A stretch of 64,000 nt of DNA, taken from positions 1 through 64,000 of IMG/VR virus record IMGVR_UViG_3300026512_000005. The stretch is one strand, 5' to 3'. Positions within the stretch are counted from its first letter, which is position 1. Each line of letters opens with the position of its first letter. The DNA is from a virus. Below the pieces are notes generated by a model that was not told where the DNA came from, ran no database searches, and saw nothing but the letters and a program-made list of their open reading frames with translations. Both the position numbers and the translations under genes were made by a program. Shown piece after piece: positions 1 to 64,000 of the stretch.

Positions 1-529
1 TTTCAATAACAGAATCACTATTATCTAGTAGTATCGTTTTATCCGCATTCAGTGTAATCGTACCGTTAACATTCTCATACATACCGTCATTAGTAACCAA
101 CAAGTCCTTTGTTAGAGTATCAACGATATTAAAACAATAATCTCTATAAATTGTAAAAGAAAACGTGTGTGTTGCTTCTTTATACCTACCGGTACTCATA
201 TAGTTACTGCCGTCTAATTTCATCTTTTCTAATGGGTAAAAATCATTTACAGTGGGTTGTTCTTTTGTTAGTGGTTTTATAGTACCAGAAATCACCCCAG
301 TAACCCCATCAATACTTATACCTAACGGTATGTCTCCCTTTAGATACCACCTAAGATGTTCACAAAATGGATAATCATCCTCATCATCATTAGTAAAGTC
401 AACAGTTAATCTAAAATAATGACATTCCCAAGGATTATTACTTTTACAACCATCTGCTTCGTTAATTAATAATCCTTTTGTTTTAATCTCACCTATTTTT
501 ATAGGTACTTGTTCATGTGTAAAACTCAT
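1..529 (-). CDS. Partial virion/baseplate-type protein with a putative Ig-like (He_PIG) domain
   Basis: The ATG at 527-529 overlaps the TGA stop of the upstream gene (ATGA), so the two are probably translationally coupled. The frame is open to the left edge, giving 176 visible residues; the C-terminus is missing. Residues 70-84 read GISIDGVTGVISGTI, the hallmark of the putative-Ig (cadherin-like) family seen in secreted adhesins and phage fibre or baseplate proteins. Its position directly after a spike-like protein suggests a role in the tail tip or in host attachment, which is inference. No transmembrane segment is visible in the part present. Confidence 0.82.
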   Translation of the reverse strand, partial: MSFTHEQVPIKIGEIKTKGLLINEADGCKSNNPWECHYFRLTVDFTNDDEDDYPFCEHLRWYLKGDIPLGISIDGVTGVISGTIKPLTKEQPTVNDFYPLEKMKLDGSNYMSTGRYKEATHTFSFTIYRDYCFNIVDTLTKDLLVTNDGMYENVNGTITLNADKTILLDNSDSVIE

Positions 530-1269
530 GGGTTAATGTTACATACATCAGATATAATATTTACTACAGCAGAGGTTATATTAGTTGTTGGTGATACGAT
601 ATTAACCGATAATAACGTGACAGTAGTTAGACTACCAACACTACTATCCAGAGTTATATTGTTACCCATACCATCTTTTATAGATATACGACCACCCTTA
701 GTATCTAGTGTAATGTCATAACTCGTAAACTCGCCATACTTATCAGTAGTATGTAATTCTATAATACCTGTCTTAGGACTTATTGTGAACGTATATCTAT
801 CGTCTAGTTTGTCCTCTTCCTCATCCAAGGTATCCTTAGCACTATAACTATATACTACGTGTTCTTTTTTACGAAGTTTTAAATCAGTCTCTTCGGTTTC
901 CCAATAAAAAGCATCACTATTACTGAATCTATAAATAATAACTCGCTCACCTTTACCGACATTGGGTGGTGTTAACCTATTTGACTGTTTACTACCTAAC
1001 CAGTTACATAGTAAGTAATTGGTTTTATCTACAGCTATTATCTCTTTAGCATCTTCAAAAACAGCTTCTGTTGCATCCGTCCCTGTTACAATAGTTTTCT
1101 TGGTAACTGTACTTTCTCTGGTATCCTCCTTAAGTAGATCCTTACCATCCGTATATAATTTCTCTACAGGGTAAACCTTTATTTCGGTCAGATTGTCATT
1201 ATTATCTTCAACAACCAACCCTAATGAGTATCGACGTAGTTTACTTATGTCTATAGTTGAATCTTCCAT
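526..1269 (-). CDS. Baseplate/tail spike-like protein
   Basis: 247 residues. The C-terminal third (about residues 190-247) has the pattern GGRISIKDGMGNNITLDSS followed by short valine/threonine/isoleucine repeats with SPTTNITS. This is the usual look of the beta-helical end of phage central spike proteins (Mu gp45 and T4 gp5 types), which pierce the outer membrane during injection. The N-terminal part has no motif I recognise. It lies 3 bases after the 1273-1722 gene and overlaps the Ig-like gene by 4 bases, so the three form a tail-tip operon. An AGGTATC-type ribosome site precedes the ATG. Family-level call only; side-fibre or wedge roles are possible. Confidence 0.6.
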   Translation of the reverse strand: MEDSTIDISKLRRYSLGLVVEDNNDNLTEIKVYPVEKLYTDGKDLLKEDTRESTVTKKTIVTGTDATEAVFEDAKEIIAVDKTNYLLCNWLGSKQSNRLTPPNVGKGERVIIYRFSNSDAFYWETEETDLKLRKKEHVVYSYSAKDTLDEEEDKLDDRYTFTISPKTGIIELHTTDKYGEFTSYDITLDTKGGRISIKDGMGNNITLDSSVGSLTTVTLLSVNIVSPTTNITSAVVNIISDVCNINP

Positions 1270-1272
1270 GAT

Positions 1273-1722
1273 TTAGATACCTATTAAGTTATAGTTGGTA
1301 TTATGTAAAATTTTCTCAGTCTGCAACATTGTTTTATAACCTGCAAAACTTTCAGTTAAAGTTAATGTCGACAACTCATTGTGTTTATATCTAATATAAT
1401 CCTGTACTTTTATTTTATTAAAACAAATAATACTATCTAACATACTAAGTTCTAAACCTATTACCTGTCTAGTGCGGATTAACCGATCCTTGTATTTCTT
1501 ATTTATAGATGAGTTATCTTGTAACTTCTTATATATAACATCGAGTAACTGATTCAAATGTTTAGAAAGGTACTTTAACTCACGTTGTACTGTAAGTATA
1601 TTTCTGTATACTTCCTTTTTATCATCTTTGATATCGTCATTTTGTAGTGTGTCTATTATCGACATTAAAAAGAAATGTCTTCTATTGTCATTAAGTAAAT
1701 ATTCCTCTATAGGTTTTGCCAT
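1273..1722 (-). CDS. Unknown helical protein, first gene of the spike operon
   Basis: 149 residues, strongly helical with many Lys/Leu/Asn residues and no membrane segment or known motif. An AAAGGATATACA ribosome site precedes the ATG. It is the first gene of a minus-strand group with the spike-like and Ig-like proteins, so a baseplate or assembly-chaperone role is possible. The promoter consensus found before other minus-strand genes is not present upstream. Function not recognised. Confidence 0.8.
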   Translation of the reverse strand: MAKPIEEYLLNDNRRHFFLMSIIDTLQNDDIKDDKKEVYRNILTVQRELKYLSKHLNQLLDVIYKKLQDNSSINKKYKDRLIRTRQVIGLELSMLDSIICFNKIKVQDYIRYKHNELSTLTLTESFAGYKTMLQTEKILHNTNYNLIGI

Positions 1723-1862
1723 TGTATATCCTTTTATGTTAATATCATAATAACTCGGACAAAGAAAAAAAAGGTATCGTTGAAACTATGATACCATTAA
1801 CAATGTGTAACTAGAGATTTATTAAACCTGAATAATTAGTTGCTAAATAATAAGGAAGACTA

Positions 1863-4283
1863 ATGAAATTATTAACTATTAAACTTAAAAACTATACAAG
1901 ACTGTACGTAACAGGTATAACATATTTGGAATATAGCCCAGATAAACCAATGCAGATATTATTAGCCTCTAATGGTTCTGGTAAATCATCACTATTAAAA
2001 GAGATAATACCTAATGTAGAGGATAAGATAAATGATTATGACACAGACGGATATATGTCAGCTACGTATGAACATAATAATAAAATGTATACTATAGGAT
2101 ATATTAGAAATACTAATAAACATAGCTTTAAAATTAATGATAAAGATTTAAATGGAGGCGGTCTTAAAAAAATACAGAAAATGTTAATAGAGGAGCATTT
2201 CGGACTTATTAAAAATATTAATGAATTACTCCTATCCACTACAACCTTTACAACAATGTCCACCTCGGAACGAAAGAAATGGTTTACTGAAATTATATCA
2301 ACCGTTGATTACACATATGCTCTTTCTGTATACAATAAGTGTAAAGTTAAGATACGTGATTTAACATCTTATATAAAGTTGACACAATCCAAGATGTTAC
2401 ATGATGAGAGTATATTTAAATCTATTAAGCAGGATGATTTAAAACATCTTGAGTATGACAGGACCATGTATCAACAACTAATAGATGAGTGTCTTAACTT
2501 AAAGATTAATCATTTAGGTTTAGATAAACCTGACATAAACACGCTAATGGTTTTAACATCCAAGTTGGGTAATCTTATTACTAAAGTTGGTAAATACAAT
2601 TTAACATATAAAGATACAAACAAACTTATACACGATATAGAATCAGATATAAAATATCGTAATGAGGAATTACATCTTATAGATAAAAAGTTAAAAGACT
2701 TAGATTCGTTTAAAGTAGACGATAGCTATAATAGTACCACTTTAGAAGCCAGATTAAAGGAGGTACAAAGTGTAGTAGGGAATTTTAAATTCTTGGAAGT
2801 TGATAATATCAATATGTTAAATAATCTTGTAACTATATTTAATAATAATTATGATAATCTGCAAACACTGATAGATGAGTTATACGAGTACAAAGATATC
2901 ACTGGTACTGCTTCCGTACTCAATAAGTTAAAGAACGATACAGAACGTATCAGTCTAAAGATGAGTAGTTTAACCTTAGACATAAAACATCTTGATAAAG
3001 AAGTTAACATATTAAGACATCACGAAGAACAGGACGATGTAACTTGTCCTAAATGCAGTAACATATTTAAACCTAACTATGATGTCGTCAGACTTAAACA
3101 ATTATCTACTAAATTAGGTAGCCTTAATAACGACTTTAAAGTATTAGAAACTGAGTATAAGTTAAAACATGAACATTATATTAAGTTAGCCAATAAACTT
3201 ATTATAGAGGATAAAATAGTTTTAATATTAAATAACGTACCGCCTGTATATAAGTATCTTAAACCAAGATTATCTGATATATCAAATCTTTCCAATATTA
3301 TAAACAACTTTTATATGTCTCTACCTGATGTGAAGATACTGGATTCTTTAGAACGTGAATATAAAGAGTTAACTAACAAACTAGAATTAATTAAGAGTTT
3401 ATCTATAAATAAAATAGAAACGATTAAAAAGGATAAAGACTCCTTATTAACAGAACGCATTGCTAAGATTACCGATATTAACAATCTTACAACAAAACTA
3501 CATAGATATAAGCGGTTACTGTTAGCCTTTAATACTATTGATATATATAGAAAGAAGATTGACGTGTTACTTAGGGATAGGCAAACATATAAATGTGAGT
3601 TACTACAGGACAACTACAATACCTATCTTAATAACATTATACGATTAGCTAAAGATGAAATCTATACCATAGAAGAGAAACTTACTACATATAATAATGT
3701 AAAAGAACACTACGAAACTCTTCAGTCCGAATTGGAAACATATAAAACGGAGTTAGAAGTTAATAAAAAAATAGAGGAATACCTATCGCCAAGTAAAGGT
3801 CTGATTGGTAGTACTATTACTAACACTATCAATATCGTACTAGATAAGATGAACTTTATAATTAACAAAGTATGGGAACATGAAATTAATATATTACCAT
3901 GTGATGTAAGTGAGAACGATTTAACCTTTAGATTTCCAGTTATGATTAATAACATTAAATCTATACCGGATGTGTTAAAGGGTAGTAGCTCTATGAGAGA
4001 GATAATTGATCTAGCGTTTAAGATAAGTGTCATGGAATTATTGGATATGTTAGAGTACCCACTAATATTGGATGAGTTTAGTAGCACTATGGATAGTACA
4101 CATAGAATAAATAGCTATAACTATATAGAGAAACTTAGTAAAGAATACTTTAGTCAAATATTCTTGGTAAGTCACTATGCTGAAATATTTCTGAGATTTG
4201 CTAACAATACGGATGTGAATGTACTTAATAATGATAATGTAAATTATGATGGTACATTTAACGAAGTTATGATAATAAAATAA
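1863..4283 (+). CDS. SbcC/Rad50 (T4 gp46)-like recombination ATPase
   Basis: 806 residues with the full Rad50/SbcC plan. Walker A is NGSGKSS (K41). Two long coiled-coil arms flank a zinc hook CPKC at residues 395-398. The Walker B LDEFSST (D737, E738) comes near the C-terminus, preceded by a signature-like KGSSSMREI. With an Mre11/SbcD-type nuclease these ATPases process DNA ends for phage recombination-dependent replication and host DNA degradation. The matching nuclease is at 61909-63021 on the other strand, so the pair is not in one operon. The start follows AAGGAAGACTA. It ends against a convergent hairpin terminator. Very confident. Confidence 0.95.
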   Translation: MKLLTIKLKNYTRLYVTGITYLEYSPDKPMQILLASNGSGKSSLLKEIIPNVEDKINDYDTDGYMSATYEHNNKMYTIGYIRNTNKHSFKINDKDLNGGGLKKIQKMLIEEHFGLIKNINELLLSTTTFTTMSTSERKKWFTEIISTVDYTYALSVYNKCKVKIRDLTSYIKLTQSKMLHDESIFKSIKQDDLKHLEYDRTMYQQLIDECLNLKINHLGLDKPDINTLMVLTSKLGNLITKVGKYNLTYKDTNKLIHDIESDIKYRNEELHLIDKKLKDLDSFKVDDSYNSTTLEARLKEVQSVVGNFKFLEVDNINMLNNLVTIFNNNYDNLQTLIDELYEYKDITGTASVLNKLKNDTERISLKMSSLTLDIKHLDKEVNILRHHEEQDDVTCPKCSNIFKPNYDVVRLKQLSTKLGSLNNDFKVLETEYKLKHEHYIKLANKLIIEDKIVLILNNVPPVYKYLKPRLSDISNLSNIINNFYMSLPDVKILDSLEREYKELTNKLELIKSLSINKIETIKKDKDSLLTERIAKITDINNLTTKLHRYKRLLLAFNTIDIYRKKIDVLLRDRQTYKCELLQDNYNTYLNNIIRLAKDEIYTIEEKLTTYNNVKEHYETLQSELETYKTELEVNKKIEEYLSPSKGLIGSTITNTINIVLDKMNFIINKVWEHEINILPCDVSENDLTFRFPVMINNIKSIPDVLKGSSSMREIIDLAFKISVMELLDMLEYPLILDEFSSTMDSTHRINSYNYIEKLSKEYFSQIFLVSHYAEIFLRFANNTDVNVLNNDNVNYDGTFNEVMIIK

Positions 4284-4302
4284 AAAAGGATAGAACTTTA
4301 TA

Positions 4303-4329
4303 CTATAGTACACTGATAGTGTACTATAG
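4303..4329. terminator. Bidirectional hairpin terminator
   Basis: Perfect 11-bp inverted repeat CTATAGTACAC / GTGTACTATAG with a 5-base loop between the convergent SbcC-like gene and the 4334-4879 gene. No U-tract on either side. Confidence 0.75.
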
Positions 4330-4333
4330 GTGT

Positions 4334-4879
4334 TTAATCCAATTTGGTTACAGTAAGCTTGTAGTTACTCGTTTTAGGTAAGTACATACCGTAATTACTA
4401 TTTATATAGAACTTAAGTTCTGTCAGTGTACGATTAATGCGTTGTATTAACTCTTCAGACGCTTTAAAAGGATTGTCCTTATTACTCAGGTATTCTATGT
4501 AATGTTGACATTCAATACGTTTCTTAATTAATGTAACGGTATCCGTTATTTCACCAAGTTCCACTAATAGTGCGTTATATTTGTCATACGTCTCGAACGT
4601 TTCTGGGTACATTGTAGTTATTTCATTAAGTACCTTATAACCATAACTAACATAATCACGACCATAGTTTCTATCCTCTTCTATAAGTGTTGTAACCGCC
4701 TCATAAAATTCTATAGCTGTATTATCCTTATAGTTATATTTGGCTATGAGTGTTTCCAGTTCACTATTAAACTTGTCTGATGCATAATTGCTAACAGCTT
4801 CCTTAGGCGGAGTGAAAGTTAATTCTCTAGCACCTAATAACGATGCCACACACAGTGACATAAAAAAACGTCTTTTCAT
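4334..4879 (-). CDS. Secreted or periplasmic protein with signal peptide, unknown function
   Basis: 181 residues. The N-terminus has a basic start, a hydrophobic core and a likely cleavage site (MKRRFFMSLCVASLLGA then RELTF), i.e. a Sec signal peptide; there is no convincing lipobox. The mature part is charged and helical. The start overlaps the end of the upstream membrane-protein gene by 4 bases. It is last in a row of small membrane proteins below the RNA polymerase beta' half, so a lysis (spanin-like) or envelope role can be imagined, but no motif supports it. Confidence 0.8.
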   Translation of the reverse strand: MKRRFFMSLCVASLLGARELTFTPPKEAVSNYASDKFNSELETLIAKYNYKDNTAIEFYEAVTTLIEEDRNYGRDYVSYGYKVLNEITTMYPETFETYDKYNALLVELGEITDTVTLIKKRIECQHYIEYLSNKDNPFKASEELIQRINRTLTELKFYINSNYGMYLPKTSNYKLTVTKLD

Positions 4880-5445
4880 ACTACTTTCCTTATTATTGGT
4901 ATAAATTTTATACTTACATCCGTGATGTCTCTTATAAGTTGTAAGATTTTCTCGCGTTTTTCCAATTCTTTTCTAATTTCTTTATAGATTAATATGTATT
5001 CGACCATATCGTTTATAGTACTACTAAAAATTACACTATGACTATAACCGAAAGTACCGTAGTGATACTCCACTTTATTAAGAAATGGATTAATCTTATC
5101 TATAACTATATGCCTACCGTCTGACGGTTTGTCTATCTCTACAAACATATTACTAGTTAAATATTTATAATTATCATAATACCTTATAATAGCATTACGT
5201 ACAGTTGCTAACGTATCTAACTTAAACATAACAATAGTATATATAGCTAAAAAAACTAACAATACTATTAATAATGGTATATGTAACATTAGTGTAATAT
5301 TACCATACTCCAAAGTTACTATGTCTATTAGATAACACGCAACGTCATTAGCACAACTTTTATCATTACCGTCTTTATCATTACCGTGTTTTACAAACAT
5401 TATAACATAATAAGTTATTAATAAACCTGCCAATAAATGTATCAT
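4876..5445 (-). CDS. Membrane protein with two transmembrane segments, unknown
   Basis: 189 residues. Two hydrophobic segments lie at about residues 3-18 and 52-74, separated by a short loop with two cysteines (CANDVAC). A long charged C-terminal domain of about 110 residues follows. The first 80 residues have the same architecture as the protein at 5655-5930 (hydrophobic helix, Cys pair, an I-D-I/V-x-x-x-E/D-Y-G motif, hydrophobic helix), so the two look like paralogues. Overlaps its neighbours by 4 bases on both sides. A holin or superinfection-exclusion role is possible but unproven. Confidence 0.8.
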   Translation of the reverse strand: MIHLLAGLLITYYVIMFVKHGNDKDGNDKSCANDVACYLIDIVTLEYGNITLMLHIPLLIVLLVFLAIYTIVMFKLDTLATVRNAIIRYYDNYKYLTSNMFVEIDKPSDGRHIVIDKINPFLNKVEYHYGTFGYSHSVIFSSTINDMVEYILIYKEIRKELEKREKILQLIRDITDVSIKFIPIIRKVV

Positions 5446-5648
5446 TTTCTATTATCTCCTATAATTTCTTTCGTTCTTTGTACTGTCAGGGATTTAACCA
5501 ACTTTAAAAGACCAGTAATACTGGTCAATTGTACAGTGGGATTATCGTTAACCCCTACACCTGTAAGATAACACATACAATATATAATCTTGTATCCTAC
5601 AGTGACTCTATTTCTACAACTGTGATTAGTGACTATGTTAAAAAACAT
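5442..5648 (-). CDS. Small cysteine-containing protein, unknown
   Basis: 68 residues with four cysteines and a moderately hydrophobic middle. The ATG is preceded in frame by TAG and has a GGAGG about 15 bases upstream, which is further away than usual, so the start is uncertain. The stop overlaps the start of the next gene (ATGA), which supports a real coding unit in the membrane-protein operon. Confidence 0.55.
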   Translation of the reverse strand: MFFNIVTNHSCRNRVTVGYKIIYCMCYLTGVGVNDNPTVQLTSITGLLKLVKSLTVQRTKEIIGDNRK

Positions 5649-5654
5649 CTAATT

Positions 5655-5930
5655 TTACAATACCTCCTTTAATACAATCTTTATTAAATTAAGTACTAGA
5701 AACAGTTCCAGTATACCCATGATAATGTTGTAACCAAGAAACAACATGATAAATGGTATAAAAAGTATAAGTCTATATATACCATAATCAAATTTAATAA
5801 TATCTATAACCTTAGCATAAAATCCTTTACATGTTGGGTCTACCTTACATTCATCATATACAAAGTTGACCGTTAACATCAGATAAAATAACGTAAGATA
5901 TATTGTTAATAGTATACTCCCTAAACTCAT
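5655..5930 (-). CDS. Small membrane protein, paralogue of the 4876-5445 N-terminal region
   Basis: 91 residues with two or three hydrophobic helices (about residues 4-24, 48-67 and 70-88). Between the first two is a short loop with two cysteines, CKVDPTC, then IDIIKFDYG. The same order of elements occurs in the 189-residue neighbour two genes downstream. A strong AAAGGAGAGGAA site precedes the ATG. Sits 12 bases after the RNA polymerase beta' half. Topology could suit a holin or antiholin; not established. Confidence 0.8.
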   Translation of the reverse strand: MSLGSILLTIYLTLFYLMLTVNFVYDECKVDPTCKGFYAKVIDIIKFDYGIYRLILFIPFIMLFLGYNIIMGILELFLVLNLIKIVLKEVL

Positions 5931-5942
5931 TTCCTCTCCTTT

Positions 5943-7406
5943 CTATAATTTGTTAGTGGCTAGGTTTAAATCTATATTTGTTAACATATCATATATCGCA
6001 CATTTCTCATCTTCCTCTTCCTCTTTAAATAAGTAGTTAGAAAGTATAATTGCTTGTGTTTTAGGTAAATTAACATTACCACCTATTTCGTAAACGGCAC
6101 CTATCGTTGGTGCGTTATAATGTGGTGCAAAATGTTCTGCCAGTTTAGCTAAATAGTTATCTAAGATTATCGTAACATTCATCTGGTCACCATCGAAATC
6201 GGCATTGAATGCTGTAACTACCAGTTTACTCATATGTATTGTTTCGTCACGAACATTTTCATGAAACTTAGTTATGAAGAATCTACCTATACTACCCAAG
6301 CCAAGACTCGGATTTCTATTAAAGAATACAGGTATACCCTTATCAGGAGCCTCGTCAATCAACTCGCACATTATATCATATAACTCTTGATCGAATACTT
6401 TCGCACCACGGAATATTTTGGCACTAGCTTTCTTCTGTGTTAAACCCTTAGCCAATAACTTGTTAATAAGGTGGGGTCTAAAACTACTGATACCAACGAT
6501 ATATGGTACATGTAATGTATCATAGTCATACATTGGATCTAATGAACTTATAACGGCTCTAAAGGTAAAGTGTGCTCTACCACCGTATATGTTCTTTCTA
6601 GCTAAACCACCTTTTCGTGAAACTAAGTCTTTCATGTAACCTGCGAATAATGTAGCACTTTTAGAGATAATCTTAGCAGTACTATTCTGTAATCGTTTAT
6701 CCGATTGATCCACATCATTAGCAGTCGTTATTATTAATAGAGCTAGATCAATAATATCAGCTAATAACATAGTATCATAACTACCATCTTTAGATTTCTC
6801 ACTAATAAATAACTTCTTGTTAATCAACGGTAATGTATCGAAAGTTAGTATGTGTTTCTTCTTTTTATACAGAGTGTGTATAATATTTAACTTAATCCTT
6901 TTAACTAGTGTCTTGTAACTACTGTTGTTCTTAAGAAATGTTATAATAAGCTCTATCTTATTAACGACGTTAACATAAGAACGACCACCTATTACCTCTG
7001 CCAGCATTGGTAATATTAAAGGCAACTTAGGTGGGTTGTATGATGTATCCGCTAGATAACGTAAACCGTCTACCTTAATACTTATTATCATAGATAACAT
7101 TTTCCAGAATTTGGGATTTATCCATGGTAAGTCATCTCTGAATTTTTTAACCCATAATAATGGTTGCATATTATCGAATGGACGTATAACTGACGTATGA
7201 CATTTAGGGCATATCTTATTAAGTCTAAAACCACTTGTATAAAATCCACATTCACATTGTGGAATCATACTTATGTTTTCGCCAGTTGTAGTATAGATTA
7301 AGTCTTTAAGGTTATCCTGTGTAATCCGTAAATCATTTAAGATAACTCGTCTGTCTGTTTGCATATATAGATCATCTAGATTTATAAAACTTTGTACTAA
7401 GGCCAT
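5943..7406 (-). CDS. Multisubunit RNA polymerase beta' subunit, N-terminal half
   Basis: 487 residues. An N-terminal zinc site CECGFY...CPKCHT (about residues 51-69) and the universal catalytic loop NADFDGDQMN near residue 400, whose aspartates bind the catalytic magnesium, identify the first half of beta'. The stretch FNRNPSLGLGSIGRF just before it matches the bacterial NRxPTLHRxSI element. The protein stops soon after the active site, as in the split beta' of phiKZ-like phages. The matching C-terminal half is one of those at 31947-33227 or 49832-51859. It sits 12 bases after an AAA+ ATPase gene whose promoter motif probably drives both. Whether it belongs to the virion or non-virion enzyme cannot be told. 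Confidence 0.95.
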   Translation of the reverse strand: MALVQSFINLDDLYMQTDRRVILNDLRITQDNLKDLIYTTTGENISMIPQCECGFYTSGFRLNKICPKCHTSVIRPFDNMQPLLWVKKFRDDLPWINPKFWKMLSMIISIKVDGLRYLADTSYNPPKLPLILPMLAEVIGGRSYVNVVNKIELIITFLKNNSSYKTLVKRIKLNIIHTLYKKKKHILTFDTLPLINKKLFISEKSKDGSYDTMLLADIIDLALLIITTANDVDQSDKRLQNSTAKIISKSATLFAGYMKDLVSRKGGLARKNIYGGRAHFTFRAVISSLDPMYDYDTLHVPYIVGISSFRPHLINKLLAKGLTQKKASAKIFRGAKVFDQELYDIMCELIDEAPDKGIPVFFNRNPSLGLGSIGRFFITKFHENVRDETIHMSKLVVTAFNADFDGDQMNVTIILDNYLAKLAEHFAPHYNAPTIGAVYEIGGNVNLPKTQAIILSNYLFKEEEEDEKCAIYDMLTNIDLNLATNKL

Positions 7407-7418
7407 TTGTATCCCTTT

Positions 7419-8663
7419 CTAGTTAAATTTAAAACCTGTTCCGGGTCTGTTACCAATATTAGTAGTAATATTAGTTTTGGTATCTTTAACAACGTCTTCT
7501 TCTGCTATATCAAATATTATAGAGAATGTATCCGTTCTAAATTCAACTTCACTATCCATTAGTATATGAATAAATTTCTTATTAATAGTTACATTTACTA
7601 ATGCATCAGCCCTTTCATTTTGTTGCTCAGGTATAGTTGATTTAGTTTTCACTACTAGCGTTATATCCATATTTTTGTCCAACATGTTAATATCATATCT
7701 ACTAGGATTAAAGAAGCACTCATCAACAACTATTTCCTTATCTTTAAGTAACTCCTTATCTTTACCTATATATTTGATCTCTTTAAGTTTGAACACTTTA
7801 TCTGGGGTAAACTCATCAAGGTTTAATATATCTATTAGCTCCTTAAACTTTACATCTGGTTCGTCAAGATGTTCGGTTACTATACTCTGTAAGTGGTCAA
7901 AAGCAAAACCAGTCATTTTCTTATAAAGTTTTAAGAAGGCTTCTATGAACTCTTTATCAGTAACACGCATATATTCTATGTATTCATTTACAGTACTGAT
8001 ATGTAACTTATCAAAATGTTTACTATATCTAATCCGTCCTGGTCTATTACGTATGTAGTTAGATATAGACATCTTCTCGTTTTCTGTTATAATAACAGTT
8101 CTAGTTTTACCAAGACCATTATTCAGTAATGTTAACATTTTACCCTGTACCCACTGAGGAAAAATCTTACTGAACTCATCGAAGAAGAACACTACGTTAT
8201 CTAACCCATCTAGGAACTTAATCAACTCTGCACTGTACGAAACATTAGTCAACATTACTGCACGTAACCCACTATCTATTAAACGATTACACAGCACCTT
8301 AGCCGTTTCTGATTTACCAGCACCTTTTTGACCAGTTAATAAAACACCAGACTTAAAATTATGACGTTTAAACGCCCTCCAGTAATATTCTATATAATAA
8401 TTGAGATTACCGAATATACGTTCTGGTACGGTAAATCTATCGTCAACTTGTTCTAAAGAGTAAGTCTCTTTATCAGACTTTTTATCCACAGTCATTGTTA
8501 CCTCAAATACTCCTGGGGTATCGACCGGACTTACGTCACTTATAATATACGGTGAATCGTATTGGGTAAAACCTACTACGCCACCATTTCGTCGTCGTAT
8601 ATACGGATTATATAAATCACGTTTACTAACCATAGTACCTCCTCCTCCTGTAGAATGTAACAT
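7419..8663 (-). CDS. AAA+ family ATPase
   Basis: 414 residues. Walker A GQKGAGKS (residues 111-118) and Walker B VVFFFDEFSK (D162, E163) with a sensor-like TVIITEN. A helical lid and about 150 further residues follow. The substrate is unknown. The ATG used here has AAAGGAATAAAA before it; an in-frame ATG at 8633 lies after GGAGGAGGAGGTACT and would give a protein 10 residues shorter, so the start is ambiguous. The conserved promoter motif lies just upstream. Co-transcribed with beta'N, so a role in transcription, capsid assembly or DNA handling is inference. Confidence 0.85.
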   Translation of the reverse strand: MLHSTGGGGTMVSKRDLYNPYIRRRNGGVVGFTQYDSPYIISDVSPVDTPGVFEVTMTVDKKSDKETYSLEQVDDRFTVPERIFGNLNYYIEYYWRAFKRHNFKSGVLLTGQKGAGKSETAKVLCNRLIDSGLRAVMLTNVSYSAELIKFLDGLDNVVFFFDEFSKIFPQWVQGKMLTLLNNGLGKTRTVIITENEKMSISNYIRNRPGRIRYSKHFDKLHISTVNEYIEYMRVTDKEFIEAFLKLYKKMTGFAFDHLQSIVTEHLDEPDVKFKELIDILNLDEFTPDKVFKLKEIKYIGKDKELLKDKEIVVDECFFNPSRYDINMLDKNMDITLVVKTKSTIPEQQNERADALVNVTINKKFIHILMDSEVEFRTDTFSIIFDIAEEDVVKDTKTNITTNIGNRPGTGFKFN

Positions 8664-8680
8664 TTTTATTCCTTTATATT

Positions 8681-8705
8681 ATTATGTTTACATCTTAATA
8701 ATATA
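8681..8705 (-). promoter_or_regulatory. Conserved phage promoter-like element
   Basis: Minus strand reads TATATTATTAAGATGTAAA followed by CATAAT, ending 17 bases before the AAA+ ATPase start. One of 11 near-identical copies in this window. Confidence 0.75.
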
Positions 8706-8731
8706 TGGGAATAAAAGAGTAGAGACTACAT

Positions 8732-8757
8732 AACACACTAGGGTATCCTAGTGTGTT
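8732..8757 (-). terminator. Hairpin terminator
   Basis: AACACACTAGG / CCTAGTGTGTT, 11-bp perfect stem with GTAT loop, overlapping the stop codon of the 8756-9358 gene. No U-tract. Confidence 0.75.
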
Positions 8758-9358
8758 ATTTTAGAGATTTAACTAATTCACCAAGTTTTAGTTTATATGT
8801 AGCGATATCTGTCATAGCGTTCTTAAGTAAAAATCTACAGGTAGTATTCGATTTAAGATTACTACGACGTTCGGCTTCAAATGTATCAAACTCTTCATAA
8901 CTTATTATAAAATTACCTGAAACATCCTCTATAGATATATCAGATTTTATACCAGATAGATTAAGTACTAAATCATATATCTCGGTTGTTACAAAGTCTA
9001 AATCAATATCATTTGGTATATAACCTAGATTAACTATCATAGCTTTATTCTTAAACATCTTACCAGTTATTTGTGGTATATATGTAAAGTATATTGCCGG
9101 TATGTTAAATAAAGAGTTACCTTCCGATTTTAATGTTACTATAGGTACTTTACTCATAAGATGTTCTTTATACTCTTCAGAACTTAATCCCTGTTCCTTA
9201 TAAATAAATTTCTCTACATCTATTTCATCATCTATTAATGATGTTATTGACTTTATACCATCTACTGTATAAAGTACCTTTTCGTTTATAAGACTAGCCA
9301 GTGGTTCTTTTAGTTTAAATGTACCGGTTAAATTTATAGGGGGTACTATATAGTCCAT
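8756..9358 (-). CDS. Unknown protein, probably structural
   Basis: 200 residues, no signal peptide, membrane helix or known motif; mixed alpha/beta composition. A clear AAAAAGGATTGAT site precedes the ATG. It is a one-gene unit between a hairpin terminator and the divergent RNase H gene. Not recognised; baseplate or connector proteins of this size are common in such phages but nothing specific supports that. Confidence 0.75.
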   Translation of the reverse strand: MDYIVPPINLTGTFKLKEPLASLINEKVLYTVDGIKSITSLIDDEIDVEKFIYKEQGLSSEEYKEHLMSKVPIVTLKSEGNSLFNIPAIYFTYIPQITGKMFKNKAMIVNLGYIPNDIDLDFVTTEIYDLVLNLSGIKSDISIEDVSGNFIISYEEFDTFEAERRSNLKSNTTCRFLLKNAMTDIATYKLKLGELVKSLK

Positions 9359-9379
9359 ATCAATCCTTTTTAATTACTT

Positions 9380-9394
9380 ATCACATTATGTGAT
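9380..9394. promoter_or_regulatory. Palindrome in the divergent 9359-9417 intergenic region
   Basis: ATCACA-TTA-TGTGAT, a 6-bp inverted repeat in the 59-base gap between divergent genes. It could be an operator or a chance AT-rich palindrome; no repressor is known here. Confidence 0.35.
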
Positions 9395-9417
9395 TAATAA
9401 AATATAAGGTTGATAAA

Positions 9418-10911
9418 GTGGTTAAAGGTAAAATTGTAATATATTGTGATGGTGGTGCTAGACCTAACCCTGGGAAAACTGGCTATGGGGTTCACATGTA
9501 TATGGCTATAGAGCATAAAAAGCCGGTGGCTATTCTAAGTAAATATGCGGTTACTAACAACGGTTATATAAATAAGGTGAACATAAAGACGGATAATTTA
9601 ATCAACAATGAATTACGTTTATTACACCTATTTCCAGAGGATAATAATGAAAATAAAATGATCATACCGATGATGTTAAACAAAGTGGTAGAGTTATACG
9701 GACATAGAGATAATTCATTTACTAATAATACGGCTGAGTTAGATGCCATTATTATGGCTTTAGATAAACTATCACTTTTAGAGTCAGACGATATAGAATG
9801 TAGTGAACTAACCATATTAACGGATAGTACTTATGTATTAGGGTTCATCAAAAAGATACTAACTGATAGACTTGATTTACTGGATGTTAATGTTAACTTA
9901 GAACACCTAGAAGAACTAAGAGAGTTAATAAATGTAGTCGGTAAAGCGTATAAAATAAACATTGGTAAGGTTCCAGCACACGAAGATAATTTAGGTAACA
10001 ACAAAGCCGATATGTTGGCAACATTGGGAGTTATGCTTAATCGTAACAATAAAACGGATACAGTTATACAGCATGTTATGGTAGATACAAAAGATTATTG
10101 GAAAGTACCTAATTTAAATCTGGATAAGTTGTTCTTTAAACAGGTATTCAATTTCTATCCAGATACTAGTTTAACAGACAATGTTATATATGGTATTAAC
10201 TACAAAGATCCTAGTGACATCGGTAAGAAGATTACTAATATAACTTATACGGTTTGTAAACTAAATGAACAACCCACAATACTATTTGATATCATAAAGA
10301 TAATTCGTAGTAAACTAGATAACACTTTTTACCCATACTTAATATTTTTAGATATACTTACCAATAAAAATTTATTAAGAGACTACTTACGATACGGTAA
10401 AGATTTCCTTATAGTTAGTGGTGATGAATTTACAGTTATAAAAACAATCACTGGTTTAGTCTTAGCCAAAGTAATGTATCCAGCGGGACTCAGTAGTATT
10501 GTTATGGATAAGTGTTTACAACTAGACACAGTATTAAGGGAATACCAAACTGATAAATTAATGCCCAACGTAGAAACGTTTGATATAACCGACTTAATAT
10601 ATACCAAAAATAGTAAGAGTAAAGTTATTATAAAACCAGATATAATAAATGACAAATATATTGTTAAGGTACCCTACAGACATAAAAATCCAAACATACG
10701 AGCCTTAACCATACGTGTACGTACTAAACTGGATCTACCAAATAGAAACACCATGAAACGTTTTGAAACTTTAAATCCTAAGGTTATATTAATGGTGACT
10801 GTGTACGACAAACTTGTAGAATATAAAACATTAGTTATACTTAATAATGAGGATTATATATTATCTAGTAATATCTATAGTAATAAGATTATTTTAAAAG
10901 AAAAAAAATAA
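9418..10911 (+). CDS. RNase H family protein with long C-terminal extension
   Basis: 497 residues. The N-terminal domain (about 1-205) is RNase HI: YCDGGARPNPG (D11), NNTAELDAI (E107), LTDSTYV (D136) and PAHEDNLGNNKAD (H188, D198) supply the catalytic set, so an active RNA-strand nuclease acting on RNA-DNA hybrids is likely. There is a large insertion between the first two motifs (about residues 30-100). The C-terminal 280 residues have no motif I know. The start is GTG at 9418, behind ATAAGGTTGATAAA; no ATG lies near. Likely removes primers or R-loops during phage replication. Ends at a bidirectional hairpin. Confidence 0.9.
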   Translation: MVKGKIVIYCDGGARPNPGKTGYGVHMYMAIEHKKPVAILSKYAVTNNGYINKVNIKTDNLINNELRLLHLFPEDNNENKMIIPMMLNKVVELYGHRDNSFTNNTAELDAIIMALDKLSLLESDDIECSELTILTDSTYVLGFIKKILTDRLDLLDVNVNLEHLEELRELINVVGKAYKINIGKVPAHEDNLGNNKADMLATLGVMLNRNNKTDTVIQHVMVDTKDYWKVPNLNLDKLFFKQVFNFYPDTSLTDNVIYGINYKDPSDIGKKITNITYTVCKLNEQPTILFDIIKIIRSKLDNTFYPYLIFLDILTNKNLLRDYLRYGKDFLIVSGDEFTVIKTITGLVLAKVMYPAGLSSIVMDKCLQLDTVLREYQTDKLMPNVETFDITDLIYTKNSKSKVIIKPDIINDKYIVKVPYRHKNPNIRALTIRVRTKLDLPNRNTMKRFETLNPKVILMVTVYDKLVEYKTLVILNNEDYILSSNIYSNKIILKEKK

Positions 10912-10916
10912 GTATG

Positions 10917-10942
10917 GATAAGTAGGAGTAACCCTACTTATC
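10917..10942. terminator. Bidirectional hairpin terminator
   Basis: GATAAGTAGG / CCTACTTATC, 10-bp stem between the convergent RNase H gene and the 10947-11960 gene. On the minus strand a run of eight T lies about 8 bases beyond the stem. Confidence 0.75.
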
Positions 10943-10946
10943 TACT

Positions 10947-11960
10947 TTAGTCCTTTTTATTAGTAATAAACTCATAAAGTTCATCCATATCATACGTGAC
11001 CATGGAATGTTTATATAGAAATTCCATAGTATATAACGCCTCTATGATCATTTTACTTTTACGGTGATAACGATGTTTGATATCGTGTAGTGCTCGTACT
11101 GTCAGTGCATCTGTATCGGATAACCTTAATGTATGGTATAGATACGCCAATGTTGATAGTCCTCCAGTAGCATTTAATGGACCAGCAGTAGTATGAATGT
11201 GATCGAACATTAAAGCAACATTTGGTATTATATCCGTTATAAATGTTTTAATAGGATAATTTGCAATAACCGCTATAGACTCTACGTCATTGTTATGTAG
11301 TATCTCACCATTTGAATCCCTGTATACTTCAGTCATTAAAGCTAAGTCGTGCATACCTGTAAAAGTGTCTATATCCACAGAGGGTGACCTATAACCGGTT
11401 AATGGGTCCATATGTAAAGGCGATGATGAGTTTCTAAGATAGCGACTTGATGCTATTGTTTTTACGTCATCAGGATGTTGTGGAATAGGTTCATTTATAC
11501 GATGCGTAAGTCCTGGTACTGCACGTAGTACAGGTTCTCGGACACTACTACGTGGTGAAACACTCAACACCGTTACATACAAGTTGTTAACTTGTCTTAG
11601 AATATTATCATGTGTCAAAAAGGAAACCATATGTGTATATGCTTCATTCGACAGAACTGGCTCATCATAACGCGAGAAAACTATACATTTGTAACTTGTC
11701 TCTAGCATCTCTCTATATGCAATATTGAAGGAATTTAAATCAACTGAAAAAGTAATATCTCTATCTCCATTAGACTGTAAAACTAATTCTACAGTTTGTA
11801 CAATAGGGTCTTGTCGCCTCGATAATTTTCCCATACGATTAAATGTAGTTGTACATCGTGGCATGTTTAACATATTCGGACAAGTTCTAAGTTTATTAAC
11901 TGTGTCTTGATGATCAACTCTACCTACGATGGTTGCGTCTTGTTTTACTTCGTTTAGCAT
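10947..11960 (-). CDS. Unknown virion-type protein
   Basis: 337 residues from the ATG at 11960, which has AAAGGATTATATT before it; the frame extends upstream to a TTG at 12008, but that overlaps the promoter motif and lacks a ribosome site. The sequence is soluble, with a proline/arginine-rich middle and a helical C-terminus, and has no known motif. It has its own promoter element and terminator. The class of promoter matches that of capsid and RNA polymerase genes, so a late or virion protein is likely. Confidence 0.75.
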   Translation of the reverse strand: MLNEVKQDATIVGRVDHQDTVNKLRTCPNMLNMPRCTTTFNRMGKLSRRQDPIVQTVELVLQSNGDRDITFSVDLNSFNIAYREMLETSYKCIVFSRYDEPVLSNEAYTHMVSFLTHDNILRQVNNLYVTVLSVSPRSSVREPVLRAVPGLTHRINEPIPQHPDDVKTIASSRYLRNSSSPLHMDPLTGYRSPSVDIDTFTGMHDLALMTEVYRDSNGEILHNNDVESIAVIANYPIKTFITDIIPNVALMFDHIHTTAGPLNATGGLSTLAYLYHTLRLSDTDALTVRALHDIKHRYHRKSKMIIEALYTMEFLYKHSMVTYDMDELYEFITNKKD

Positions 11961-12007
11961 AATATAATCCTTTATTGTGTTAGAGGTATCATCTAGGATA
12001 CTTAACA

Positions 12008-12032
12008 ATTATATTTACATTTTAATAATATA
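12008..12032 (-). promoter_or_regulatory. Conserved phage promoter-like element
   Basis: Minus strand TATATTATTAAAATGTAAA followed by TATAAT. It lies 47 bases from the ATG at 11960, leaving a longer leader than at other sites; the leader holds a small inverted repeat GTATC / GATAC at 11986-12001. Confidence 0.7.
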
Positions 12033-12082
12033 CAAGTACAATAATTTAGATTTAATTTGATATTATAAATAAGGATAGTAAT

Positions 12083-12988
12083 ATGAAGAAGATCGCTTTG
12101 TTATTAATTATGACAATTGCATTATATGCATCTATTATAGAGACATATATACCAGAGAGAGCCAAGGTATATTTACCATTGGTTTTAACAGAGATGAACC
12201 TGTATTTACCAGAGTTTAAAGAACCCTATTACATAGGTAGTCTTATTGAACAAGAAAGCTGTGTAGCTTTAAAAGGTAAGGGTTACTGGGCACGTAGATG
12301 CTGGAGTCCTATATCTGAATTAAAAACAGATAGAGAACAAGGTGTAGGTTTTGGACAGATAACCAGAGCTTGGAAAAAGAATGGTAGTATTAGGTTTGAT
12401 ACACTCAGACATCTTAAGAAGAAATATCCTAAAGAATTAAAAGAATTAAATTGGGATAATATTAAGAAGAAACCAGAATTACAGATACGTGCTATGGTTT
12501 TATTATGGCGTGATAACTATTTATATTTTAAGAAAGATTTACCGGAAGAAACAAAAATAGCATTAGCTAACTCTATGTACAACGGTGGTCTAAAATACTT
12601 ATTAAGAGAACGGAAAGAATGTGGTTTGCGTAAGGACTGTGACGCTACTAAATGGTTCGGTAATATAGAACTCGTAAAATCGGCTAGGGCTAAGCGTAAG
12701 TTATATGGCAATAGATCGGCTTGGGACATAAACCGTGACCACTCTAAGAAGATTATTTTAATCCGTGGTCCTAAGTATCGTGAGTGGTTTATAAAATATA
12801 GTGAGCTTAATAAACCAATTACCAATGACAAGGTAAAGGCGAAAGTGAAAACTAAGGTCCCTACTAAACTTGAAGTAATAGATGTCAATGATAGTATTGC
12901 GCAATTAGACAAAAACGCTAGTGTTATGAAGACTCCCGACGATATTATAGAACGGGGACTGTTGTATATATTAAGATTTTTTATTTAA
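12083..12988 (+). CDS. Endolysin: lytic transglycosylase/lysozyme-like with signal peptide
   Basis: 301 residues. A hydrophobic N-terminus (MKKIALLLIMTIALYA) looks like a Sec signal or signal-anchor. The domain that follows has IEQESC (catalytic Glu58 by analogy with soluble lytic transglycosylases), GVGFGQITRAW (residues 87-97) and a later NSMYNGG, the order expected of the goose-lysozyme/SLT fold that cleaves peptidoglycan glycan strands. The C-terminal 60 residues are lysine-rich and may be unstructured. AAGGATAGTAAT precedes the ATG. A secreted, signal-arrest type endolysin would not need a classical holin for export. Family call is good; exact bond specificity is inferred. Confidence 0.85.
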   Translation: MKKIALLLIMTIALYASIIETYIPERAKVYLPLVLTEMNLYLPEFKEPYYIGSLIEQESCVALKGKGYWARRCWSPISELKTDREQGVGFGQITRAWKKNGSIRFDTLRHLKKKYPKELKELNWDNIKKKPELQIRAMVLLWRDNYLYFKKDLPEETKIALANSMYNGGLKYLLRERKECGLRKDCDATKWFGNIELVKSARAKRKLYGNRSAWDINRDHSKKIILIRGPKYREWFIKYSELNKPITNDKVKAKVKTKVPTKLEVIDVNDSIAQLDKNASVMKTPDDIIERGLLYILRFFI

Positions 12989-13017
12989 ACTATAGTAGAC
13001 TCGAGTCTACTATAGTT
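12988..13017. terminator. Bidirectional hairpin terminator
   Basis: Perfect 30-base palindrome with XhoI-like centre CTCGAG; arms AACTATAGTAGACTC and its complement. It overlaps the stop codons of both convergent genes. Confidence 0.75.
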
Positions 13018-13984
13018 CATGTTTAAGTTTGTTTATTATATTATTCAGTAGTGGATATTCAAATATTTCAGTGAACTGTAGTTTATCTTTAAGTCCAACT
13101 ATAGTTAACCTAGTTATTTCAACATCTGAAAAATCTTCCATCCTATTAAGAATTGGGAAATCTTCTTTTAAATCATCCAATTTTACATCTGTGAATTCAT
13201 TATCTATAATGTTACGAATGTTACTATAACACATAGAGACCTGTTTATAATTGGTTAACCTTATACGTTTACATTCCTTACGTACTTTCCATACCATATC
13301 ACGTACATGACTATGTTTAATACTATTCATGGGTTTATTAAATAAGTCATGTAAGAACTGTTCATCTATCCATATGTTCTTAAACGTAAACTTATTAGTA
13401 AAGTAGTCGTCATACCCACTTATATGTTCTAACATGGTCTTGACATAGATAGTAGGTACTTCTATATGTAAATATCTAAGTTGTTGTATTTCGTCAGGGA
13501 CGATATCTTTTAGATACTTATACTCAATACCCATCTTATAAAGATAAAATAACCTAGTATGTAATATATAACACTTATTACTAATACATTCACCACTAAA
13601 GTATTTATAATCAGGATTGTCATCGGTATATAACACTTGGCTACTATTAGTGTTATTGATACACCGTTCATATAAATCAGGCTGTATCTCAATAACTTCT
13701 TTATTTAGGAAAAGGTAAACATTACCAGCGACTACATTAACTTTAATAGTTATGGGTATACTTCTCAGAATATCAAGATTAGTTTTAAAACTCATGTCTA
13801 AAGAATCCCCTATATTTAGAGGATTCTTAGACATAAACGACTCTAGTATTTTATCAACTTTTGTTTCATCTAACTGTATCGAGTAATAAAGTTTATCCAA
13901 TAGATTTTCTATAGTAGGACTTTTGTAATCGTACAGTATATCACTTACAGATAGAGAAACATTTGTGTTTATAACTAGAGACAT
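13010..13984 (-). CDS. Unknown protein
   Basis: 324 residues, acidic and tyrosine/isoleucine-rich, with no membrane segment and no motif I can name. It begins 3 bases after the stop of the upstream membrane-protein gene, with GGGAT before the ATG. It ends in a terminator palindrome shared with the endolysin gene. Virion or replication roles are equally possible. Confidence 0.75.
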   Translation of the reverse strand: MSLVINTNVSLSVSDILYDYKSPTIENLLDKLYYSIQLDETKVDKILESFMSKNPLNIGDSLDMSFKTNLDILRSIPITIKVNVVAGNVYLFLNKEVIEIQPDLYERCINNTNSSQVLYTDDNPDYKYFSGECISNKCYILHTRLFYLYKMGIEYKYLKDIVPDEIQQLRYLHIEVPTIYVKTMLEHISGYDDYFTNKFTFKNIWIDEQFLHDLFNKPMNSIKHSHVRDMVWKVRKECKRIRLTNYKQVSMCYSNIRNIIDNEFTDVKLDDLKEDFPILNRMEDFSDVEITRLTIVGLKDKLQFTEIFEYPLLNNIINKLKHEL

Positions 13985-13986
13985 AG

Positions 13987-14364
13987 TTATCCCATATTAT
14001 AAGAAATGATAGATGCGGCAATTATAAAACTGTATCCTAGTAGACGAATACTCTTAGCTATCATTACAGAACTGGCTCCCTGACTTGTTTCACACGCCCT
14101 ATCGCGTAACGATCTCTCCCTACCGTATATACCATCTACAATAAAATCCGGTAATACTTCCATCATGATTATCGACATAAGGCTGATTACAAAAATATTA
14201 AGCGTTAATATTAAACCAGAACCAAATGGTAAATCCTGAAATATTTTAGTATCCGGGTCAGTAGCTAAATAATACACCACAAACAATACTACGATAAGTA
14301 GACCAGTTAATCTACGTTTCGTTTCCATAGTAAAGATATTCTTTACCTCATCACGTTGTTTCAT
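13987..14364 (-). CDS. Small membrane protein with three transmembrane segments
   Basis: 125 residues. Hydrophobic segments at about 18-35, 48-69 and 103-121; the loop between the second and third is basic and carries RERSLRDRACETSQG. An AAAGGAGTGTCGT ribosome site is present. The size and three-helix layout resemble class I holins, and the endolysin is nearby on the other strand, but similar membrane proteins of unknown role occur in many phages. Start and reading frame are secure; holin function is a guess. Confidence 0.8.
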   Translation of the reverse strand: MKQRDEVKNIFTMETKRRLTGLLIVVLFVVYYLATDPDTKIFQDLPFGSGLILTLNIFVISLMSIIMMEVLPDFIVDGIYGRERSLRDRACETSQGASSVMIAKSIRLLGYSFIIAASIISYNMG

Positions 14365-14490
14365 ACGACACTCCTTTTATGTGTTCAATGAATATGAAAG
14401 TTTACTTAGTTATAGATTTTATAAACTAACATCTAATTTGAAATCTACAGTATTTTATAGTAGAAAATAATGGTATAAAAAAGGTTTAGA

Positions 14491-16758
14491 ATGTATGTGA
14501 TAAAACGAAATGGTAAGCGTGAACTACGTGATGATAGTAAGATTAAAAAACAAATAACATTTGGTGTTAAAGGTACAAGTATAACTCCTTTAGAGTTTGA
14601 AAATAAGGTAAGAGTTAATTTCGTTAATGATATTAAAACAACGGATTTACAAAATATACTTATCAAGACTGCTGAGAAAGAAGCTAGTGCTGAGAAACCC
14701 GATTGGATTAAAGTAGCTGGTCGCGTCGGTATGTGGGAAATATACGGTGAAGTATTTAAACGTGTCAATTTTAATACGGATGATTGGATCAATCATATAA
14801 AGTTTATGGTTGATTCCGGATATTATAAACCAGAGGTATTAGATAAGATAGCTGCCTTTAATGTTGTAACATCTGATATAGATATTGGGGTTATCACCAA
14901 TCATGGTCCAGATAACCTAGATTTTAATTGTGTGACATCCACTGCTCGTAGTTTCAAAAGTAAATATATAATCAAGGATAGTAACAACGAACTGCTAGAG
15001 TACCCATTCCTGATTTATATAGTAAACTCATTATTATTAGCAGATACTAAAGAAGAATTTCTTAGATACTACGGTAGATTTGCTAGAGGTGAACTGAGTC
15101 TCGGCACACCATTCTTAAATAACTTAAGAAAGCCGAATGGTAACGTTGGTTCTTGTTATATAGGTACTAATATAAATTCATTAGTAGGTCTAATGAAATC
15201 TTGGACAGATATGAGTATTATCAGTAAGGAAGGTGGTGGTATCGGATGGTACGTTGGCTATATGAGTGTCAGTGGTGCTAAGCATAAAAAGGTTAAGAAG
15301 GCTAATGATAAAGTGAAGTGGCATAAAATAGTTGATGATATAGCAGAGAGTGTTGACCAAGCTGGTTCAAGAGCGGCGGCTATTACATTAGCAGATGATT
15401 GGTGGCAAAAAGATATATATTCATTCTTAGATATGCGATTAGAAACATCTGGTGATTTACGTGGTAAATGTTTTAATATATTTCCACAGGCTGTTATAGA
15501 TAAATATTTCGTAGAAAAGGTTGAAGCCGATGAAGATGTCTATTTATTCGACCATCATGAATTTAAACAGATAACTGGTATTGTAATACAAACACTTATA
15601 GATGATAAGCTTTATAGAGCCTTAGATTTAGCTAATGAACTTTGCCGCATGGGTAAAATGAAGAACCACAAGAAAGTTAACGCTTTTGATCTGTGGCTAA
15701 AGATATTAACTGCTTGGTTAGAAATAGGCGGTTTCTACATAACACATAAAGATAATATAAACATTAGCAACTATTTAAAATATGATGATAAAGATTATGC
15801 GGTAACAAATTGTACCAATCTGTGTATAGAGAGTTTCAGTATAGTCAGACCTGCTCGTAACTGGACAGATGTTATTACCAATGGTAAGCGTACAACGACT
15901 CATACAGATGGGCTATCGCATAGTTGCAATCTGATTAGTATTAATGTTAGAGAGCTTATAGAGAAAGATGATGAGTATATTGCACAAGTATGTAGTGATG
16001 CCGTTAATATGTTAACTCGCAGTATTAGACTTGGCACTAACCCAACATTAGAGGGAGCTACAACCGCCAAGTTACTACAGAACATAGGTATAGGTACTAT
16101 AGGTTTCCCTGATTATATGGCATACTACAGAGAACTATATGATACTGAGTCCGGTAGAAAACTTGGTACTAAATTACAAGAGAAATTAACTTATTATTCT
16201 TATAGGGCTAGTATCGAGTTAGCTAAGAAAGAAGGTAGTTATCCATTATTTAAGAAAGAAAATTACGATAGGCTGATTGGTAAAACAACAACTGAACTTA
16301 ACAATATATCGAAATGGACTGGTAACAATTACGATTGGGAAGAATTAAGACAGGATATACTAACACATGGTATAGCTAACTTTTATCTTATGGCTACAGC
16401 ACCTAATACAAGTACCGGTTTATTAATGGGTGTTGGTGCTAGTTACTTGCCTGTATTCGGTAAGTTTAACTATGAAGAAACTAAAGATGAAATAATACCA
16501 GTTTCAGCAGTATTTCTAAATGAACGTTATTGGTTTTATAAAACAAGATATCAATATGACCCAGTTGATATTGTTACATTTACTAAGCACTTGCAAGACT
16601 TTATAGATACTGGTATAAGTATGGAGATTAACATAGATATTGAAACAACTGATATATTTAAACTATCAGAAGCATTCCTAAATGGTTTCAAAGAAGGTCG
16701 TCTAAAGGGCGTGTATTATAATAGCAGTGCTGTAGTGTGCAGCGATTGTGCAAATTAG
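14491..16758 (+). CDS. nrdA: Class I ribonucleotide reductase, alpha (large) subunit
   Basis: 755 residues. All key cysteines are visible: the redox pair in NVGSCYIG (C222) and SHSCNLISIN (C479), the radical cysteine in NLCIE (C445, with E447), and a C-terminal CSDC for thioredoxin-type re-reduction. TAPNTSTG forms the phosphate-binding loop near residue 640. The N-terminal region (residues 1-85) is short but resembles an ATP-cone, so allosteric regulation by ATP/dATP is possible. It converts ribonucleotides to deoxyribonucleotides for phage replication with the beta subunit encoded 22 bases downstream. AAAAAAGGTTTAGA precedes the ATG. Confidence 0.97.
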   Translation: MYVIKRNGKRELRDDSKIKKQITFGVKGTSITPLEFENKVRVNFVNDIKTTDLQNILIKTAEKEASAEKPDWIKVAGRVGMWEIYGEVFKRVNFNTDDWINHIKFMVDSGYYKPEVLDKIAAFNVVTSDIDIGVITNHGPDNLDFNCVTSTARSFKSKYIIKDSNNELLEYPFLIYIVNSLLLADTKEEFLRYYGRFARGELSLGTPFLNNLRKPNGNVGSCYIGTNINSLVGLMKSWTDMSIISKEGGGIGWYVGYMSVSGAKHKKVKKANDKVKWHKIVDDIAESVDQAGSRAAAITLADDWWQKDIYSFLDMRLETSGDLRGKCFNIFPQAVIDKYFVEKVEADEDVYLFDHHEFKQITGIVIQTLIDDKLYRALDLANELCRMGKMKNHKKVNAFDLWLKILTAWLEIGGFYITHKDNINISNYLKYDDKDYAVTNCTNLCIESFSIVRPARNWTDVITNGKRTTTHTDGLSHSCNLISINVRELIEKDDEYIAQVCSDAVNMLTRSIRLGTNPTLEGATTAKLLQNIGIGTIGFPDYMAYYRELYDTESGRKLGTKLQEKLTYYSYRASIELAKKEGSYPLFKKENYDRLIGKTTTELNNISKWTGNNYDWEELRQDILTHGIANFYLMATAPNTSTGLLMGVGASYLPVFGKFNYEETKDEIIPVSAVFLNERYWFYKTRYQYDPVDIVTFTKHLQDFIDTGISMEINIDIETTDIFKLSEAFLNGFKEGRLKGVYYNSSAVVCSDCAN

Positions 16759-16780
16759 CAATAAGAAAAAAAGGAAAATA

Positions 16781-17944
16781 ATGTCTTTAACAAAACAAAA
16801 ATTATATAACCCAGAGGGTGATGATAGTGATAAACGTTTAATCAGCGGTAATCCCACTGGTATCATAAATCTTGCTGATATTAGTAAACCTATATATCTT
16901 AAACTATTTAAGACTTCTTTCTCTAACAACTGGATACCGGAGACAGTTAGTAATATGAGTCGAGATAAGATTGATTATGAAAACGTACTATCTATTAGTG
17001 AGCGCGAGGTATATGATGACTTATTATCATTCCTTACTTTTATGGATAGTTTACAAACTAAGAATCTACCTAACATAGGTAAATTTATTACATTAGCAGA
17101 TGCTCTATTAATGATTAATAGACAAACATTTGATGAAAATTTACATGCTTATAGTTACGGTTATACACTACAGAATGTAATGGATAAAGATGCTTTTAAC
17201 AAATTAATCTATAGATGGCGTGATAACAAAGTACTCAGGGAGCGTAATGAATATATAGCCAACATTTATGAGGAGAATAAAGACAAAGATACTAAAAGAG
17301 CATTTTTGATATTACTCATCGCTAATTATATCCTAGAGGGCGTATATTTTTACACTGGTTTTAACTTCTTTCATAATTTAGCTTATCGTGGTTTAATGAA
17401 AGCTACTAACACCCAGATTAAATATATAAAGAGAGATGAACTAGTTCACTGTACGTTCTTCAAGAATCTTATAGAACAATTTAAAGAGGAGAATCCAGAT
17501 GATTGGGATGAAGACCTTGTTTATGATATGTTTAAAGAGGCTGTAGCTAAAGATTTAGAGTTTAACCTGATAACTATAGGTGACAAAGTTATGGGTATGA
17601 ATAAACAAAGTATAGAAGACTATACATACTTTAATGCTAATAAAAGATTAGAGGATATAAAACTTATCCGTATATTTAAAGAAACTGAGAATCCGTACAA
17701 GCATCTAGATATGATAGCTAGTATAGAAGATGAAACAACCACCAAGTCTGGTAGTTTTGAGGTTACAAGTATAGCTTATAAACAAGCTAATGCTTTTAAA
17801 GGATGGACTGGCTTTGAAGTAAAACGTTTACATAAACGATTAGAAAAAGAAACTAATCCAGAAGAGATAAGACTTATCAAGTTAGAAATAGAAGCTCAAA
17901 CAGAGTTGTATGAAAACGAGTTTAATAAGACAGATACTATTTAA
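16781..17944 (+). CDS. nrdB: Class I ribonucleotide reductase, beta (small) subunit
   Basis: 387 residues from the ATG at 16781, which has AAGGAAAATA before it; an in-frame GTG at 16748 overlaps nrdA and is less likely. Di-iron ligands match class Ia: MDSLQ (D89), ENLH (E119, H122), ILEGVYF (E186) and DELVH (E220, H223). Tyr126 sits four residues after H122, where the radical tyrosine of E. coli R2 lies, so a standard tyrosyl-radical enzyme is expected. Forms an operon with nrdA and a small unknown gene. Confidence 0.97.
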   Translation: MSLTKQKLYNPEGDDSDKRLISGNPTGIINLADISKPIYLKLFKTSFSNNWIPETVSNMSRDKIDYENVLSISEREVYDDLLSFLTFMDSLQTKNLPNIGKFITLADALLMINRQTFDENLHAYSYGYTLQNVMDKDAFNKLIYRWRDNKVLRERNEYIANIYEENKDKDTKRAFLILLIANYILEGVYFYTGFNFFHNLAYRGLMKATNTQIKYIKRDELVHCTFFKNLIEQFKEENPDDWDEDLVYDMFKEAVAKDLEFNLITIGDKVMGMNKQSIEDYTYFNANKRLEDIKLIRIFKETENPYKHLDMIASIEDETTTKSGSFEVTSIAYKQANAFKGWTGFEVKRLHKRLEKETNPEEIRLIKLEIEAQTELYENEFNKTDTI

Positions 17945-17957
17945 TAAGGTTAACGAT

Positions 17958-18185
17958 ATGAGTAAAACTTATTTAGAAAAGCAGGAAGAGCTACGGGAGC
18001 AGTATAAAGAAGACTATATAATGGAGGTATATAGTCTTATAGAGCAACATGTAATTGATAAACATTTAATAAATGGTATAGTCGATATAGAATGGTTAAA
18101 CACTACTGATTATGAACCACGTGTTAAAAATATAGTTAGACGTCTTACAAAACAAATAAAAAAGAAACTGAACACTCTAGTATAG
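17958..18185 (+). CDS. Small charged helical protein in the nrd operon
   Basis: 75 residues from the ATG at 17958 with AAGGTTAACGAT upstream. Highly charged, helical, ends in a lysine-rich stretch. Lies 13 bases after nrdB and ends at the shared hairpin terminator. No known motif; possibly an accessory factor of the nucleotide-synthesis operon by position only. Confidence 0.7.
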   Translation: MSKTYLEKQEELREQYKEDYIMEVYSLIEQHVIDKHLINGIVDIEWLNTTDYEPRVKNIVRRLTKQIKKKLNTLV

Positions 18186-18202
18186 GATTACTCCTATACT
18201 AG
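18177..18202. terminator. Bidirectional hairpin terminator
   Basis: CTAGTATAGGA / TCCTATACTAG with TTAC loop, between the nrd operon and the convergent 18206-18760 gene; overlaps the plus-strand stop. Confidence 0.75.
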
Positions 18203-18205
18203 ACA

Positions 18206-18760
18206 TTAGTCTAAACCGTCGTGTAATAAAACCTCTTTGTAATCTAGATATTCTTCACCATATTCTAACACGTAACCACAGTCTTCTAATATTTTAGATA
18301 GTTGCATCTCAACAATTACATCGTTCTGATAAGTGACTTCAGAAAACATATCAGTGGGCTTGCCTTTAGCCTTACGAATATCTATAGTGCGTATATCAAA
18401 CTCATTATACCAGATTATATCCCCATGTTTATAAAATAGGGATAATATACGTAACATAGAATACATACTATCGTCATTGTTTTTTGTACCGAAACATAGG
18501 TCTAGTTTAACATTACATAAGTCTGTTAAGTCTATATTAAATTTTAAACCTTCTTTAAAGTTATTTGTAACAAGTATATATTTATCCTTAACTTCTATGC
18601 CATCTATCACTACTGTACTTTCATCTGTAGTATTAGTTGGTAGTTTGCATGAAGTAGAATTACTTTCGTTATCTGCCTTCTCCAATACGCTAACCAAGGT
18701 ATTTTGTGTGGATAAGTCGAATACACAGTTTCGTAATCTACATTGATAATAAACACTCAT
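18206..18760 (-). CDS. Unknown protein, possible tail component
   Basis: 184 residues with seven cysteines, no signal peptide and no recognised motif. AAGGATATAT precedes the ATG. It is the most downstream gene of a long minus-strand run that also carries tail-fibre genes, which hints at a virion role. Confidence 0.7.
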   Translation of the reverse strand: MSVYYQCRLRNCVFDLSTQNTLVSVLEKADNESNSTSCKLPTNTTDESTVVIDGIEVKDKYILVTNNFKEGLKFNIDLTDLCNVKLDLCFGTKNNDDSMYSMLRILSLFYKHGDIIWYNEFDIRTIDIRKAKGKPTDMFSEVTYQNDVIVEMQLSKILEDCGYVLEYGEEYLDYKEVLLHDGLD

Positions 18761-18803
18761 ATATATCCTTTTAATATATTTGTAATACTACATAGGAATA
18801 TTT

Positions 18804-19028
18804 CTATGTATCATCTTTATATTTAGTTATTAGCCCTAAAAGCTCATCTACTAACTCTAGTCTACGTTCGTTAGTAACTACAACGTTTTCAACGTAGATA
18901 TGTATTTTATATTTACTTGTACTGTATTTAACATAACCTGTCCAATAATAACTACAAAAATGTACGATCGTATTAACTACGGCTGTACGATTTTTATATC
19001 CCTTTAAAGGTATTGTTATCTTTGTCAT
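18804..19028 (-). CDS. Small unknown protein
   Basis: 74 residues, basic N-terminal half with beta-like pattern and helical C-terminus. AAGGATCACTTTT before the ATG. Short intergenic gaps on both sides suggest a free-standing small gene. No function assigned. Confidence 0.65.
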   Translation of the reverse strand: MTKITIPLKGYKNRTAVVNTIVHFCSYYWTGYVKYSTSKYKIHIYVENVVVTNERRLELVDELLGLITKYKDDT

Positions 19029-19052
19029 AAAAGTGATCCTTAATCATAAACC

Positions 19053-19078
19053 TCATGGATGCATTGTTGCACCCATGA
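19053..19078 (-). terminator. Hairpin terminator
   Basis: TCATGG-A-TGCA / TGCA-C-CCATGA with TTGT loop, just after the stop of the 19093-19554 gene; one mismatch. Confidence 0.65.
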
Positions 19079-19092
19079 AGTAAGAAATATGT

Positions 19093-19554
19093 TTACTGCA
19101 CAGAACAATTATCCGTGTCTGGAGAGTTTTCTGTATTAGAATTTTCAGTAGTCTCAACATCTGGCGATACTTTCATACCAACCTCTTCCATCTCAGATGA
19201 TGTTTTCTCAGCAGCGATCTGTTGTTTAACTATATCAACATCTGGTAATAATTGAGTTACCTTTTTAAGATTAGTCACCATATCCTCAACAAGAACAAAC
19301 TCATTAACAAATACGGTTTGTTTTTGTTCACCCATTTGTTTACTAATATTGATTGTCAACTTCGTTACAGGTTCAAGACTCGGTAAGTTATCCGCGTCTA
19401 ACTCTTTAAAATCAACTACAGATTCATTATCAGTTATAATGATAGTCATACTAGTTGCATCTTTATCCTCACCAACTGCTTCTAAAAAAGTGTTCACTTC
19501 TTTAACCACGGCCAGTTTTAATGTAGTCATCTCTTCATGTGTAATAATATTCAT
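19093..19554 (-). CDS. Unknown acidic protein with disordered tail
   Basis: 153 residues. Residues 1-110 look folded (alternating beta and helix); the last 40 are rich in Glu, Ser, Thr and Asn and probably disordered. AAGGAAGTAAT before the ATG. The upstream region TATATTATTTATATGATAA partly resembles the promoter consensus but is not a clean match. Function unknown. Confidence 0.75.
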   Translation of the reverse strand: MNIITHEEMTTLKLAVVKEVNTFLEAVGEDKDATSMTIIITDNESVVDFKELDADNLPSLEPVTKLTINISKQMGEQKQTVFVNEFVLVEDMVTNLKKVTQLLPDVDIVKQQIAAEKTSSEMEEVGMKVSPDVETTENSNTENSPDTDNCSVQ

Positions 19555-19635
19555 ATTACTTCCTTATATTTTTACGTAACTATAATAACATTATAATTAT
19601 CATATAAATAATATACGTGTAAAAAAGTTTACAAG

Positions 19636-20115
19636 TTAAGTTGTAACCCCTAACATACGTGCTAACTTATTAGGTGATATAGACGAAGGTTCTATTCTCC
19701 AGAATACTTCATTACCATCTATCTTGAGACAATTGGCGGCTACCTCAGAACAGAACCAGCTATCACTTCTATCCTTAGTAGGTAATAGGAAACCTAATAT
19801 ACCTGCAAAATCATATTTTAAACCTTTAATAGATTCAAGAAACTTTTTAATACGTTCTAAATCATTGACCTCAATTGTTGTATAAACCCATTTGTCATTA
19901 TCAGGTATATGCTCAGTTACAATAACCTTATGTTTAGATGGTGATGCTTCCCATTGTTCGACTATACCTATATCATTTGTAAATAATACAGCGGTATGAC
20001 TAAAAACGCCCTTCGTATACCATGCAATGCATTTACTTAATAAAGTTGCTTCCTTATTGTTATCGTCGAACGCTTTAAAAAAGGCTATTGTTATACATTG
20101 TTTTTTCGTAGACAT
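19636..20115 (-). CDS. Permuted papain-fold amidase/peptidase (YiiX/NlpC-like)
   Basis: 159 residues. The order of catalytic elements is permuted relative to classical NlpC/P60: GVFSHTAVLF (H40) comes first and DSWFCSEVAANCL (C122) later, as in the YiiX/YaeF-like clan. Such enzymes cleave amide or ester bonds in peptidoglycan peptides or lipids. In a tail-fibre region it may help local cell-wall opening or lysis; the substrate is not known. AAGGATTTAATA before the ATG. A small TGTAAA / TTTACA repeat lies after the stop. Confidence 0.75.
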   Translation of the reverse strand: MSTKKQCITIAFFKAFDDNNKEATLLSKCIAWYTKGVFSHTAVLFTNDIGIVEQWEASPSKHKVIVTEHIPDNDKWVYTTIEVNDLERIKKFLESIKGLKYDFAGILGFLLPTKDRSDSWFCSEVAANCLKIDGNEVFWRIEPSSISPNKLARMLGVTT

Positions 20116-20168
20116 TATTAAATCCTTATTATTTAATTCTCAAATAAAAAAAAAAGACGCAAAGAGAT

Positions 20169-20200
20169 TATATACTATGGTTTATAGACCATAGTATATA
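20169..20200 (-). terminator. Hairpin terminator of the fibre operon
   Basis: TATATACTATGG / CCATAGTATATA, 12-bp stem with 8-base loop after the 20210-20806 stop; an A-run (U-run in the RNA) follows about 10 bases beyond. Confidence 0.7.
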
Positions 20201-20209
20201 TGTAGCAAC

Positions 20210-20806
20210 CTACTCTTTAATTTCATCGAATAAAGCTTTAATATCTTTATCTGTTGTTTTCGCATTAAATCCTTCAGCTTTTGCCATAATCAAATCTGCT
20301 GTTGGAAACTCACCTTCATTTATTAATGCAGATACTCTGATACGAAATGCTTCGATACGTGCATTAAATGTTGTAAGTCCATTTTTATACGCAGCACCCA
20401 TTTTAATAATAAGGTCAGCAAGTGCGTCAACTTTAATACCTTTAAATTCAGCCTCTAACGATAGCTGTTCCTTATATGAACCATCTGCTTTAAACGCGAC
20501 AGCCATTTCTAGCTTCTCAGCATATCTAGAAACTTGTTCAGAACTAGTGTTTGCACCACCAATTAACTTAATGGCATCGGCAGTTTTTTCATCACATAGA
20601 CGCTGTAAGATACCTAGACGATCAGCTTTATCGCGTGCTATTTTGGCTTGTAATTTTTCACTGTCTGTGTATTTTACAATCTTACCATCTTTAACTAACT
20701 TAATGTCTTCAACATCACAATCAAATTCAACATATTCTTCTCTACCAGTTTCTACATCCTCGATATCTTCAACAATAACTGATAAATCACTTTTGATAAA
20801 ACTCAT
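20210..20806 (-). CDS. Possible tail-fibre assembly/chaperone protein
   Basis: 198 residues. The N-terminal 60 residues are acidic and beta-like; the rest is a helical bundle rich in Ala, Lys and Glu. It starts directly after the fibre gene stop with GAGGGAGTATAG inside that gene's end, so it is coupled to the fibre. Its order after a fibre gene and its helical C-terminus resemble fibre-assembly chaperones; no catalytic motif supports another role. Moderately uncertain. Confidence 0.65.
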   Translation of the reverse strand: MSFIKSDLSVIVEDIEDVETGREEYVEFDCDVEDIKLVKDGKIVKYTDSEKLQAKIARDKADRLGILQRLCDEKTADAIKLIGGANTSSEQVSRYAEKLEMAVAFKADGSYKEQLSLEAEFKGIKVDALADLIIKMGAAYKNGLTTFNARIEAFRIRVSALINEGEFPTADLIMAKAEGFNAKTTDKDIKALFDEIKE

Positions 20807-22228
20807 CTATACTCCCTCATTCCAAATTTCATGTATTTTGCTAACACTGTTTTTATACGAAGCTAACATTCTTTCTGTTAAATCGTAATCCATTTTTAAA
20901 CCAGCATTTTTAATGTTATGTAGATTATAAACATTGTGTCCTAAACCAAATCTATAGTTGTTATTATCACTAGTGTAATAGTAAGCAGATGTGCTAAAGA
21001 ATAAAACAATAGTAGTATTAGCAGGTACCGTAATTCTAGTACTTGTATTCCATGCACCCGTACCACCAGTGTAAGTATATCTATTAGACATACTAATATT
21101 ACTTACTCTACCACGAGACGAATTAGGTGTACCAGTCCAAACATGACTATAGCCATGCCCTCCATTACGGCCGTTAGATGAGCCACCAAAGTAAAACTGA
21201 AATGAACGACTATCGTTAGTATCATTTTTTATAAACATAGCACTAACCGCTTTATCAGCATAATTATACTTGTGGCTAGAAGACGCATAAATACTATACT
21301 CATCTTTATATACAAAGTTGTTACTTATACCATTAGCATAAACTTTATGCTGTGGTAGTTTCCAGTCACCCCAACCCATTATCATTCTACGTACATAATC
21401 GGAACTCTGTGTGGTAAAGTCACTAGTTGAATGATTACGATTTTGTGCATAGTTCTTATATCCACTAATAATACCGAATAGGATAGGTATACCCTCTTCA
21501 ATCACACCAGTACCACTGTTATTAGTGTTACCTTTACTAACTTCAACATCTATAATTTTAGTACTTGTTTCATTATATAAATTTTCAGTAATTTCAAGTT
21601 CATAACTACAAGAATCATCAACCAGTTTAGGTGTAGTAATTGTTAGTTTATCTCCAGCACGTATACCTTTAACATCAGATACCTTAAGTAACTTTTGGTC
21701 ATCCATACTATAAATAGCTCTACGGTTACCTATAATTGTAAATGTATACTTAGTTTCTGGTTTAAGAATACTTGGTAGTGTATGCTGGAATTCAACCATA
21801 TCAACTTTTACAGATAAATCATCTTTGACTTTTTTGATTACAGAATCAGTTTCTGTTTTTAAATCTTTAACAACTTTATCTAAGTCTATCTCTTTAACTT
21901 TACCCTCAAGTGTAGCTATAGATTTTTCAACTTTTTTGTCTAGTTCAGAAACTAATGTTTTATAGTCAAGTTTACTAAGCTTATTCTCAACTTCTTTACG
22001 TAGTGCCTTATTATTATCAGAGGCTTCTTCTAGAACCTTTTCTAAATTTAGTTCGCTAACTGTTACTTTTAATTTTGCGATACTATCTGCAGTTATTTTT
22101 TTAACTGACGCTACATACGCATCGTTTTTCTCTTCCATTAAAGAAGTAACTTTTTCATATTTACTCAACAACTTTGTTTGTTGTGCAAGTAATTGATTTA
22201 TCAGTGTATCTTCGACTTTTTCACTCAT
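20807..22228 (-). CDS. Tail fibre protein
   Basis: 473 residues. Residues 1-165 form a long heptad-rich coiled coil, residues about 170-245 a beta domain, and residues 250-450 a Gly/Asn/Ser/Tyr-rich region (for example GGSSNGRNGGHGYSH) typical of receptor-binding fibre tips. A short helical tail ends the chain. No signal peptide. This is probably a trimeric fibre; which receptor it binds cannot be read from the sequence. AAGGAACAGAA before the ATG. Its putative chaperone follows immediately. Confidence 0.8.
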   Translation of the reverse strand: MSEKVEDTLINQLLAQQTKLLSKYEKVTSLMEEKNDAYVASVKKITADSIAKLKVTVSELNLEKVLEEASDNNKALRKEVENKLSKLDYKTLVSELDKKVEKSIATLEGKVKEIDLDKVVKDLKTETDSVIKKVKDDLSVKVDMVEFQHTLPSILKPETKYTFTIIGNRRAIYSMDDQKLLKVSDVKGIRAGDKLTITTPKLVDDSCSYELEITENLYNETSTKIIDVEVSKGNTNNSGTGVIEEGIPILFGIISGYKNYAQNRNHSTSDFTTQSSDYVRRMIMGWGDWKLPQHKVYANGISNNFVYKDEYSIYASSSHKYNYADKAVSAMFIKNDTNDSRSFQFYFGGSSNGRNGGHGYSHVWTGTPNSSRGRVSNISMSNRYTYTGGTGAWNTSTRITVPANTTIVLFFSTSAYYYTSDNNNYRFGLGHNVYNLHNIKNAGLKMDYDLTERMLASYKNSVSKIHEIWNEGV

Positions 22229-22289
22229 TTCTGTTCCTTATATAATATGTTCGGAAGTTTTAATCTTCTCAGGTAATAACAATGTAATG

Positions 22290-22703
22290 TTATTTTATAC
22301 TACGTTCAGCTATATCATCTTCTATAATATGTTTTTCCATAATTATAGACTTGGTAATAAGATTGTTATTAACACGTTGTTGTTCTTTCGATGCTTGTAT
22401 ATCTTTCTTTTCTTTATTGTAGTCCAGAATGTCTTTACTTATAATAGCACTTTCTAATTCACCTACTCTAACGATTAAGGAATTTATAAGTTTATCTCTA
22501 TCAGCTAGAGCCTTGGATAAATGTACTAAATCTAAACTTTCACGTATCTTACTAATGTTAGGTACAGTTTCTTCTTTGACCTCACCTTCGTTATTCATGA
22601 ACTTAAACGTTACATCCGCACTTTTCTTATCATAAAAGAAATCCTGAAATTTCTCGGCCATACCTATTAAAGTATACGCGGCTATTTTACTACTCATACC
22701 CAT
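22290..22703 (-). CDS. Unknown helical protein in the fibre operon
   Basis: 137 residues, helical with heptad-like stretches at 60-110, no membrane segment. The start overlaps the stop of the upstream gene by one base (TAATG) with GAGGAGATATATA before it. A weak AATAACA / TGTTATT repeat (22275-22294) overlaps its stop. Possibly a structural adaptor for the fibre. Confidence 0.7.
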   Translation of the reverse strand: MGMSSKIAAYTLIGMAEKFQDFFYDKKSADVTFKFMNNEGEVKEETVPNISKIRESLDLVHLSKALADRDKLINSLIVRVGELESAIISKDILDYNKEKKDIQASKEQQRVNNNLITKSIIMEKHIIEDDIAERSIK

Positions 22704-23473
22704 TATATATCTCCTCTGTTAATTGTATCAAAATGATGTATACCTAAAGCTTTAGCATTAACTATAACTTCTAGTAACTCATCATAACCCTCTTGTAATT
22801 CTTTCATCTCTTTAGAACTAGTTCTAACATCACCATAGTCAACCGTTGAGGCATGTCTTGATTTACCCATGGTCTTTATAATAAGTTTACCAATATTGCT
22901 TCTCTGGTTACCAGTACTAATATAAACCGCCTCTATGGTATAGTGTCTATTCCCATCAAGTACATCATTAGGAATGCGTATGCTGGTAAGGTTAGCGTCA
23001 TCCTGTTCACGTTGCCACTTCACAGTACCATTGGTATCACGTACAAACCAGTTCGTACATTTATGGTCGCCAACACCAGAAAATAATATAAAATCTGATG
23101 CAGTTACATTAAAACCACCCAATTCAGAATTATTTACATCGCAATCTATAGAAAGACTAGGCGTTACTATAACAGCATTGTTATGACTAAACCCATCACC
23201 ACTACGAGTGATAATTACAGGTCTACCTTGGTAATAGTCCTCTTTTTCACCCTCCTCATTAAAGTTTAATCTTACCCTACCATAGTATATATCTTGTACA
23301 GTAAAATCTAAATCAAATTCTCTACCAGTTAAGTATTTCTTATCTTTTTGGATATTAACAATAAAATCTTTATCCGTGAACTGACCGTCAGTACTAATCT
23401 GATAATCCACGGACTTTAAAGTCTTTTTACTAGGTAACTTGACTGATCGTATAGCTAATTTAATTATCGCCAT
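22703..23473 (-). CDS. Fibre/baseplate protein with beta-sandwich (Fn3-like) domain
   Basis: 256 residues from the ATG at 23473, chosen because AGAAGGACATATA sits before it; the in-frame ATG at 23491 has no ribosome site. Residues about 110-210 have the alternating strands and WFVRD...HYTIEAVYIS pattern of fibronectin-III or Ig-like domains common in phage tail proteins. The C-terminus is helical. First gene of the fibre operon. Functional call is by fold and context. Confidence 0.65.
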   Translation of the reverse strand: MAIIKLAIRSVKLPSKKTLKSVDYQISTDGQFTDKDFIVNIQKDKKYLTGREFDLDFTVQDIYYGRVRLNFNEEGEKEDYYQGRPVIITRSGDGFSHNNAVIVTPSLSIDCDVNNSELGGFNVTASDFILFSGVGDHKCTNWFVRDTNGTVKWQREQDDANLTSIRIPNDVLDGNRHYTIEAVYISTGNQRSNIGKLIIKTMGKSRHASTVDYGDVRTSSKEMKELQEGYDELLEVIVNAKALGIHHFDTINRGDI

Positions 23474-23529
23474 TATATGTCCTTCTTTCATTTTTATTAG
23501 ATATTCAAAAAAATAAGAAACATACTAAA

Positions 23530-23559
23530 AGTATAATGGACAAAAAAGTCCATTATACT
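23530..23559 (-). terminator. Hairpin terminator
   Basis: AGTATAATGGAC / GTCCATTATACT, 12-bp perfect stem overlapping the stop of the 23558-24109 gene; four U follow on the minus strand. Confidence 0.75.
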
Positions 23560-24109
23560 ATTCTTTAACCATCAAGGGTTGCCCTATCTCGTCCTTGTGT
23601 TTTATACGAGCTTTCATCAAAATGTTTAACTCTTCTAGGTATTTATTGGGGTCTTCTTTAACGTCATCCAAGTCTAGGAATATCTCTTTATTCTTTTTGT
23701 TATATACCGTAGTGTTATTAACGACATAAGTCTTACCTTTATGTACGAATGTACCATACTCATCATCATCCAGATATACAAGATAATGGAAAAGTTCATA
23801 AATATTGGCGACTTCATTTATGTTAATATATTTGGCGTTAACATCTACCCATAATCTTTCAATTTTTAGTTCATGTCTGATTTTATAGATAATATCACGA
23901 ATGTTACTACCACGATTACCAATGATATGCGGTATGTCCGACTGTTTAGCTGTGAACTTAATTCTTTTAGTTCTGAGTATATCTTTCTTATTACATATAA
24001 CGAGACCGTCTATAATACCCAGTTCTACTAAATAGAACTCTTCCCTATCTATCCCCTGTAACTCTTCTTCCGTTAAATTCTTATGTACCGTATTTAAATC
24101 TAATAACAT
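23558..24109 (-). CDS. KH-domain RNA-binding protein
   Basis: 183 residues. Residues 49-90 fit a KH domain: beta strand RIKFTA, helix, the RNA-contacting GxxG loop IIGNRGSNI (GNRG 64-67), helix and strand LWVDV. KH domains bind single-stranded RNA or DNA. The flanking regions are not recognised. It follows the ATP-grasp-like gene by 9 bases with AAGGAGATATA before the ATG, so the two are co-expressed. A second KH protein is at 28261-28875. A role in binding phage mRNA is plausible by analogy with RNA-binding proteins reported in nucleus-forming jumbo phages. Confidence 0.75.
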   Translation of the reverse strand: MLLDLNTVHKNLTEEELQGIDREEFYLVELGIIDGLVICNKKDILRTKRIKFTAKQSDIPHIIGNRGSNIRDIIYKIRHELKIERLWVDVNAKYININEVANIYELFHYLVYLDDDEYGTFVHKGKTYVVNNTTVYNKKNKEIFLDLDDVKEDPNKYLEELNILMKARIKHKDEIGQPLMVKE

Positions 24110-24118
24110 TATATCTCC

Positions 24119-25174
24119 TTATTTTATCAATTCCATCTCTAGTGCTATCGCCTTGCTATACTGTTTACTAATTTTCTTTAGAACTTTAGCTTTATAACTT
24201 ACACCGAATTGTACTGAGTATTCAAATATACTATATTGCTGTGTTGTTTTATCATAATGTAAATCTAAGCTAATGGCTGGTAGGTTAATACTATCCCCTA
24301 CGTGTTTACTAATGTTAATAATCTCTTTGAATAAAGGATGTTCTTTATTAATTACAGTATGGACACGTTCCACGCTACTATTAGGACTATACCCAAAGCG
24401 TTCCTCTACTACATAATCCTTTGGCTCAGTTCCCCTAAAATATAAGATACGAAATTCTAAACTTGTTTTAGGGCAATTACTAACAGCTTCTTGTATATAA
24501 TAATTGTTATTTAATAAAGAATTGTAAATCATTTCTACTTCACCTCCATTTTTGGCAGTACGTGTATCTATACCAAAAAGTATATTAAAAATATCTGCAG
24601 TAAGTTCTCCGTCTTTAGTATTTTTACTCTTTAACCCATCGGGAAGTAAATCATAGTTCTCATGTTTATTAATTTGCGTATTACCATCTATAATACTAAA
24701 CATTTCCATTAAAACAAATTTATTCTTTATTCGATGTTTACCAACACTACGTGCTTGATTCAACGCTTTAATATATAACGGTTTATCGCTGGGTAAAGAT
24801 GTAAATACATCACGTATATTTTCTGTATTATAATACCAATTGGGTATGTGTACATTTGTAATCCGTTTCTCTTTAATACGTACCAGCACATCACTTAGTA
24901 AAGTTAGATTCACAATGTCGTGCATACGTATAGTATTTATCACTTTAAAGTTTTTTTGCAACATGGCGAGTTGTAAATGTGTACCATCATATATAAAATT
25001 ATCACATAATCCGGTATATAGTAAGAAATCTTTTTTAGTTTTCTTATGGTTACTATTAGTAATTAAACTATCCGCTAATAATGCCTTAGTACCATTAATT
25101 CTTTTTATCATTACATTGGGAATATTAATTAACAAACTTTGTGGTAATCTAAAATCTATATAAAGTGTTCTCAT
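24119..25174 (-). CDS. ATP-grasp-like enzyme
   Basis: 351 residues. The second half carries motifs in ATP-grasp order: PLYIKALNQARSVGKHRI (K136 and the glycine loop), YYIQEAV (Q228, E229), EFRILYFRG (R242), ISLDLHYD (D304) and YSIFEYSVQFGV (E318), where the usual E-x-N is E-Y-S. ATP-grasp enzymes join a carboxylate to an amine or thiol through an acyl-phosphate. The N-terminal 110 residues look like a Rossmann-type pre-ATP-grasp domain. The substrate is unknown. It is followed at 9 bases by a KH-domain protein. AAGGAAGTAAACACT before the ATG. The altered last motif leaves some doubt about activity. Confidence 0.65.
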   Translation of the reverse strand: MRTLYIDFRLPQSLLINIPNVMIKRINGTKALLADSLITNSNHKKTKKDFLLYTGLCDNFIYDGTHLQLAMLQKNFKVINTIRMHDIVNLTLLSDVLVRIKEKRITNVHIPNWYYNTENIRDVFTSLPSDKPLYIKALNQARSVGKHRIKNKFVLMEMFSIIDGNTQINKHENYDLLPDGLKSKNTKDGELTADIFNILFGIDTRTAKNGGEVEMIYNSLLNNNYYIQEAVSNCPKTSLEFRILYFRGTEPKDYVVEERFGYSPNSSVERVHTVINKEHPLFKEIINISKHVGDSINLPAISLDLHYDKTTQQYSIFEYSVQFGVSYKAKVLKKISKQYSKAIALEMELIK

Positions 25175-25347
25175 AGTGTTTACTTCCTTTTTTTTTTATG
25201 AAATATTTAGTATAACATAACCATATTTACTATGTCTACTCTACTGGTATTAATAAAACTGCTAAGTAAGTCGTTTAGTAACGTACCTATAAAGTTTTAT
25301 TTGTGAGCGTCTATCAATGATGTCCACCGTAGATATAGTTTATACAA

Positions 25348-25367
25348 ATCACGATGTGGTCCGTGAT
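25348..25367 (-). terminator. Weak hairpin after the 25369-25590 gene
   Basis: ATCACG / CGTGAT with 8-base loop, 1 base after the stop. The rest of 25175-25347 holds no gene or motif that I can see. Confidence 0.45.
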
Positions 25368-25368
25368 A

Positions 25369-25590
25369 TTACGGCAACAATGTATCATTTACTGTATAAT
25401 TAGATAATATACTTTTGACAAGATTGACATGTGGTATATACCCCTTTGACGTTCTTGTGTTAGGGTCATACCATTTGAAACTACTGGTTTCATGTGGTTG
25501 CTTTATATTTTGCCTTTCTGTACAAAACACCTCTTGTCTACTAAGGTCATCGAGTCTATACGAAACCATTGATTTACAGTCTTCTTTCAT
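25369..25590 (-). CDS. Small unknown protein
   Basis: 73 residues, polar, no membrane helix, two cysteines. AAGGAAAGTA before the ATG, and a perfect copy of the conserved promoter element 17 bases further up, so it is a real, separately transcribed gene. No function recognised. Confidence 0.75.
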   Translation of the reverse strand: MKEDCKSMVSYRLDDLSRQEVFCTERQNIKQPHETSSFKWYDPNTRTSKGYIPHVNLVKSILSNYTVNDTLLP

Positions 25591-25606
25591 TACTTTCCTT
25601 TATATT

Positions 25607-25631
25607 GTTATATTTACATCTTAATAATATA
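25607..25631 (-). promoter_or_regulatory. Conserved phage promoter-like element
   Basis: Minus strand TATATTATTAAGATGTAAA followed by TATAAC, upstream of the 73-residue gene. Confidence 0.75.
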
Positions 25632-25702
25632 GCGTTAAAAATAAATGAATTCTTACTGAACACTAATTAGAATGCACAACATATATAATAAAAGGGTACA
25701 GA

Positions 25703-27334
25703 ATGAATAATGCACCAGAAGCTAAGCTTGTTACATATTTATCTACTAATGAAGTAGGTGAAGACATACATATAGTAAAAGAAACACATTTTGAAAATAA
25801 TAGATATACAGATAATATTAAAATTATAAAAGATTACAAAAGACCATTCCATATAACTAAACCAATTTTTAGAAACCACACAGATAAGAAAGAGGCAGAA
25901 GATATAAGTAGGGTTGATAAATATCTATCCACAGAATCAGAGTTATTCAACAACATATCACGTAGGGTGGGTAACGGATACACTGGTAAGGCAGATGTTC
26001 GTAAATTAAAGAAAAATCCTTATATTTATAGTGCCGATGTAAACAGTAGAACATTCCTTAAACAAGAGTACATGACCAGAAATAATAATAAATTATCACC
26101 ATATCGTATAGGCGTTTTCGATATAGAATTTAATGTATTAACCAGTGAGATTATTATTCTAACCATTGTTACCAAGAAGAAGATGAAAACGGCTCTTCTA
26201 AAGTCTTTTGCCGATACTGTACCGGATTTGGAACGACGTATTAATAATATGTTTGTAAAGCACATACCTACAGATAAATATAGAAACATGGATAGAGATA
26301 TACAGATTTTTGATAATGAAGTAGACATGATTAAGTTTATATTCTACGAAGCCAACTATATGGATATAGATATATTAACTGCATGGAATATTAAATATGA
26401 TATTACCCAAATACTAGATGTTCTAGAACGAGAGAATGAAGATATAGCATCGGTTTTCCACTATGATAAGATACCTTATAAATACAGATACTTTAACTTT
26501 AAAGAGGGTAACTCTGTTAAGAAAACTGAAGCCGGTAGGGAGATAGCTATTAATATAGAAGAAAGATGGCATACCATAAAAACTACTACTAACTACCAGA
26601 TGTTGGATGCTATGGCTAGTCATAGATATGTTCGTGCTGGTGGTGCTACTGTATCTGGTGGGTATAGCCTTGATAACATATTAGAAAAAGAAGGTGTTGC
26701 TAAGAAATTAACATTTAGTAGTAACCAAGGGTTTAAAGGTATCGAATGGCATATTGACATGGTTGCTAATAAGCCTGCTGAATATATTATCTATAATATG
26801 TGGGATTGTTTAAGTATGCTAGAATTAGATGATAAAACTAAGGACTTAACAGTCTCAGTGCCGTTACTACTAGGAATGAGTCATCCTGACATCTTTAACT
26901 CTGGACCTAAACGTATTGTTGATTCATTAACCTTCTTCTATGAGAAACGTGGTAAAGTTCTAGGTGTAAAAGATATGACTGAAGAGAATGATAAGATTCT
27001 AGGTCTTGGTGGTTGGATTTTAACATTGCAATCGTTTATGTCTACTGATAATGGTTTATCCAACATAGAAGAAATGAGAGAACTTATAACAAACATTAAA
27101 ACAATGGTATTTGATAGTGATTGCCTTTCGTCATATCCGAATGATATACTTAGTGCTAATGTTAGTAAGGATACGTCACATAGAGAGTTAATAGCAATAG
27201 CTGGTATACTAAAGAGTACTTTCATATTACAAAACATAAACTCAATGTTTGGTGCTACTAATGCGATTGAGTACTGTCAGGCAATGTTTAAAATGCCATC
27301 ATTATTTAAATTATTAGACGAGATAAAAGAATAA
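25703..27334 (+). CDS. Family B DNA polymerase, N-terminal part (exonuclease plus motif A)
   Basis: 543 residues. The 3'-5' proofreading domain is complete in its motifs: FDIEF (D140, E142), AWNIKYD (N229, D233) and YNMWD (Y364, D368). Polymerase motif A follows as VFDSDCLSSYPND (D471), equivalent to DxxSLYPS. The protein ends about 70 residues later without motif B (KxxxNSxYG) or motif C (DTDS), so this is the first part of a split polymerase; the rest is not in the window. A U-tract terminator follows at once, which argues against a simple downstream frameshift. AAAAGGGTACAGA before the ATG. Confidence 0.88.
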   Translation: MNNAPEAKLVTYLSTNEVGEDIHIVKETHFENNRYTDNIKIIKDYKRPFHITKPIFRNHTDKKEAEDISRVDKYLSTESELFNNISRRVGNGYTGKADVRKLKKNPYIYSADVNSRTFLKQEYMTRNNNKLSPYRIGVFDIEFNVLTSEIIILTIVTKKKMKTALLKSFADTVPDLERRINNMFVKHIPTDKYRNMDRDIQIFDNEVDMIKFIFYEANYMDIDILTAWNIKYDITQILDVLERENEDIASVFHYDKIPYKYRYFNFKEGNSVKKTEAGREIAINIEERWHTIKTTTNYQMLDAMASHRYVRAGGATVSGGYSLDNILEKEGVAKKLTFSSNQGFKGIEWHIDMVANKPAEYIIYNMWDCLSMLELDDKTKDLTVSVPLLLGMSHPDIFNSGPKRIVDSLTFFYEKRGKVLGVKDMTEENDKILGLGGWILTLQSFMSTDNGLSNIEEMRELITNIKTMVFDSDCLSSYPNDILSANVSKDTSHRELIAIAGILKSTFILQNINSMFGATNAIEYCQAMFKMPSLFKLLDEIKE

Positions 27335-27353
27335 AAAAAGAAGGTACGCCGCT

Positions 27354-27394
27354 ATCTATATAAGACCATAAGGTCTTATATAGATATTTTTTTT
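27354..27394 (+). terminator. Intrinsic terminator with U-tract
   Basis: ATCTATATAAGACC / GGTCTTATATAGAT, 14-bp stem with ATAA loop, followed by eight T on the plus strand. The clearest canonical terminator in the window. Confidence 0.85.
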
Positions 27395-27453
27395 ATCATA
27401 ACGTTGGTTACATAGATTAACCTTTATAGGCCTCATTTCTAATATTAATCAAG

Positions 27454-28248
27454 TTACAATGACTTATATTCTTTGGATAACTGGTCTAATAAAACTGAAA
27501 CATTATGTTCGGGAGTAATCTCTCTTCTGTCACGTTTTAGTTTCTTTATCTCTCTTTTAAGTTTAGCTTTTGTTAAGGCTTTCTCCTTATCACTTTCATT
27601 CTGTGTTTCTTTCCAATGCTTACGAGGCACAGTTTTACTGGTGGTATTGGAACTTACTTCTTTCACTGCTTCGATAATATGTGACACAGCCGGTAAAAGT
27701 TTACGTATTCCACTCCGCATACCCATATCTGAGTCAGGTGGATAGACATTACATTTCTTCACGGTATTCCAGATATCATCTTCAGTAAGCATACCATTTA
27801 CATTCTTGGTATTTTCTAATTCTTCTAGACAGGTTATATTAAAATTCATTCTGTCATTTAGATATGCGTCAAACAACATATTATTCTCTGAACTAACATC
27901 TTCACCGAATAACTTTACAAATAATACATAGCGTTCATCCACATGATAGTCATGGTATCCACCGGTAATACAACCATCAGGATGGTCATATGGTGTCGTC
28001 ATGTTATACTTACTGAATCTAGCTAATAACTTATCTACATCATTAGCCTCTTCCTGTTTAAAATCACCGTGCCACTTACCAGTATTACACTTACTACATA
28101 ACAGCCCATCCAATGTACCTTGTTCAATCATCTGATACATTTCCATACTATGCAAATTAGGATATCCTGTTGTTGTCTCGACACACCCTTTATCGTTCAA
28201 ATTAGTATTTTCAATACAACCGCATTTACTACATATAAATAAACCCAT
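27454..28248 (-). CDS. Zinc-ribbon protein with basic helical C-terminus
   Basis: 264 residues. Two Cys pairs near the N-terminus (CSKCGC at 6-11 and LLCSKCNTGKWHGDF at about 50-64) form a zinc ribbon. The CSxCxxGKWHG element is shared with small phage proteins of unknown role. Residues 210-264 are highly basic and helical, which would suit nucleic-acid binding. TAGGGAGAAACA before the ATG; it lies 12 bases after the KH-domain gene's upstream partner set and ends opposite the polymerase terminator. Function not known. Confidence 0.8.
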   Translation of the reverse strand: MGLFICSKCGCIENTNLNDKGCVETTTGYPNLHSMEMYQMIEQGTLDGLLCSKCNTGKWHGDFKQEEANDVDKLLARFSKYNMTTPYDHPDGCITGGYHDYHVDERYVLFVKLFGEDVSSENNMLFDAYLNDRMNFNITCLEELENTKNVNGMLTEDDIWNTVKKCNVYPPDSDMGMRSGIRKLLPAVSHIIEAVKEVSSNTTSKTVPRKHWKETQNESDKEKALTKAKLKREIKKLKRDRREITPEHNVSVLLDQLSKEYKSL

Positions 28249-28260
28249 TGTTTCTCCCTA

Positions 28261-28875
28261 TTAAATTATTACGTAAAATGGATAACCTGTAGAGGCATAT
28301 GTTATACTAGTATGTTTAAATAACGTCTCTATATCTAGACGCGAGATAGTGCTAGTTGGTATTTTTACACCGCTACCTTCTATATAGATATATTTCTTAT
28401 CCATACGAAATGTGTTTATATGTTTAAACATACTCATTAGGTTACTATTTGAACTATTTAGTGGTCTTGTTAAAACTACAGTTAGGTATCTATCCTTACC
28501 AATGGTATTTAGTGTATCTAGACCATATAAAAATTTATCATGTGCGTCTAGTGTATTTATATCAACGCGTTTAGGACTTACTTTAAGACGTATCCTATGC
28601 ATATCTAATCCCGTCATATCTGATAATCGTTGCTTTATATCAAGTACGTTTTCACCATCTTTACCTATAATAGAACCAACAAGTGACGACATTACTTTTA
28701 TATTAACCTTTATGAAAGATTTCTTTGGTTTATTTGGTACAAATATATAGATTAAATCACTACCACCTATTTCTAATAGTTTACCTCCAGATCCTTTAAT
28801 CAGGTCTGGTATGCTACTATTCATCTTCTGTAATTCACCAAGCGTGTATGTTTCAAAATCTTTTAATGTTTCCAT
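28261..28875 (-). CDS. KH-domain RNA-binding protein (second copy of the family)
   Basis: 204 residues. Residues 55-100 read as a type I KH domain: IKVNIKV, helix LVGSIIGKDGENV with the GxxG loop GKDG (71-74), a second helix and strand IRLKVS. The last 80 residues alternate strands and helices and may be a second, degenerate nucleic-acid fold. It overlaps the upstream 28863-29201 gene by 13 bases and lies 12 bases before the zinc-ribbon gene, so three genes share a transcript. Not close in sequence to the KH protein at 23558 outside the motif. Confidence 0.75.
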   Translation of the reverse strand: METLKDFETYTLGELQKMNSSIPDLIKGSGGKLLEIGGSDLIYIFVPNKPKKSFIKVNIKVMSSLVGSIIGKDGENVLDIKQRLSDMTGLDMHRIRLKVSPKRVDINTLDAHDKFLYGLDTLNTIGKDRYLTVVLTRPLNSSNSNLMSMFKHINTFRMDKKYIYIEGSGVKIPTSTISRLDIETLFKHTSITYASTGYPFYVII

Positions 28876-29201
28876 ATTAAACTCCTAATATATTTTTTAA
28901 ATAACTTCTTATATTTACGTTTATCTATCTGATACCAATCCATCAGCCCTTCTTCTAGACCACAATAATAATATACATGCCCATTTTTAACATAGATTAC
29001 ATTAGGTGGATAATTATCTACGACCTTACCCAATATTTCATTAGTTTCGACTATTACCTTATTACTTACATTATTACGCAATAATAGTCGCACTACATAT
29101 ACATGTTGATTATTATCACACTGATAATAATTGTGTCCACGATCTGATGCCAGTAATGATGTAGCGAAAATACATTGTCGTAACTGTCTATTTGTTATCA
29201 A
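28863..29201 (-). CDS. Small unknown protein with TTG start
   Basis: 112 residues. The start is TTG at 29201: AAGGAG lies 6 bases before it, the promoter element is 18 bases upstream, and no ATG follows until residue 87. The protein is mixed alpha/beta with five cysteines and a basic C-terminus. It heads the operon with the KH and zinc-ribbon proteins, so a nucleic-acid role is possible by association only. Confidence 0.75.
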   Translation of the reverse strand: MITNRQLRQCIFATSLLASDRGHNYYQCDNNQHVYVVRLLLRNNVSNKVIVETNEILGKVVDNYPPNVIYVKNGHVYYYCGLEEGLMDWYQIDKRKYKKLFKKYIRSLIWKH

Positions 29202-29218
29202 TCGTTGCTCCTTATATT

Positions 29219-29243
29219 GTTATATTCACATATTAATAATATA
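29219..29243 (-). promoter_or_regulatory. Conserved phage promoter-like element
   Basis: Minus strand TATATTATTAATATGTGAA followed by TATAAC (one change from consensus in the ATGTAAA part). Drives the KH/zinc-ribbon operon. Confidence 0.7.
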
Positions 29244-29260
29244 GTGGGATAAAACTATGG

Positions 29261-29290
29261 ATATACATAGAGTAAAGACTCTATGTATAT
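29261..29290 (-). terminator. Hairpin terminator
   Basis: ATATACATAGAGT / ACTCTATGTATAT, 13-bp perfect stem with AAAG loop just after the adhesin stop. No U-tract. Confidence 0.75.
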
Positions 29291-29293
29291 TTA

Positions 29294-30937
29294 TTAACCG
29301 ATAAATGTAAACTCTCTAGCAGCTTTTCTGATGTTACCATCAGATTCTTTTTGTGTAAATCTAACTAACCCATTATTATCTATAATAGTAACCTTACTAG
29401 GTGTTCTAGAAGTACCACCATATGTAATATATGCTTTAGCTACTATGGCAGGTACTTTAAGTCTTACCTCGAAATTTGCAGACTCTGCACCATTGTAAAG
29501 GAACATAGAGTTTGCGGCACTATAAGTTTTAGCGTTATCTCTAAGATTACCTTCCCTCCAAGCACCATTGATTCCACTGTATTTACGTTTACTTATAACG
29601 TTGTATAAGATTTCATTACCTAATTGATCATAGAAACGTAACTCATGTATAGCGTTACCATTACTACCAACAGATTTACCAAGCTTTATTTTAAAACCAG
29701 TTGTCACTTCAGTATGTAAAGCTTCAAAATCGTTTATTTCATCAAGTACAAATTTACCTTTAAGAGCATTGCCCTTAATACATGATTGTTTAGTACACAT
29801 AAAGCCATTACCAAGAATGTTCGGCAACATTAATGAACGAGTTACATTTGTACCATAGTCAATAATTTTAAGTATAGGTATCTTATTAGGGAATACTTTC
29901 TCAGTATACTCATTTATAAGAGCCTGACCAGCATTGGCAATCTTCTCTTCAGTTAGGTTATACTCAGGCTTAATAATAAGCTCGATATATTCAATACAAT
30001 CAGCTGGTAAACGTTCAAGCGGATAGTCTTTAATATCTGAAATAGCTAGTATATTATTTTCAATGTTAACAAGACCTGTACCAGTTCTGCTAACTACGTT
30101 TCTTACTTTACCAATTATAGTACTTTCACCAAGACTTTGTGTCTTAGGATTACCGCTGTTGAAATCATAAACAACAATCTTATCTGACATAATATTAATG
30201 CCTTGTAACATTGACTTACGTTCTTTAGCGGATAGAGCTTTACTATGTAGAGAACATTTTAGAATTTCACCTACAAAGGCAGTTTTACTATAATCCCAAG
30301 AACTAGTATAGCAGTTACCAATCATTAACGGTAAACCAGTTGGTGAATTAAAATCAGTAGTAACTTTTTGCTCGCCAACTACTTCATTGTTAACGTACAA
30401 AGTACACATAGATGTTGTTGGGTCATATACCGCATTACAATGATTTATTTTATCTGGTGTTAAAGTATTCTTAGCTGTTATATATATAGCACTATGGTCT
30501 CCACTACTATCCGTTACTCTAAAGATTAGGTCTTTATTATCCTGTACAAGACTTAAATCATGAGCTTTTTGTTCTGGGTTACCGTGACCAAAAATACCTC
30601 TTTTACCGTCATTACAACTACTTACTATAGTAGCACTTAATGTAAACGGTTGTTCCCTTGTAAAATGTGGTTTCTGATCAGTTATGATATAACTGTTACC
30701 ATCAAAAAGTTTAGCGTTCTTAACTTTATCCTTACCTAAGATGGTTTTGTCTTTCTCATTAACAGCAACGAATATTTTACCCAAGTTTATAGAGATATAA
30801 TAAATTTTCGTAATAACATCTTCCTGACCAAATTTATCAGCAGTAGGTGTTGTATTAGCTAACTCAATAGCCTTCTTGATCGCGTGTGGTTCGTCTATTA
30901 GATATGTATCTATGTGACATTTTATACGTGTTCTCAT
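29294..30937 (-). CDS. Tail adhesin/fibre with LamG-like (concanavalin-type) domain
   Basis: 547 residues. Residues about 95-245 show the LamG-3 jelly-roll pattern: RGIFGHG, HCNAVYDPTTSMCTLYVNN and FVGEILKCSLHSKALSAKE, seen in many phage and secreted carbohydrate-binding proteins. The C-terminal 200 residues (GFKIKLGKSV..., IHELRFYDQLGNEI, ARE/FTF end) resemble a galactose-binding-like beta sandwich. Probably a receptor-binding tail protein. AAGGTAAG before the ATG; single-gene unit with terminator. No signal peptide. Confidence 0.78.
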   Translation of the reverse strand: MRTRIKCHIDTYLIDEPHAIKKAIELANTTPTADKFGQEDVITKIYYISINLGKIFVAVNEKDKTILGKDKVKNAKLFDGNSYIITDQKPHFTREQPFTLSATIVSSCNDGKRGIFGHGNPEQKAHDLSLVQDNKDLIFRVTDSSGDHSAIYITAKNTLTPDKINHCNAVYDPTTSMCTLYVNNEVVGEQKVTTDFNSPTGLPLMIGNCYTSSWDYSKTAFVGEILKCSLHSKALSAKERKSMLQGINIMSDKIVVYDFNSGNPKTQSLGESTIIGKVRNVVSRTGTGLVNIENNILAISDIKDYPLERLPADCIEYIELIIKPEYNLTEEKIANAGQALINEYTEKVFPNKIPILKIIDYGTNVTRSLMLPNILGNGFMCTKQSCIKGNALKGKFVLDEINDFEALHTEVTTGFKIKLGKSVGSNGNAIHELRFYDQLGNEILYNVISKRKYSGINGAWREGNLRDNAKTYSAANSMFLYNGAESANFEVRLKVPAIVAKAYITYGGTSRTPSKVTIIDNNGLVRFTQKESDGNIRKAAREFTFIG

Positions 30938-31093
30938 TCATCTTACCTTATGTTAATTTTATCCAACTTTATGTTAAATATCAAATTATAAAGGATTTTA
31001 CAAAAAAAATAATTAATCGATTAAACTAATTGTTCTTTACCCTTACACTATTAATTTTATACTCTAAAAGTACGTTACTAAATAAACCTAGAT

Positions 31094-31122
31094 ATTATAA
31101 CATCCTTTACAGATGTTATAAT
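31094..31122 (-). terminator. Hairpin terminator
   Basis: ATTATAACATC / GATGTTATAAT, 11-bp stem overlapping the stop of the 31116-31892 gene. The remaining intergenic DNA (30938-31093) has a 12-base palindrome TTAATCGATTAA at 31013-31024 but no gene. Confidence 0.7.
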
Positions 31123-31892
31123 AGTATTTGTTCAATATCAGCGTATTCTGCTTTTTCAGATAAATTGTATATCTCTGTACTAAATGTTTTACTGACCATA
31201 TAGTAATTAGAAGTGTCTCTAGATTTAGTAAAATCAACCTTACCCTTAGGTGATTTAAATGGATCAAATGTTATAAAGAAACTACTTGGTCTATCGCCAT
31301 CTTGACCAAATAAAGATGTTATTACACCACCATAAATATACTTAACACCAGCTGGTAAATTATTATAGTTTCTAACATACTGTGCTGATAATTTAATGGC
31401 TGTATCTGATACAAGATGCAATGGTAATGTTTCAGAACTATCTTTACAGAATGATTTCCATAAGGTAATATGCATCATTCGTTCTAAACCGAAGATACGT
31501 TTAATATCATCATACAAAGCTCTAGCATGCGTACAGACAAAGCGAATGTCGTAGTTCTTTTTCTCCAATAGCTCAAGAATTTTTATAACTGATTTCCTAT
31601 CATCATCAGATATTTTGTAAGTAGCTGATGGTAACGCAAACGAGAAATATTTCTTATCTGTTTTAAAGTTATTGACATCTAGTTCTATCTTATCTATCAC
31701 AGGGTCATCCCACAAGTTCAATGATGAATCGCCAATAATATTGCGTTTAACAGCTGGTTTACGCTCAAATTTTTTATACTCACCATTGTTATAGTTGTTC
31801 TTTGGTTTATCATAACTAGGTTTATCTTCTACATTACTTTCATTCTTTGGTAAAACAATGTCACCGAAATCATCCACGAAATCATCATCCAT
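31116..31892 (-). CDS. Unknown protein with disordered acidic N-terminus and Rossmann-like core
   Basis: 258 residues. Residues 1-70 are acidic then Asn/Lys-rich and probably disordered. The core from about residue 85 alternates strand and helix (YFSFALPS, IRFVCTHARALYDDIKRIF), as in Rossmann-type or SLOG-like folds, but no catalytic motif is clear. AAGGATATAAA before the ATG. It follows the RNA polymerase beta' C-terminal gene by 54 bases. Could bind DNA or nucleotides; unproven. Confidence 0.75.
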   Translation of the reverse strand: MDDDFVDDFGDIVLPKNESNVEDKPSYDKPKNNYNNGEYKKFERKPAVKRNIIGDSSLNLWDDPVIDKIELDVNNFKTDKKYFSFALPSATYKISDDDRKSVIKILELLEKKNYDIRFVCTHARALYDDIKRIFGLERMMHITLWKSFCKDSSETLPLHLVSDTAIKLSAQYVRNYNNLPAGVKYIYGGVITSLFGQDGDRPSSFFITFDPFKSPKGKVDFTKSRDTSNYYMVSKTFSTEIYNLSEKAEYADIEQILL

Positions 31893-31946
31893 TTTATATC
31901 CTTATTTTATTATAATTATTCATATAAGTATACTACCTATAAAAAA

Positions 31947-33227
31947 TTACGTAAGCTCGTCAAGTGTTAGTTTGGTTATCTTTAACTCAGTACCGTGGAA
32001 CTTTTTTAATTTTAAATCTAGATTGAATCCGCCTAGATCGACCGCTAGTAATGGTATTGTTTTCTCGTAACCTAATAACTTATTACCAGCACAAGTCATG
32101 CATAAACCCGTATCTGACTTACAATATAATGGATCGCGCAGTTCTACTTCTTTATTAAGATAGGTGGTTATACTATCAGTTGTTAACATCGTCATGGTGT
32201 TACCCACCTTAATAAATCTACCAAGTAATTCTTCAGTGTTATCTTTAGTTATAACGGTCTTTAGGTATATCTTGGTTTTACAATCAGTATGGTCTATAAC
32301 TATATCAGCCGTACTTCTTGTTAGATATTTTGTTAATACACCAGCATCTTTTGTTTCATCACCACGACCCATAGAACCACCTATAACATCATTAAACATA
32401 GCTGCTAATGTTTCTGGGTCTTTATTATACCCATCTGATAATGCTATCATGATAGGTGTAGCTTTACCTGTTACATCATTACCAATACCATAAATCCCAT
32501 ACATACGTTTTCTGGCCATATTGGTAACTTTCTTGGTAATCATCTTACCGTATGATTTATCTTGTTTAAGATATGCTATATCATATTGTTTCAGACTATC
32601 CTCCAACTCGGCAATAGCCAATGCTGTTTTTAATGGTTTCTCCTTATACTTTACCTCCAATTCTTTTATCTTCTCAGATTTAAATTTATCAATACCTGGT
32701 GCTTTCCTAATACTATGTTCTGTTACGCCTAAAGTTAAAAAGTTTGTTAATGTATCTATAAACAAACGCATATCTATAAAATTAAGATATTCCTCCGTCG
32801 TAATATATGTTTCTAAATCCTTCTTCTCTAACATATTACTTATAAACATGTTCTCTATATAAGATAAGTCAAACTCCTCATTTATATAAGGTATTTTACC
32901 ATTAAAGCATTCTACACCTATTAAACAATTAAATAATAATCTACCCATGGTAGTTACTTCTTTTTTAGTTATATTAGGTAATATATCGGGAGTTATTTCT
33001 ATCTCATCTGTACTCTCTACCAGACTACTCTTATACTTATCGGTTATTAATAATACATCTTCGCCATCTTTTATAAAGAACTTAGTACCTTCTACTATTA
33101 CGTAGTCATCTTCATAATCCTCTATTATATAGTTGAATAAACCTAAAATCCATTTTAGTTTAAGGTAACTTTTTTCTTTTATATGCTTGTGGATATGATC
33201 TTGTAACTCTATTTTTATTAATCCCAT
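31947..33227 (-). CDS. RNA polymerase beta' subunit, C-terminal half (copy A)
   Basis: 426 residues. TTMGRLLFN (near residue 90) matches TTVGRxL of bacterial beta'; KKVTNMARKRMYGIYGIGND then GGSMGRGDETKDAG and LTKYLTRSTADIVI match the bridge-helix/trigger-loop region (GARKGLADTALKT and GYLTRRLVDV). The zinc site CKSDTGLCMTCAG and the following GYEKTIPLLAVDLGG correspond to the CDTDFGVCxxCYG...GEAIGVIAAQSIG block. This is one of two beta' C-terminal halves in the window, so it must belong to a different polymerase from the 49832-51859 copy. It overlaps the upstream 33218-34141 gene by 10 bases. Confidence 0.92.
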   Translation of the reverse strand: MGLIKIELQDHIHKHIKEKSYLKLKWILGLFNYIIEDYEDDYVIVEGTKFFIKDGEDVLLITDKYKSSLVESTDEIEITPDILPNITKKEVTTMGRLLFNCLIGVECFNGKIPYINEEFDLSYIENMFISNMLEKKDLETYITTEEYLNFIDMRLFIDTLTNFLTLGVTEHSIRKAPGIDKFKSEKIKELEVKYKEKPLKTALAIAELEDSLKQYDIAYLKQDKSYGKMITKKVTNMARKRMYGIYGIGNDVTGKATPIMIALSDGYNKDPETLAAMFNDVIGGSMGRGDETKDAGVLTKYLTRSTADIVIDHTDCKTKIYLKTVITKDNTEELLGRFIKVGNTMTMLTTDSITTYLNKEVELRDPLYCKSDTGLCMTCAGNKLLGYEKTIPLLAVDLGGFNLDLKLKKFHGTELKITKLTLDELT

Positions 33228-34141
33228 AATAGTCCTTTATTAATATAGTTATAAAATCCGGACGTTTCTAGGATAGCATTAACTTCATTAATATCACTAT
33301 GTGTTAATTCAGTAAATTCCTTTAATGCAAAAACAGTTTCTTCTGTATAGGTATCTCTATCAGATATATAATTAACCACCAACAAAGACATAACTATAGT
33401 TATTAGACGTTTCTTAAACAATTCAGCATCATTGTCTGCGTGAATTAGCCTAAGTTCATTTACACCGCGTTTTATAATACTTTGTGTATTATTCTTTATA
33501 AAAGATATCTGATATTTATCTGTTAAAACCTCACTTATTATACTTGGTAGGTTATTGATGTTATAAATTTCTCTAAGTCGTGTAACCATTTGCATATGTA
33601 TAATACTTCCGTTAGTGTTTATTTCTATGTCAGGAATTATATCCTCTTCCTTGCCAATAATACTATTCATTAATATATTTATATTTTTAAATATCTCACC
33701 ATGCGTATCAGTTATAACGTGGTGTGGTAAAGTTGGTTCGATTTTATCATCTAGTATACATATAATCATTTGTATCTTTGTGATATTATCAAACTCTGTA
33801 GTTATTATATCTTTTATGATAACGGCTGTTGACATATCAACATCTTTCAGTGCATCCAATGCCTGTATAATCCGTATAAGCTTATTTATACTATAGTCAA
33901 ACACATCCTCTATTGTTATTTTAATACCTAGTTCCCAGAACACATCTGGTAACAATAATTTATATCTACCTATAAGACGATTACACAACTCACCCGTTGA
34001 CATATCCTCAGGTTTCATAGTTGAGATAATGTCATCTATACTTTCATCATTGTTTCTTATATAGTATTCTCTAAACCATATCAGGGATTCAGCAGTTGCT
34101 GGAGTTGTTATCCCCTGTATAAAAATGACCTCTTGTTCCAT
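33218..34141 (-). CDS. Unknown protein translationally coupled to beta'C
   Basis: 307 residues, almost all helical, acidic and isoleucine-rich, without known motif. Its end overlaps the start of the beta' C-terminal gene, so it is made together with that subunit. Extra subunits without bacterial homologues exist in phiKZ-like non-virion polymerase, so a polymerase partner is a reasonable but untested idea. AATAGGAGTATGCG before the ATG. Confidence 0.75.
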   Translation of the reverse strand: MEQEVIFIQGITTPATAESLIWFREYYIRNNDESIDDIISTMKPEDMSTGELCNRLIGRYKLLLPDVFWELGIKITIEDVFDYSINKLIRIIQALDALKDVDMSTAVIIKDIITTEFDNITKIQMIICILDDKIEPTLPHHVITDTHGEIFKNINILMNSIIGKEEDIIPDIEINTNGSIIHMQMVTRLREIYNINNLPSIISEVLTDKYQISFIKNNTQSIIKRGVNELRLIHADNDAELFKKRLITIVMSLLVVNYISDRDTYTEETVFALKEFTELTHSDINEVNAILETSGFYNYINKGLLWD

Positions 34142-34240
34142 CGCATACTCCTATTATAAAATCAACTGAACAAATAAGTATATTTATTATTGGTATTTAA
34201 TATACTGATACAAATACTAATCTAATAGGAGATAATAAAA

Positions 34241-34783
34241 ATGGCAACAGCAGAAAACGGTATTGAAGTACCAGCAAACATAAACGATAATAAAACTGGT
34301 ACCACCAATGATGTTAAATGGGAGACACTAGTAGAACTATACAATGGATTATTAACAGGTATAAAAAGTCAGAGACAGGTTTTGCTAACTATTGAAGAAA
34401 CATTCAGTAATGTACTACAGACTAGTCCTGAACTAACTAAGGAGCTAATGGGTGCTGGTCAAGTCACGGTTGAGTTATTCACTGAGTTAACGAATCTTGT
34501 TAAACAACATTCTACTATGGATGATGTTAAGGCTAATAAAATATATCCGTACTCAGGTGTAGTTAATTCCGAAAATAAGAAACACATGGAGGTTTACATA
34601 AATATGATAGTAGCCTATGAGGGACTAAATACCAAGTTAATTGATATTACAGAAATTGTTACAACACATATACTTGCTCGAATGTATGAAGTAGCTAGCT
34701 TAAATAATATTACAGTTACCAATAAAGGTATTGAACTACTTAAAACAACTGGAATTGAAGGAGCTAAAGATGTCACAAAATAA
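34241..34783 (+). CDS. Unknown helical protein, first gene of a plus-strand block
   Basis: 180 residues, soluble and helical, N-terminal 25 residues likely disordered. AATAGGAGATAATAAAA before the ATG. The next gene begins 14 bases before its stop. The block 34241-37487 shares one terminator, so its four products may act together. Confidence 0.75.
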   Translation: MATAENGIEVPANINDNKTGTTNDVKWETLVELYNGLLTGIKSQRQVLLTIEETFSNVLQTSPELTKELMGAGQVTVELFTELTNLVKQHSTMDDVKANKIYPYSGVVNSENKKHMEVYINMIVAYEGLNTKLIDITEIVTTHILARMYEVASLNNITVTNKGIELLKTTGIEGAKDVTK

Positions 34784-36236
34784 TGATGAAGTATGTGAAC
34801 CTGTTATAGATCAAAAACCAAAAGTAGATAACACACCAGAGGATGAGTCAGACTTTTATCTTGGTGCAGAACCTATAGACAACAATGGAATGTCTAAGTT
34901 AAAAGAACCTAGAGTTATACCGTCTTATACAGCGGATAGTATTGAAAAATATCAAGAGTCTGAGTATGAGATAAATCCTAAGGATAAAGAGTTAGCTGTA
35001 ACTGATTACCTTGTACAACAGTCAAATGACTTTGTTCCTAAGTATAACATGGGATGGGTACGCGATTACAAGACAGTTACTAATAAACCAGTGGTTGACG
35101 GTGTCAATGTCGCGTTACGACAACTTAAACTAGGTACTCGTGCTAAATCTGGTAAATCGGCTCTATTAAAACTAACTGAAAAGATAGGCTTGGGTAGACC
35201 TATTTCTGTACCGTTATATCATAGTGGTTTCACTGTTAACGTAACCCCCTTTAATAGCGAAGATATTATTAAGTTAGAATTTGCATTAGTAGAAGAACTT
35301 AATCGTGTCGGTAAACAAACGAATACCTTAGCGTTTAGTCATTATGAGATTATATTTGCTAAAGTCATTTTTGATTGTTTTAAAGAACGTATTATGGACA
35401 GTACTTTGGATTTGTCTACTGATGAGGATATTGCATCTTACATAAGTCTTAATGACATTTATATAATAGCTTGGGCTTTAGGTTTGTCTATATATCCAAC
35501 AGGTTTTCAGGCTGTTATACCGTGTAGTCAGTCCGTTATCAGGGATGAAAAAGGTAAACCTATGTGTAGTCATAGAACCAAACTGAAACTTAATGTTGAA
35601 GATTTATTACATGTTGATCCAAGTAAATTGAACGCAAAGCAACGCACTCTCATCACTACCAAGAAACCTCGTTCACTCACTACAGAAGAAGTTACACAAT
35701 ACAGAGAAACATTAGCACCTAGTGAAACTTACACTTATGATACAGAGGATGATACTAATCTTTCTATAACATATGCTGTACCTACACTAGATAAGTATTT
35801 TGAATATGGTGAGATTTTTATAGATGAACTACACGAAGAGTGTATCGAGTTGGTTAGAACTAACAAACAGTTGGACGATAAGTCTGCTGAGAATATACTT
35901 ATGGAAGTGGTTAAACTTAAAACATACAACCATATGATAGAAGCGATACCTATCGATGACGTTCTACTTACAACCCATGAAGGGATAAATGAAGCGTTAT
36001 CTATATTTAACTCTGATACTGTACTTATAAATGATATAACGACAGATATACAAGATTATCTACAAAAAACAAGTATTGCTACAGTAGGCGTACCTACATA
36101 TACTTGTCCTACCTGTACAACCGATATGAGTAAGACTGAACTTATACCTCTGGCGGTATACGATTATTTTTTTACCCTACTGCATTCAAAATACAAAAAG
36201 ATATTAGAACGTCTGGAAAAACAAAACAAGAAATAA
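34770..36236 (+). CDS. Unknown large-phage structural/assembly protein with CPTC site
   Basis: 488 residues from the ATG at 34770, which has GAAGGAGCTAAAG before it; the frame extends further up but without a ribosome site. Residues 1-60 are acidic and disordered. The middle is helical with ISVPLYHSGF; CSHRTKLKLNVEDLLHVD and a CPTC pair near residue 455 look like zinc- or fold-stabilising cysteines found in tail/baseplate-associated proteins of large phages. A T7 run at 36167-36173, in frame T-TTT-TTT, could shift ribosomes into the following frame. Role in tail assembly is inference. Confidence 0.75.
   Translation: MSQNNDEVCEPVIDQKPKVDNTPEDESDFYLGAEPIDNNGMSKLKEPRVIPSYTADSIEKYQESEYEINPKDKELAVTDYLVQQSNDFVPKYNMGWVRDYKTVTNKPVVDGVNVALRQLKLGTRAKSGKSALLKLTEKIGLGRPISVPLYHSGFTVNVTPFNSEDIIKLEFALVEELNRVGKQTNTLAFSHYEIIFAKVIFDCFKERIMDSTLDLSTDEDIASYISLNDIYIIAWALGLSIYPTGFQAVIPCSQSVIRDEKGKPMCSHRTKLKLNVEDLLHVDPSKLNAKQRTLITTKKPRSLTTEEVTQYRETLAPSETYTYDTEDDTNLSITYAVPTLDKYFEYGEIFIDELHEECIELVRTNKQLDDKSAENILMEVVKLKTYNHMIEAIPIDDVLLTTHEGINEALSIFNSDTVLINDITTDIQDYLQKTSIATVGVPTYTCPTCTTDMSKTELIPLAVYDYFFTLLHSKYKKILERLEKQNKK
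36167..36173 (+). promoter_or_regulatory. Candidate -1 ribosomal frameshift heptamer
   Basis: In the reading frame of the 34770-36236 gene the bases read taT TTT TTT acc, a U_UUU_UUU slippery site. The -1 frame is open from 36140 to 36742 and has no ATG or convincing start before 36353. Confidence 0.5.
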
Positions 36237-36742
36237 AGCACCAAGAATTAGTTCTTGAGAAATATTTAATTCAATTTGGTGTCTATGATATTAAACATAA
36301 TATTATAGACACTATAAAAGATTTACTTGTTCTTGATAAAGATGAATTAGTATTGCGTTATATAAACACCCTTAAAAAGGTAGTACCTAAGAATACTGAT
36401 TTGTCATATTTGAATGCAGAGATTATAAATCTTAAGGTTACAAATATACTATTGAAACAACCTGTTAATAAGAATAATAATTTAGATACTGTTAGTTACA
36501 GTGAATCTAATAATATTTATTTAACAGAGAATTTCTTTACGATATACGAAACCTTTATACGCACTAATATTTACGAATTAACTGGTATAGGATATACTGA
36601 ATTTAAAGAACTTAGTATACTAGAGCGTGAAACTATGCTCAAATATTTAAACTTTAAATTGGATACAATGAATTTAGATGTTGAAGAACTTACTGATACG
36701 ACCACTCCTACCTATACAGATAATGATGAGATATTTAGATAA
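36173..36742 (+). CDS. -1 frame extension or separate protein lacking an ATG start
   Basis: The frame is open from 36140 to the TAA at 36740-36742, about 190 codons after the slippery heptamer, and the sequence looks coding throughout (for example QELVLEKYLIQFGVYD, ELTGIGYTEFKELSILERE). The only usual start codon in its first two thirds is a TTG at 36353, with no ribosome site. I therefore read it as either the C-terminal part of a frameshift fusion with the 488-residue protein or a gene with an unusual start near 36203-36233. Helical, no known motif. Confidence 0.55.
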   Translation, partial: YPTAFKIQKDIRTSGKTKQEIKHQELVLEKYLIQFGVYDIKHNIIDTIKDLLVLDKDELVLRYINTLKKVVPKNTDLSYLNAEIINLKVTNILLKQPVNKNNNLDTVSYSESNNIYLTENFFTIYETFIRTNIYELTGIGYTEFKELSILERETMLKYLNFKLDTMNLDVEELTDTTTPTYTDNDEIFR

Positions 36743-37487
36743 TAAGGATATGACCTTGGAAGAAACACATTTAAAACTTAATAAAAGTATTTATATAGAC
36801 TTAGATAGTCTATATGATACTAGGTTAGCTACAGTTAAGGAGATAGATAATGTACTAGCTATATCGGAATTAGATAACGTACATTATCTATCAAGGGTCT
36901 ACGAGGAGTTCGGCTATGTAACTAATAATGTTTTTAGTTTACGTTACCAACTCAGGAATAATAAAACTCTTAAAGATAGTTTTGTAACACGTGCCTTACA
37001 TTTATTAATTCTAGAATGTGAGTCACTTATGGAGAAACATCGTGAACTTGATGTTAACTCTATAATAACTGTTGATATAAATATGTTTCCGTATAACATA
37101 GGACAGGAAACACAAGAGATGATTATAAAGATTATAAAGACATTTAACAGAATGGATAATGTAGAGTATTACTTTATAAACGTTAACCCCAAAAAGTATA
37201 GTCTACAAATGGCTAATGATACTTACAATGTTATGATTATGTATGAAGGGTTGAGATGGTTAGATATATGCTTAACTAAACGACCTTACAACGCTTCCAA
37301 CGTACATTTATACGTACCAGCTTTGTTAATGGATGCAATGGTGTTAACTAATGTTAAAGACATAGAAAACATATTTGAGGCACAGGCAAAGTTATATTCA
37401 CCATATATAAATATGACTATGTTGCCTATAGAATATTTTTCCTATATGGAAAACTTTAAAGAAAAAATAATAGAACAGTATAAGTAG
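36723..37487 (+). CDS. Unknown protein ending the plus-strand block
   Basis: 254 residues if begun at the ATG pair at 36723-36728, inside the end of the preceding frame; an ATG at 36750 is also possible but its AAGG is only 2 bases away. Soluble, alpha/beta, with INMFPYNIGQETQEM and YLSRVYEEFGYV. No motif recognised. Ends against a bidirectional terminator opposite the RNA polymerase betaN gene. Confidence 0.7.
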   Translation: MMRYLDNKDMTLEETHLKLNKSIYIDLDSLYDTRLATVKEIDNVLAISELDNVHYLSRVYEEFGYVTNNVFSLRYQLRNNKTLKDSFVTRALHLLILECESLMEKHRELDVNSIITVDINMFPYNIGQETQEMIIKIIKTFNRMDNVEYYFINVNPKKYSLQMANDTYNVMIMYEGLRWLDICLTKRPYNASNVHLYVPALLMDAMVLTNVKDIENIFEAQAKLYSPYINMTMLPIEYFSYMENFKEKIIEQYK

Positions 37488-37505
37488 TCGTGAGACTACT
37501 TATAC
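37478..37505. terminator. Bidirectional hairpin terminator
   Basis: GTATAAGTAGTC / GACTACTTATAC with GTGA loop; overlaps the stop codons of both convergent genes. Confidence 0.75.
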
Positions 37506-39224
37506 CAACTCTGCTATTTCTGCTATATTTTCACTCTCTACAATTGTATCATTTTCAAATGTATTTGTTAACATAGGACGGACACAGTCTATCATCTCCT
37601 GTGTTTGCGTATCTATTATAAACTTACCCGTTTTTATATCAACATTGGTATAGGGATTTATTTTAAATCTAGGACTAGGATTCTTTTTAGACATATGTAA
37701 CATAGAACCGAACACTATATCCTCAGCACTAATAAATTTGGTATTAAGTGGGAATGCATTCTTTTTAGATCTCGACACCCCTGAACCACGGTTCTGGTCT
37801 TCTAGAATGCTTGTCATATTGAAATACATATTATCGGATGTATTACTAACGGGTGTTACCCCTAGGTTAATAGCATTTGATTTAATGTTCTTATATATTT
37901 TCTTGGTAGATAGTACCTTGTTAAATATACGTGCTAACTCTTTCTCAGTTAATATCCTGTTACTGGAGGCTCGTTTGAATTCTAGGAATGCTTTATTAAC
38001 ACCTACAATGATTACAAATAATATGTAATAAGGTAAATCTATATATCTGTTATCTAACTTACTACTGTAATTTTCATAGTTCAAAACTAAATCATTAAAT
38101 GAAATAATACAATGATTTAATAACTCGAAGAAATCATCTACATCTATGTTTATCTCTAACAGCTTTTCTTTCACTATTAGGTCTAAGTAACCATTAAGTA
38201 TATTTATGTGTTCTAGCATATCTGTTTGGACTCTGTCTAGTGTAAATCTATTCTTAAAGATGACCTTACCTAATAATGTAACCCAGAAGAGCGACTCATC
38301 ATCTATCTTAGAAAAATCAAAGTCAGTAGTTATTGGTTTATCACCTTTTATAACTGTTGGTACTTGTTCGGCAAAAGCTGGTGTTAAATCAAAACTGTAT
38401 ATGAGACTAGCTACGTATGTTTCTAGTATAGGATTAACATCTTCTTTCTTAATAAATATAGATATATTATGTGGTACATAATTAACTGTATTTAATGTAC
38501 GTGGCCGTATACCTGTTGTAGTGTACTCTTTATAATTCTTTCGTAATGCAGTCGTATCTATATCTTTAGTACGCATTATTTTGGGTACGGTATTAAAAAG
38601 TTTCTTAAATGTATTAAGAAATCCATATTTAACAAAACTATACAAAGCTATTGGAATTATATCATTTACTTTATCAACAAGTTTATACGAACGAGAATGT
38701 ATAATTTGTATAGATACCTTCTCATCGTCTACTAGAATGTTACGATACATTTTCTTTATATTTAACTTATCTCTAAGTACACGTACAAATAACTCACTAG
38801 GTGCTGGACTGATCGGGTACTCAGATAATACTGGATTTAAACAGTAATGACTATCAGATAATTTTAAGTAGCCACCTCTATCTACATATGGTAATGCTAT
38901 AACTCTATTAAAAGCTTTATTATTATATTCAAAACCATACTCTACCTTATAGATATAGTCACGACCTATGTCTATAATGTTCTTACTAGCACTAGCGTTG
39001 ATGTTGTTATAGAAATCTTCTAATGGAGATAGTTTTCTAAAACCTTTATATATCATAGGTACAGAACTATCTATAGTACTCATGGCTGATTTAAAAACAG
39101 CATCTAAATATCTAGGTAGAACCTTGACGTAATGTCTAGCTAGACCGTCGGCTATATCTTTATTAAACTTGGGATTATCATTCTCTAAAATATCCATCAT
39201 AATTGGGTCAAGTGCGTTTACCAT
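37500..39224 (-). CDS. Probable RNA polymerase beta subunit, N-terminal half
   Basis: 574 residues. VIALPYVDRGGYLKLSDSHYCLNPVLSEYP (given here only as landmark near residues 110-140: ALPYVDRGG, LKLSDSHY, NPVLSE) resembles the IPYxxxxGGYFIxxGxExxIxxQ region of beta, and the chain has the size and helical N-terminal layout of the phiKZ-type betaN. The C-terminal FPLNTKFISAEDIVFGSML may lead into the break that precedes the betaC half. The assignment rests on this resemblance and on the presence of a betaC half at 51883-54129. AAGGATAACT before the ATG with the promoter element upstream. Confidence 0.6.
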   Translation of the reverse strand: MVNALDPIMMDILENDNPKFNKDIADGLARHYVKVLPRYLDAVFKSAMSTIDSSVPMIYKGFRKLSPLEDFYNNINASASKNIIDIGRDYIYKVEYGFEYNNKAFNRVIALPYVDRGGYLKLSDSHYCLNPVLSEYPISPAPSELFVRVLRDKLNIKKMYRNILVDDEKVSIQIIHSRSYKLVDKVNDIIPIALYSFVKYGFLNTFKKLFNTVPKIMRTKDIDTTALRKNYKEYTTTGIRPRTLNTVNYVPHNISIFIKKEDVNPILETYVASLIYSFDLTPAFAEQVPTVIKGDKPITTDFDFSKIDDESLFWVTLLGKVIFKNRFTLDRVQTDMLEHINILNGYLDLIVKEKLLEINIDVDDFFELLNHCIISFNDLVLNYENYSSKLDNRYIDLPYYILFVIIVGVNKAFLEFKRASSNRILTEKELARIFNKVLSTKKIYKNIKSNAINLGVTPVSNTSDNMYFNMTSILEDQNRGSGVSRSKKNAFPLNTKFISAEDIVFGSMLHMSKKNPSPRFKINPYTNVDIKTGKFIIDTQTQEMIDCVRPMLTNTFENDTIVESENIAEIAELV

Positions 39225-39238
39225 AGTTATCCTTCTTT

Positions 39239-39263
39239 AATTTATTTACATCTTAATATTAAA
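39239..39263 (-). promoter_or_regulatory. Conserved phage promoter-like element
   Basis: Minus strand TTTAATATTAAGATGTAAA followed by TAAATT; slightly divergent at the left end. Upstream of the probable betaN gene. Confidence 0.65.
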
Positions 39264-39276
39264 TGTTTAAAAAACA

Positions 39277-40299
39277 CTATGGTATTAAAGTCTTTAAAAG
39301 ATTTATTCCATCTTTAAAAGCAGAGATTTCTTCTTTCTCTAATTTAATCTCAGCTGTAGCTTGGTTAACTACATACGCATTTAATTTATGTAGAGATATC
39401 TCTTGGTCTATAAGGTATTTTCTCCAGTCATTGATTGCTTTAATTTTAGTATTAACAACATTGGCAATTTGTAATTGATGTTCAGCGTAATCTTTTAATA
39501 GGTCTGATTCTGTTCTAGTCTTAGCGAATAACCCAGTTAATGATAGTTCATCCTTATAGACCTTTTCACTATGGACGCGTTTACCATTGTAAAACATAGT
39601 TGTATCCAGATGACAACTATCCGTTGTATGAACTGTTGGTATACTCACTTCCTTATCTAAAATGTTAACACGTAGTCTGTTATTGTTTTTACTCTTAGCC
39701 TTAATAACTAACGTAAGTCCTTTTTCCTCATGTGTGCTATTTGCTATAGGGGTCACCTCTTTAGCGACTATATCGCGATAAAGGTCTTCTATACTAAGAG
39801 ATATTCGATGTCCATTGCAACTGACTACCTTATACTTTATAATACTTGACATTGGTATAAAATATACAAAACGAACAGTTATTCTCCTACCATAATTATT
39901 ACCACTAGCTACCTCCTCTAAATATTTCAACAAAGACGCCACCTCACTTTTAGGTAACATCATCCTGTTATTTTGTACCGTATAAACTAATGAGTTTATA
40001 TGGGATTTCATCTCTGGTCTAATAGTAAAAGCTTTTACAATATAGACACCTTTACCATATGTATGTTCATTAAACATATTATAACTATGTACTGCACGTA
40101 GTGGGAAGCCACCACTATCTATCCAAGGCATCGCCGCCTGTGTATCTACGTTACAATAAAACCATGTTTTTATAGATGGATTTATATACTCGACGTTTTC
40201 ATCTATAGCAGACCTGTGATCCAATATATTCGTCTTAAATATTACATCGCTAAATGGTAACTCTGCGACGTAACGGCTCTTTATCTCTTCGTTATTCAT
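39277..40299 (-). CDS. Unknown virion-type protein
   Basis: 340 residues, mostly beta in the first 270 and helical in the last 70. KRVHSEKVYKDELSL (near residue 240) resembles KRVHNEKVLNGKLTI in the 59187-59747 protein, so the two may share a domain. Promoter element and AAGGAGTGTA upstream. Soluble, no signal peptide. Probably a structural protein since it sits between betaN and the capsid genes. Confidence 0.75.
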   Translation of the reverse strand: MNNEEIKSRYVAELPFSDVIFKTNILDHRSAIDENVEYINPSIKTWFYCNVDTQAAMPWIDSGGFPLRAVHSYNMFNEHTYGKGVYIVKAFTIRPEMKSHINSLVYTVQNNRMMLPKSEVASLLKYLEEVASGNNYGRRITVRFVYFIPMSSIIKYKVVSCNGHRISLSIEDLYRDIVAKEVTPIANSTHEEKGLTLVIKAKSKNNNRLRVNILDKEVSIPTVHTTDSCHLDTTMFYNGKRVHSEKVYKDELSLTGLFAKTRTESDLLKDYAEHQLQIANVVNTKIKAINDWRKYLIDQEISLHKLNAYVVNQATAEIKLEKEEISAFKDGINLLKTLIP

Positions 40300-40315
40300 T
40301 ACACTCCTTTATATT

Positions 40316-40340
40316 GTTATATTTACATATTAGTAATATA
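40316..40340 (-). promoter_or_regulatory. Conserved phage promoter-like element
   Basis: Minus strand TATATTACTAATATGTAAA followed by TATAAC. Confidence 0.7.
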
Positions 40341-40361
40341 TAGAACAATAGGAATAGAAAC

Positions 40362-40398
40362 AATATAACAGTCTAGGATTACCCTAGACTGTTATATT
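40362..40398 (-). terminator. Hairpin terminator
   Basis: 16-bp perfect stem AATATAACAGTCTAGG / CCTAGACTGTTATATT with 5-base loop, overlapping the stop of the 40397-41008 gene. Longest stem in the window. Confidence 0.8.
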
Positions 40399-41008
40399 AA
40401 ATAGCGTAGTATCTTGTAATATTACTGATGCCTGTATCAGTAAGATATTTAAACATAGACGGCACATGAATAGTACCCTTATTAACATCTCTTGTAGAAA
40501 TATCTGCAAGTGTATGTATAACTTCGCTGATAATCTGGAAAGCCAATTTACTCTCATTACCGAAAGTCCAATGATAATCAAACTTAAGTAATGCAACTTC
40601 CGAAAACTTACCGTCACCAGCAATCATAAACATTCTATTTATAATATCAAAGTTTTGTTTAAAGTGGTTATAATCAACAGTGTTAATTACATTTCTTAAT
40701 TCAACGCAAAAATCGTATTTAGTAGCGACTTCTACTTGTGGTTCAGTATTAGCTGGTAAATTAAGATATCTCTCTATAACACTAATAGTATGGTCAACAA
40801 CACTGTTACCCTTATGGAACTCTTTAATCTCTTCAAAAGACTTAAGGTGGTTAACACTTTTAGCTTTGACCACAGGTGGGTTTGCAGGTGGGTTTGGAGG
40901 TATCGTTGGCGTAGGTTCTAATTGTTTAGTACCATTTTGTTTAACCTTAGGTTCACCAGTCTTTTCATCTAGTCCATCATCATTTTTAAATTGTTTTGCG
41001 TGTGACAT
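40397..41008 (-). CDS. Capsid-associated protein with proline-rich linker, unknown
   Basis: 203 residues. Residues 1-50 are polar with a proline-rich run (PTPTIPPNPPANPP), the rest helical and beta. AAGGAGAATATTAAA before the ATG. It directly follows the probable major capsid gene, so a decoration or head-assembly protein is plausible; no family recognised. Confidence 0.75.
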   Translation of the reverse strand: MSHAKQFKNDDGLDEKTGEPKVKQNGTKQLEPTPTIPPNPPANPPVVKAKSVNHLKSFEEIKEFHKGNSVVDHTISVIERYLNLPANTEPQVEVATKYDFCVELRNVINTVDYNHFKQNFDIINRMFMIAGDGKFSEVALLKFDYHWTFGNESKLAFQIISEVIHTLADISTRDVNKGTIHVPSMFKYLTDTGISNITRYYAI

Positions 41009-41040
41009 TTTAATATTCTCCTTATTAATTGTTCAAAAGA

Positions 41041-41078
41041 TTAATACATAGCCTCCATAAAAGAGAACTATGTATTAA
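41041..41078 (-). terminator. Hairpin after the major capsid gene
   Basis: TTAATACATAG / CTATGTATTAA, 11-bp stem with a 16-base loop, 18 bases after the capsid stop. Confidence 0.6.
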
Positions 41079-41095
41079 GAAAAAGTAGGTGTCTA

Positions 41096-43213
41096 CTATT
41101 TAGATTTATCTACAAAGTATGTAGCAATCTTACCACTAGCAGCCTCAATACCAGATACACTTAATACAGTTATAATTGGTAATAAAGTCTGATGTCTGTA
41201 AACAGGCATATGTAAAGTTTCATATGTTAAAGCACCACCAGTTTCACGTTGTGAAGCAAGTACTGTTTCAGGTGACCATCCACATACACCATAGTTAAAT
41301 ACTGTAGGAGAAGCGTTTCTCTCTTTACCCATAATACCGAATGATATGTAAATCATACCAGCAATAAGACTATCATCAGAGCGTCTAACCACATAGTTAA
41401 ATGTTTCATCTTCAAACGACTCTACATAACGACCAATATTATAATCAGTACCAATAATAATTGTTGGTTTAATATCACCGTAAACGGCTCTAAACGGTTT
41501 AGAGTAGTTCGAGTTTGTATACATTTTAGTAGCATAGTTCTTAATCTTTAGTTTAAGAGCAGCTGTAATGTCAGTTTCTCTTCTAGAAGACTCTCTACCA
41601 TCTACAATAGTTGAAACATCAATATCTTCAGTGTATGATGTTTTAAAGAACATGTCCGAAGCTAACCCATAGTCAGTAGTATTAATATGTTGTGTATCAA
41701 TCACAGCAGCACTAGTTACTAGTTCTAACAGACCATTTTTAGATAGAGCATGTGTAGTAAAATCAATAAGTGCTTGACCTACGTTATCACCACTATTACC
41801 ATTAATTGGTGCCACCTCACGAATGATATGTCGTTTCTGTAAAGTATAAACATAACGTTTTGTTTCAGTAGCTAAAGTCTTAGCTCTAAATCTACCATTT
41901 GAGTTTTCAGCATAAGCTTCAGGTAAAACTGCAGGTACTTTAATAGACTCTATAACCGCTTTAACTTTATCATACTCATCACCAGATGTAATCTCATTAC
42001 CAGCGGCATCAAATAGACCAGCAAATTCACGAGAAACAGCATATACAACGAAATTACTTGTTTCAAGATTAGCATCACCCTTTAAGTGGATGTCTACATT
42101 AACATAGTGTCCTTTAGCAAGTTTAAGTAAATCAGTAATTCTAGTCGTTTCATTATCAGTTCTAGTTAAGGCATCGCCTCTAAATGTAATTGTAGTTTGA
42201 TAATCTAAACTAAGGTTCATAACATCGCCAACTTTAGTATCCGTAAATACAGCAGGTAAACCATGAATGTTTCTAGAGAAGTTATCTACAACATCTTTAC
42301 CATCTTTATCCTTACCTTCAAGAGTTAGAAAGATTGTTTCGATAGATAAATGTGTATTTAACATATCGCTATCATCTACAATACCTTTTGAAACTAGTTC
42401 GTCTGGTTGTGATAATGTTAGAATATTTGATTTAACATCAGTTCTAATTGGAGCAGTAGTGATACCATAACCATCACCAATAGTTACTTGTCTACTGATA
42501 CCACTAACCCCTTTAGGATTATAAAGTACATCTCTGTTTTCATCACGAACAACAGGATATAGTCTATTTGCATCTAATGTGAAAAGTGAAGTATCATTAA
42601 GTTTTTTGAATAAAGACTCGCTAATATTTTTAATAGCTTTACCAGATAAGTCACGTTTAACAGTTGTAACTAGGTTGGTGATAGTAGTAGTAATAGAGAA
42701 ACCATTTTTAGATGGGTCTACAACAACGATTGGATAAAATAGTTCTGCAACAGGATCTTGTTTAAGAGCTAAAGACTGATAAGCAACAGTAAAATATAAA
42801 GATGCACTAGCATCGACTTTCTCAAATGACTCTAAGCCAGCTTTCATATCTCTATCAGAGATGAAATCAGTAGGTGTCAAAGTTCTATTATACGTAGTGT
42901 CACCTTCCCCAGCAACACTAGCTCTAGAACCCATAGTTCTTGAAACTGATGCCATTGGATTAAGTGCGTATTGTGCAGCTTCTTGTGCGGCAACAATTTG
43001 ATGGTCTGATAATTTAAAAGCTACACTACCATCTGCAGATATTGTAGAACCACGAAGTGCCTCACCAATAGTTGTATGTAACATAGAACGTTTACCTTCA
43101 GCATCCGCTCTCACCGAGTTATTACTAGATTCAACTCCAGCCGTAATCCCACTATAACTAGCATCGATAGAAACGCCACTTACAGAATCAAATATCTTTT
43201 TAAAATTTGTCAT
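41096..43213 (-). CDS. Probable major capsid protein
   Basis: 705 residues, close to the roughly 750 of phiKZ gp120. Composition is typical of an abundant structural protein: rich in Ala, Ser, Thr and Asp, no long hydrophobic segment, few cysteines. It has a strong AAGGAAGATAT site and neighbours of structural type. Several A-x-E or G-x-E points in the first 80 residues (RADAEGK, AAQEAAQ) could serve a prohead protease if the phage uses phiKZ-like cleavage, but this was not shown. The identification is by size, composition and context. Confidence 0.65.
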   Translation of the reverse strand: MTNFKKIFDSVSGVSIDASYSGITAGVESSNNSVRADAEGKRSMLHTTIGEALRGSTISADGSVAFKLSDHQIVAAQEAAQYALNPMASVSRTMGSRASVAGEGDTTYNRTLTPTDFISDRDMKAGLESFEKVDASASLYFTVAYQSLALKQDPVAELFYPIVVVDPSKNGFSITTTITNLVTTVKRDLSGKAIKNISESLFKKLNDTSLFTLDANRLYPVVRDENRDVLYNPKGVSGISRQVTIGDGYGITTAPIRTDVKSNILTLSQPDELVSKGIVDDSDMLNTHLSIETIFLTLEGKDKDGKDVVDNFSRNIHGLPAVFTDTKVGDVMNLSLDYQTTITFRGDALTRTDNETTRITDLLKLAKGHYVNVDIHLKGDANLETSNFVVYAVSREFAGLFDAAGNEITSGDEYDKVKAVIESIKVPAVLPEAYAENSNGRFRAKTLATETKRYVYTLQKRHIIREVAPINGNSGDNVGQALIDFTTHALSKNGLLELVTSAAVIDTQHINTTDYGLASDMFFKTSYTEDIDVSTIVDGRESSRRETDITAALKLKIKNYATKMYTNSNYSKPFRAVYGDIKPTIIIGTDYNIGRYVESFEDETFNYVVRRSDDSLIAGMIYISFGIMGKERNASPTVFNYGVCGWSPETVLASQRETGGALTYETLHMPVYRHQTLLPIITVLSVSGIEAASGKIATYFVDKSK

Positions 43214-43222
43214 ATATCTTCC

Positions 43223-43906
43223 TTATATTTTTTGTTTTGTTTTTGTATACACACACGAGTTCTTAAGTTGTAAGAAAATGTTGTTAAGGGTTATTGTATC
43301 TTTCGTGTAGTTATCATTATGTGTGTTCTTTCTTTCTTTAGCTATTATATTCAAATAAACTTTAAATACTGCATAAATTTCACAAGCGTAACTTGTTTCA
43401 GTTATATAGTCTATAAATAAAAAATTATTTATATCATTATTGTTTATTTTCACATATTTAACGTTACCTATTACTTTAGTAACAGTATCATTACCGTATT
43501 TTACAAAGCATGTTTTATCAACACTATAATTGCCTCGTAATATTTTTCCTATTTCAATACTATTAAACAAATTATCAGTAGTTGAACCAGAAGTTATCTG
43601 TAACGGTGATGTATCTACAGTTTTCTCTCGCATTTTACCTATTTGTCTCAATAATAATAATCGGGTATTTTCTTTAACACCACTCTCATCAAGTATATGT
43701 AACACCCTATGTAATAATTTAGCATTAAAACCATACGCTAAGAATAACTCATTCATTTCTATAACGCTGATTATATTAAAAATCTTATTAGCGTCCAACT
43801 CCGCTGTTTTATAAGTTGTGTTACAGAGTATATCTACAATACGTTCTATGTTGTTAAAAATATTTTCTGTTACTGGTACTACCTGTGGTATTTGTTCTAT
43901 CATCAT
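43223..43906 (-). CDS. Unknown protein upstream of the capsid gene
   Basis: 227 residues from the ATG pair at 43906, preceded by AAGGATAAGATA; an in-frame TTG at 43933 is less likely. Helical N-terminus (residues 10-110) and beta-rich C-terminus. It lies 9 bases before the capsid gene's start and so is co-expressed with it. Head-assembly role possible. Confidence 0.72.
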   Translation of the reverse strand: MMIEQIPQVVPVTENIFNNIERIVDILCNTTYKTAELDANKIFNIISVIEMNELFLAYGFNAKLLHRVLHILDESGVKENTRLLLLRQIGKMREKTVDTSPLQITSGSTTDNLFNSIEIGKILRGNYSVDKTCFVKYGNDTVTKVIGNVKYVKINNNDINNFLFIDYITETSYACEIYAVFKVYLNIIAKERKNTHNDNYTKDTITLNNIFLQLKNSCVYTKTKQKI

Positions 43907-44001
43907 TATCTTATCCTTATAAAGTAATTTCAAGAAAATGTTTTAATTAACTTTTATAAGCTGTGATTATCTTGATTTATAGATAAAACAAGGAAGAACA
44001 G

Positions 44002-45489
44002 ATGAATAATATGGAAACACTGGTTAAGGCATTAATATTACTGATAAGTGAGTTTAGTTTAAATGGTAAAATAAAATCAACGGTTTTAATAAAAGAGCTA
44101 TTAGAAGAGACAGTAGAGGCTAAGCGTGCTAAAACATTCAATGATGAAATGGATTTGATTGCTAATATGCGTAACTTACTAACCAATATATTAGATGGTA
44201 GCATCATACCTAACGATGAATTATATGTCAGTATAGATATCATGTTAGCTAATAGACAAGCACTAGCTAAGATCGTCTATAAGTATAGTACTAAGAAAAG
44301 TGAAGTGGTTATTAAATTATTAAGAAATGAACTATATAAACTTGTTAAAAAGATAAGAGTTAAGAAACTATTCCAGACAAGTCTTAATAGAATGTTGTCC
44401 AATAATATAGATGTGGATATGGCGTTAATAGATATAGCCGATAAGATTACTAAATTAAAAGAAAAGAAAACAAAGAGAATACACCCCGCACTTGTAGATA
44501 GTATTAATTTTAAAGATGAAAAGTCAGTACGTGAGGCCGCTCAAAAGGCTGTTGATCTAATTAAGGGTAACACCGTTTTTAAGACTGGTTGGTCTTGTTT
44601 AGATACTATGACACAGGGTGGTTTCAGAAGGGGCGAAACAGTTACAGCTGGTGCACTACCACATAATTATAAATCATCGTTTACTAAGTCAGTATTCTTA
44701 CAATTATGTAGATTTAATAAACCTATTATAAAAGATAATAAGAAACCGTTAATGTTATTTGTAAGTTTGGAAGAGGAGACTGATAATATTATGTTCTTCT
44801 TTTATAGTTACCTGAAATTCTCATTAGAGAATATCTCTATAAAGAAGAAAGATAAAAAGAAACTTGACCCTAAGGAAGTCTCTAAATATGTTTATGATAT
44901 ATTAGAGGCAACTGGTTTCCATGTTGAAGTTTTACGTATGGCTCCCGATAAATTTGATAAACAAGCTTTTGAGGAAGTTATCGAAAGTTATGAAAACGAT
45001 GGGTTTGAAATACAGTCATTCTTTTTAGACTATGCCAAGAAAATGAATAGAAGAGGTATAGACCGAGGCGGTCCTTCTGGAACTGATTTATTGGAACTAT
45101 TTAGTATACTTAGAAACATTACGAGTAGTAAGAGTATATTGTTTTTCACACCGCACCAGTTAAATACTCGTGCCAAAGGACTATTACAAAACGGTTTACC
45201 TGATAATGAATTTGTACAGTTTATAGCTGGTAAAGGTTATTATGCAGATAGTAGCCAGTTAGACCAAGAGATAGATTTAGAATTGTTCTTACACCTTATT
45301 AAAAAGAATGGCAAGACATACCTAGCATTACAGCGTGGTAAGCATAGAATACCAACAGTAATCCCCGAGGAAGAGAAATATATAGAACTAATGTTTCCTA
45401 ACAAGGTAAGTCCTATACCTGATAGTAGTGATACCCACACCGATATATGTAGTAAAGTAGATAACGAGGATGATGATTTTAACTTTTAA
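44002..45489 (+). CDS. DnaB/gp41-like replicative helicase with atypical P-loop
   Basis: 495 residues. Residues 1-160 are a helical N-terminal domain. From residue 190 there is a RecA/DnaB-type core: TGWSCLDTMTQGGFRRGETVT, then AGALPHNYKSSF in the Walker A position (K224), LMLFVSLEEE, the Walker B FFLDYAKKM, a TPHQL sensor and a final QRGKHR. The P-loop lacks the glycine before lysine. Such forms look functional in jumbo-phage helicases as far as I recall, but this needs checking. Acidic tail (DEDDDFNF-type) may bind a partner. ACAAGGAAGAACAG before the ATG. Confidence 0.85.
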   Translation: MNNMETLVKALILLISEFSLNGKIKSTVLIKELLEETVEAKRAKTFNDEMDLIANMRNLLTNILDGSIIPNDELYVSIDIMLANRQALAKIVYKYSTKKSEVVIKLLRNELYKLVKKIRVKKLFQTSLNRMLSNNIDVDMALIDIADKITKLKEKKTKRIHPALVDSINFKDEKSVREAAQKAVDLIKGNTVFKTGWSCLDTMTQGGFRRGETVTAGALPHNYKSSFTKSVFLQLCRFNKPIIKDNKKPLMLFVSLEEETDNIMFFFYSYLKFSLENISIKKKDKKKLDPKEVSKYVYDILEATGFHVEVLRMAPDKFDKQAFEEVIESYENDGFEIQSFFLDYAKKMNRRGIDRGGPSGTDLLELFSILRNITSSKSILFFTPHQLNTRAKGLLQNGLPDNEFVQFIAGKGYYADSSQLDQEIDLELFLHLIKKNGKTYLALQRGKHRIPTVIPEEEKYIELMFPNKVSPIPDSSDTHTDICSKVDNEDDDFNF

Positions 45490-45498
45490 AGAAAAAAA

Positions 45499-45528
45499 AG
45501 AAGATATAGGTCTGTTCCTATATCTTCT
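45499..45528. terminator. Hairpin terminator with U-tract on the minus strand
   Basis: AGAAGATATAGG / CCTATATCTTCT, followed on the minus strand directly by a run of eight U; also serves the plus-strand helicase gene. Confidence 0.78.
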
Positions 45529-45553
45529 AAAGTCATTCTTGTTTCTATGAACA

Positions 45554-45763
45554 TCACACACGACTGTGGTGTGGTCGCGATCTGTTTGTAGCTGAGGTAG
45601 TCGCATCCTTTCGTGTCCTCTTAATACGAATTATCCTATTAGGAACACTTTCCTTATTTTGTTTGTTATAACACACTTGACACAACTTCGCCATATGTAC
45701 TATGTCCTCGAAGCTTTTCACCGCTGGTTTAGATCCGCATTCTTTACAAATATATACTAACAT
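45554..45763 (-). CDS. Small zinc-finger protein
   Basis: 69 residues. CKEC near the N-terminus (C6, C9) and CQVC (C28, C31) form a probable four-cysteine zinc site; the rest is strongly basic (RIIRIKRTRKD, HHSRV). Own promoter element and AAAAAGGAAAACAA before the ATG. Such small Zn proteins often bind nucleic acid or other proteins in phages; target unknown. Confidence 0.75.
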   Translation of the reverse strand: MLVYICKECGSKPAVKSFEDIVHMAKLCQVCYNKQNKESVPNRIIRIKRTRKDATTSATNRSRPHHSRV

Positions 45764-45785
45764 TTGTTTTCCTTTTTACAGTTAA

Positions 45786-45810
45786 ATTGTTTTACACTTT
45801 AATAATATAT
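45786..45810 (-). promoter_or_regulatory. Conserved phage promoter-like element
   Basis: Minus strand TATATTATTAAAGTGTAAA followed by ACAAT; one change in the ATGTAAA part. Confidence 0.65.
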
Positions 45811-45824
45811 AAGTGAAAAAGTTT

Positions 45825-45854
45825 AGATACTATACCTAGATAGGTATAGTATCT
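45825..45854 (-). terminator. Hairpin terminator
   Basis: AGATACTATACC / GGTATAGTATCT with a 6-base loop, overlapping the stop of the 45854-46747 gene. Confidence 0.72.
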
Positions 45855-46747
45855 TATATAGCTGTTCTTAATTTAAAATATTTAGTACTCATGGTAGTAC
45901 CATCTGTTTTAGTAACTTTGATACCCACTAAGAATATGTTTGTATCATACTTAAAAGCTTCCTTAGGAATTACTTTAGTCAGACCTTTAACCTTGTGTTT
46001 ATATGTTTGTATAGAATCGGATAATCCTGTAGCGTGCACTGTTACTTCCATGCTCTCGAAATTTGCTATAGGTTTAACCATGAGGTTAACACCGGTACTA
46101 TTACTAACACCATCTAAATCCTGTACTAACTGCACCTCTTTAACATCTGGCACGGTAAATACTTGTTGTGCAAAATCGGATTGGTCGTTACTTGTAGATT
46201 TATGTGCAACCTTTAGAATATAACTCCTACCACTTTCTAGTATAACATCATCCATTAGTTTATGTGTTAAATCATCTTTATTAATAAGCTCACTAAATAC
46301 TGGCTCGCCATCTAGTGTTTCTATGATGTAACTAGTATACTCGTGTTTACCATTAGACGTAGTAGACATCTTACTCGTTCTAACTGTAAATAGACTATTA
46401 GGCATATTTTTATGGTCGAAATCCAGCTGTACAGATGGTGTCATAACCATAGACGGTATTGGATAATCAAAAGCAATCTTGATAAAGTCATTGGTTTTAA
46501 TAATACCAACTTCAGATTCAAATATTGATTTATTACATATAATACGTGCTTTAGCATAGTATATTGTGTCTGGTTTCATTTCATAGTCTAAGATTACTGA
46601 AGTAAGGTTATCCTTATCCTCAAGACTAGTTTTAACTATATTAGCTTCTGTAAATATCTTACTCGTAGATAGATACCACGATGTCGCTTCGTGTATCCAC
46701 CCCATTGTTTTTGGTAAATCTATTTTCGGTGTGTATAGAACAACCAT
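45854..46747 (-). CDS. Virion protein with Fn3/Ig-like beta domains
   Basis: 297 residues that parse into three strand-rich modules of about 95 residues (for example TIYYAKARIICNKSIFES, SYILKVAHKSTSNDQSDF, NIFLVGIKVTKTDGTT). This is the look of tandem fibronectin-III or Ig-like domains in tail or head decoration proteins. AAAGGATTAAT before the ATG. No signal peptide. Last gene of the helicase/RNA polymerase minus-strand run. Confidence 0.65.
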   Translation of the reverse strand: MVVLYTPKIDLPKTMGWIHEATSWYLSTSKIFTEANIVKTSLEDKDNLTSVILDYEMKPDTIYYAKARIICNKSIFESEVGIIKTNDFIKIAFDYPIPSMVMTPSVQLDFDHKNMPNSLFTVRTSKMSTTSNGKHEYTSYIIETLDGEPVFSELINKDDLTHKLMDDVILESGRSYILKVAHKSTSNDQSDFAQQVFTVPDVKEVQLVQDLDGVSNSTGVNLMVKPIANFESMEVTVHATGLSDSIQTYKHKVKGLTKVIPKEAFKYDTNIFLVGIKVTKTDGTTMSTKYFKLRTAI

Positions 46748-46806
46748 ATTAATCCTTTATTTTATTAATCAATTTATAGAGTACCCGATAGACTGAGAAA
46801 AAAAAG

Positions 46807-47190
46807 TTAGAAGTATTTATCCAGTTCTTGTAAAGTATCTAGTATATACTTAACACCTGTTTTACTTCTATGAAAATGTTTAATATCCGTAAACAATTCT
46901 TCTATCATTTCTGGAGTTGAACGAGTACATCTATACATAAGTATTTCATGAGCTACTTCATCTAACATCATGTCAGTCCTAGCAACTGTTAATGAAATGC
47001 CTTTAGTTTTTCTATTCAATTCTATTTTAAGTATTATCGTACCTTTATCATAAGGTGTTAAGTCATATACTATGTTGTCATCATATGTCGTAGTACCAGT
47101 ATTTACTATCTTTCTATACGGATTTTCTATCTCAGAACTAGTTAGCTTCGTAAGCAAGTTCTCATATACTCCCATTAAACGTAACTCCAT
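46807..47190 (-). CDS. Small unknown protein
   Basis: 127 residues, alpha/beta, no recognised motif. AACAGGAGTTAAAA before the ATG; 21 bases after the previous small gene. Sits in the operon below the UvsW-like helicase. Confidence 0.72.
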   Translation of the reverse strand: MELRLMGVYENLLTKLTSSEIENPYRKIVNTGTTTYDDNIVYDLTPYDKGTIILKIELNRKTKGISLTVARTDMMLDEVAHEILMYRCTRSTPEMIEELFTDIKHFHRSKTGVKYILDTLQELDKYF

Positions 47191-47211
47191 TTTTAACTCC
47201 TGTTGTTTTAT

Positions 47212-47535
47212 TCATCCGAATACAGCTATTTTTTTGTTGTCAATAATATTGCCTGTTACAGTTTCATACCACATAATGGAAGCATGTTTCATTAATTTAG
47301 TAAATTTAATGTTAAAACCTGTACTAGCTTCTAAGTTGTGTAACTTAACATATTCCTTATGTGGGTGAGTTATGTTCGTATACTCCTGTTTCAATCTCTG
47401 ACAAATATCATTGAATTCATGGTCGTTAAATATACTCACATCTAACTTGTAATAAAGATAAGAGGACATTATATAAAACGGTACGAGTTTATTTACACCT
47501 ACATCTTGTAAATCTCTATAACTTTGCACTACCAT
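47212..47535 (-). CDS. Small protein resembling NAD-ligase domain Ia
   Basis: 107 residues. Residues 20-50 (FYIMSSYLYYKLDVSIFNDHEFNDI, landmark SSYLYYKLD and NDHEFNDI) resemble the YYxxDxPxxxDxEYDxL segment of domain Ia in NAD-dependent DNA ligases, which grips NAD. No adenylation domain follows, so it is not a ligase by itself. Similar short phage proteins of unknown role exist. The start overlaps the helicase stop by one base (TAATG). Function uncertain. Confidence 0.7.
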   Translation of the reverse strand: MVVQSYRDLQDVGVNKLVPFYIMSSYLYYKLDVSIFNDHEFNDICQRLKQEYTNITHPHKEYVKLHNLEASTGFNIKFTKLMKHASIMWYETVTGNIIDNKKIAVFG

Positions 47536-49772
47536 TATATAAAACCTCTATATTCTATATTACGAACAGATTTGGATGTCTTCTTAAATAAATCTATACG
47601 ATTAACATTATATCGTTTATGTGGCCGTATGTCGCTGGACCATGTGTACGCATATATCAATTTCTTGTCTTCTATAAAACGTAGACGACCTTTTGACTGT
47701 GTGTTTGATTGTTTAGAATCGGTATTAACTGTATTAAGTACAGATATAAGATTGGGTATATCCAGAGCTGTACTAGCTGACCCTAACGTTGATACTATAA
47801 AATCATTGGCTGCTATTACTGAATAACTATCTTCCTCTGTATATTTAGTTACTTTTATATTCGGGTGTTTACGCTGGATATAATCTACCACAATTGTACA
47901 CATTTTAACTGTACCCATAAACACTAACATTTTCTCGTCGTTTAGTCTATGCTTGAAAAAGATATTCTTACTAATACTATTTATCATGTCCAGGTAGTTG
48001 CGAAGTGTAGGCCCATGCTTAATAATTGACTTCTCAAATGCTGATTGGTTATATCCAAAATGATTCTTAAATTTAATCATTCTACTATTCTTAAATCTAA
48101 AACGTATAGATAATATGTCTACATATTTTTTAGCAGTAATAACATTAGATATTCTATTATAAAGTGGAAAACCTATTTCATACATTTTATTAATATACTT
48201 ATCACTATGTTGTAGTGTGGCCGTTAAACCCAATGTTAGTCTGTTATTACAAAAGAGCATAAAATTATATACATTAAAAAATTCTTGATGACTCTCATCA
48301 TTGAGGACTATGTCAACACCTAACGCCTCCGTTATGACCTCTGGTGATAAATCTAAACCACCCGTTATAGTATTTGTTAAATATGATTTAATAAACCCTC
48401 TGATAGTAGTTAGTGATATTATATAGCACTTATACTTTTTATGTATACCCTCAGTAGTTATTGCTTCTATAAGACTCTGACCACCTTGTATGACTAATAT
48501 CTCATCACGTTTTATATCAGTTAGATATAGCACATCATTTATCCATTTCTCTAGGTATCTAGGTAAGACAATAATAGCAAATAAACGTTTAAGTTCCGAT
48601 ATGACCGACATGGAAATAAATGTATTATGCGTTACTATATAATCCTTAACAACAAATAATTTACTCTCATTATCAACGGCGATACATATTGCCTCTTTAC
48701 TCTTATCTAATATATTATAACTAACTAGATATGTACGTCTCATCCGTCTGTTATAGGCTAGTTCATAAACTCCTTTATTGCGTTTAATATTAATAGTATA
48801 TCCTAGTTTATAAATAATCTTTTTTAACGCATCTACAAGGATACCCTGCTCCGTCCTGAATAGAACTTCGTCATCTATAATATCGGTAGATAGTTTCTCA
48901 AGAACATATTCTATGTCGTCATACTTTAATGTTAGTAACATATCACTTATAATCGTTGGTATGGTATGTGTAGTCTTAATAGTTTTTATAATAGTATTAA
49001 GTCTACTGGTACTTATCTTTACATCACTTGTATTACCAATAGAGTTGTATCCTGGTATATAGACTTCTTTATTGGAATCTAGTGAACGCATTATAGACTT
49101 TGTGTTACGTACACCCCTGTTTGTCTTCCACAAATGCTCGTAACCGGACTCAATAACCCTACCATCATTTGTCGTAAATTCTATAATTGGTTTATATCCC
49201 TGTGGATAGACTCCAATTACATTAGTTGGTTTTCCGTCATTACCTGTAACTTTATCGCCAACCTTTATATCGCCTAGGATACGCCAACCATCTGGAGTTA
49301 ATATTGGTGTATCTATAGGCATTTCTTTACCGTAACCTGGGTCTAAATCTACTAACACATTATGCCTAGACCACGAGGTAATTTTATCTATGAAGACGAT
49401 TTGATATGTTCTACGTATTAACTCTTTGTTTATATTAAGTATAATGGGGTATGATTGGTGTATTTTGTTTTCTACAATGACAACTTCATCCAACTTTTTT
49501 ATATTCCTCAAGTACGTATATAAATCATCTAGTAACGATATAGGATAGCGTATGACATTTTTGCTAGCCCTATTATCGGGATGTTCCGTTTCTATGATAT
49601 AAAGTTGTTTATCAACAGCCTTGATAACTTCTGGCTGTTTACCTCGTATACGTTTATCTAATTTCATCGTGTAGGTTACCAACGTCTTATTAAACTCGTG
49701 TAGTAAAAAAACTAACTTGGAAAAGTTTAAATCGGTTATGGTAAAATACTGGCTGTACTTTTGTATTGTCAT
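47535..49772 (-). CDS. SF2 DNA helicase (UvsW-like) interrupted by an intein
   Basis: 745 residues. After removal of residues 150-383 the protein reads ...VDLDPGYGK-TFISMSV..., a complete Walker A. Other SF2 motifs follow: VLNDESHQ (DExH box), LGLTATL (motif III), a C-terminal domain with VFMGTVKM and a QSKGRLRF motif. This order fits UvsW-type helicases that remodel recombination intermediates and R-loops in T4. Splicing is needed to restore the ATP site. AAAAAGGATTATAAAT before the ATG. It follows the RNA polymerase beta'C gene after a hairpin terminator. Confidence 0.88.
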   Translation of the reverse strand: MTIQKYSQYFTITDLNFSKLVFLLHEFNKTLVTYTMKLDKRIRGKQPEVIKAVDKQLYIIETEHPDNRASKNVIRYPISLLDDLYTYLRNIKKLDEVVIVENKIHQSYPIILNINKELIRRTYQIVFIDKITSWSRHNVLVDLDPGYGKEMPIDTPILTPDGWRILGDIKVGDKVTGNDGKPTNVIGVYPQGYKPIIEFTTNDGRVIESGYEHLWKTNRGVRNTKSIMRSLDSNKEVYIPGYNSIGNTSDVKISTSRLNTIIKTIKTTHTIPTIISDMLLTLKYDDIEYVLEKLSTDIIDDEVLFRTEQGILVDALKKIIYKLGYTINIKRNKGVYELAYNRRMRRTYLVSYNILDKSKEAICIAVDNESKLFVVKDYIVTHNTFISMSVISELKRLFAIIVLPRYLEKWINDVLYLTDIKRDEILVIQGGQSLIEAITTEGIHKKYKCYIISLTTIRGFIKSYLTNTITGGLDLSPEVITEALGVDIVLNDESHQEFFNVYNFMLFCNNRLTLGLTATLQHSDKYINKMYEIGFPLYNRISNVITAKKYVDILSIRFRFKNSRMIKFKNHFGYNQSAFEKSIIKHGPTLRNYLDMINSISKNIFFKHRLNDEKMLVFMGTVKMCTIVVDYIQRKHPNIKVTKYTEEDSYSVIAANDFIVSTLGSASTALDIPNLISVLNTVNTDSKQSNTQSKGRLRFIEDKKLIYAYTWSSDIRPHKRYNVNRIDLFKKTSKSVRNIEYRGFI
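48624..49325 (-). other. Intein (residues 150-383) in the Walker A loop of the helicase
   Basis: The N-terminal splicing block is EMPIDTPILTPDGW then GDIKVGDKVTGNDGKP; block B is ESGYEHLWKT; the C-terminal end is LFVVKDYIVTHN followed by T384 of the extein. The first residue is Glu rather than Cys or Ser, which would require a non-classical first step. Residues about 275-345 (ISDMLLTLKYDDIEYVLEKL and VDALKKIIYKLGYTINIKR) look like a degenerate half of a LAGLIDADG endonuclease. About 234 residues. Confidence 0.85.
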
Positions 49773-49807
49773 ATTTATAATCCTTTTTAATCAGTTAAAA
49801 TATGGTT

Positions 49808-49836
49808 ATTAACAAAAGCACGAAGCCTTTGTTAAT
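49808..49836 (-). terminator. Hairpin terminator
   Basis: ATTAACAAA-A-GC / GC-C-TTTGTTAAT stem overlapping the stop of the beta'C gene; one mismatch. No U-tract. Confidence 0.6.
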
Positions 49837-51859
49837 CTAGGTCATATTTCAATACCTCGTTTGGCTTTAAGAACACATCCATAGGATGGTCAGGTTTACC
49901 ATCTTCTTTATATAACATTGGGTCGAATACTTTATTCTGTAAATCATCCCAGTTATATGATGCACCTAAACTACGATAGTCTATGGCTTGTTTAAATCCT
50001 ATAATATCGCTTAACTCACCTGCTCTACCTAAGTCATAATCTTGATTTGTAATGTCATTAACCGTAAAGGCATAAACTATAACTTCAATGATGGCTCTGT
50101 TTACAGATAACTTACTATTAAGTAAATCAAATAGATTCTGTACTAAAACAGATGGTGTATATTCAGAACGAATTACACCGTCGACACTTTTGAACTTATG
50201 TGACTTTAACATAGATTTAAACTCTTTGTTTAGTAAGGCTAAGTTAAATTCTATCTTGTCATACTTGAACACCGGTTCCTTATGATTAAAATCGTTTATG
50301 TTTATAAGATAATGTTCCTCATCATATGTTTCATAACCATTCTTAATAACATACGCTAATAAGTCCTTAGATAAAAATGTTTTAGCACCATTCACTTTTA
50401 ATGGTAATTCTATCTCTTCCTCTTCACCATGTTTACCTCTAATGATAAGGCTAACAGTATCAATTTTAGATACCTTATTAACATTAATACTAAAGATATC
50501 TTTTACTTTCATTATATTATCAAGACCCCATGTTTCATCTTGTCTTACTTTTAGATAAACAGTTTTAACTTTCTTATTTAAAACGTTAGCTCTAAAATAT
50601 AAATTCTCATTCTCACGAATGATAAGATATTGTTTAACCTTAGCCAGTAGTTTTATAGAAGCACTCTCAGCAGTTTTAAGTAAGTGCTTAGCCGATAGTA
50701 ATCCTTGTGACATGAGTACCATTAGTGTTACTGTTATAATACTACCTAAATTTTGATGAACTAATATGGAATCAGCTATTTCCCCAATACATGCTCTACA
50801 TATTTTGTACTTATCTTTGTAACCACAATACATTGCTTCACGTATCTTAATACTTCTACCTATTAAATGTTTATCGTCTTTAGTTATAACCTTCTCGACA
50901 TTTGTATCTGGGCAAATATAGCGTTTACCGACCATATTATGTAAGTCAGAATCACACACTTTATTACCTAACTCGTCAAATGTGACATCTTTAACATATA
51001 CGTCTACATATGTAGGATTACCACAATCCTCGTGAACTACACCCTTAATTAACATAGTCAGGATGGTTATCTCTCTGTTAGCATATTCAGCATCCTGAAT
51101 AGACTTACCTGATAACCACAGAGCTTTTGTGCCGGCTCTACTTTCTATTATTGCCTCATAAATATTCTTAAACCCTAGTGTAAAGCTATTAGTCATTGGC
51201 ACACTGAAAATCTTACTATTTAACTCTGTAATATAGCCACGTGACGCTAACCACTGTTTCATTTGTCCAGCGTTACCTATACCTGACAAATACATAAGGG
51301 CTATAGAATTACCATGATAGATAGGTTTGGATATAACCTTATCTAAAGTTTTGTATGTATCTTGTATAGTTTGTGGCGATGGTCGCTCAGCTGCTTTAAT
51401 CATACTCTTAATTAAATCTTTGTCAAATTGTATATGTAACGCATCTGTAACAGACAGTCCTAGACTATAACGCAGAAGTTTTTTAGATATAAGTCTATTG
51501 ATACTCTCTATATTTAAATAGAAGTCCTTAAACAAGTCTTCAGCTATTTCATTACTCTTATGTTTTTCTATATATGGTTTAACAATAGCTCTATAAATCT
51601 TACTATATATAGAACTATATGTCTTATTAGAGAAGTAGCCATTGTTATAATGGTTACCTATCCATATGTCTGATGTAATCATTACGTCATATTTTACTAT
51701 GAAATCGGTAAAAGCTCTGAAGAATATGATGTCTTTAAAGTAACAATTTTCATACACCACATCATCTTCAAAGCGTAATGAGAAGTTACGTTTTAATTCT
51801 AGTATCTGCTCTATATCCAACTGGTAGAGTGTACGTACATTTATTATTCTTTTACTCAT
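49832..51859 (-). CDS. RNA polymerase beta' subunit, C-terminal half (copy B)
   Basis: 675 residues from the ATG at 51859 (AAGGAAATGCCA before it; an ATG at 51865 is too close to the AAGG). SGIGNAGQMKQWLASRGYI matches SGARGNxxQLxQLxGMRG of beta', and RAGTKALWLSGKSIQDAEY matches the GARKGLADTALKTADSGY trigger-loop segment. The zinc site is C...YICPD...YCGYKDKYKICRACIG, followed by LGSIITVTLMVLMSQG, the counterpart of GEAIGVIAAQSIGEPG. It lies 23 bases after the beta C-terminal gene and so is probably its partner. Second beta'C of the window. Confidence 0.93.
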   Translation of the reverse strand: MSKRIINVRTLYQLDIEQILELKRNFSLRFEDDVVYENCYFKDIIFFRAFTDFIVKYDVMITSDIWIGNHYNNGYFSNKTYSSIYSKIYRAIVKPYIEKHKSNEIAEDLFKDFYLNIESINRLISKKLLRYSLGLSVTDALHIQFDKDLIKSMIKAAERPSPQTIQDTYKTLDKVISKPIYHGNSIALMYLSGIGNAGQMKQWLASRGYITELNSKIFSVPMTNSFTLGFKNIYEAIIESRAGTKALWLSGKSIQDAEYANREITILTMLIKGVVHEDCGNPTYVDVYVKDVTFDELGNKVCDSDLHNMVGKRYICPDTNVEKVITKDDKHLIGRSIKIREAMYCGYKDKYKICRACIGEIADSILVHQNLGSIITVTLMVLMSQGLLSAKHLLKTAESASIKLLAKVKQYLIIRENENLYFRANVLNKKVKTVYLKVRQDETWGLDNIMKVKDIFSINVNKVSKIDTVSLIIRGKHGEEEEIELPLKVNGAKTFLSKDLLAYVIKNGYETYDEEHYLININDFNHKEPVFKYDKIEFNLALLNKEFKSMLKSHKFKSVDGVIRSEYTPSVLVQNLFDLLNSKLSVNRAIIEVIVYAFTVNDITNQDYDLGRAGELSDIIGFKQAIDYRSLGASYNWDDLQNKVFDPMLYKEDGKPDHPMDVFLKPNEVLKYDLD

Positions 51860-51882
51860 TGGCATTTCCTTATGTTTTCTTA

Positions 51883-54129
51883 TTAAACAGCGTCTACATC
51901 TTCCACTGTGGTAACATGTATAGTATCTGTTTCCACGTATTGTCGTTTCTCCACATATCTATTCTTATCCTTGACATGTTTAATCTCTATACCTACAGAC
52001 GAGTATAATGTGTTAAGTATTTCTAACCCTCTATCTGTACCAAATTTAACCGTCTTTCTGTCGATAAGTTTTGGTATATTAGTGGGTTGTGCTGCTGATA
52101 GTATTTTACTATAAACCATTTTATGTGTTGTTAGTGAAGCGTTCATGTCCTTTAATTCTGCCATTAGTTCTTGACCACCGTAGGCTACATAAATCCTACC
52201 CTCAGTTTCACCATTTGTACGAACTGGATTATTTTTATACGGTAAAGCATTTTTATCTTTCTTATTAACTACTACTGGTAAACCATGATAGTTAACAGAA
52301 GCTGATGAAGTTGTTAAAATGTCGTCTGCTATTTTATTTAACATAATAATATACATAGGTGCAATCATTATGTCATCTACAGTAGTAGCTGTGACACCAT
52401 CCAGTGTAAAGGTAACTGGACCACTATCTGCCGCATAAATAGATTGTTTAAGTTCCTCTACTATCATATACTTACGCTTTTCATTATCTAATCGTAGGTA
52501 TATTTTAAATGCATCCTCTACTATATTAATTATAGTTAAACGCATTACTTCATAATTATTACTACTATATATATTCTCATATTTATCAGTGAACATATTT
52601 TGTAATATTCTAGCGAAACCTAGAGGTATCTTAAATAATTCTTTAGCATCGTCATCAGTTATATTAGATGGATTACTATATCCTAATTCACTTAGTCGCT
52701 TAGCTACTAGTTTCTCTACTTTTAACATACTACCTTTTATGTAGTATTCATAAAGTCTACCGCCATTTAACCGACTCGGGGTAGATTTAATGTCACCTAT
52801 TACATCCGCAACATTACCAAACGCATCCCTAGGCATATCCTTCTTAGGGAGTATTTTCGTGATGATTCCTTTATTAGCGGAGAAATCCGTGAACTTAGGA
52901 CCTTTTATTTTAGGTAGAAATGTATGTTCTATAACTATCTCTAAACGATATAGAGACAGAGGTGATAACTTATACATCTTCTTCAGTTTACTATTAGGTC
53001 TAGCACTCTCCACCATACCATACGCCTCTACAATTAGTGTATTGAAACTTTCACCTACAATTAGATCGGTACCTGTTATAGCTCGAGTTTCTTTATTTAA
53101 CGTTTCATAAACATCTATAATTTGTTTATAATAGTCAATGGTAGATGCGTGGTATTTTTCTAATAGTTCATCTGTTTTAGTTGGTATACGTTTTCTCCGT
53201 TTAGGATTTTTGAATACTTTAACATCTACTACTAGACCGCCACCTGTCCTATCGTACACTACTTCGTCGAATATAGGATTGTATTCACATAAATCTTTCT
53301 TACTTAACAACCCAGCCGCGTATCTATAATCATATTTACGTTTGGCAAATACTACACCATCCTCGTTTATACGTTCGCCAAGTTCTTTAAAAGGAACGTA
53401 TTTCTCTGGGTCACCACTCTGGTTTATAAGAAATTCATCTTCATCTATTTCTATGGTTCTAGTCTCATAAAGATTAAACTTAAACTTTTCACAAAATTCA
53501 TCGCTAACCATAAACCCATCCTCATCGTTCTGTTCTAACGGCATCAAACATACGTTGACATTACGACCATCACCGTAACTACCATCTTCCTTTATAGAAC
53601 CAGAACTTGCTAAGATAGTTCCTGACTCCACTATATCCCCACGAACATAATTTTCTACCTCATCTGCTATTTTATTTTCATAACCAAAATACGTATGTAA
53701 CTTGCTATATCTAGGTATTTCTATACAATTAATTATACCGGAATCTATCTCTCTATATATTATAAGACTTTCTGCAGATAAAGAGCTACCATATGTGTGG
53801 TGTCGTTTTACTACAGATATAATCTCACTTGTTCTCTCTATCTTTTTCATAAGACTATACTTACCTAATTCATAATCAACACCAGTTTGTATCGTGTTAA
53901 TATCCGTTTCGCATAGTGTTAATGTATTGGAGCGTTGTGATGCACCCATTATACCACGTGGGGAACTATTATGCTCTATGGCAAAGTTGTTGCCTGATGT
54001 CGAAAAGAACTTATGGTTTAATTTAAGTCTTGGGTCTGTTTCTACAAACCAACTCATATTTTCTTTAAAGAACTCCAAGTTCCCACGATGCACTTGTTCT
54101 AATGCTTGTTTATTTACGAAACCTCTCAT
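51883..54129 (-). CDS. RNA polymerase beta subunit, C-terminal half
   Basis: 748 residues. PRGIMGASQRSNTL matches the NRALMGANMQRQAV segment; GRNVNVCLMPLEQNDEDGFMVS matches GRNxLVAFMPWxGYNFEDSILIS; GPKFTDFSANKGIITKIL, then DMPRDAFGNVADV and PSRLNGGRLYE match GDKxAGRHGNKGVISKI, MPYxxDGTPVD and PSRMNxGQxLE, including the lysines that touch the nascent chain. This is the catalytic half of beta and starts where the bacterial protein is near its Rif region. Promoter element 18 bases upstream; AAGGAAGTACA before the ATG. Co-transcribed with beta'C copy B. Confidence 0.95.
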   Translation of the reverse strand: MRGFVNKQALEQVHRGNLEFFKENMSWFVETDPRLKLNHKFFSTSGNNFAIEHNSSPRGIMGASQRSNTLTLCETDINTIQTGVDYELGKYSLMKKIERTSEIISVVKRHHTYGSSLSAESLIIYREIDSGIINCIEIPRYSKLHTYFGYENKIADEVENYVRGDIVESGTILASSGSIKEDGSYGDGRNVNVCLMPLEQNDEDGFMVSDEFCEKFKFNLYETRTIEIDEDEFLINQSGDPEKYVPFKELGERINEDGVVFAKRKYDYRYAAGLLSKKDLCEYNPIFDEVVYDRTGGGLVVDVKVFKNPKRRKRIPTKTDELLEKYHASTIDYYKQIIDVYETLNKETRAITGTDLIVGESFNTLIVEAYGMVESARPNSKLKKMYKLSPLSLYRLEIVIEHTFLPKIKGPKFTDFSANKGIITKILPKKDMPRDAFGNVADVIGDIKSTPSRLNGGRLYEYYIKGSMLKVEKLVAKRLSELGYSNPSNITDDDAKELFKIPLGFARILQNMFTDKYENIYSSNNYEVMRLTIINIVEDAFKIYLRLDNEKRKYMIVEELKQSIYAADSGPVTFTLDGVTATTVDDIMIAPMYIIMLNKIADDILTTSSASVNYHGLPVVVNKKDKNALPYKNNPVRTNGETEGRIYVAYGGQELMAELKDMNASLTTHKMVYSKILSAAQPTNIPKLIDRKTVKFGTDRGLEILNTLYSSVGIEIKHVKDKNRYVEKRQYVETDTIHVTTVEDVDAV

Positions 54130-54146
54130 TGTACTTCCTTTTTATT

Positions 54147-54171
54147 ATTGTATTTACATTTTAATAATATA
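54147..54171 (-). promoter_or_regulatory. Conserved phage promoter-like element
   Basis: Minus strand TATATTATTAAAATGTAAA followed by TACAAT, upstream of the betaC/beta'C operon. Confidence 0.75.
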
Positions 54172-54205
54172 TACTAATAAAAGGATAGAGGTCAAACCTT
54201 TATAA

Positions 54206-54231
54206 TATATAGGACAAACGTCCTATATATC
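54206..54231 (-). terminator. Hairpin terminator
   Basis: ATATATAGGAC / GTCCTATATAT with AAAC loop, overlapping the stop of the 54223-54543 gene. No U-tract. Confidence 0.75.
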
Positions 54232-54543
54232 TTTAATATTAGAAATTATGGTTTCCACTGTTTCAGGGTTAAGTATCATAAGATTTAACCTACCATCATA
54301 AGTTAATGATGATTTAAACCCATTGATACGTATTATTAAATAAATAGCAAAATTTGGTATATTAAATTCATTATGAAGTAACCCATACAAATTACCTTTA
54401 TATTTTTCACCTTTATACGGTTCAAGCGTTACCATCGTTATATTATCACGAATTAATTGTGTATCCAGTAATGATTCAAATTTGTGAATAGTTTCTGCAT
54501 CCAGTTGCATTGTATCATCACCCATCATATTTACTATATCCAT
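54223..54543 (-). CDS. Small unknown protein after a virion gene
   Basis: 106 residues from the ATG at 54543, which has TTGGAGTTGTAACT before it; a longer frame to 54588 would overlap the preceding gene and lacks a site. Acidic, alpha/beta. Thirty-eight bases separate it from the 468-residue protein's stop. Not recognised. Confidence 0.7.
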   Translation of the reverse strand: MDIVNMMGDDTMQLDAETIHKFESLLDTQLIRDNITMVTLEPYKGEKYKGNLYGLLHNEFNIPNFAIYLIIRINGFKSSLTYDGRLNLMILNPETVETIISNIKDI

Positions 54544-54581
54544 AGTTACAACTCCAAAAAAAAAATGTCTATAGGGGAGGG

Positions 54582-55988
54582 TTACCACCCAGCCCCTATA
54601 ACTCTAGCATGTCCATGCTGTGTCTGTACATTACGTACGCTACCATGATTACTGACTGCACGTGTAGGTTCTCGACTATTAACTAGTCTTGGTGTAGCAC
54701 GACTAGCGTAAGAACTACGTCCATTATCATAATCCCTAGACTGTGGTCTATTATAACTAGGCTGTCTATTATAAGACTGTCTATCGTACATATCCTCATT
54801 AGCTGGTAGACGATCGTTACGTACTGGTGGGTTTTCCCAAGGTGGCAAATCAGCAGTACGTTGATCGTATCTAACAGCTGGTTCTCTAATAGGTTCGCGA
54901 ACTGGACGACTATACGATGCAGGTTGACGATCGTAACTTCTGACTGGTGGTAAGGCTGGTTCTCTAGACTTACTCTCCATTCTATCCCAGAAACTACCAG
55001 TATCGGCTTTTGCCCTTGCGGTTGTGACTGGAGTATTAGATACAGGTATACTACCAGTTAACTCCGAAGGTGTACGTTTTATCTCTTGTTCCATATCATT
55101 AATAATACCAGTTAGATCGACTATATTATATGGTAAAGGTTTAAGTCTTATGAGCTCCTTAATATCATCCTCTATATCGGAAGTTAAGACTGAAGCTATT
55201 ATATTTTCTAACTTACTGTATATTCTATCATACATTGTTAATAACACGTGCGTCGATGGTGCTATTCGATTTAAACTACCTATTTGAATACCGTCAACTA
55301 TATTTGTAATATCTCCCACTATAAATTCAAATAATGATTTAAATGTATGTACGTCTTTGTTACGTAATTTAACATCTAGTACCGTTGTTTCTTTACTAGG
55401 TAAAGTGAATAGTTCTTCACCTATGGGGAAAGTTATTACGCCTATACGGTTATATTTGACATCATTTAACTTGCCACCCTTTGATACTACCAAAGTGATA
55501 TGTTTTTTACTAATGTACTTGTTAACAATATTTTCATATATATGTGACCAGTTTTCCACAGTCTTTTGGTCTATAAGTGTCTTAGCTGTAGACTTATAAC
55601 GACTCACTAATGAAGACAATTTCATCAGAGATAAATCATTGACTTCAGTATCGGTACTGGCTAATTTAACTAATAACGCTTCACATAGATAATGTATGAC
55701 ACCTAATAATTTAACTTCCATACTAGTCCGTAATTTATTAAAACTGGCGTTACCACCTTTAACCGTACTCTCTAGTAGGGGGTTAAATAATGACTTAACG
55801 GCATTACCATTCACATCCGTTAATGTGGCTATGTTATCATCTGTAGGTAGGAATGCTGGTAACTTGTTAATAAGCAGTGGTGTTTTACCATCTGCTATTG
55901 GTACGAAAAGTTGACCATTATCATCAACCACTAAATCTATCATCTCACATAGTCCTCTATAGAACTTTGTTAATACTGTATCTTTCAT
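54582..55988 (-). CDS. Virion-type protein with long disordered Arg/Tyr/Pro-rich tail
   Basis: 468 residues. Residues 1-310 are folded (helical with beta sections). The last 150 residues are disordered, with repeats of the type YDRQ, YNRQ, YNRP and REP and many arginines; they would be positively charged and could bind DNA or condense it. The C-terminus ends HARVIGAGW. AAAAGGAAAAAA before the ATG. Coupled with the upstream 56006-57478 gene (17-base gap). No enzyme motif. Structural or DNA-packaging role is inferred. Confidence 0.75.
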   Translation of the reverse strand: MKDTVLTKFYRGLCEMIDLVVDDNGQLFVPIADGKTPLLINKLPAFLPTDDNIATLTDVNGNAVKSLFNPLLESTVKGGNASFNKLRTSMEVKLLGVIHYLCEALLVKLASTDTEVNDLSLMKLSSLVSRYKSTAKTLIDQKTVENWSHIYENIVNKYISKKHITLVVSKGGKLNDVKYNRIGVITFPIGEELFTLPSKETTVLDVKLRNKDVHTFKSLFEFIVGDITNIVDGIQIGSLNRIAPSTHVLLTMYDRIYSKLENIIASVLTSDIEDDIKELIRLKPLPYNIVDLTGIINDMEQEIKRTPSELTGSIPVSNTPVTTARAKADTGSFWDRMESKSREPALPPVRSYDRQPASYSRPVREPIREPAVRYDQRTADLPPWENPPVRNDRLPANEDMYDRQSYNRQPSYNRPQSRDYDNGRSSYASRATPRLVNSREPTRAVSNHGSVRNVQTQHGHARVIGAGW

Positions 55989-56005
55989 TTTTTTCCTTTT
56001 CCTTT

Positions 56006-57478
56006 TTATGTATAGTACTCATTGACCATTCCACGTGTAGCATCTCTAGAAACCTCTAATGCTGCATGTAACGCTGTCTCTGTTATTTCCCCATAATTTT
56101 CAGCCATTATATCTTGTCGCATATCATCCATTATAATTGGTGTATATTTAGCATCGGCAAATGTTGGATAGATATACACTACTTCTGGGCGACCATCCAA
56201 TGCCATTTTAATTGTCATATCAGTACCATAACAAAATATTTCTAATTTAACTTGTGATTTATTATTGTTAGAAATAATACTCCAAGCCTTGTTTATGAAT
56301 GTTGTTACAAATATCTCGCCTTGTATAGGTAAATTGATATTCTCTATAACTGATGTTAATCCATCTACTGTATACATCGGTTCGCCAGCTACATTATTAA
56401 TAGTAAAAACTACATCATCCAAGATTGACATTGACATAATGTGTGATACTGCGTCTTGTATGACCAAGGACATTCTTGTTTCATAACTGGAATCATCTGT
56501 GTACGCACCGTCATCAGTTAAGAACTGGTTACTATTAATTCTTTTAGCTGTATCTGTAGATGTCCTTACTATTATGTCTGGGTACTGACTATCTATTAAG
56601 GATAAATCCTCTAGGGTGAAATCAGTGGCTTCACGTGATTGTATCTGGTATAATAGTTTATAGAAGTCTATGTCACTAGATGTTAGCGATAACAGGTCAC
56701 CTGTTGCTGTATCATAGATGTCGCTATCTGTTCCAGTAACACCATTTATCATAGCGTTGTCCATCAATGTAGATATAGTTTTAGATAGATGACCCATAGG
56801 TGTTGTTTCATCTTTACTAGTAATCTGTACATTATCCAGTGAACCTATGTTGGACACGAACTTAGTATTTGCACGAACACCTTTTAAACTAGAAATTCTA
56901 GACATAATATCATCTGGTCTAGATACCTTTAGCTGACTCATGATATTATTCATAGATACAGCTGTTTCATCATATGCAACACTATATACACCTAATGGTA
57001 CTGTAACAATACTACCTGTATGGTAATCTACAGTTTTACGTAAAACACTAATACTATTTATGAATATACGCATTTTATCATCTATAGTACCCTTATAGGA
57101 AATACCTAGAAACTCTGAATACCCAGAGATATAGTTAATGGTTGTGGTATTAGACCCTCTGTGTTTTATCTCTAATACTATAGTTACAAAGAAACGCTTC
57201 TCACTCCATCCATTAATAATTGGTGCTTGTGAAATAATTTGTGCAGATGGCATGAGTATATTGGGGTTAGCTTTGTTCATATATGTTTCTATCATATCAC
57301 GATTGGTACTACCTCTACCCATAGCGTTAATCACTACCGACTTAATTTTATTTAAATCATCATAATTAGCACTGACCTCATATGGTCGTATATTCATAGG
57401 TTTATATGATTTTGTTTCGATTAGTTCGATATGCGTTATACGTATATCAGGACCTTGTTGCTGTTGCGGGTAATTCAT
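56006..57478 (-). CDS. Virion-type protein, unknown
   Basis: 490 residues; short Gln-rich N-terminus (NYPQQQQ) then alternating beta and alpha with no membrane helix. Strong AAGGAGGTAAC before the ATG and a promoter element upstream. Its size and repeated promoter class match capsid/tail proteins. Might be a tail or baseplate component; family not recognised. Confidence 0.75.
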   Translation of the reverse strand: MNYPQQQQGPDIRITHIELIETKSYKPMNIRPYEVSANYDDLNKIKSVVINAMGRGSTNRDMIETYMNKANPNILMPSAQIISQAPIINGWSEKRFFVTIVLEIKHRGSNTTTINYISGYSEFLGISYKGTIDDKMRIFINSISVLRKTVDYHTGSIVTVPLGVYSVAYDETAVSMNNIMSQLKVSRPDDIMSRISSLKGVRANTKFVSNIGSLDNVQITSKDETTPMGHLSKTISTLMDNAMINGVTGTDSDIYDTATGDLLSLTSSDIDFYKLLYQIQSREATDFTLEDLSLIDSQYPDIIVRTSTDTAKRINSNQFLTDDGAYTDDSSYETRMSLVIQDAVSHIMSMSILDDVVFTINNVAGEPMYTVDGLTSVIENINLPIQGEIFVTTFINKAWSIISNNNKSQVKLEIFCYGTDMTIKMALDGRPEVVYIYPTFADAKYTPIIMDDMRQDIMAENYGEITETALHAALEVSRDATRGMVNEYYT

Positions 57479-57497
57479 GTTACCTCCTTATATCTTT

Positions 57498-57522
57498 TTT
57501 ATATTTACATTTTAATAATATA
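57498..57522 (-). promoter_or_regulatory. Conserved phage promoter-like element
   Basis: Minus strand TATATTATTAAAATGTAAA followed by TATAAA, upstream of the 490-residue gene. Confidence 0.75.
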
Positions 57523-57528
57523 TGTATG

Positions 57529-59076
57529 TTAATGTTTAGAGTCTACTGTTAGTATCATATGGGCTAACTCATTTTTTATATCTTCTCGTATCGCAACTTC
57601 ACGATTTCGTGTATCGAAGTAACGCTCTAATAAATCTTCGCTAAATATACTAAATAAATTATAACCCATAAGTTTTTTACTTAAAATAGTTATACTGTCA
57701 TCTATATAGTTCACTTCTTTTTCTTGTCCATTAATTACGCTATCCTTCTGATACGGAAACGCTTCAATAAGACCATCGCGAATTTCGCTATCCAATTTAT
57801 TCCGTAGTGAGAAATTTAACTTAAATACATCTGTACTTATAGAGGTTGTAGTTAACATAAGTGCTAGGTTTTCGTAACCATTTTCGTATAGCCATATAAA
57901 GGACAAAGCCAAATGTATAAATGTTTCGCCCTCTAAGTACACAAAAGCACGAGGGTCCATTATATGTTTATGTATGATGCTAGCTATATAAATGTTCTCT
58001 TCTACTGGCAATAAATCCAAGGTTGTTTCTAATGATTTAAAAACTTTGATAATCTCATTAACTTCTTGTAGTTTTGTTGTAATACCTAAATCATGCACCA
58101 ACTTAGGTACGTTTCTAGATACATTTTTAAACTCTTCTATAAAACCACTATTAACATCAGAATTAGACCGACCACTTTCAAATACTGATTCTGCATCACC
58201 TGTATCGGTATCTTCGTTCTTGAAATACTTTATCTTTGTCTTAGACCCATTCTCTTTTAGATTAAGTTGGTCAGAAGCAAATGTATATATCTTAGTTACT
58301 GTATTTCGTAACTCACTATCCTCCGTTTCATTGTTTAATAATAATTTCTGTATAACAACTTTACCTGTTACATAAAATGGAAAGATATCAGTTGTCAGAT
58401 TACGTTCGATTATCTTTATAGCTGTACCCTCACTATTCTTCAATAATCGTTCCACCAATTTTATTAGTGATTGAAATATTTTAACAAATGGGTCAGATTT
58501 AAACAATGGGTGTGTTCTATAGAAATTAAAAAGTATCATCTCCTTATAATCAGTGCCGCCTATTACTTCCTCTTTAATAGTTGCAAAATTACCAAGTGGA
58601 CCTGTTGTTGCTTTAAGTATAGTTATTAAAGCGATAAGTTCGATATAATCGTTACGAGTATATGTTTGCTCCCTTGAACCTTTTTCGTCTAGGTCACGTG
58701 TTGTATCGTACTCTTCCGGAAACTTAGGTGGTATTTTAACATACTTAGATGTTTTAATATATTCTATCACATCTTGTAAGTCCATATAGTCTAGAACGTT
58801 ATGGATTACCTTATTGGGTAGAACATCTACGTCATCACGAGATATGTTGAGAATAATCAGGTTTTTACATTCTACTAACCGATCGTATAATCCGTCTATA
58901 TACTCCTTACCTTTATATTCTAAATATCCATTTAGAATAACAAATACCGATTTTGGTAGTATTGCATCTCGTAATCTTCTATTAACAATAGTCTCTATTA
59001 CAAACTCTACTGTTTTACCAGTTGTATTTGTAAAGACCACTGACACCTCCGTATTAACATTCTTTAATGAATACAT
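57529..59076 (-). CDS. Virion-type protein, unknown
   Basis: 515 residues, mainly helical from residue 120 on, beta in the first 100. No membrane helix, no catalytic motif. AAAAGGAAGTAAAT before the ATG; own promoter element. The last gene boundary is close to the next promoter, so it may be the sole gene of its unit. Structural role is inferred from promoter class and context. Confidence 0.75.
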   Translation of the reverse strand: MYSLKNVNTEVSVVFTNTTGKTVEFVIETIVNRRLRDAILPKSVFVILNGYLEYKGKEYIDGLYDRLVECKNLIILNISRDDVDVLPNKVIHNVLDYMDLQDVIEYIKTSKYVKIPPKFPEEYDTTRDLDEKGSREQTYTRNDYIELIALITILKATTGPLGNFATIKEEVIGGTDYKEMILFNFYRTHPLFKSDPFVKIFQSLIKLVERLLKNSEGTAIKIIERNLTTDIFPFYVTGKVVIQKLLLNNETEDSELRNTVTKIYTFASDQLNLKENGSKTKIKYFKNEDTDTGDAESVFESGRSNSDVNSGFIEEFKNVSRNVPKLVHDLGITTKLQEVNEIIKVFKSLETTLDLLPVEENIYIASIIHKHIMDPRAFVYLEGETFIHLALSFIWLYENGYENLALMLTTTSISTDVFKLNFSLRNKLDSEIRDGLIEAFPYQKDSVINGQEKEVNYIDDSITILSKKLMGYNLFSIFSEDLLERYFDTRNREVAIREDIKNELAHMILTVDSKH

Positions 59077-59095
59077 ATTTACTTCCTTTTATATT

Positions 59096-59120
59096 ATTAT
59101 GTTTACATCTTAATAATATA
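59096..59120 (-). promoter_or_regulatory. Conserved phage promoter-like element
   Basis: Minus strand TATATTATTAAGATGTAAA followed by CATAAT, identical to the copy at 8681-8705. Confidence 0.75.
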
Positions 59121-59151
59121 TGCCAATAAAAGGATAGAGGTTAAAGTACAC

Positions 59152-59179
59152 CTATCATATGGTGTTTTCCATATGATAG
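59152..59179 (-). terminator. Hairpin terminator
   Basis: CTATCATATGG / CCATATGATAG with TGTTTT loop, 8 bases after the 59187-59747 stop. Confidence 0.7.
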
Positions 59180-59186
59180 TTTCTTG

Positions 59187-59747
59187 TTAATAGGCTTTAT
59201 CTTTTTTAACTTCTAAACCCTCTGGAAACATATCTAACATGGCTTTGACGGTATCGGAGTACGCCTCCGTCCATAGTGTAGACAATTTGGTTTTATCTTT
59301 AATTAACTCACCATTTTCAACAATTGTTATATATGGGGTTGGCAATAAACCGAATGAAAACTTCTGTTCCTTGTCAGTAGTTATCTGTATAACGTTAACT
59401 AACCCACCGTCTGTTTTAACTCGTAATATCGTAAGTTTACCATTTAACACCTTTTCGTTGTGTACACGCTTGTCATCTTCAAATTTAGCACCATATAGAT
59501 TAAACGTAACACTATAACCTTCTTTCTCATCATTGATACGAGCTAAAGCTCTACTGAATAGTCTAGAGTTAATATGTGTTAATGCCAAGTTACCTACAGA
59601 ATCGAAAGACTTATAATCATCGCGTTTAACTGTATTAATATAAAGTCTAATAGTACCATTATATACACCATATGATAACGTTAAAAGTTTATTATCTTTT
59701 ATTTCTTTATAGAGTTTCAATTTACTCATTATTACATTTACATTCAT
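59187..59747 (-). CDS. Unknown beta-rich protein
   Basis: 186 residues, largely beta. KRVHNEKVLNGKLTI (near residue 95) resembles a segment in the 39277-40299 protein. AAGGAAGTAACAA before the ATG; other in-frame ATG lies 6 codons in. Own short transcription unit between two hairpins. Possible structural protein. Confidence 0.7.
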   Translation of the reverse strand: MNVNVIMSKLKLYKEIKDNKLLTLSYGVYNGTIRLYINTVKRDDYKSFDSVGNLALTHINSRLFSRALARINDEKEGYSVTFNLYGAKFEDDKRVHNEKVLNGKLTILRVKTDGGLVNVIQITTDKEQKFSFGLLPTPYITIVENGELIKDKTKLSTLWTEAYSDTVKAMLDMFPEGLEVKKDKAY

Positions 59748-59821
59748 TTGTTACTTCCTTATTTATATTTATCATATAAGATATCGTAGTTAATAAAAAG
59801 AAAAAAACAATGATAACATTC

Positions 59822-59854
59822 TATCTGTAGACACACAAAGTGTGTCTACAGATA
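59822..59854. terminator. Long perfect hairpin at the edge of the non-coding region
   Basis: 15-bp stem TATCTGTAGACACAC and its complement with an AAA loop. It lies upstream of the 59187-59747 gene, so it does not end a flanking coding sequence directly; it may terminate a minus-strand transcript that crosses the non-coding region. Confidence 0.6.
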
Positions 59855-60304
59855 TATAAATGTTTAGTGGTGCGTGCTATACTCATGTATAGGAAGTAAC
59901 TATGAGGTTTAAACATACTTACCGAACTGAATGTTGTGACTATTCTAATTAACAGTATAATGTAAGTATAATTAAAACATAGACTGAACTATGTTTGGTT
60001 GTACGTTAGTACATATTTGTAAATATAATAAAGGACACCACTTGATGATTATTTCATCTGTTGGTTCATAGCAATGAACTTACATCTGGTATTAATTACC
60101 CGATATGACCATTATAGCACTTGTCATATTTAGATGTTAAAAAAGGAAATCCAAGACACCTTAACCCAATCATTTAGTTAAGCAGGACAAAATTGTATTT
60201 AAAATTTCAAGTATCCATCACAATCATAGAACACTCTATCTACTAATAACGGCTCGTAACATTATTAGCAGATTAAAGTGTTCTCTCATATAATAGAAAA
60301 CCAT
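59855..60304. other. Non-coding region with several hairpins; possible structured RNA
   Basis: With the short gap 59748-59821, the only stretch over 300 bases without a gene. Inverted repeats: AAACATAG / CTATGTTT (59975-59996), GATGA / TCATC (60044-60058), GTTCAT / ATGAAC (60064-60079), CTTAAC / GTTAAG (60160-60182) and a nested pair, AGAACACT / AGTGTTCT (60228-60284) enclosing CTAATAA / TTATTAG (60243-60268). Three plus-strand ribosome-site-like runs (AGGAAGTA, AAAGGACA, AAAAGGAAA) are followed only by 16-, 8- and 0-codon frames. It could be a long 3' leader/trailer, a non-coding RNA, an origin or the remains of lost genes. Confidence 0.5.
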
Positions 60305-61246
60305 TTAATAAAGTTTGCGGTATAACTTTTCTATCTCACCACCCAATACTGGATCGCGTCGTTTAATACTAGCTAACACTTCATTATTGGACATTCGTGT
60401 AGACCAGCGTTGGTCCATAGCTATTGTATAAATATGCTTCCGTAGCTTAACGTTCTGTGGTTTAATATATACTTTATCGCCCAGTATAGGATACAAAACT
60501 TCGGTAAAAGGAAATACGGTCATACTATTCTTACCCAGTCTGTGATATTTACTCCACCACGTATCATTATGTTTTATAGCACCGGTGTGTGATTCTAATA
60601 ACTTAACATCCGCCTTAGACCTAAAGTTCAATAAATCGAAAGCTATGTGTGTTGTTATAAGTAGGTCTTTTACATACTTTAACTTATGTGTTGTTTTTAC
60701 TACTAAAGCTTTGAATGGTATTAATAAATCTTTGATAGCGTCATCCTCCGTTATCTGTATATGATAGTTAATAGATGTGAAGTCATCCTTATCTTTAAAA
60801 TTAAACCAATTCTTTTTAAGTATATTATAGTCTGGTATATAAATCTGTACATCCATACCTAAACCTAAAGCTGCTTCTATAAAAATTTTTGTATCTTCTA
60901 CAAAGCCTTTACGTATCTGTAAAAACGTAATAGATGATTTAAGGTATTTAATTTTACTGTTGGTGTTACCATCTAGGCAATTTACATAATTCCTATATAA
61001 AGTTCTGGCGTTTATATAATATACTTTATTTTCTACATCTTTACGAATAAGATTTTCGAGTATAATACCTGACGCAATATTACAGCCTATGTCAGAAATG
61101 GCTTCGGTATTTAGAACAACACCTGCTGTAACTTCCCTTGCCAATAACTTATCTAAATCAATTTTACTAATACTATCGGAAATAGTGTCCGTAGTATTAG
61201 TAACAGTTTTCATGGCTCTATCACGCATATGTGTCAACCCTGTCAT
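60305..61246 (-). CDS. Unknown protein in the HD/SbcD operon
   Basis: 313 residues, alpha/beta. Landmarks: YYINARTLYRNYVNCLDG, WWSKYHRLGKNSMTVF and a basic C-terminus with MDQRWSTRMSNNEV. The histidine/serine/arginine-rich end might bind DNA, but no known family comes to mind. AAGGAGTAAGT before the ATG; 2 bases after the HD gene stop, so co-expressed. Function unknown. Confidence 0.75.
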   Translation of the reverse strand: MTGLTHMRDRAMKTVTNTTDTISDSISKIDLDKLLAREVTAGVVLNTEAISDIGCNIASGIILENLIRKDVENKVYYINARTLYRNYVNCLDGNTNSKIKYLKSSITFLQIRKGFVEDTKIFIEAALGLGMDVQIYIPDYNILKKNWFNFKDKDDFTSINYHIQITEDDAIKDLLIPFKALVVKTTHKLKYVKDLLITTHIAFDLLNFRSKADVKLLESHTGAIKHNDTWWSKYHRLGKNSMTVFPFTEVLYPILGDKVYIKPQNVKLRKHIYTIAMDQRWSTRMSNNEVLASIKRRDPVLGGEIEKLYRKLY

Positions 61247-61248
61247 AC

Positions 61249-61878
61249 TTACTCCTTACAATGTTCTTTAATAATATCTCTAACTTTATACTTATCAATT
61301 CTATCAACATCTTTTTGCAAATTCCTAACATCATTACCATAGGCTCTCATGTAAAGCTTCGGATACTCAATATACCCGTTACTACCAAATTTTTCATGAA
61401 GATGTTCAACTATACTTTGGTAAATTTCATTTACTTTTTTACCTTCTCTATAATGATATTTATAACTCCTACAAATCATCTCTGTTAATATCAAACGACC
61501 TTTATCGGCTGTTGCAATTAACTCAGCCAGTTCACCACTAAAGTTCACTATTTGTAGAGACGAACGATGTTCATAAACCGCGATGGCTATACGATTACGA
61601 GTAATTTGATCCAATTCTTTTAGGAAAATATCATCAGTATTTAGTAACACATAATCGTGAGCCAGCTTATTATGTAACTTTCTATCTTCACCAGTAAAGA
61701 TATCATGAATATATGCAGCTAGTATAATTTCCTTTTTATCTATCTTAAGATTTAGCCGTTCGTTTATATCCAATGCATTATTACAAACATCATCTGCATG
61801 GTCTATTTTATGTGCTTCATCATTTTTATCATAATAATGTTTATAATAACTTCTAACTTCTTCTCTAAATTCTACCAT
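61249..61878 (-). CDS. HD-domain phosphohydrolase
   Basis: 209 residues. The metal ligands of the HD superfamily appear in order: H23 or H27 (EAHKIDHADD), H58-D59 (AAYIHDIF) and D125 (IATADKG), with a conserved EHRSS before the last. These enzymes hydrolyse nucleotides or phosphodiesters, for instance dNMP, (p)ppGpp or cyclic dinucleotides. Which of these applies cannot be told. AAGGAATACAA before the ATG; a promoter element lies just upstream. Could be a nucleotide-pool or anti-signalling enzyme. Confidence 0.85.
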   Translation of the reverse strand: MVEFREEVRSYYKHYYDKNDEAHKIDHADDVCNNALDINERLNLKIDKKEIILAAYIHDIFTGEDRKLHNKLAHDYVLLNTDDIFLKELDQITRNRIAIAVYEHRSSLQIVNFSGELAELIATADKGRLILTEMICRSYKYHYREGKKVNEIYQSIVEHLHEKFGSNGYIEYPKLYMRAYGNDVRNLQKDVDRIDKYKVRDIIKEHCKE

Positions 61879-61894
61879 TTGTATTCCTTATTAT

Positions 61895-61919
61895 TTTATG
61901 TTTACACATTAATGATGTA
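61895..61919 (-). promoter_or_regulatory. Conserved phage promoter-like element (weaker)
   Basis: Minus strand TACATCATTAATGTGTAAA followed by CATAAA. It overlaps the end of the SbcD-like gene and is the most diverged of the 11 copies; drives the HD-domain operon. Confidence 0.55.
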
Positions 61920-63021
61920 CATCTGTAAGTTTTTGTAATTCATTTACTATAACTTTTATATCTATACCATCCTTTCTGGCTTCCTCTAGTATATGATTAG
62001 TTATAATAGACTTGTCTAACTTAATAATATCACGGGATATACGTTTAGGATTTAAGATTTTATCAACTTTCTTATCAGAACGTTTCTCTATCTTAAGATT
62101 TAGATGTGGGAACAACTTATGCAACTCTTTTATGTTACTCTTTAGTGTATTAAAATTGTCGGTTATTAACCTAAGATATTGTCGTCTTTGTTTTATTTTG
62201 TTAAGTAATGAACGGATATCCTGTATATTACTATTACCAACGTCTATTGTTCTAAATTTTAATCTGTTCTTATTCTCCAGAAATCTGTACTTAAATGTAC
62301 TATTTTTTAAATTCATGTGTATCATTAATGCACCCTTTTTAACATCATCATCTTCATGAGTTAATGAATCAATGCTACCTGGAATTAGGATATTCTTATA
62401 TACAGAATGTTTATGAACGTGTCCGCAAATTATGGGTCCTTTACAAATGTCTATATAATTATCTGGGTTATGTAAATTCTCTATGAAATCTGGTAATTGA
62501 AAAGTAAAAGCTCCATGCATGATAATAACATCAACTGTTTTTAAATTATGTTCTCGTAACTTAAGCTGTACATCCTTGTATATATCTTTAGCAGTAACAT
62601 TCCATTCATCCGGCAAATATAGAATATTTATATCCTCTTCATCTAGATGCTCTATACTTAACGATTCTACATATCTAAAGTCTACATCCATGTCTAACGC
62701 CTCTATAATACTATAGATTATTTTAACCTGTTTCCAATCATGACTAGGTGTTCCCTCCAGAATACGTAGTTTAATATTAAACCCTTTACAGAATAGTACT
62801 AACTCTGATAACCATTGTTTAATCATAATCATCTCTGCGCTATTAGCACTGAGTAGTCTATCGAACGTATCACCAGATATAGCTATCATATCTGCTTTAG
62901 TAATTTGCGTGTGATATGTCTTAAATAATTTACGTACATTAAATATAATATCCTCAGTTTTATTAGTATTATGTCCCAGATGTATATCTGATAAAACAAA
63001 TATTGAAAATTGTTCTAGCAT
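61909..63021 (-). CDS. SbcD/Mre11 (T4 gp47)-like exonuclease
   Basis: 370 residues. Metallophosphoesterase motifs: LSDIHLG (D12, H14), ISGDTFD (D51), GTPSHDWKQ (H94 region, where most homologues have GNHD), IIMHGAF (H) and CGHVHKH. With the SbcC-like ATPase at 1863-4283 it would form the end-processing nuclease for recombination-dependent replication and for host DNA breakdown. The C-terminal 130 residues are basic and helical and could bind DNA or the ATPase. AAAAAAAGGATACAT before the ATG. Confidence 0.9.
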   Translation of the reverse strand: MLEQFSIFVLSDIHLGHNTNKTEDIIFNVRKLFKTYHTQITKADMIAISGDTFDRLLSANSAEMIMIKQWLSELVLFCKGFNIKLRILEGTPSHDWKQVKIIYSIIEALDMDVDFRYVESLSIEHLDEEDINILYLPDEWNVTAKDIYKDVQLKLREHNLKTVDVIIMHGAFTFQLPDFIENLHNPDNYIDICKGPIICGHVHKHSVYKNILIPGSIDSLTHEDDDVKKGALMIHMNLKNSTFKYRFLENKNRLKFRTIDVGNSNIQDIRSLLNKIKQRRQYLRLITDNFNTLKSNIKELHKLFPHLNLKIEKRSDKKVDKILNPKRISRDIIKLDKSIITNHILEEARKDGIDIKVIVNELQKLTDVHH

Positions 63022-63063
63022 ATGTATCCTTTTTTTGTTTGATTATAAAAAACAGGAGAATAA

Positions 63064-63483
63064 ATGTATAAGACAGTACCTACGTTAACAACCGATGGCT
63101 TCGTTACGCATCCACCACATATGTTAATTAAAATCTTTGAATATTTCCTATCGTCAGATTATTCACAAACTGTAACATTTTATGGGAGTATTGCTAGCTT
63201 TAGATACATTGTAAGAAAACATTCCGATAACTTAGATAACCTAAGATATGAGTTAAACACTAAACTACAAACTACACTTAGTAGATTTTGGAATAATGTA
63301 ACTGTTGAAACTGAATTAACAGAGATACCCAATAGTGTTTTCATGAGCGTCATATTTAATATAGAGGTTATTGTTGACGGTCAGAAGTATATTTTAGAAC
63401 GAGAGATACGTTTAAATAATACGACTTTCCTTAATAAGGATGTCTTGATTGAATATTTAGAGACAGGAGTATATAATGGATGA
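63064..63483 (+). CDS. Unknown protein
   Basis: 139 residues, alpha/beta with hydrophobic strands but no membrane helix. AACAGGAGAATAA before the ATG. The next gene starts 8 bases before its stop. Might be a small tail or head-completion protein; size and fold alone suggest this, so it is a guess. Confidence 0.72.
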   Translation: MYKTVPTLTTDGFVTHPPHMLIKIFEYFLSSDYSQTVTFYGSIASFRYIVRKHSDNLDNLRYELNTKLQTTLSRFWNNVTVETELTEIPNSVFMSVIFNIEVIVDGQKYILEREIRLNNTTFLNKDVLIEYLETGVYNG

Positions 63484-64000
63484 TTTAAAGAAGGTCAATG
63501 CGGTATTAATAAATAGTCACCTTGAGGAGCTAACTGAACTTAGTGAGCGTTTGGCACCTATAAGCGAGGTTAGTGAGGATATAACGATAGAAGAGTTTGA
63601 GTTATACTTCTTACCGTTTATAATAGGTGAGCTGGAGTTTAATGATGAAAATAAAACAATCTTCTTTTATAATTACAAAAAGATTGCTAAAGGTGTAACG
63701 ACACCACTATACGTTATAGAGGATGATGAGGTTAAGTACAAGCTACCGCCTATGTTAGTTACGAATGATTTAGATGGATTAGATGAATTTAATTTTCATA
63801 GAATATTAAATGTGTTCTCTAATACAAAAGACACTAATCCAATGGTTGCGGACAAGTTTTTAGCTAGCAGTTTAAATACTATCTCTGATGAAATAAACAC
63901 TAGTAAAAAATACGACTTATATATAAATGAGTTACGTAGAATATATGCAGATTATAGTTACAGACTAAAAGTTGATGTGAAAGATGAAAAGTCTACGCAA
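63476..64000 (+). CDS. Partial unknown protein at the right edge
   Basis: The ATG at 63476 has GACAGGAGTATATA before it and the frame is open for 175 codons to the last base, so the C-terminus is missing. It overlaps the previous gene by 8 bases. Acidic and helical with a beta section (YKLPPMLVTND); no motif recognised in the part present. Confidence 0.75.
   Translation, partial: MDDLKKVNAVLINSHLEELTELSERLAPISEVSEDITIEEFELYFLPFIIGELEFNDENKTIFFYNYKKIAKGVTTPLYVIEDDEVKYKLPPMLVTNDLDGLDEFNFHRILNVFSNTKDTNPMVADKFLASSLNTISDEINTSKKYDLYINELRRIYADYSYRLKVDVKDEKSTQ

Follow-up and report, generated by a model that had tools for sequence, protein, structure and literature searches.

Evidence for a class 3 intein with a decayed endonuclease in the P-loop of a jumbo-phage SF2 helicase

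A DNA helicase gene interrupted by an insert of 234 amino acids was identified in the window, the 64,000-nucleotide stretch of viral DNA analysed here (positions 1 to 64,000 of IMG/VR record IMGVR_UViG_3300026512_000005). With high confidence, this insert is a class 3 intein located at the P-loop GK/T site (the slash marks the insertion point) of a phiKZ-group jumbo-phage SF2 helicase, similar to a mini-intein and with a decayed LAGLIDADG endonuclease. A sequence-only reading had described residues 150-383 of the precursor as an intein with N-terminal, B-block and C-terminal splicing motifs, and this was confirmed by the presence of blocks A, B, F and G (Table 1). In that reading block F was left unnamed, though the key nucleophile Cys214 is located there.

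The helicase and the insertion site

The 745-residue protein was matched to the DNA helicase family phrog_16 (E 3.8e-19), and both exteins and all helicase motifs are intact within a single open reading frame. The model of the C-extein revealed a generic SF2 helicase/translocase fold, with Snf2, XPB and FANCM/Hef as the nearest structures. The protein had been designated a UvsW-like helicase. The SF2 fold is clear, but a specific tie to UvsW is not, since the C-extein is nearest to Snf2, XPB and FANCM and the label derives only from the annotation of homologues; UvsW itself has been described as confined to another jumbo-phage group (PMC7824862). Judging from the model, 'UvsW-like' should be taken to denote an SF2 helicase which is annotated as UvsW-like in its relatives.

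A sequence search with the C-extein gave no match in the PDB. For the protein, no match was obtained in NCBIfam and only Hint matches below threshold were obtained in Pfam, because the family is too divergent for these profiles. A scan of viral contigs with the whole protein identified no relative, and the helicase alignment contained no stretch sufficiently conserved to serve as a scan pattern.

In the window, the helicase gene comes after two genes for RNA polymerase subunits (phrog_3015 and phrog_3295), and several jumbo phages of the phiKZ group likewise have an RNA polymerase subunit gene ahead of it. In two further viral contigs, a distant version of the helicase without an intein match was found adjoining an RNA polymerase subunit gene. 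Several phage records designate the intein-bearing helicase as 'terminase large subunit' or 'DnaB'; here, the match behind the automatic annotation was probably to the intein rather than to its host protein. The window protein is matched in the same way by phrog_19299 and others, via the intein.

Table 1. Features of the intein-interrupted helicase gene (positions in the window)
Feature	Position	Strand	Evidence
SF2 (UvsW-like/Snf2-like) DNA helicase precursor, 745 aa, intein-interrupted	47535..49772	-	ORF; phrog_16; helicase-annotated relatives; C-extein model
N-extein (residues 1-149), up to and including GYGK, the first Walker A half	49326..49772	-	alignment to intein-free homologues; coordinates
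Class 3 intein, residues 150-383, 234 aa, Glu1 to Asn234	48624..49325	-	
Block A, intein residues 1-13, EMPIDTPILTPDG, residue 1 = Glu	49287..49325	-	
Block B with His64-Leu65-Trp66 (HLW); Trp66 = W of WCT	49125..49166	-	no variation at H64 or W66 among 44 inteins
LAGLIDADG homing endonuclease remnant, first half lost, second degenerate	48750..49037	-	
Block F, containing the predicted initiating nucleophile Cys214 (48684-48686; C of WCT)	48660..48707	-	invariant; aligns with 6rix and 6bs8
Block G (YIVTHN), with Thr232 as T of WCT, His233 as penultimate and Asn234 as last residue	48624..48647	-	invariant in 44-intein alignment
Thr+1 (Thr384), second splicing nucleophile; Walker A threonine once spliced	48621..48623	-	
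C-extein, residues 384-745: TFIS..., DESH, SF2 helicase body	47538..48623	-	
DESH, motif II in the C-extein	48288-48299	-	

The intein interrupts the Walker A loop (GYGK/TFIS) precisely at the junction of Lys149 and Thr384. The coordinates and the alignment to intein-free homologues agree on this point, and the earlier statement that GYGK is split from TFIS holds. In an alignment of 12 homologous helicases, an insert is present at the same bond in EL, AhC3_1, LucasX, Rebecca, VP4B, AerS_266, KpLz-2_45 and FishSpeaker. A normal helicase insertion shared with intein-free homologues, which had been named as the finding that would speak against an intein, was looked for in the same alignment; the intein-free proteins of DT01, Moabite and Eowyn are uninterrupted and continuous through G-x-G-K-[T/S].

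The Serratia phages Haymo and Moabite belong to one species and represent the filled and the empty site, respectively, and the DNA identities of their helicase exteins are 100% and 98.8%. Compared to Moabite, Haymo contains 348 extra codons, precisely at AAG/ACG (Lys/Thr). Because this junction is exact and the homologues are uninterrupted at the site, the insert is a mobile element and not a domain of the helicase. Both phages have been isolated and, as a natural before-and-after pair, lend themselves to tests of homing and of the intein's effect. In the window, the insert is not clearly marked by its GC content, and neither a second intein nor a further LAGLIDADG_3 domain was found on the 115,990-base viral contig to which the window belongs.

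Class 3 signature and relation to known inteins

All PDB matches of the whole helicase were inteins: 6rix (E 1.4e-12) and 6bs8 (1.1e-11), both class 3 inteins of DnaB, and gp41-1 at 2.6e-08 or weaker; the intein match is far beyond chance. Class 3 inteins are defined by the WCT triplet, which consists of Trp at B:12, Cys at F:4 and Thr at G:5 (PMC3196547, PMC7891396). In the window intein, these positions are occupied by Trp66, Cys214 and Thr232, and the internal nucleophile that was to be sought by alignment to known class 3 inteins was thus found as Cys214. His64, His233, Asn234 and Thr384 at position +1 are present in addition. The intein starts with the codon GAA (49323-49325) for Glu, a non-nucleophilic residue, and its C-terminal end reads ...VTHN, followed by Thr384. 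The Cys or Ser which serves as nucleophile at residue 1 in class 1 inteins is missing, in agreement with the earlier view that a classical class 1 mechanism is unlikely.

Nine phage inteins from the same site were gathered by similarity of the whole helicase and not by intein motifs, and their invariant residues include H64, L65, W66, C214, T232, H233 and N234. A profile built from these nine aligns the His-Trp of block B, the Cys of block F and the THN end with 6rix and 6bs8. An alignment of 44 diverse phage inteins has no invariant columns apart from G13, H64, W66, C214, T232, H233 and N234; the patterns used to find the 43 relatives in this set included the CI and VTHN motifs, and the invariance of Cys and THN is partly by construction, while Trp66 and the nine-phage set are unaffected. 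The AlphaFold2 model of the intein has a mean pLDDT of 92.2. In a Foldseek comparison of this model to the PDB, ranks 1-7 were all class 3 inteins and rank 8 was an engineered gp41-1 with the WCT triplet, with unmodified class 1 inteins ranking lower.

The sequence-only reading had drawn attention to glutamate at residue 1, which proved to be no surprise. In 68 related inteins sharing less than 85% identity, the first residue is Ala in 46, Glu in nine, Met in five, Ser in five, and Val, Pro and Ile in one each, which makes Glu the second commonest first residue. Glu1 is not anomalous, because residue 1 is not used as a nucleophile by class 3 inteins; a non-nucleophilic first residue is ordinary in this class, and a likely misreading is hereby corrected.

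Helicase inteins of the phiKZ group are present in EL ORF040, LucasX_80, Rebecca gp251, VP4B gp095, AerS_266, AhC3_1 ORF149, KpLz-2_45, FishSpeaker and Haymo gp291. These share with the window the helicase gene, the GK/T point, the class 3 residues and, in several cases, the RNA polymerase subunit neighbour, and the AhC3_1 intein also starts with Glu. However, they are only 26-34% identical to the window intein, and the LAGLIDADG motifs, degenerate in the window, are kept in LucasX, Rebecca, AerS_266 and FishSpeaker. In an intein tree based on few columns, the splicing domain from the window is placed on a long branch (1.23) without a well supported partner; the inteins of this helicase cluster in the tree beyond chance (6 changes vs 15.9 in shuffles).

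The class 3 inteins M. smegmatis DnaBi1 (6bs8) and M. chimaera DnaB1 (6rix) are the top fold matches and contain the WCT residues at the same positions; DnaBi1 is also located in a P-loop (PMC6195587). In contrast to the window intein with its 234 amino acids, they comprise 139-146 amino acids without an endonuclease domain, their host is the replicative helicase DnaB, and DnaBi1 has a second cysteine acting as a redox toggle, which the window intein lacks. GK/T is a classic P-loop intein site, and the TerL1-a P-loop inteins of mycobacteriophages likewise interrupt Walker A between its invariant Lys and Thr (PMC5050341); their host is a terminase and not a helicase, and the likeness is noted for the insertion point alone. 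The class 1 intein gp41-1 (6qaz) resembles the window intein in fold and strongly in blocks A and B, but starts with Cys and contains Asp instead of Cys in block F (PMC7664689); 6riz is its C1A, F65W, D107C variant.

The endonuclease remnant and inteins in relatives

The decayed LAGLIDADG-like half noted earlier was located between blocks B and F. Its second LAGLIDADG motif reads VLEKLSTDII (48876-48905), where relatives have LLRGLMDTDG or similar, and the intein model retains an alpha/beta half domain at the position of the endonuclease. LAGLIDADG_3 matches were obtained for relatives such as LucasX, Rebecca and AerS_266, while PF14528 was not matched in the window intein or elsewhere on its contig. 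The two motifs with catalytic acidic residues that mark an active LAGLIDADG endonuclease are not present. As judged from the sequence, homing activity is very unlikely, and the mobility of the intein is probably gone, because the first half of the endonuclease and most of the LAGLIDADG motif have been lost.

The closest relative of the helicase is encoded on contig IMGVR_UViG_3300026521_000161 (2989-4581), with exteins 49% identical to those in the window. It contains a class 3 intein of 531 amino acids at the same site, with two tandem LAGLIDADG endonucleases, of which the first is decayed and the second intact. Residues 3-220 of this intein align with a normal intein front and residues 283-531 with the endonuclease and the C-terminal half; it looks like a decayed intein that was partly overwritten by a fresh one. 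On the same contig, a different gene (coding for a putative ATPase/Snf2-like protein) contains a second class 3-like intein at DLGAGQGK/MEKNG...THN/TFSS.

For Serratia phage 2050HW (MF285618.1, 251338-255858), the helicase has been annotated as two ORFs, with the frame change inside the intein endonuclease. In the near-identical phage BUCT660 (99.88% identity to 2050HW, with two gap positions over 4.2 kb), the helicase is encoded in one open frame. A conserved natural split intein in 2050HW was rejected on account of the intact frame in BUCT660, and the frame change is attributed to a one-off frameshift or a sequencing error.

Splicing and the role of the intein

The class 3 splicing pathway has been established (PMC4031507, PMC7891396). 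The anatomy, the class signature, the junctions, the fold and the filled and empty sites described above are observations, and splicing by the window copy is what we infer. In the proposed reaction, Cys214 would attack the Lys149-Glu1 peptide bond with the aid of His64 and Thr232, so that the N-extein is held as a thioester. The N-extein would then be moved to the side chain of Thr+1, and cyclisation of Asn234 with the help of His233 would release the intein. A final O-to-N acyl shift would yield GYGK-TFIS and with it the complete Walker A loop in a joined helicase of 511 aa, with no part for Glu1 as a nucleophile. For the P-loop intein of Pyrococcus RadA, a report cited in PMC8557812 states that ATPase activity is disrupted without splicing. 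By analogy, it can soundly be expected that the helicase precursor lacks ATPase activity or ATP binding until it is spliced.

Most likely, the intein would be a constitutively splicing selfish element which is unable to home unaided, and which would be retained because it can be lost only by exact deletion from an important gene. It had been suggested that splicing acts as a switch controlling the helicase, and no positive evidence for this was obtained. Such an intein, like M. smegmatis DnaBi1, would silence the helicase and be spliced out only once a signal allowed it. Splicing of DnaBi1 is blocked in vivo by H2O2 and reactive chlorine; oxidation pauses it by joining the catalytic cysteine to another cysteine of the intein in a disulfide (PMC6195587, PMC8557812). 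The window intein shares its class and its P-loop placement with DnaBi1, and decay of the endonuclease with intact splicing blocks is also expected if splicing is kept for use. However, a DnaBi1-type toggle is unavailable, because the intein has no cysteine besides Cys214 and no disulfide can be formed within it; the three other cysteines of the helicase (positions 449, 508 and 625) are all located in the C-extein. Moreover, intein-free relatives, including that in the same-species phage pair, manage without the intein, which suggests that the helicase works in its absence, and the patchy distribution fits a selfish element. A conditional switch is considered unlikely, and the selfish element is the preferred reading. 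It is quite unlikely that the intein is kept as a timer or sensor of the helicase that works without an internal disulfide, for instance by metal binding or sulfenation at Cys214, by an extein cysteine, or by compartment-dependent splicing in a nucleus-forming phage.

A splicing-dead pseudogene intein, with the helicase made as precursor only and the changes at residue 1 and in the endonuclease as marks of decay, is judged very unlikely. The endonuclease is degenerate, and splicing failure has been documented in class 3, where some inteins with good-looking sequences, such as Arth_1007, are dead (PMC3196547). However, all catalytic residues are intact, as are the exteins and helicase motifs in one open frame, and Glu1 is common among the relatives. 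A domain insertion could in principle split Walker A, but a normal insertion domain has practically no probability, as has a class 1 or class 2 intein, and all three were rejected on the uninterrupted homologues, the intein fold, the full WCT signature and a residue 1 that is not Cys, Ser or Thr.

Public sequences already include examples of this intein class, of its P-loop site and of the gene, and the window shows no departure from this known type; a discussion of the helicase site across jumbo phages as a group was not found in the literature searched. The window intein adds a clean case to the P-loop inteins of class 3. The GK/T site in the SF2 helicase of phiKZ-group jumbo phages has been occupied repeatedly, and its filled, empty, endonuclease-intact and endonuclease-decayed states are all on record.
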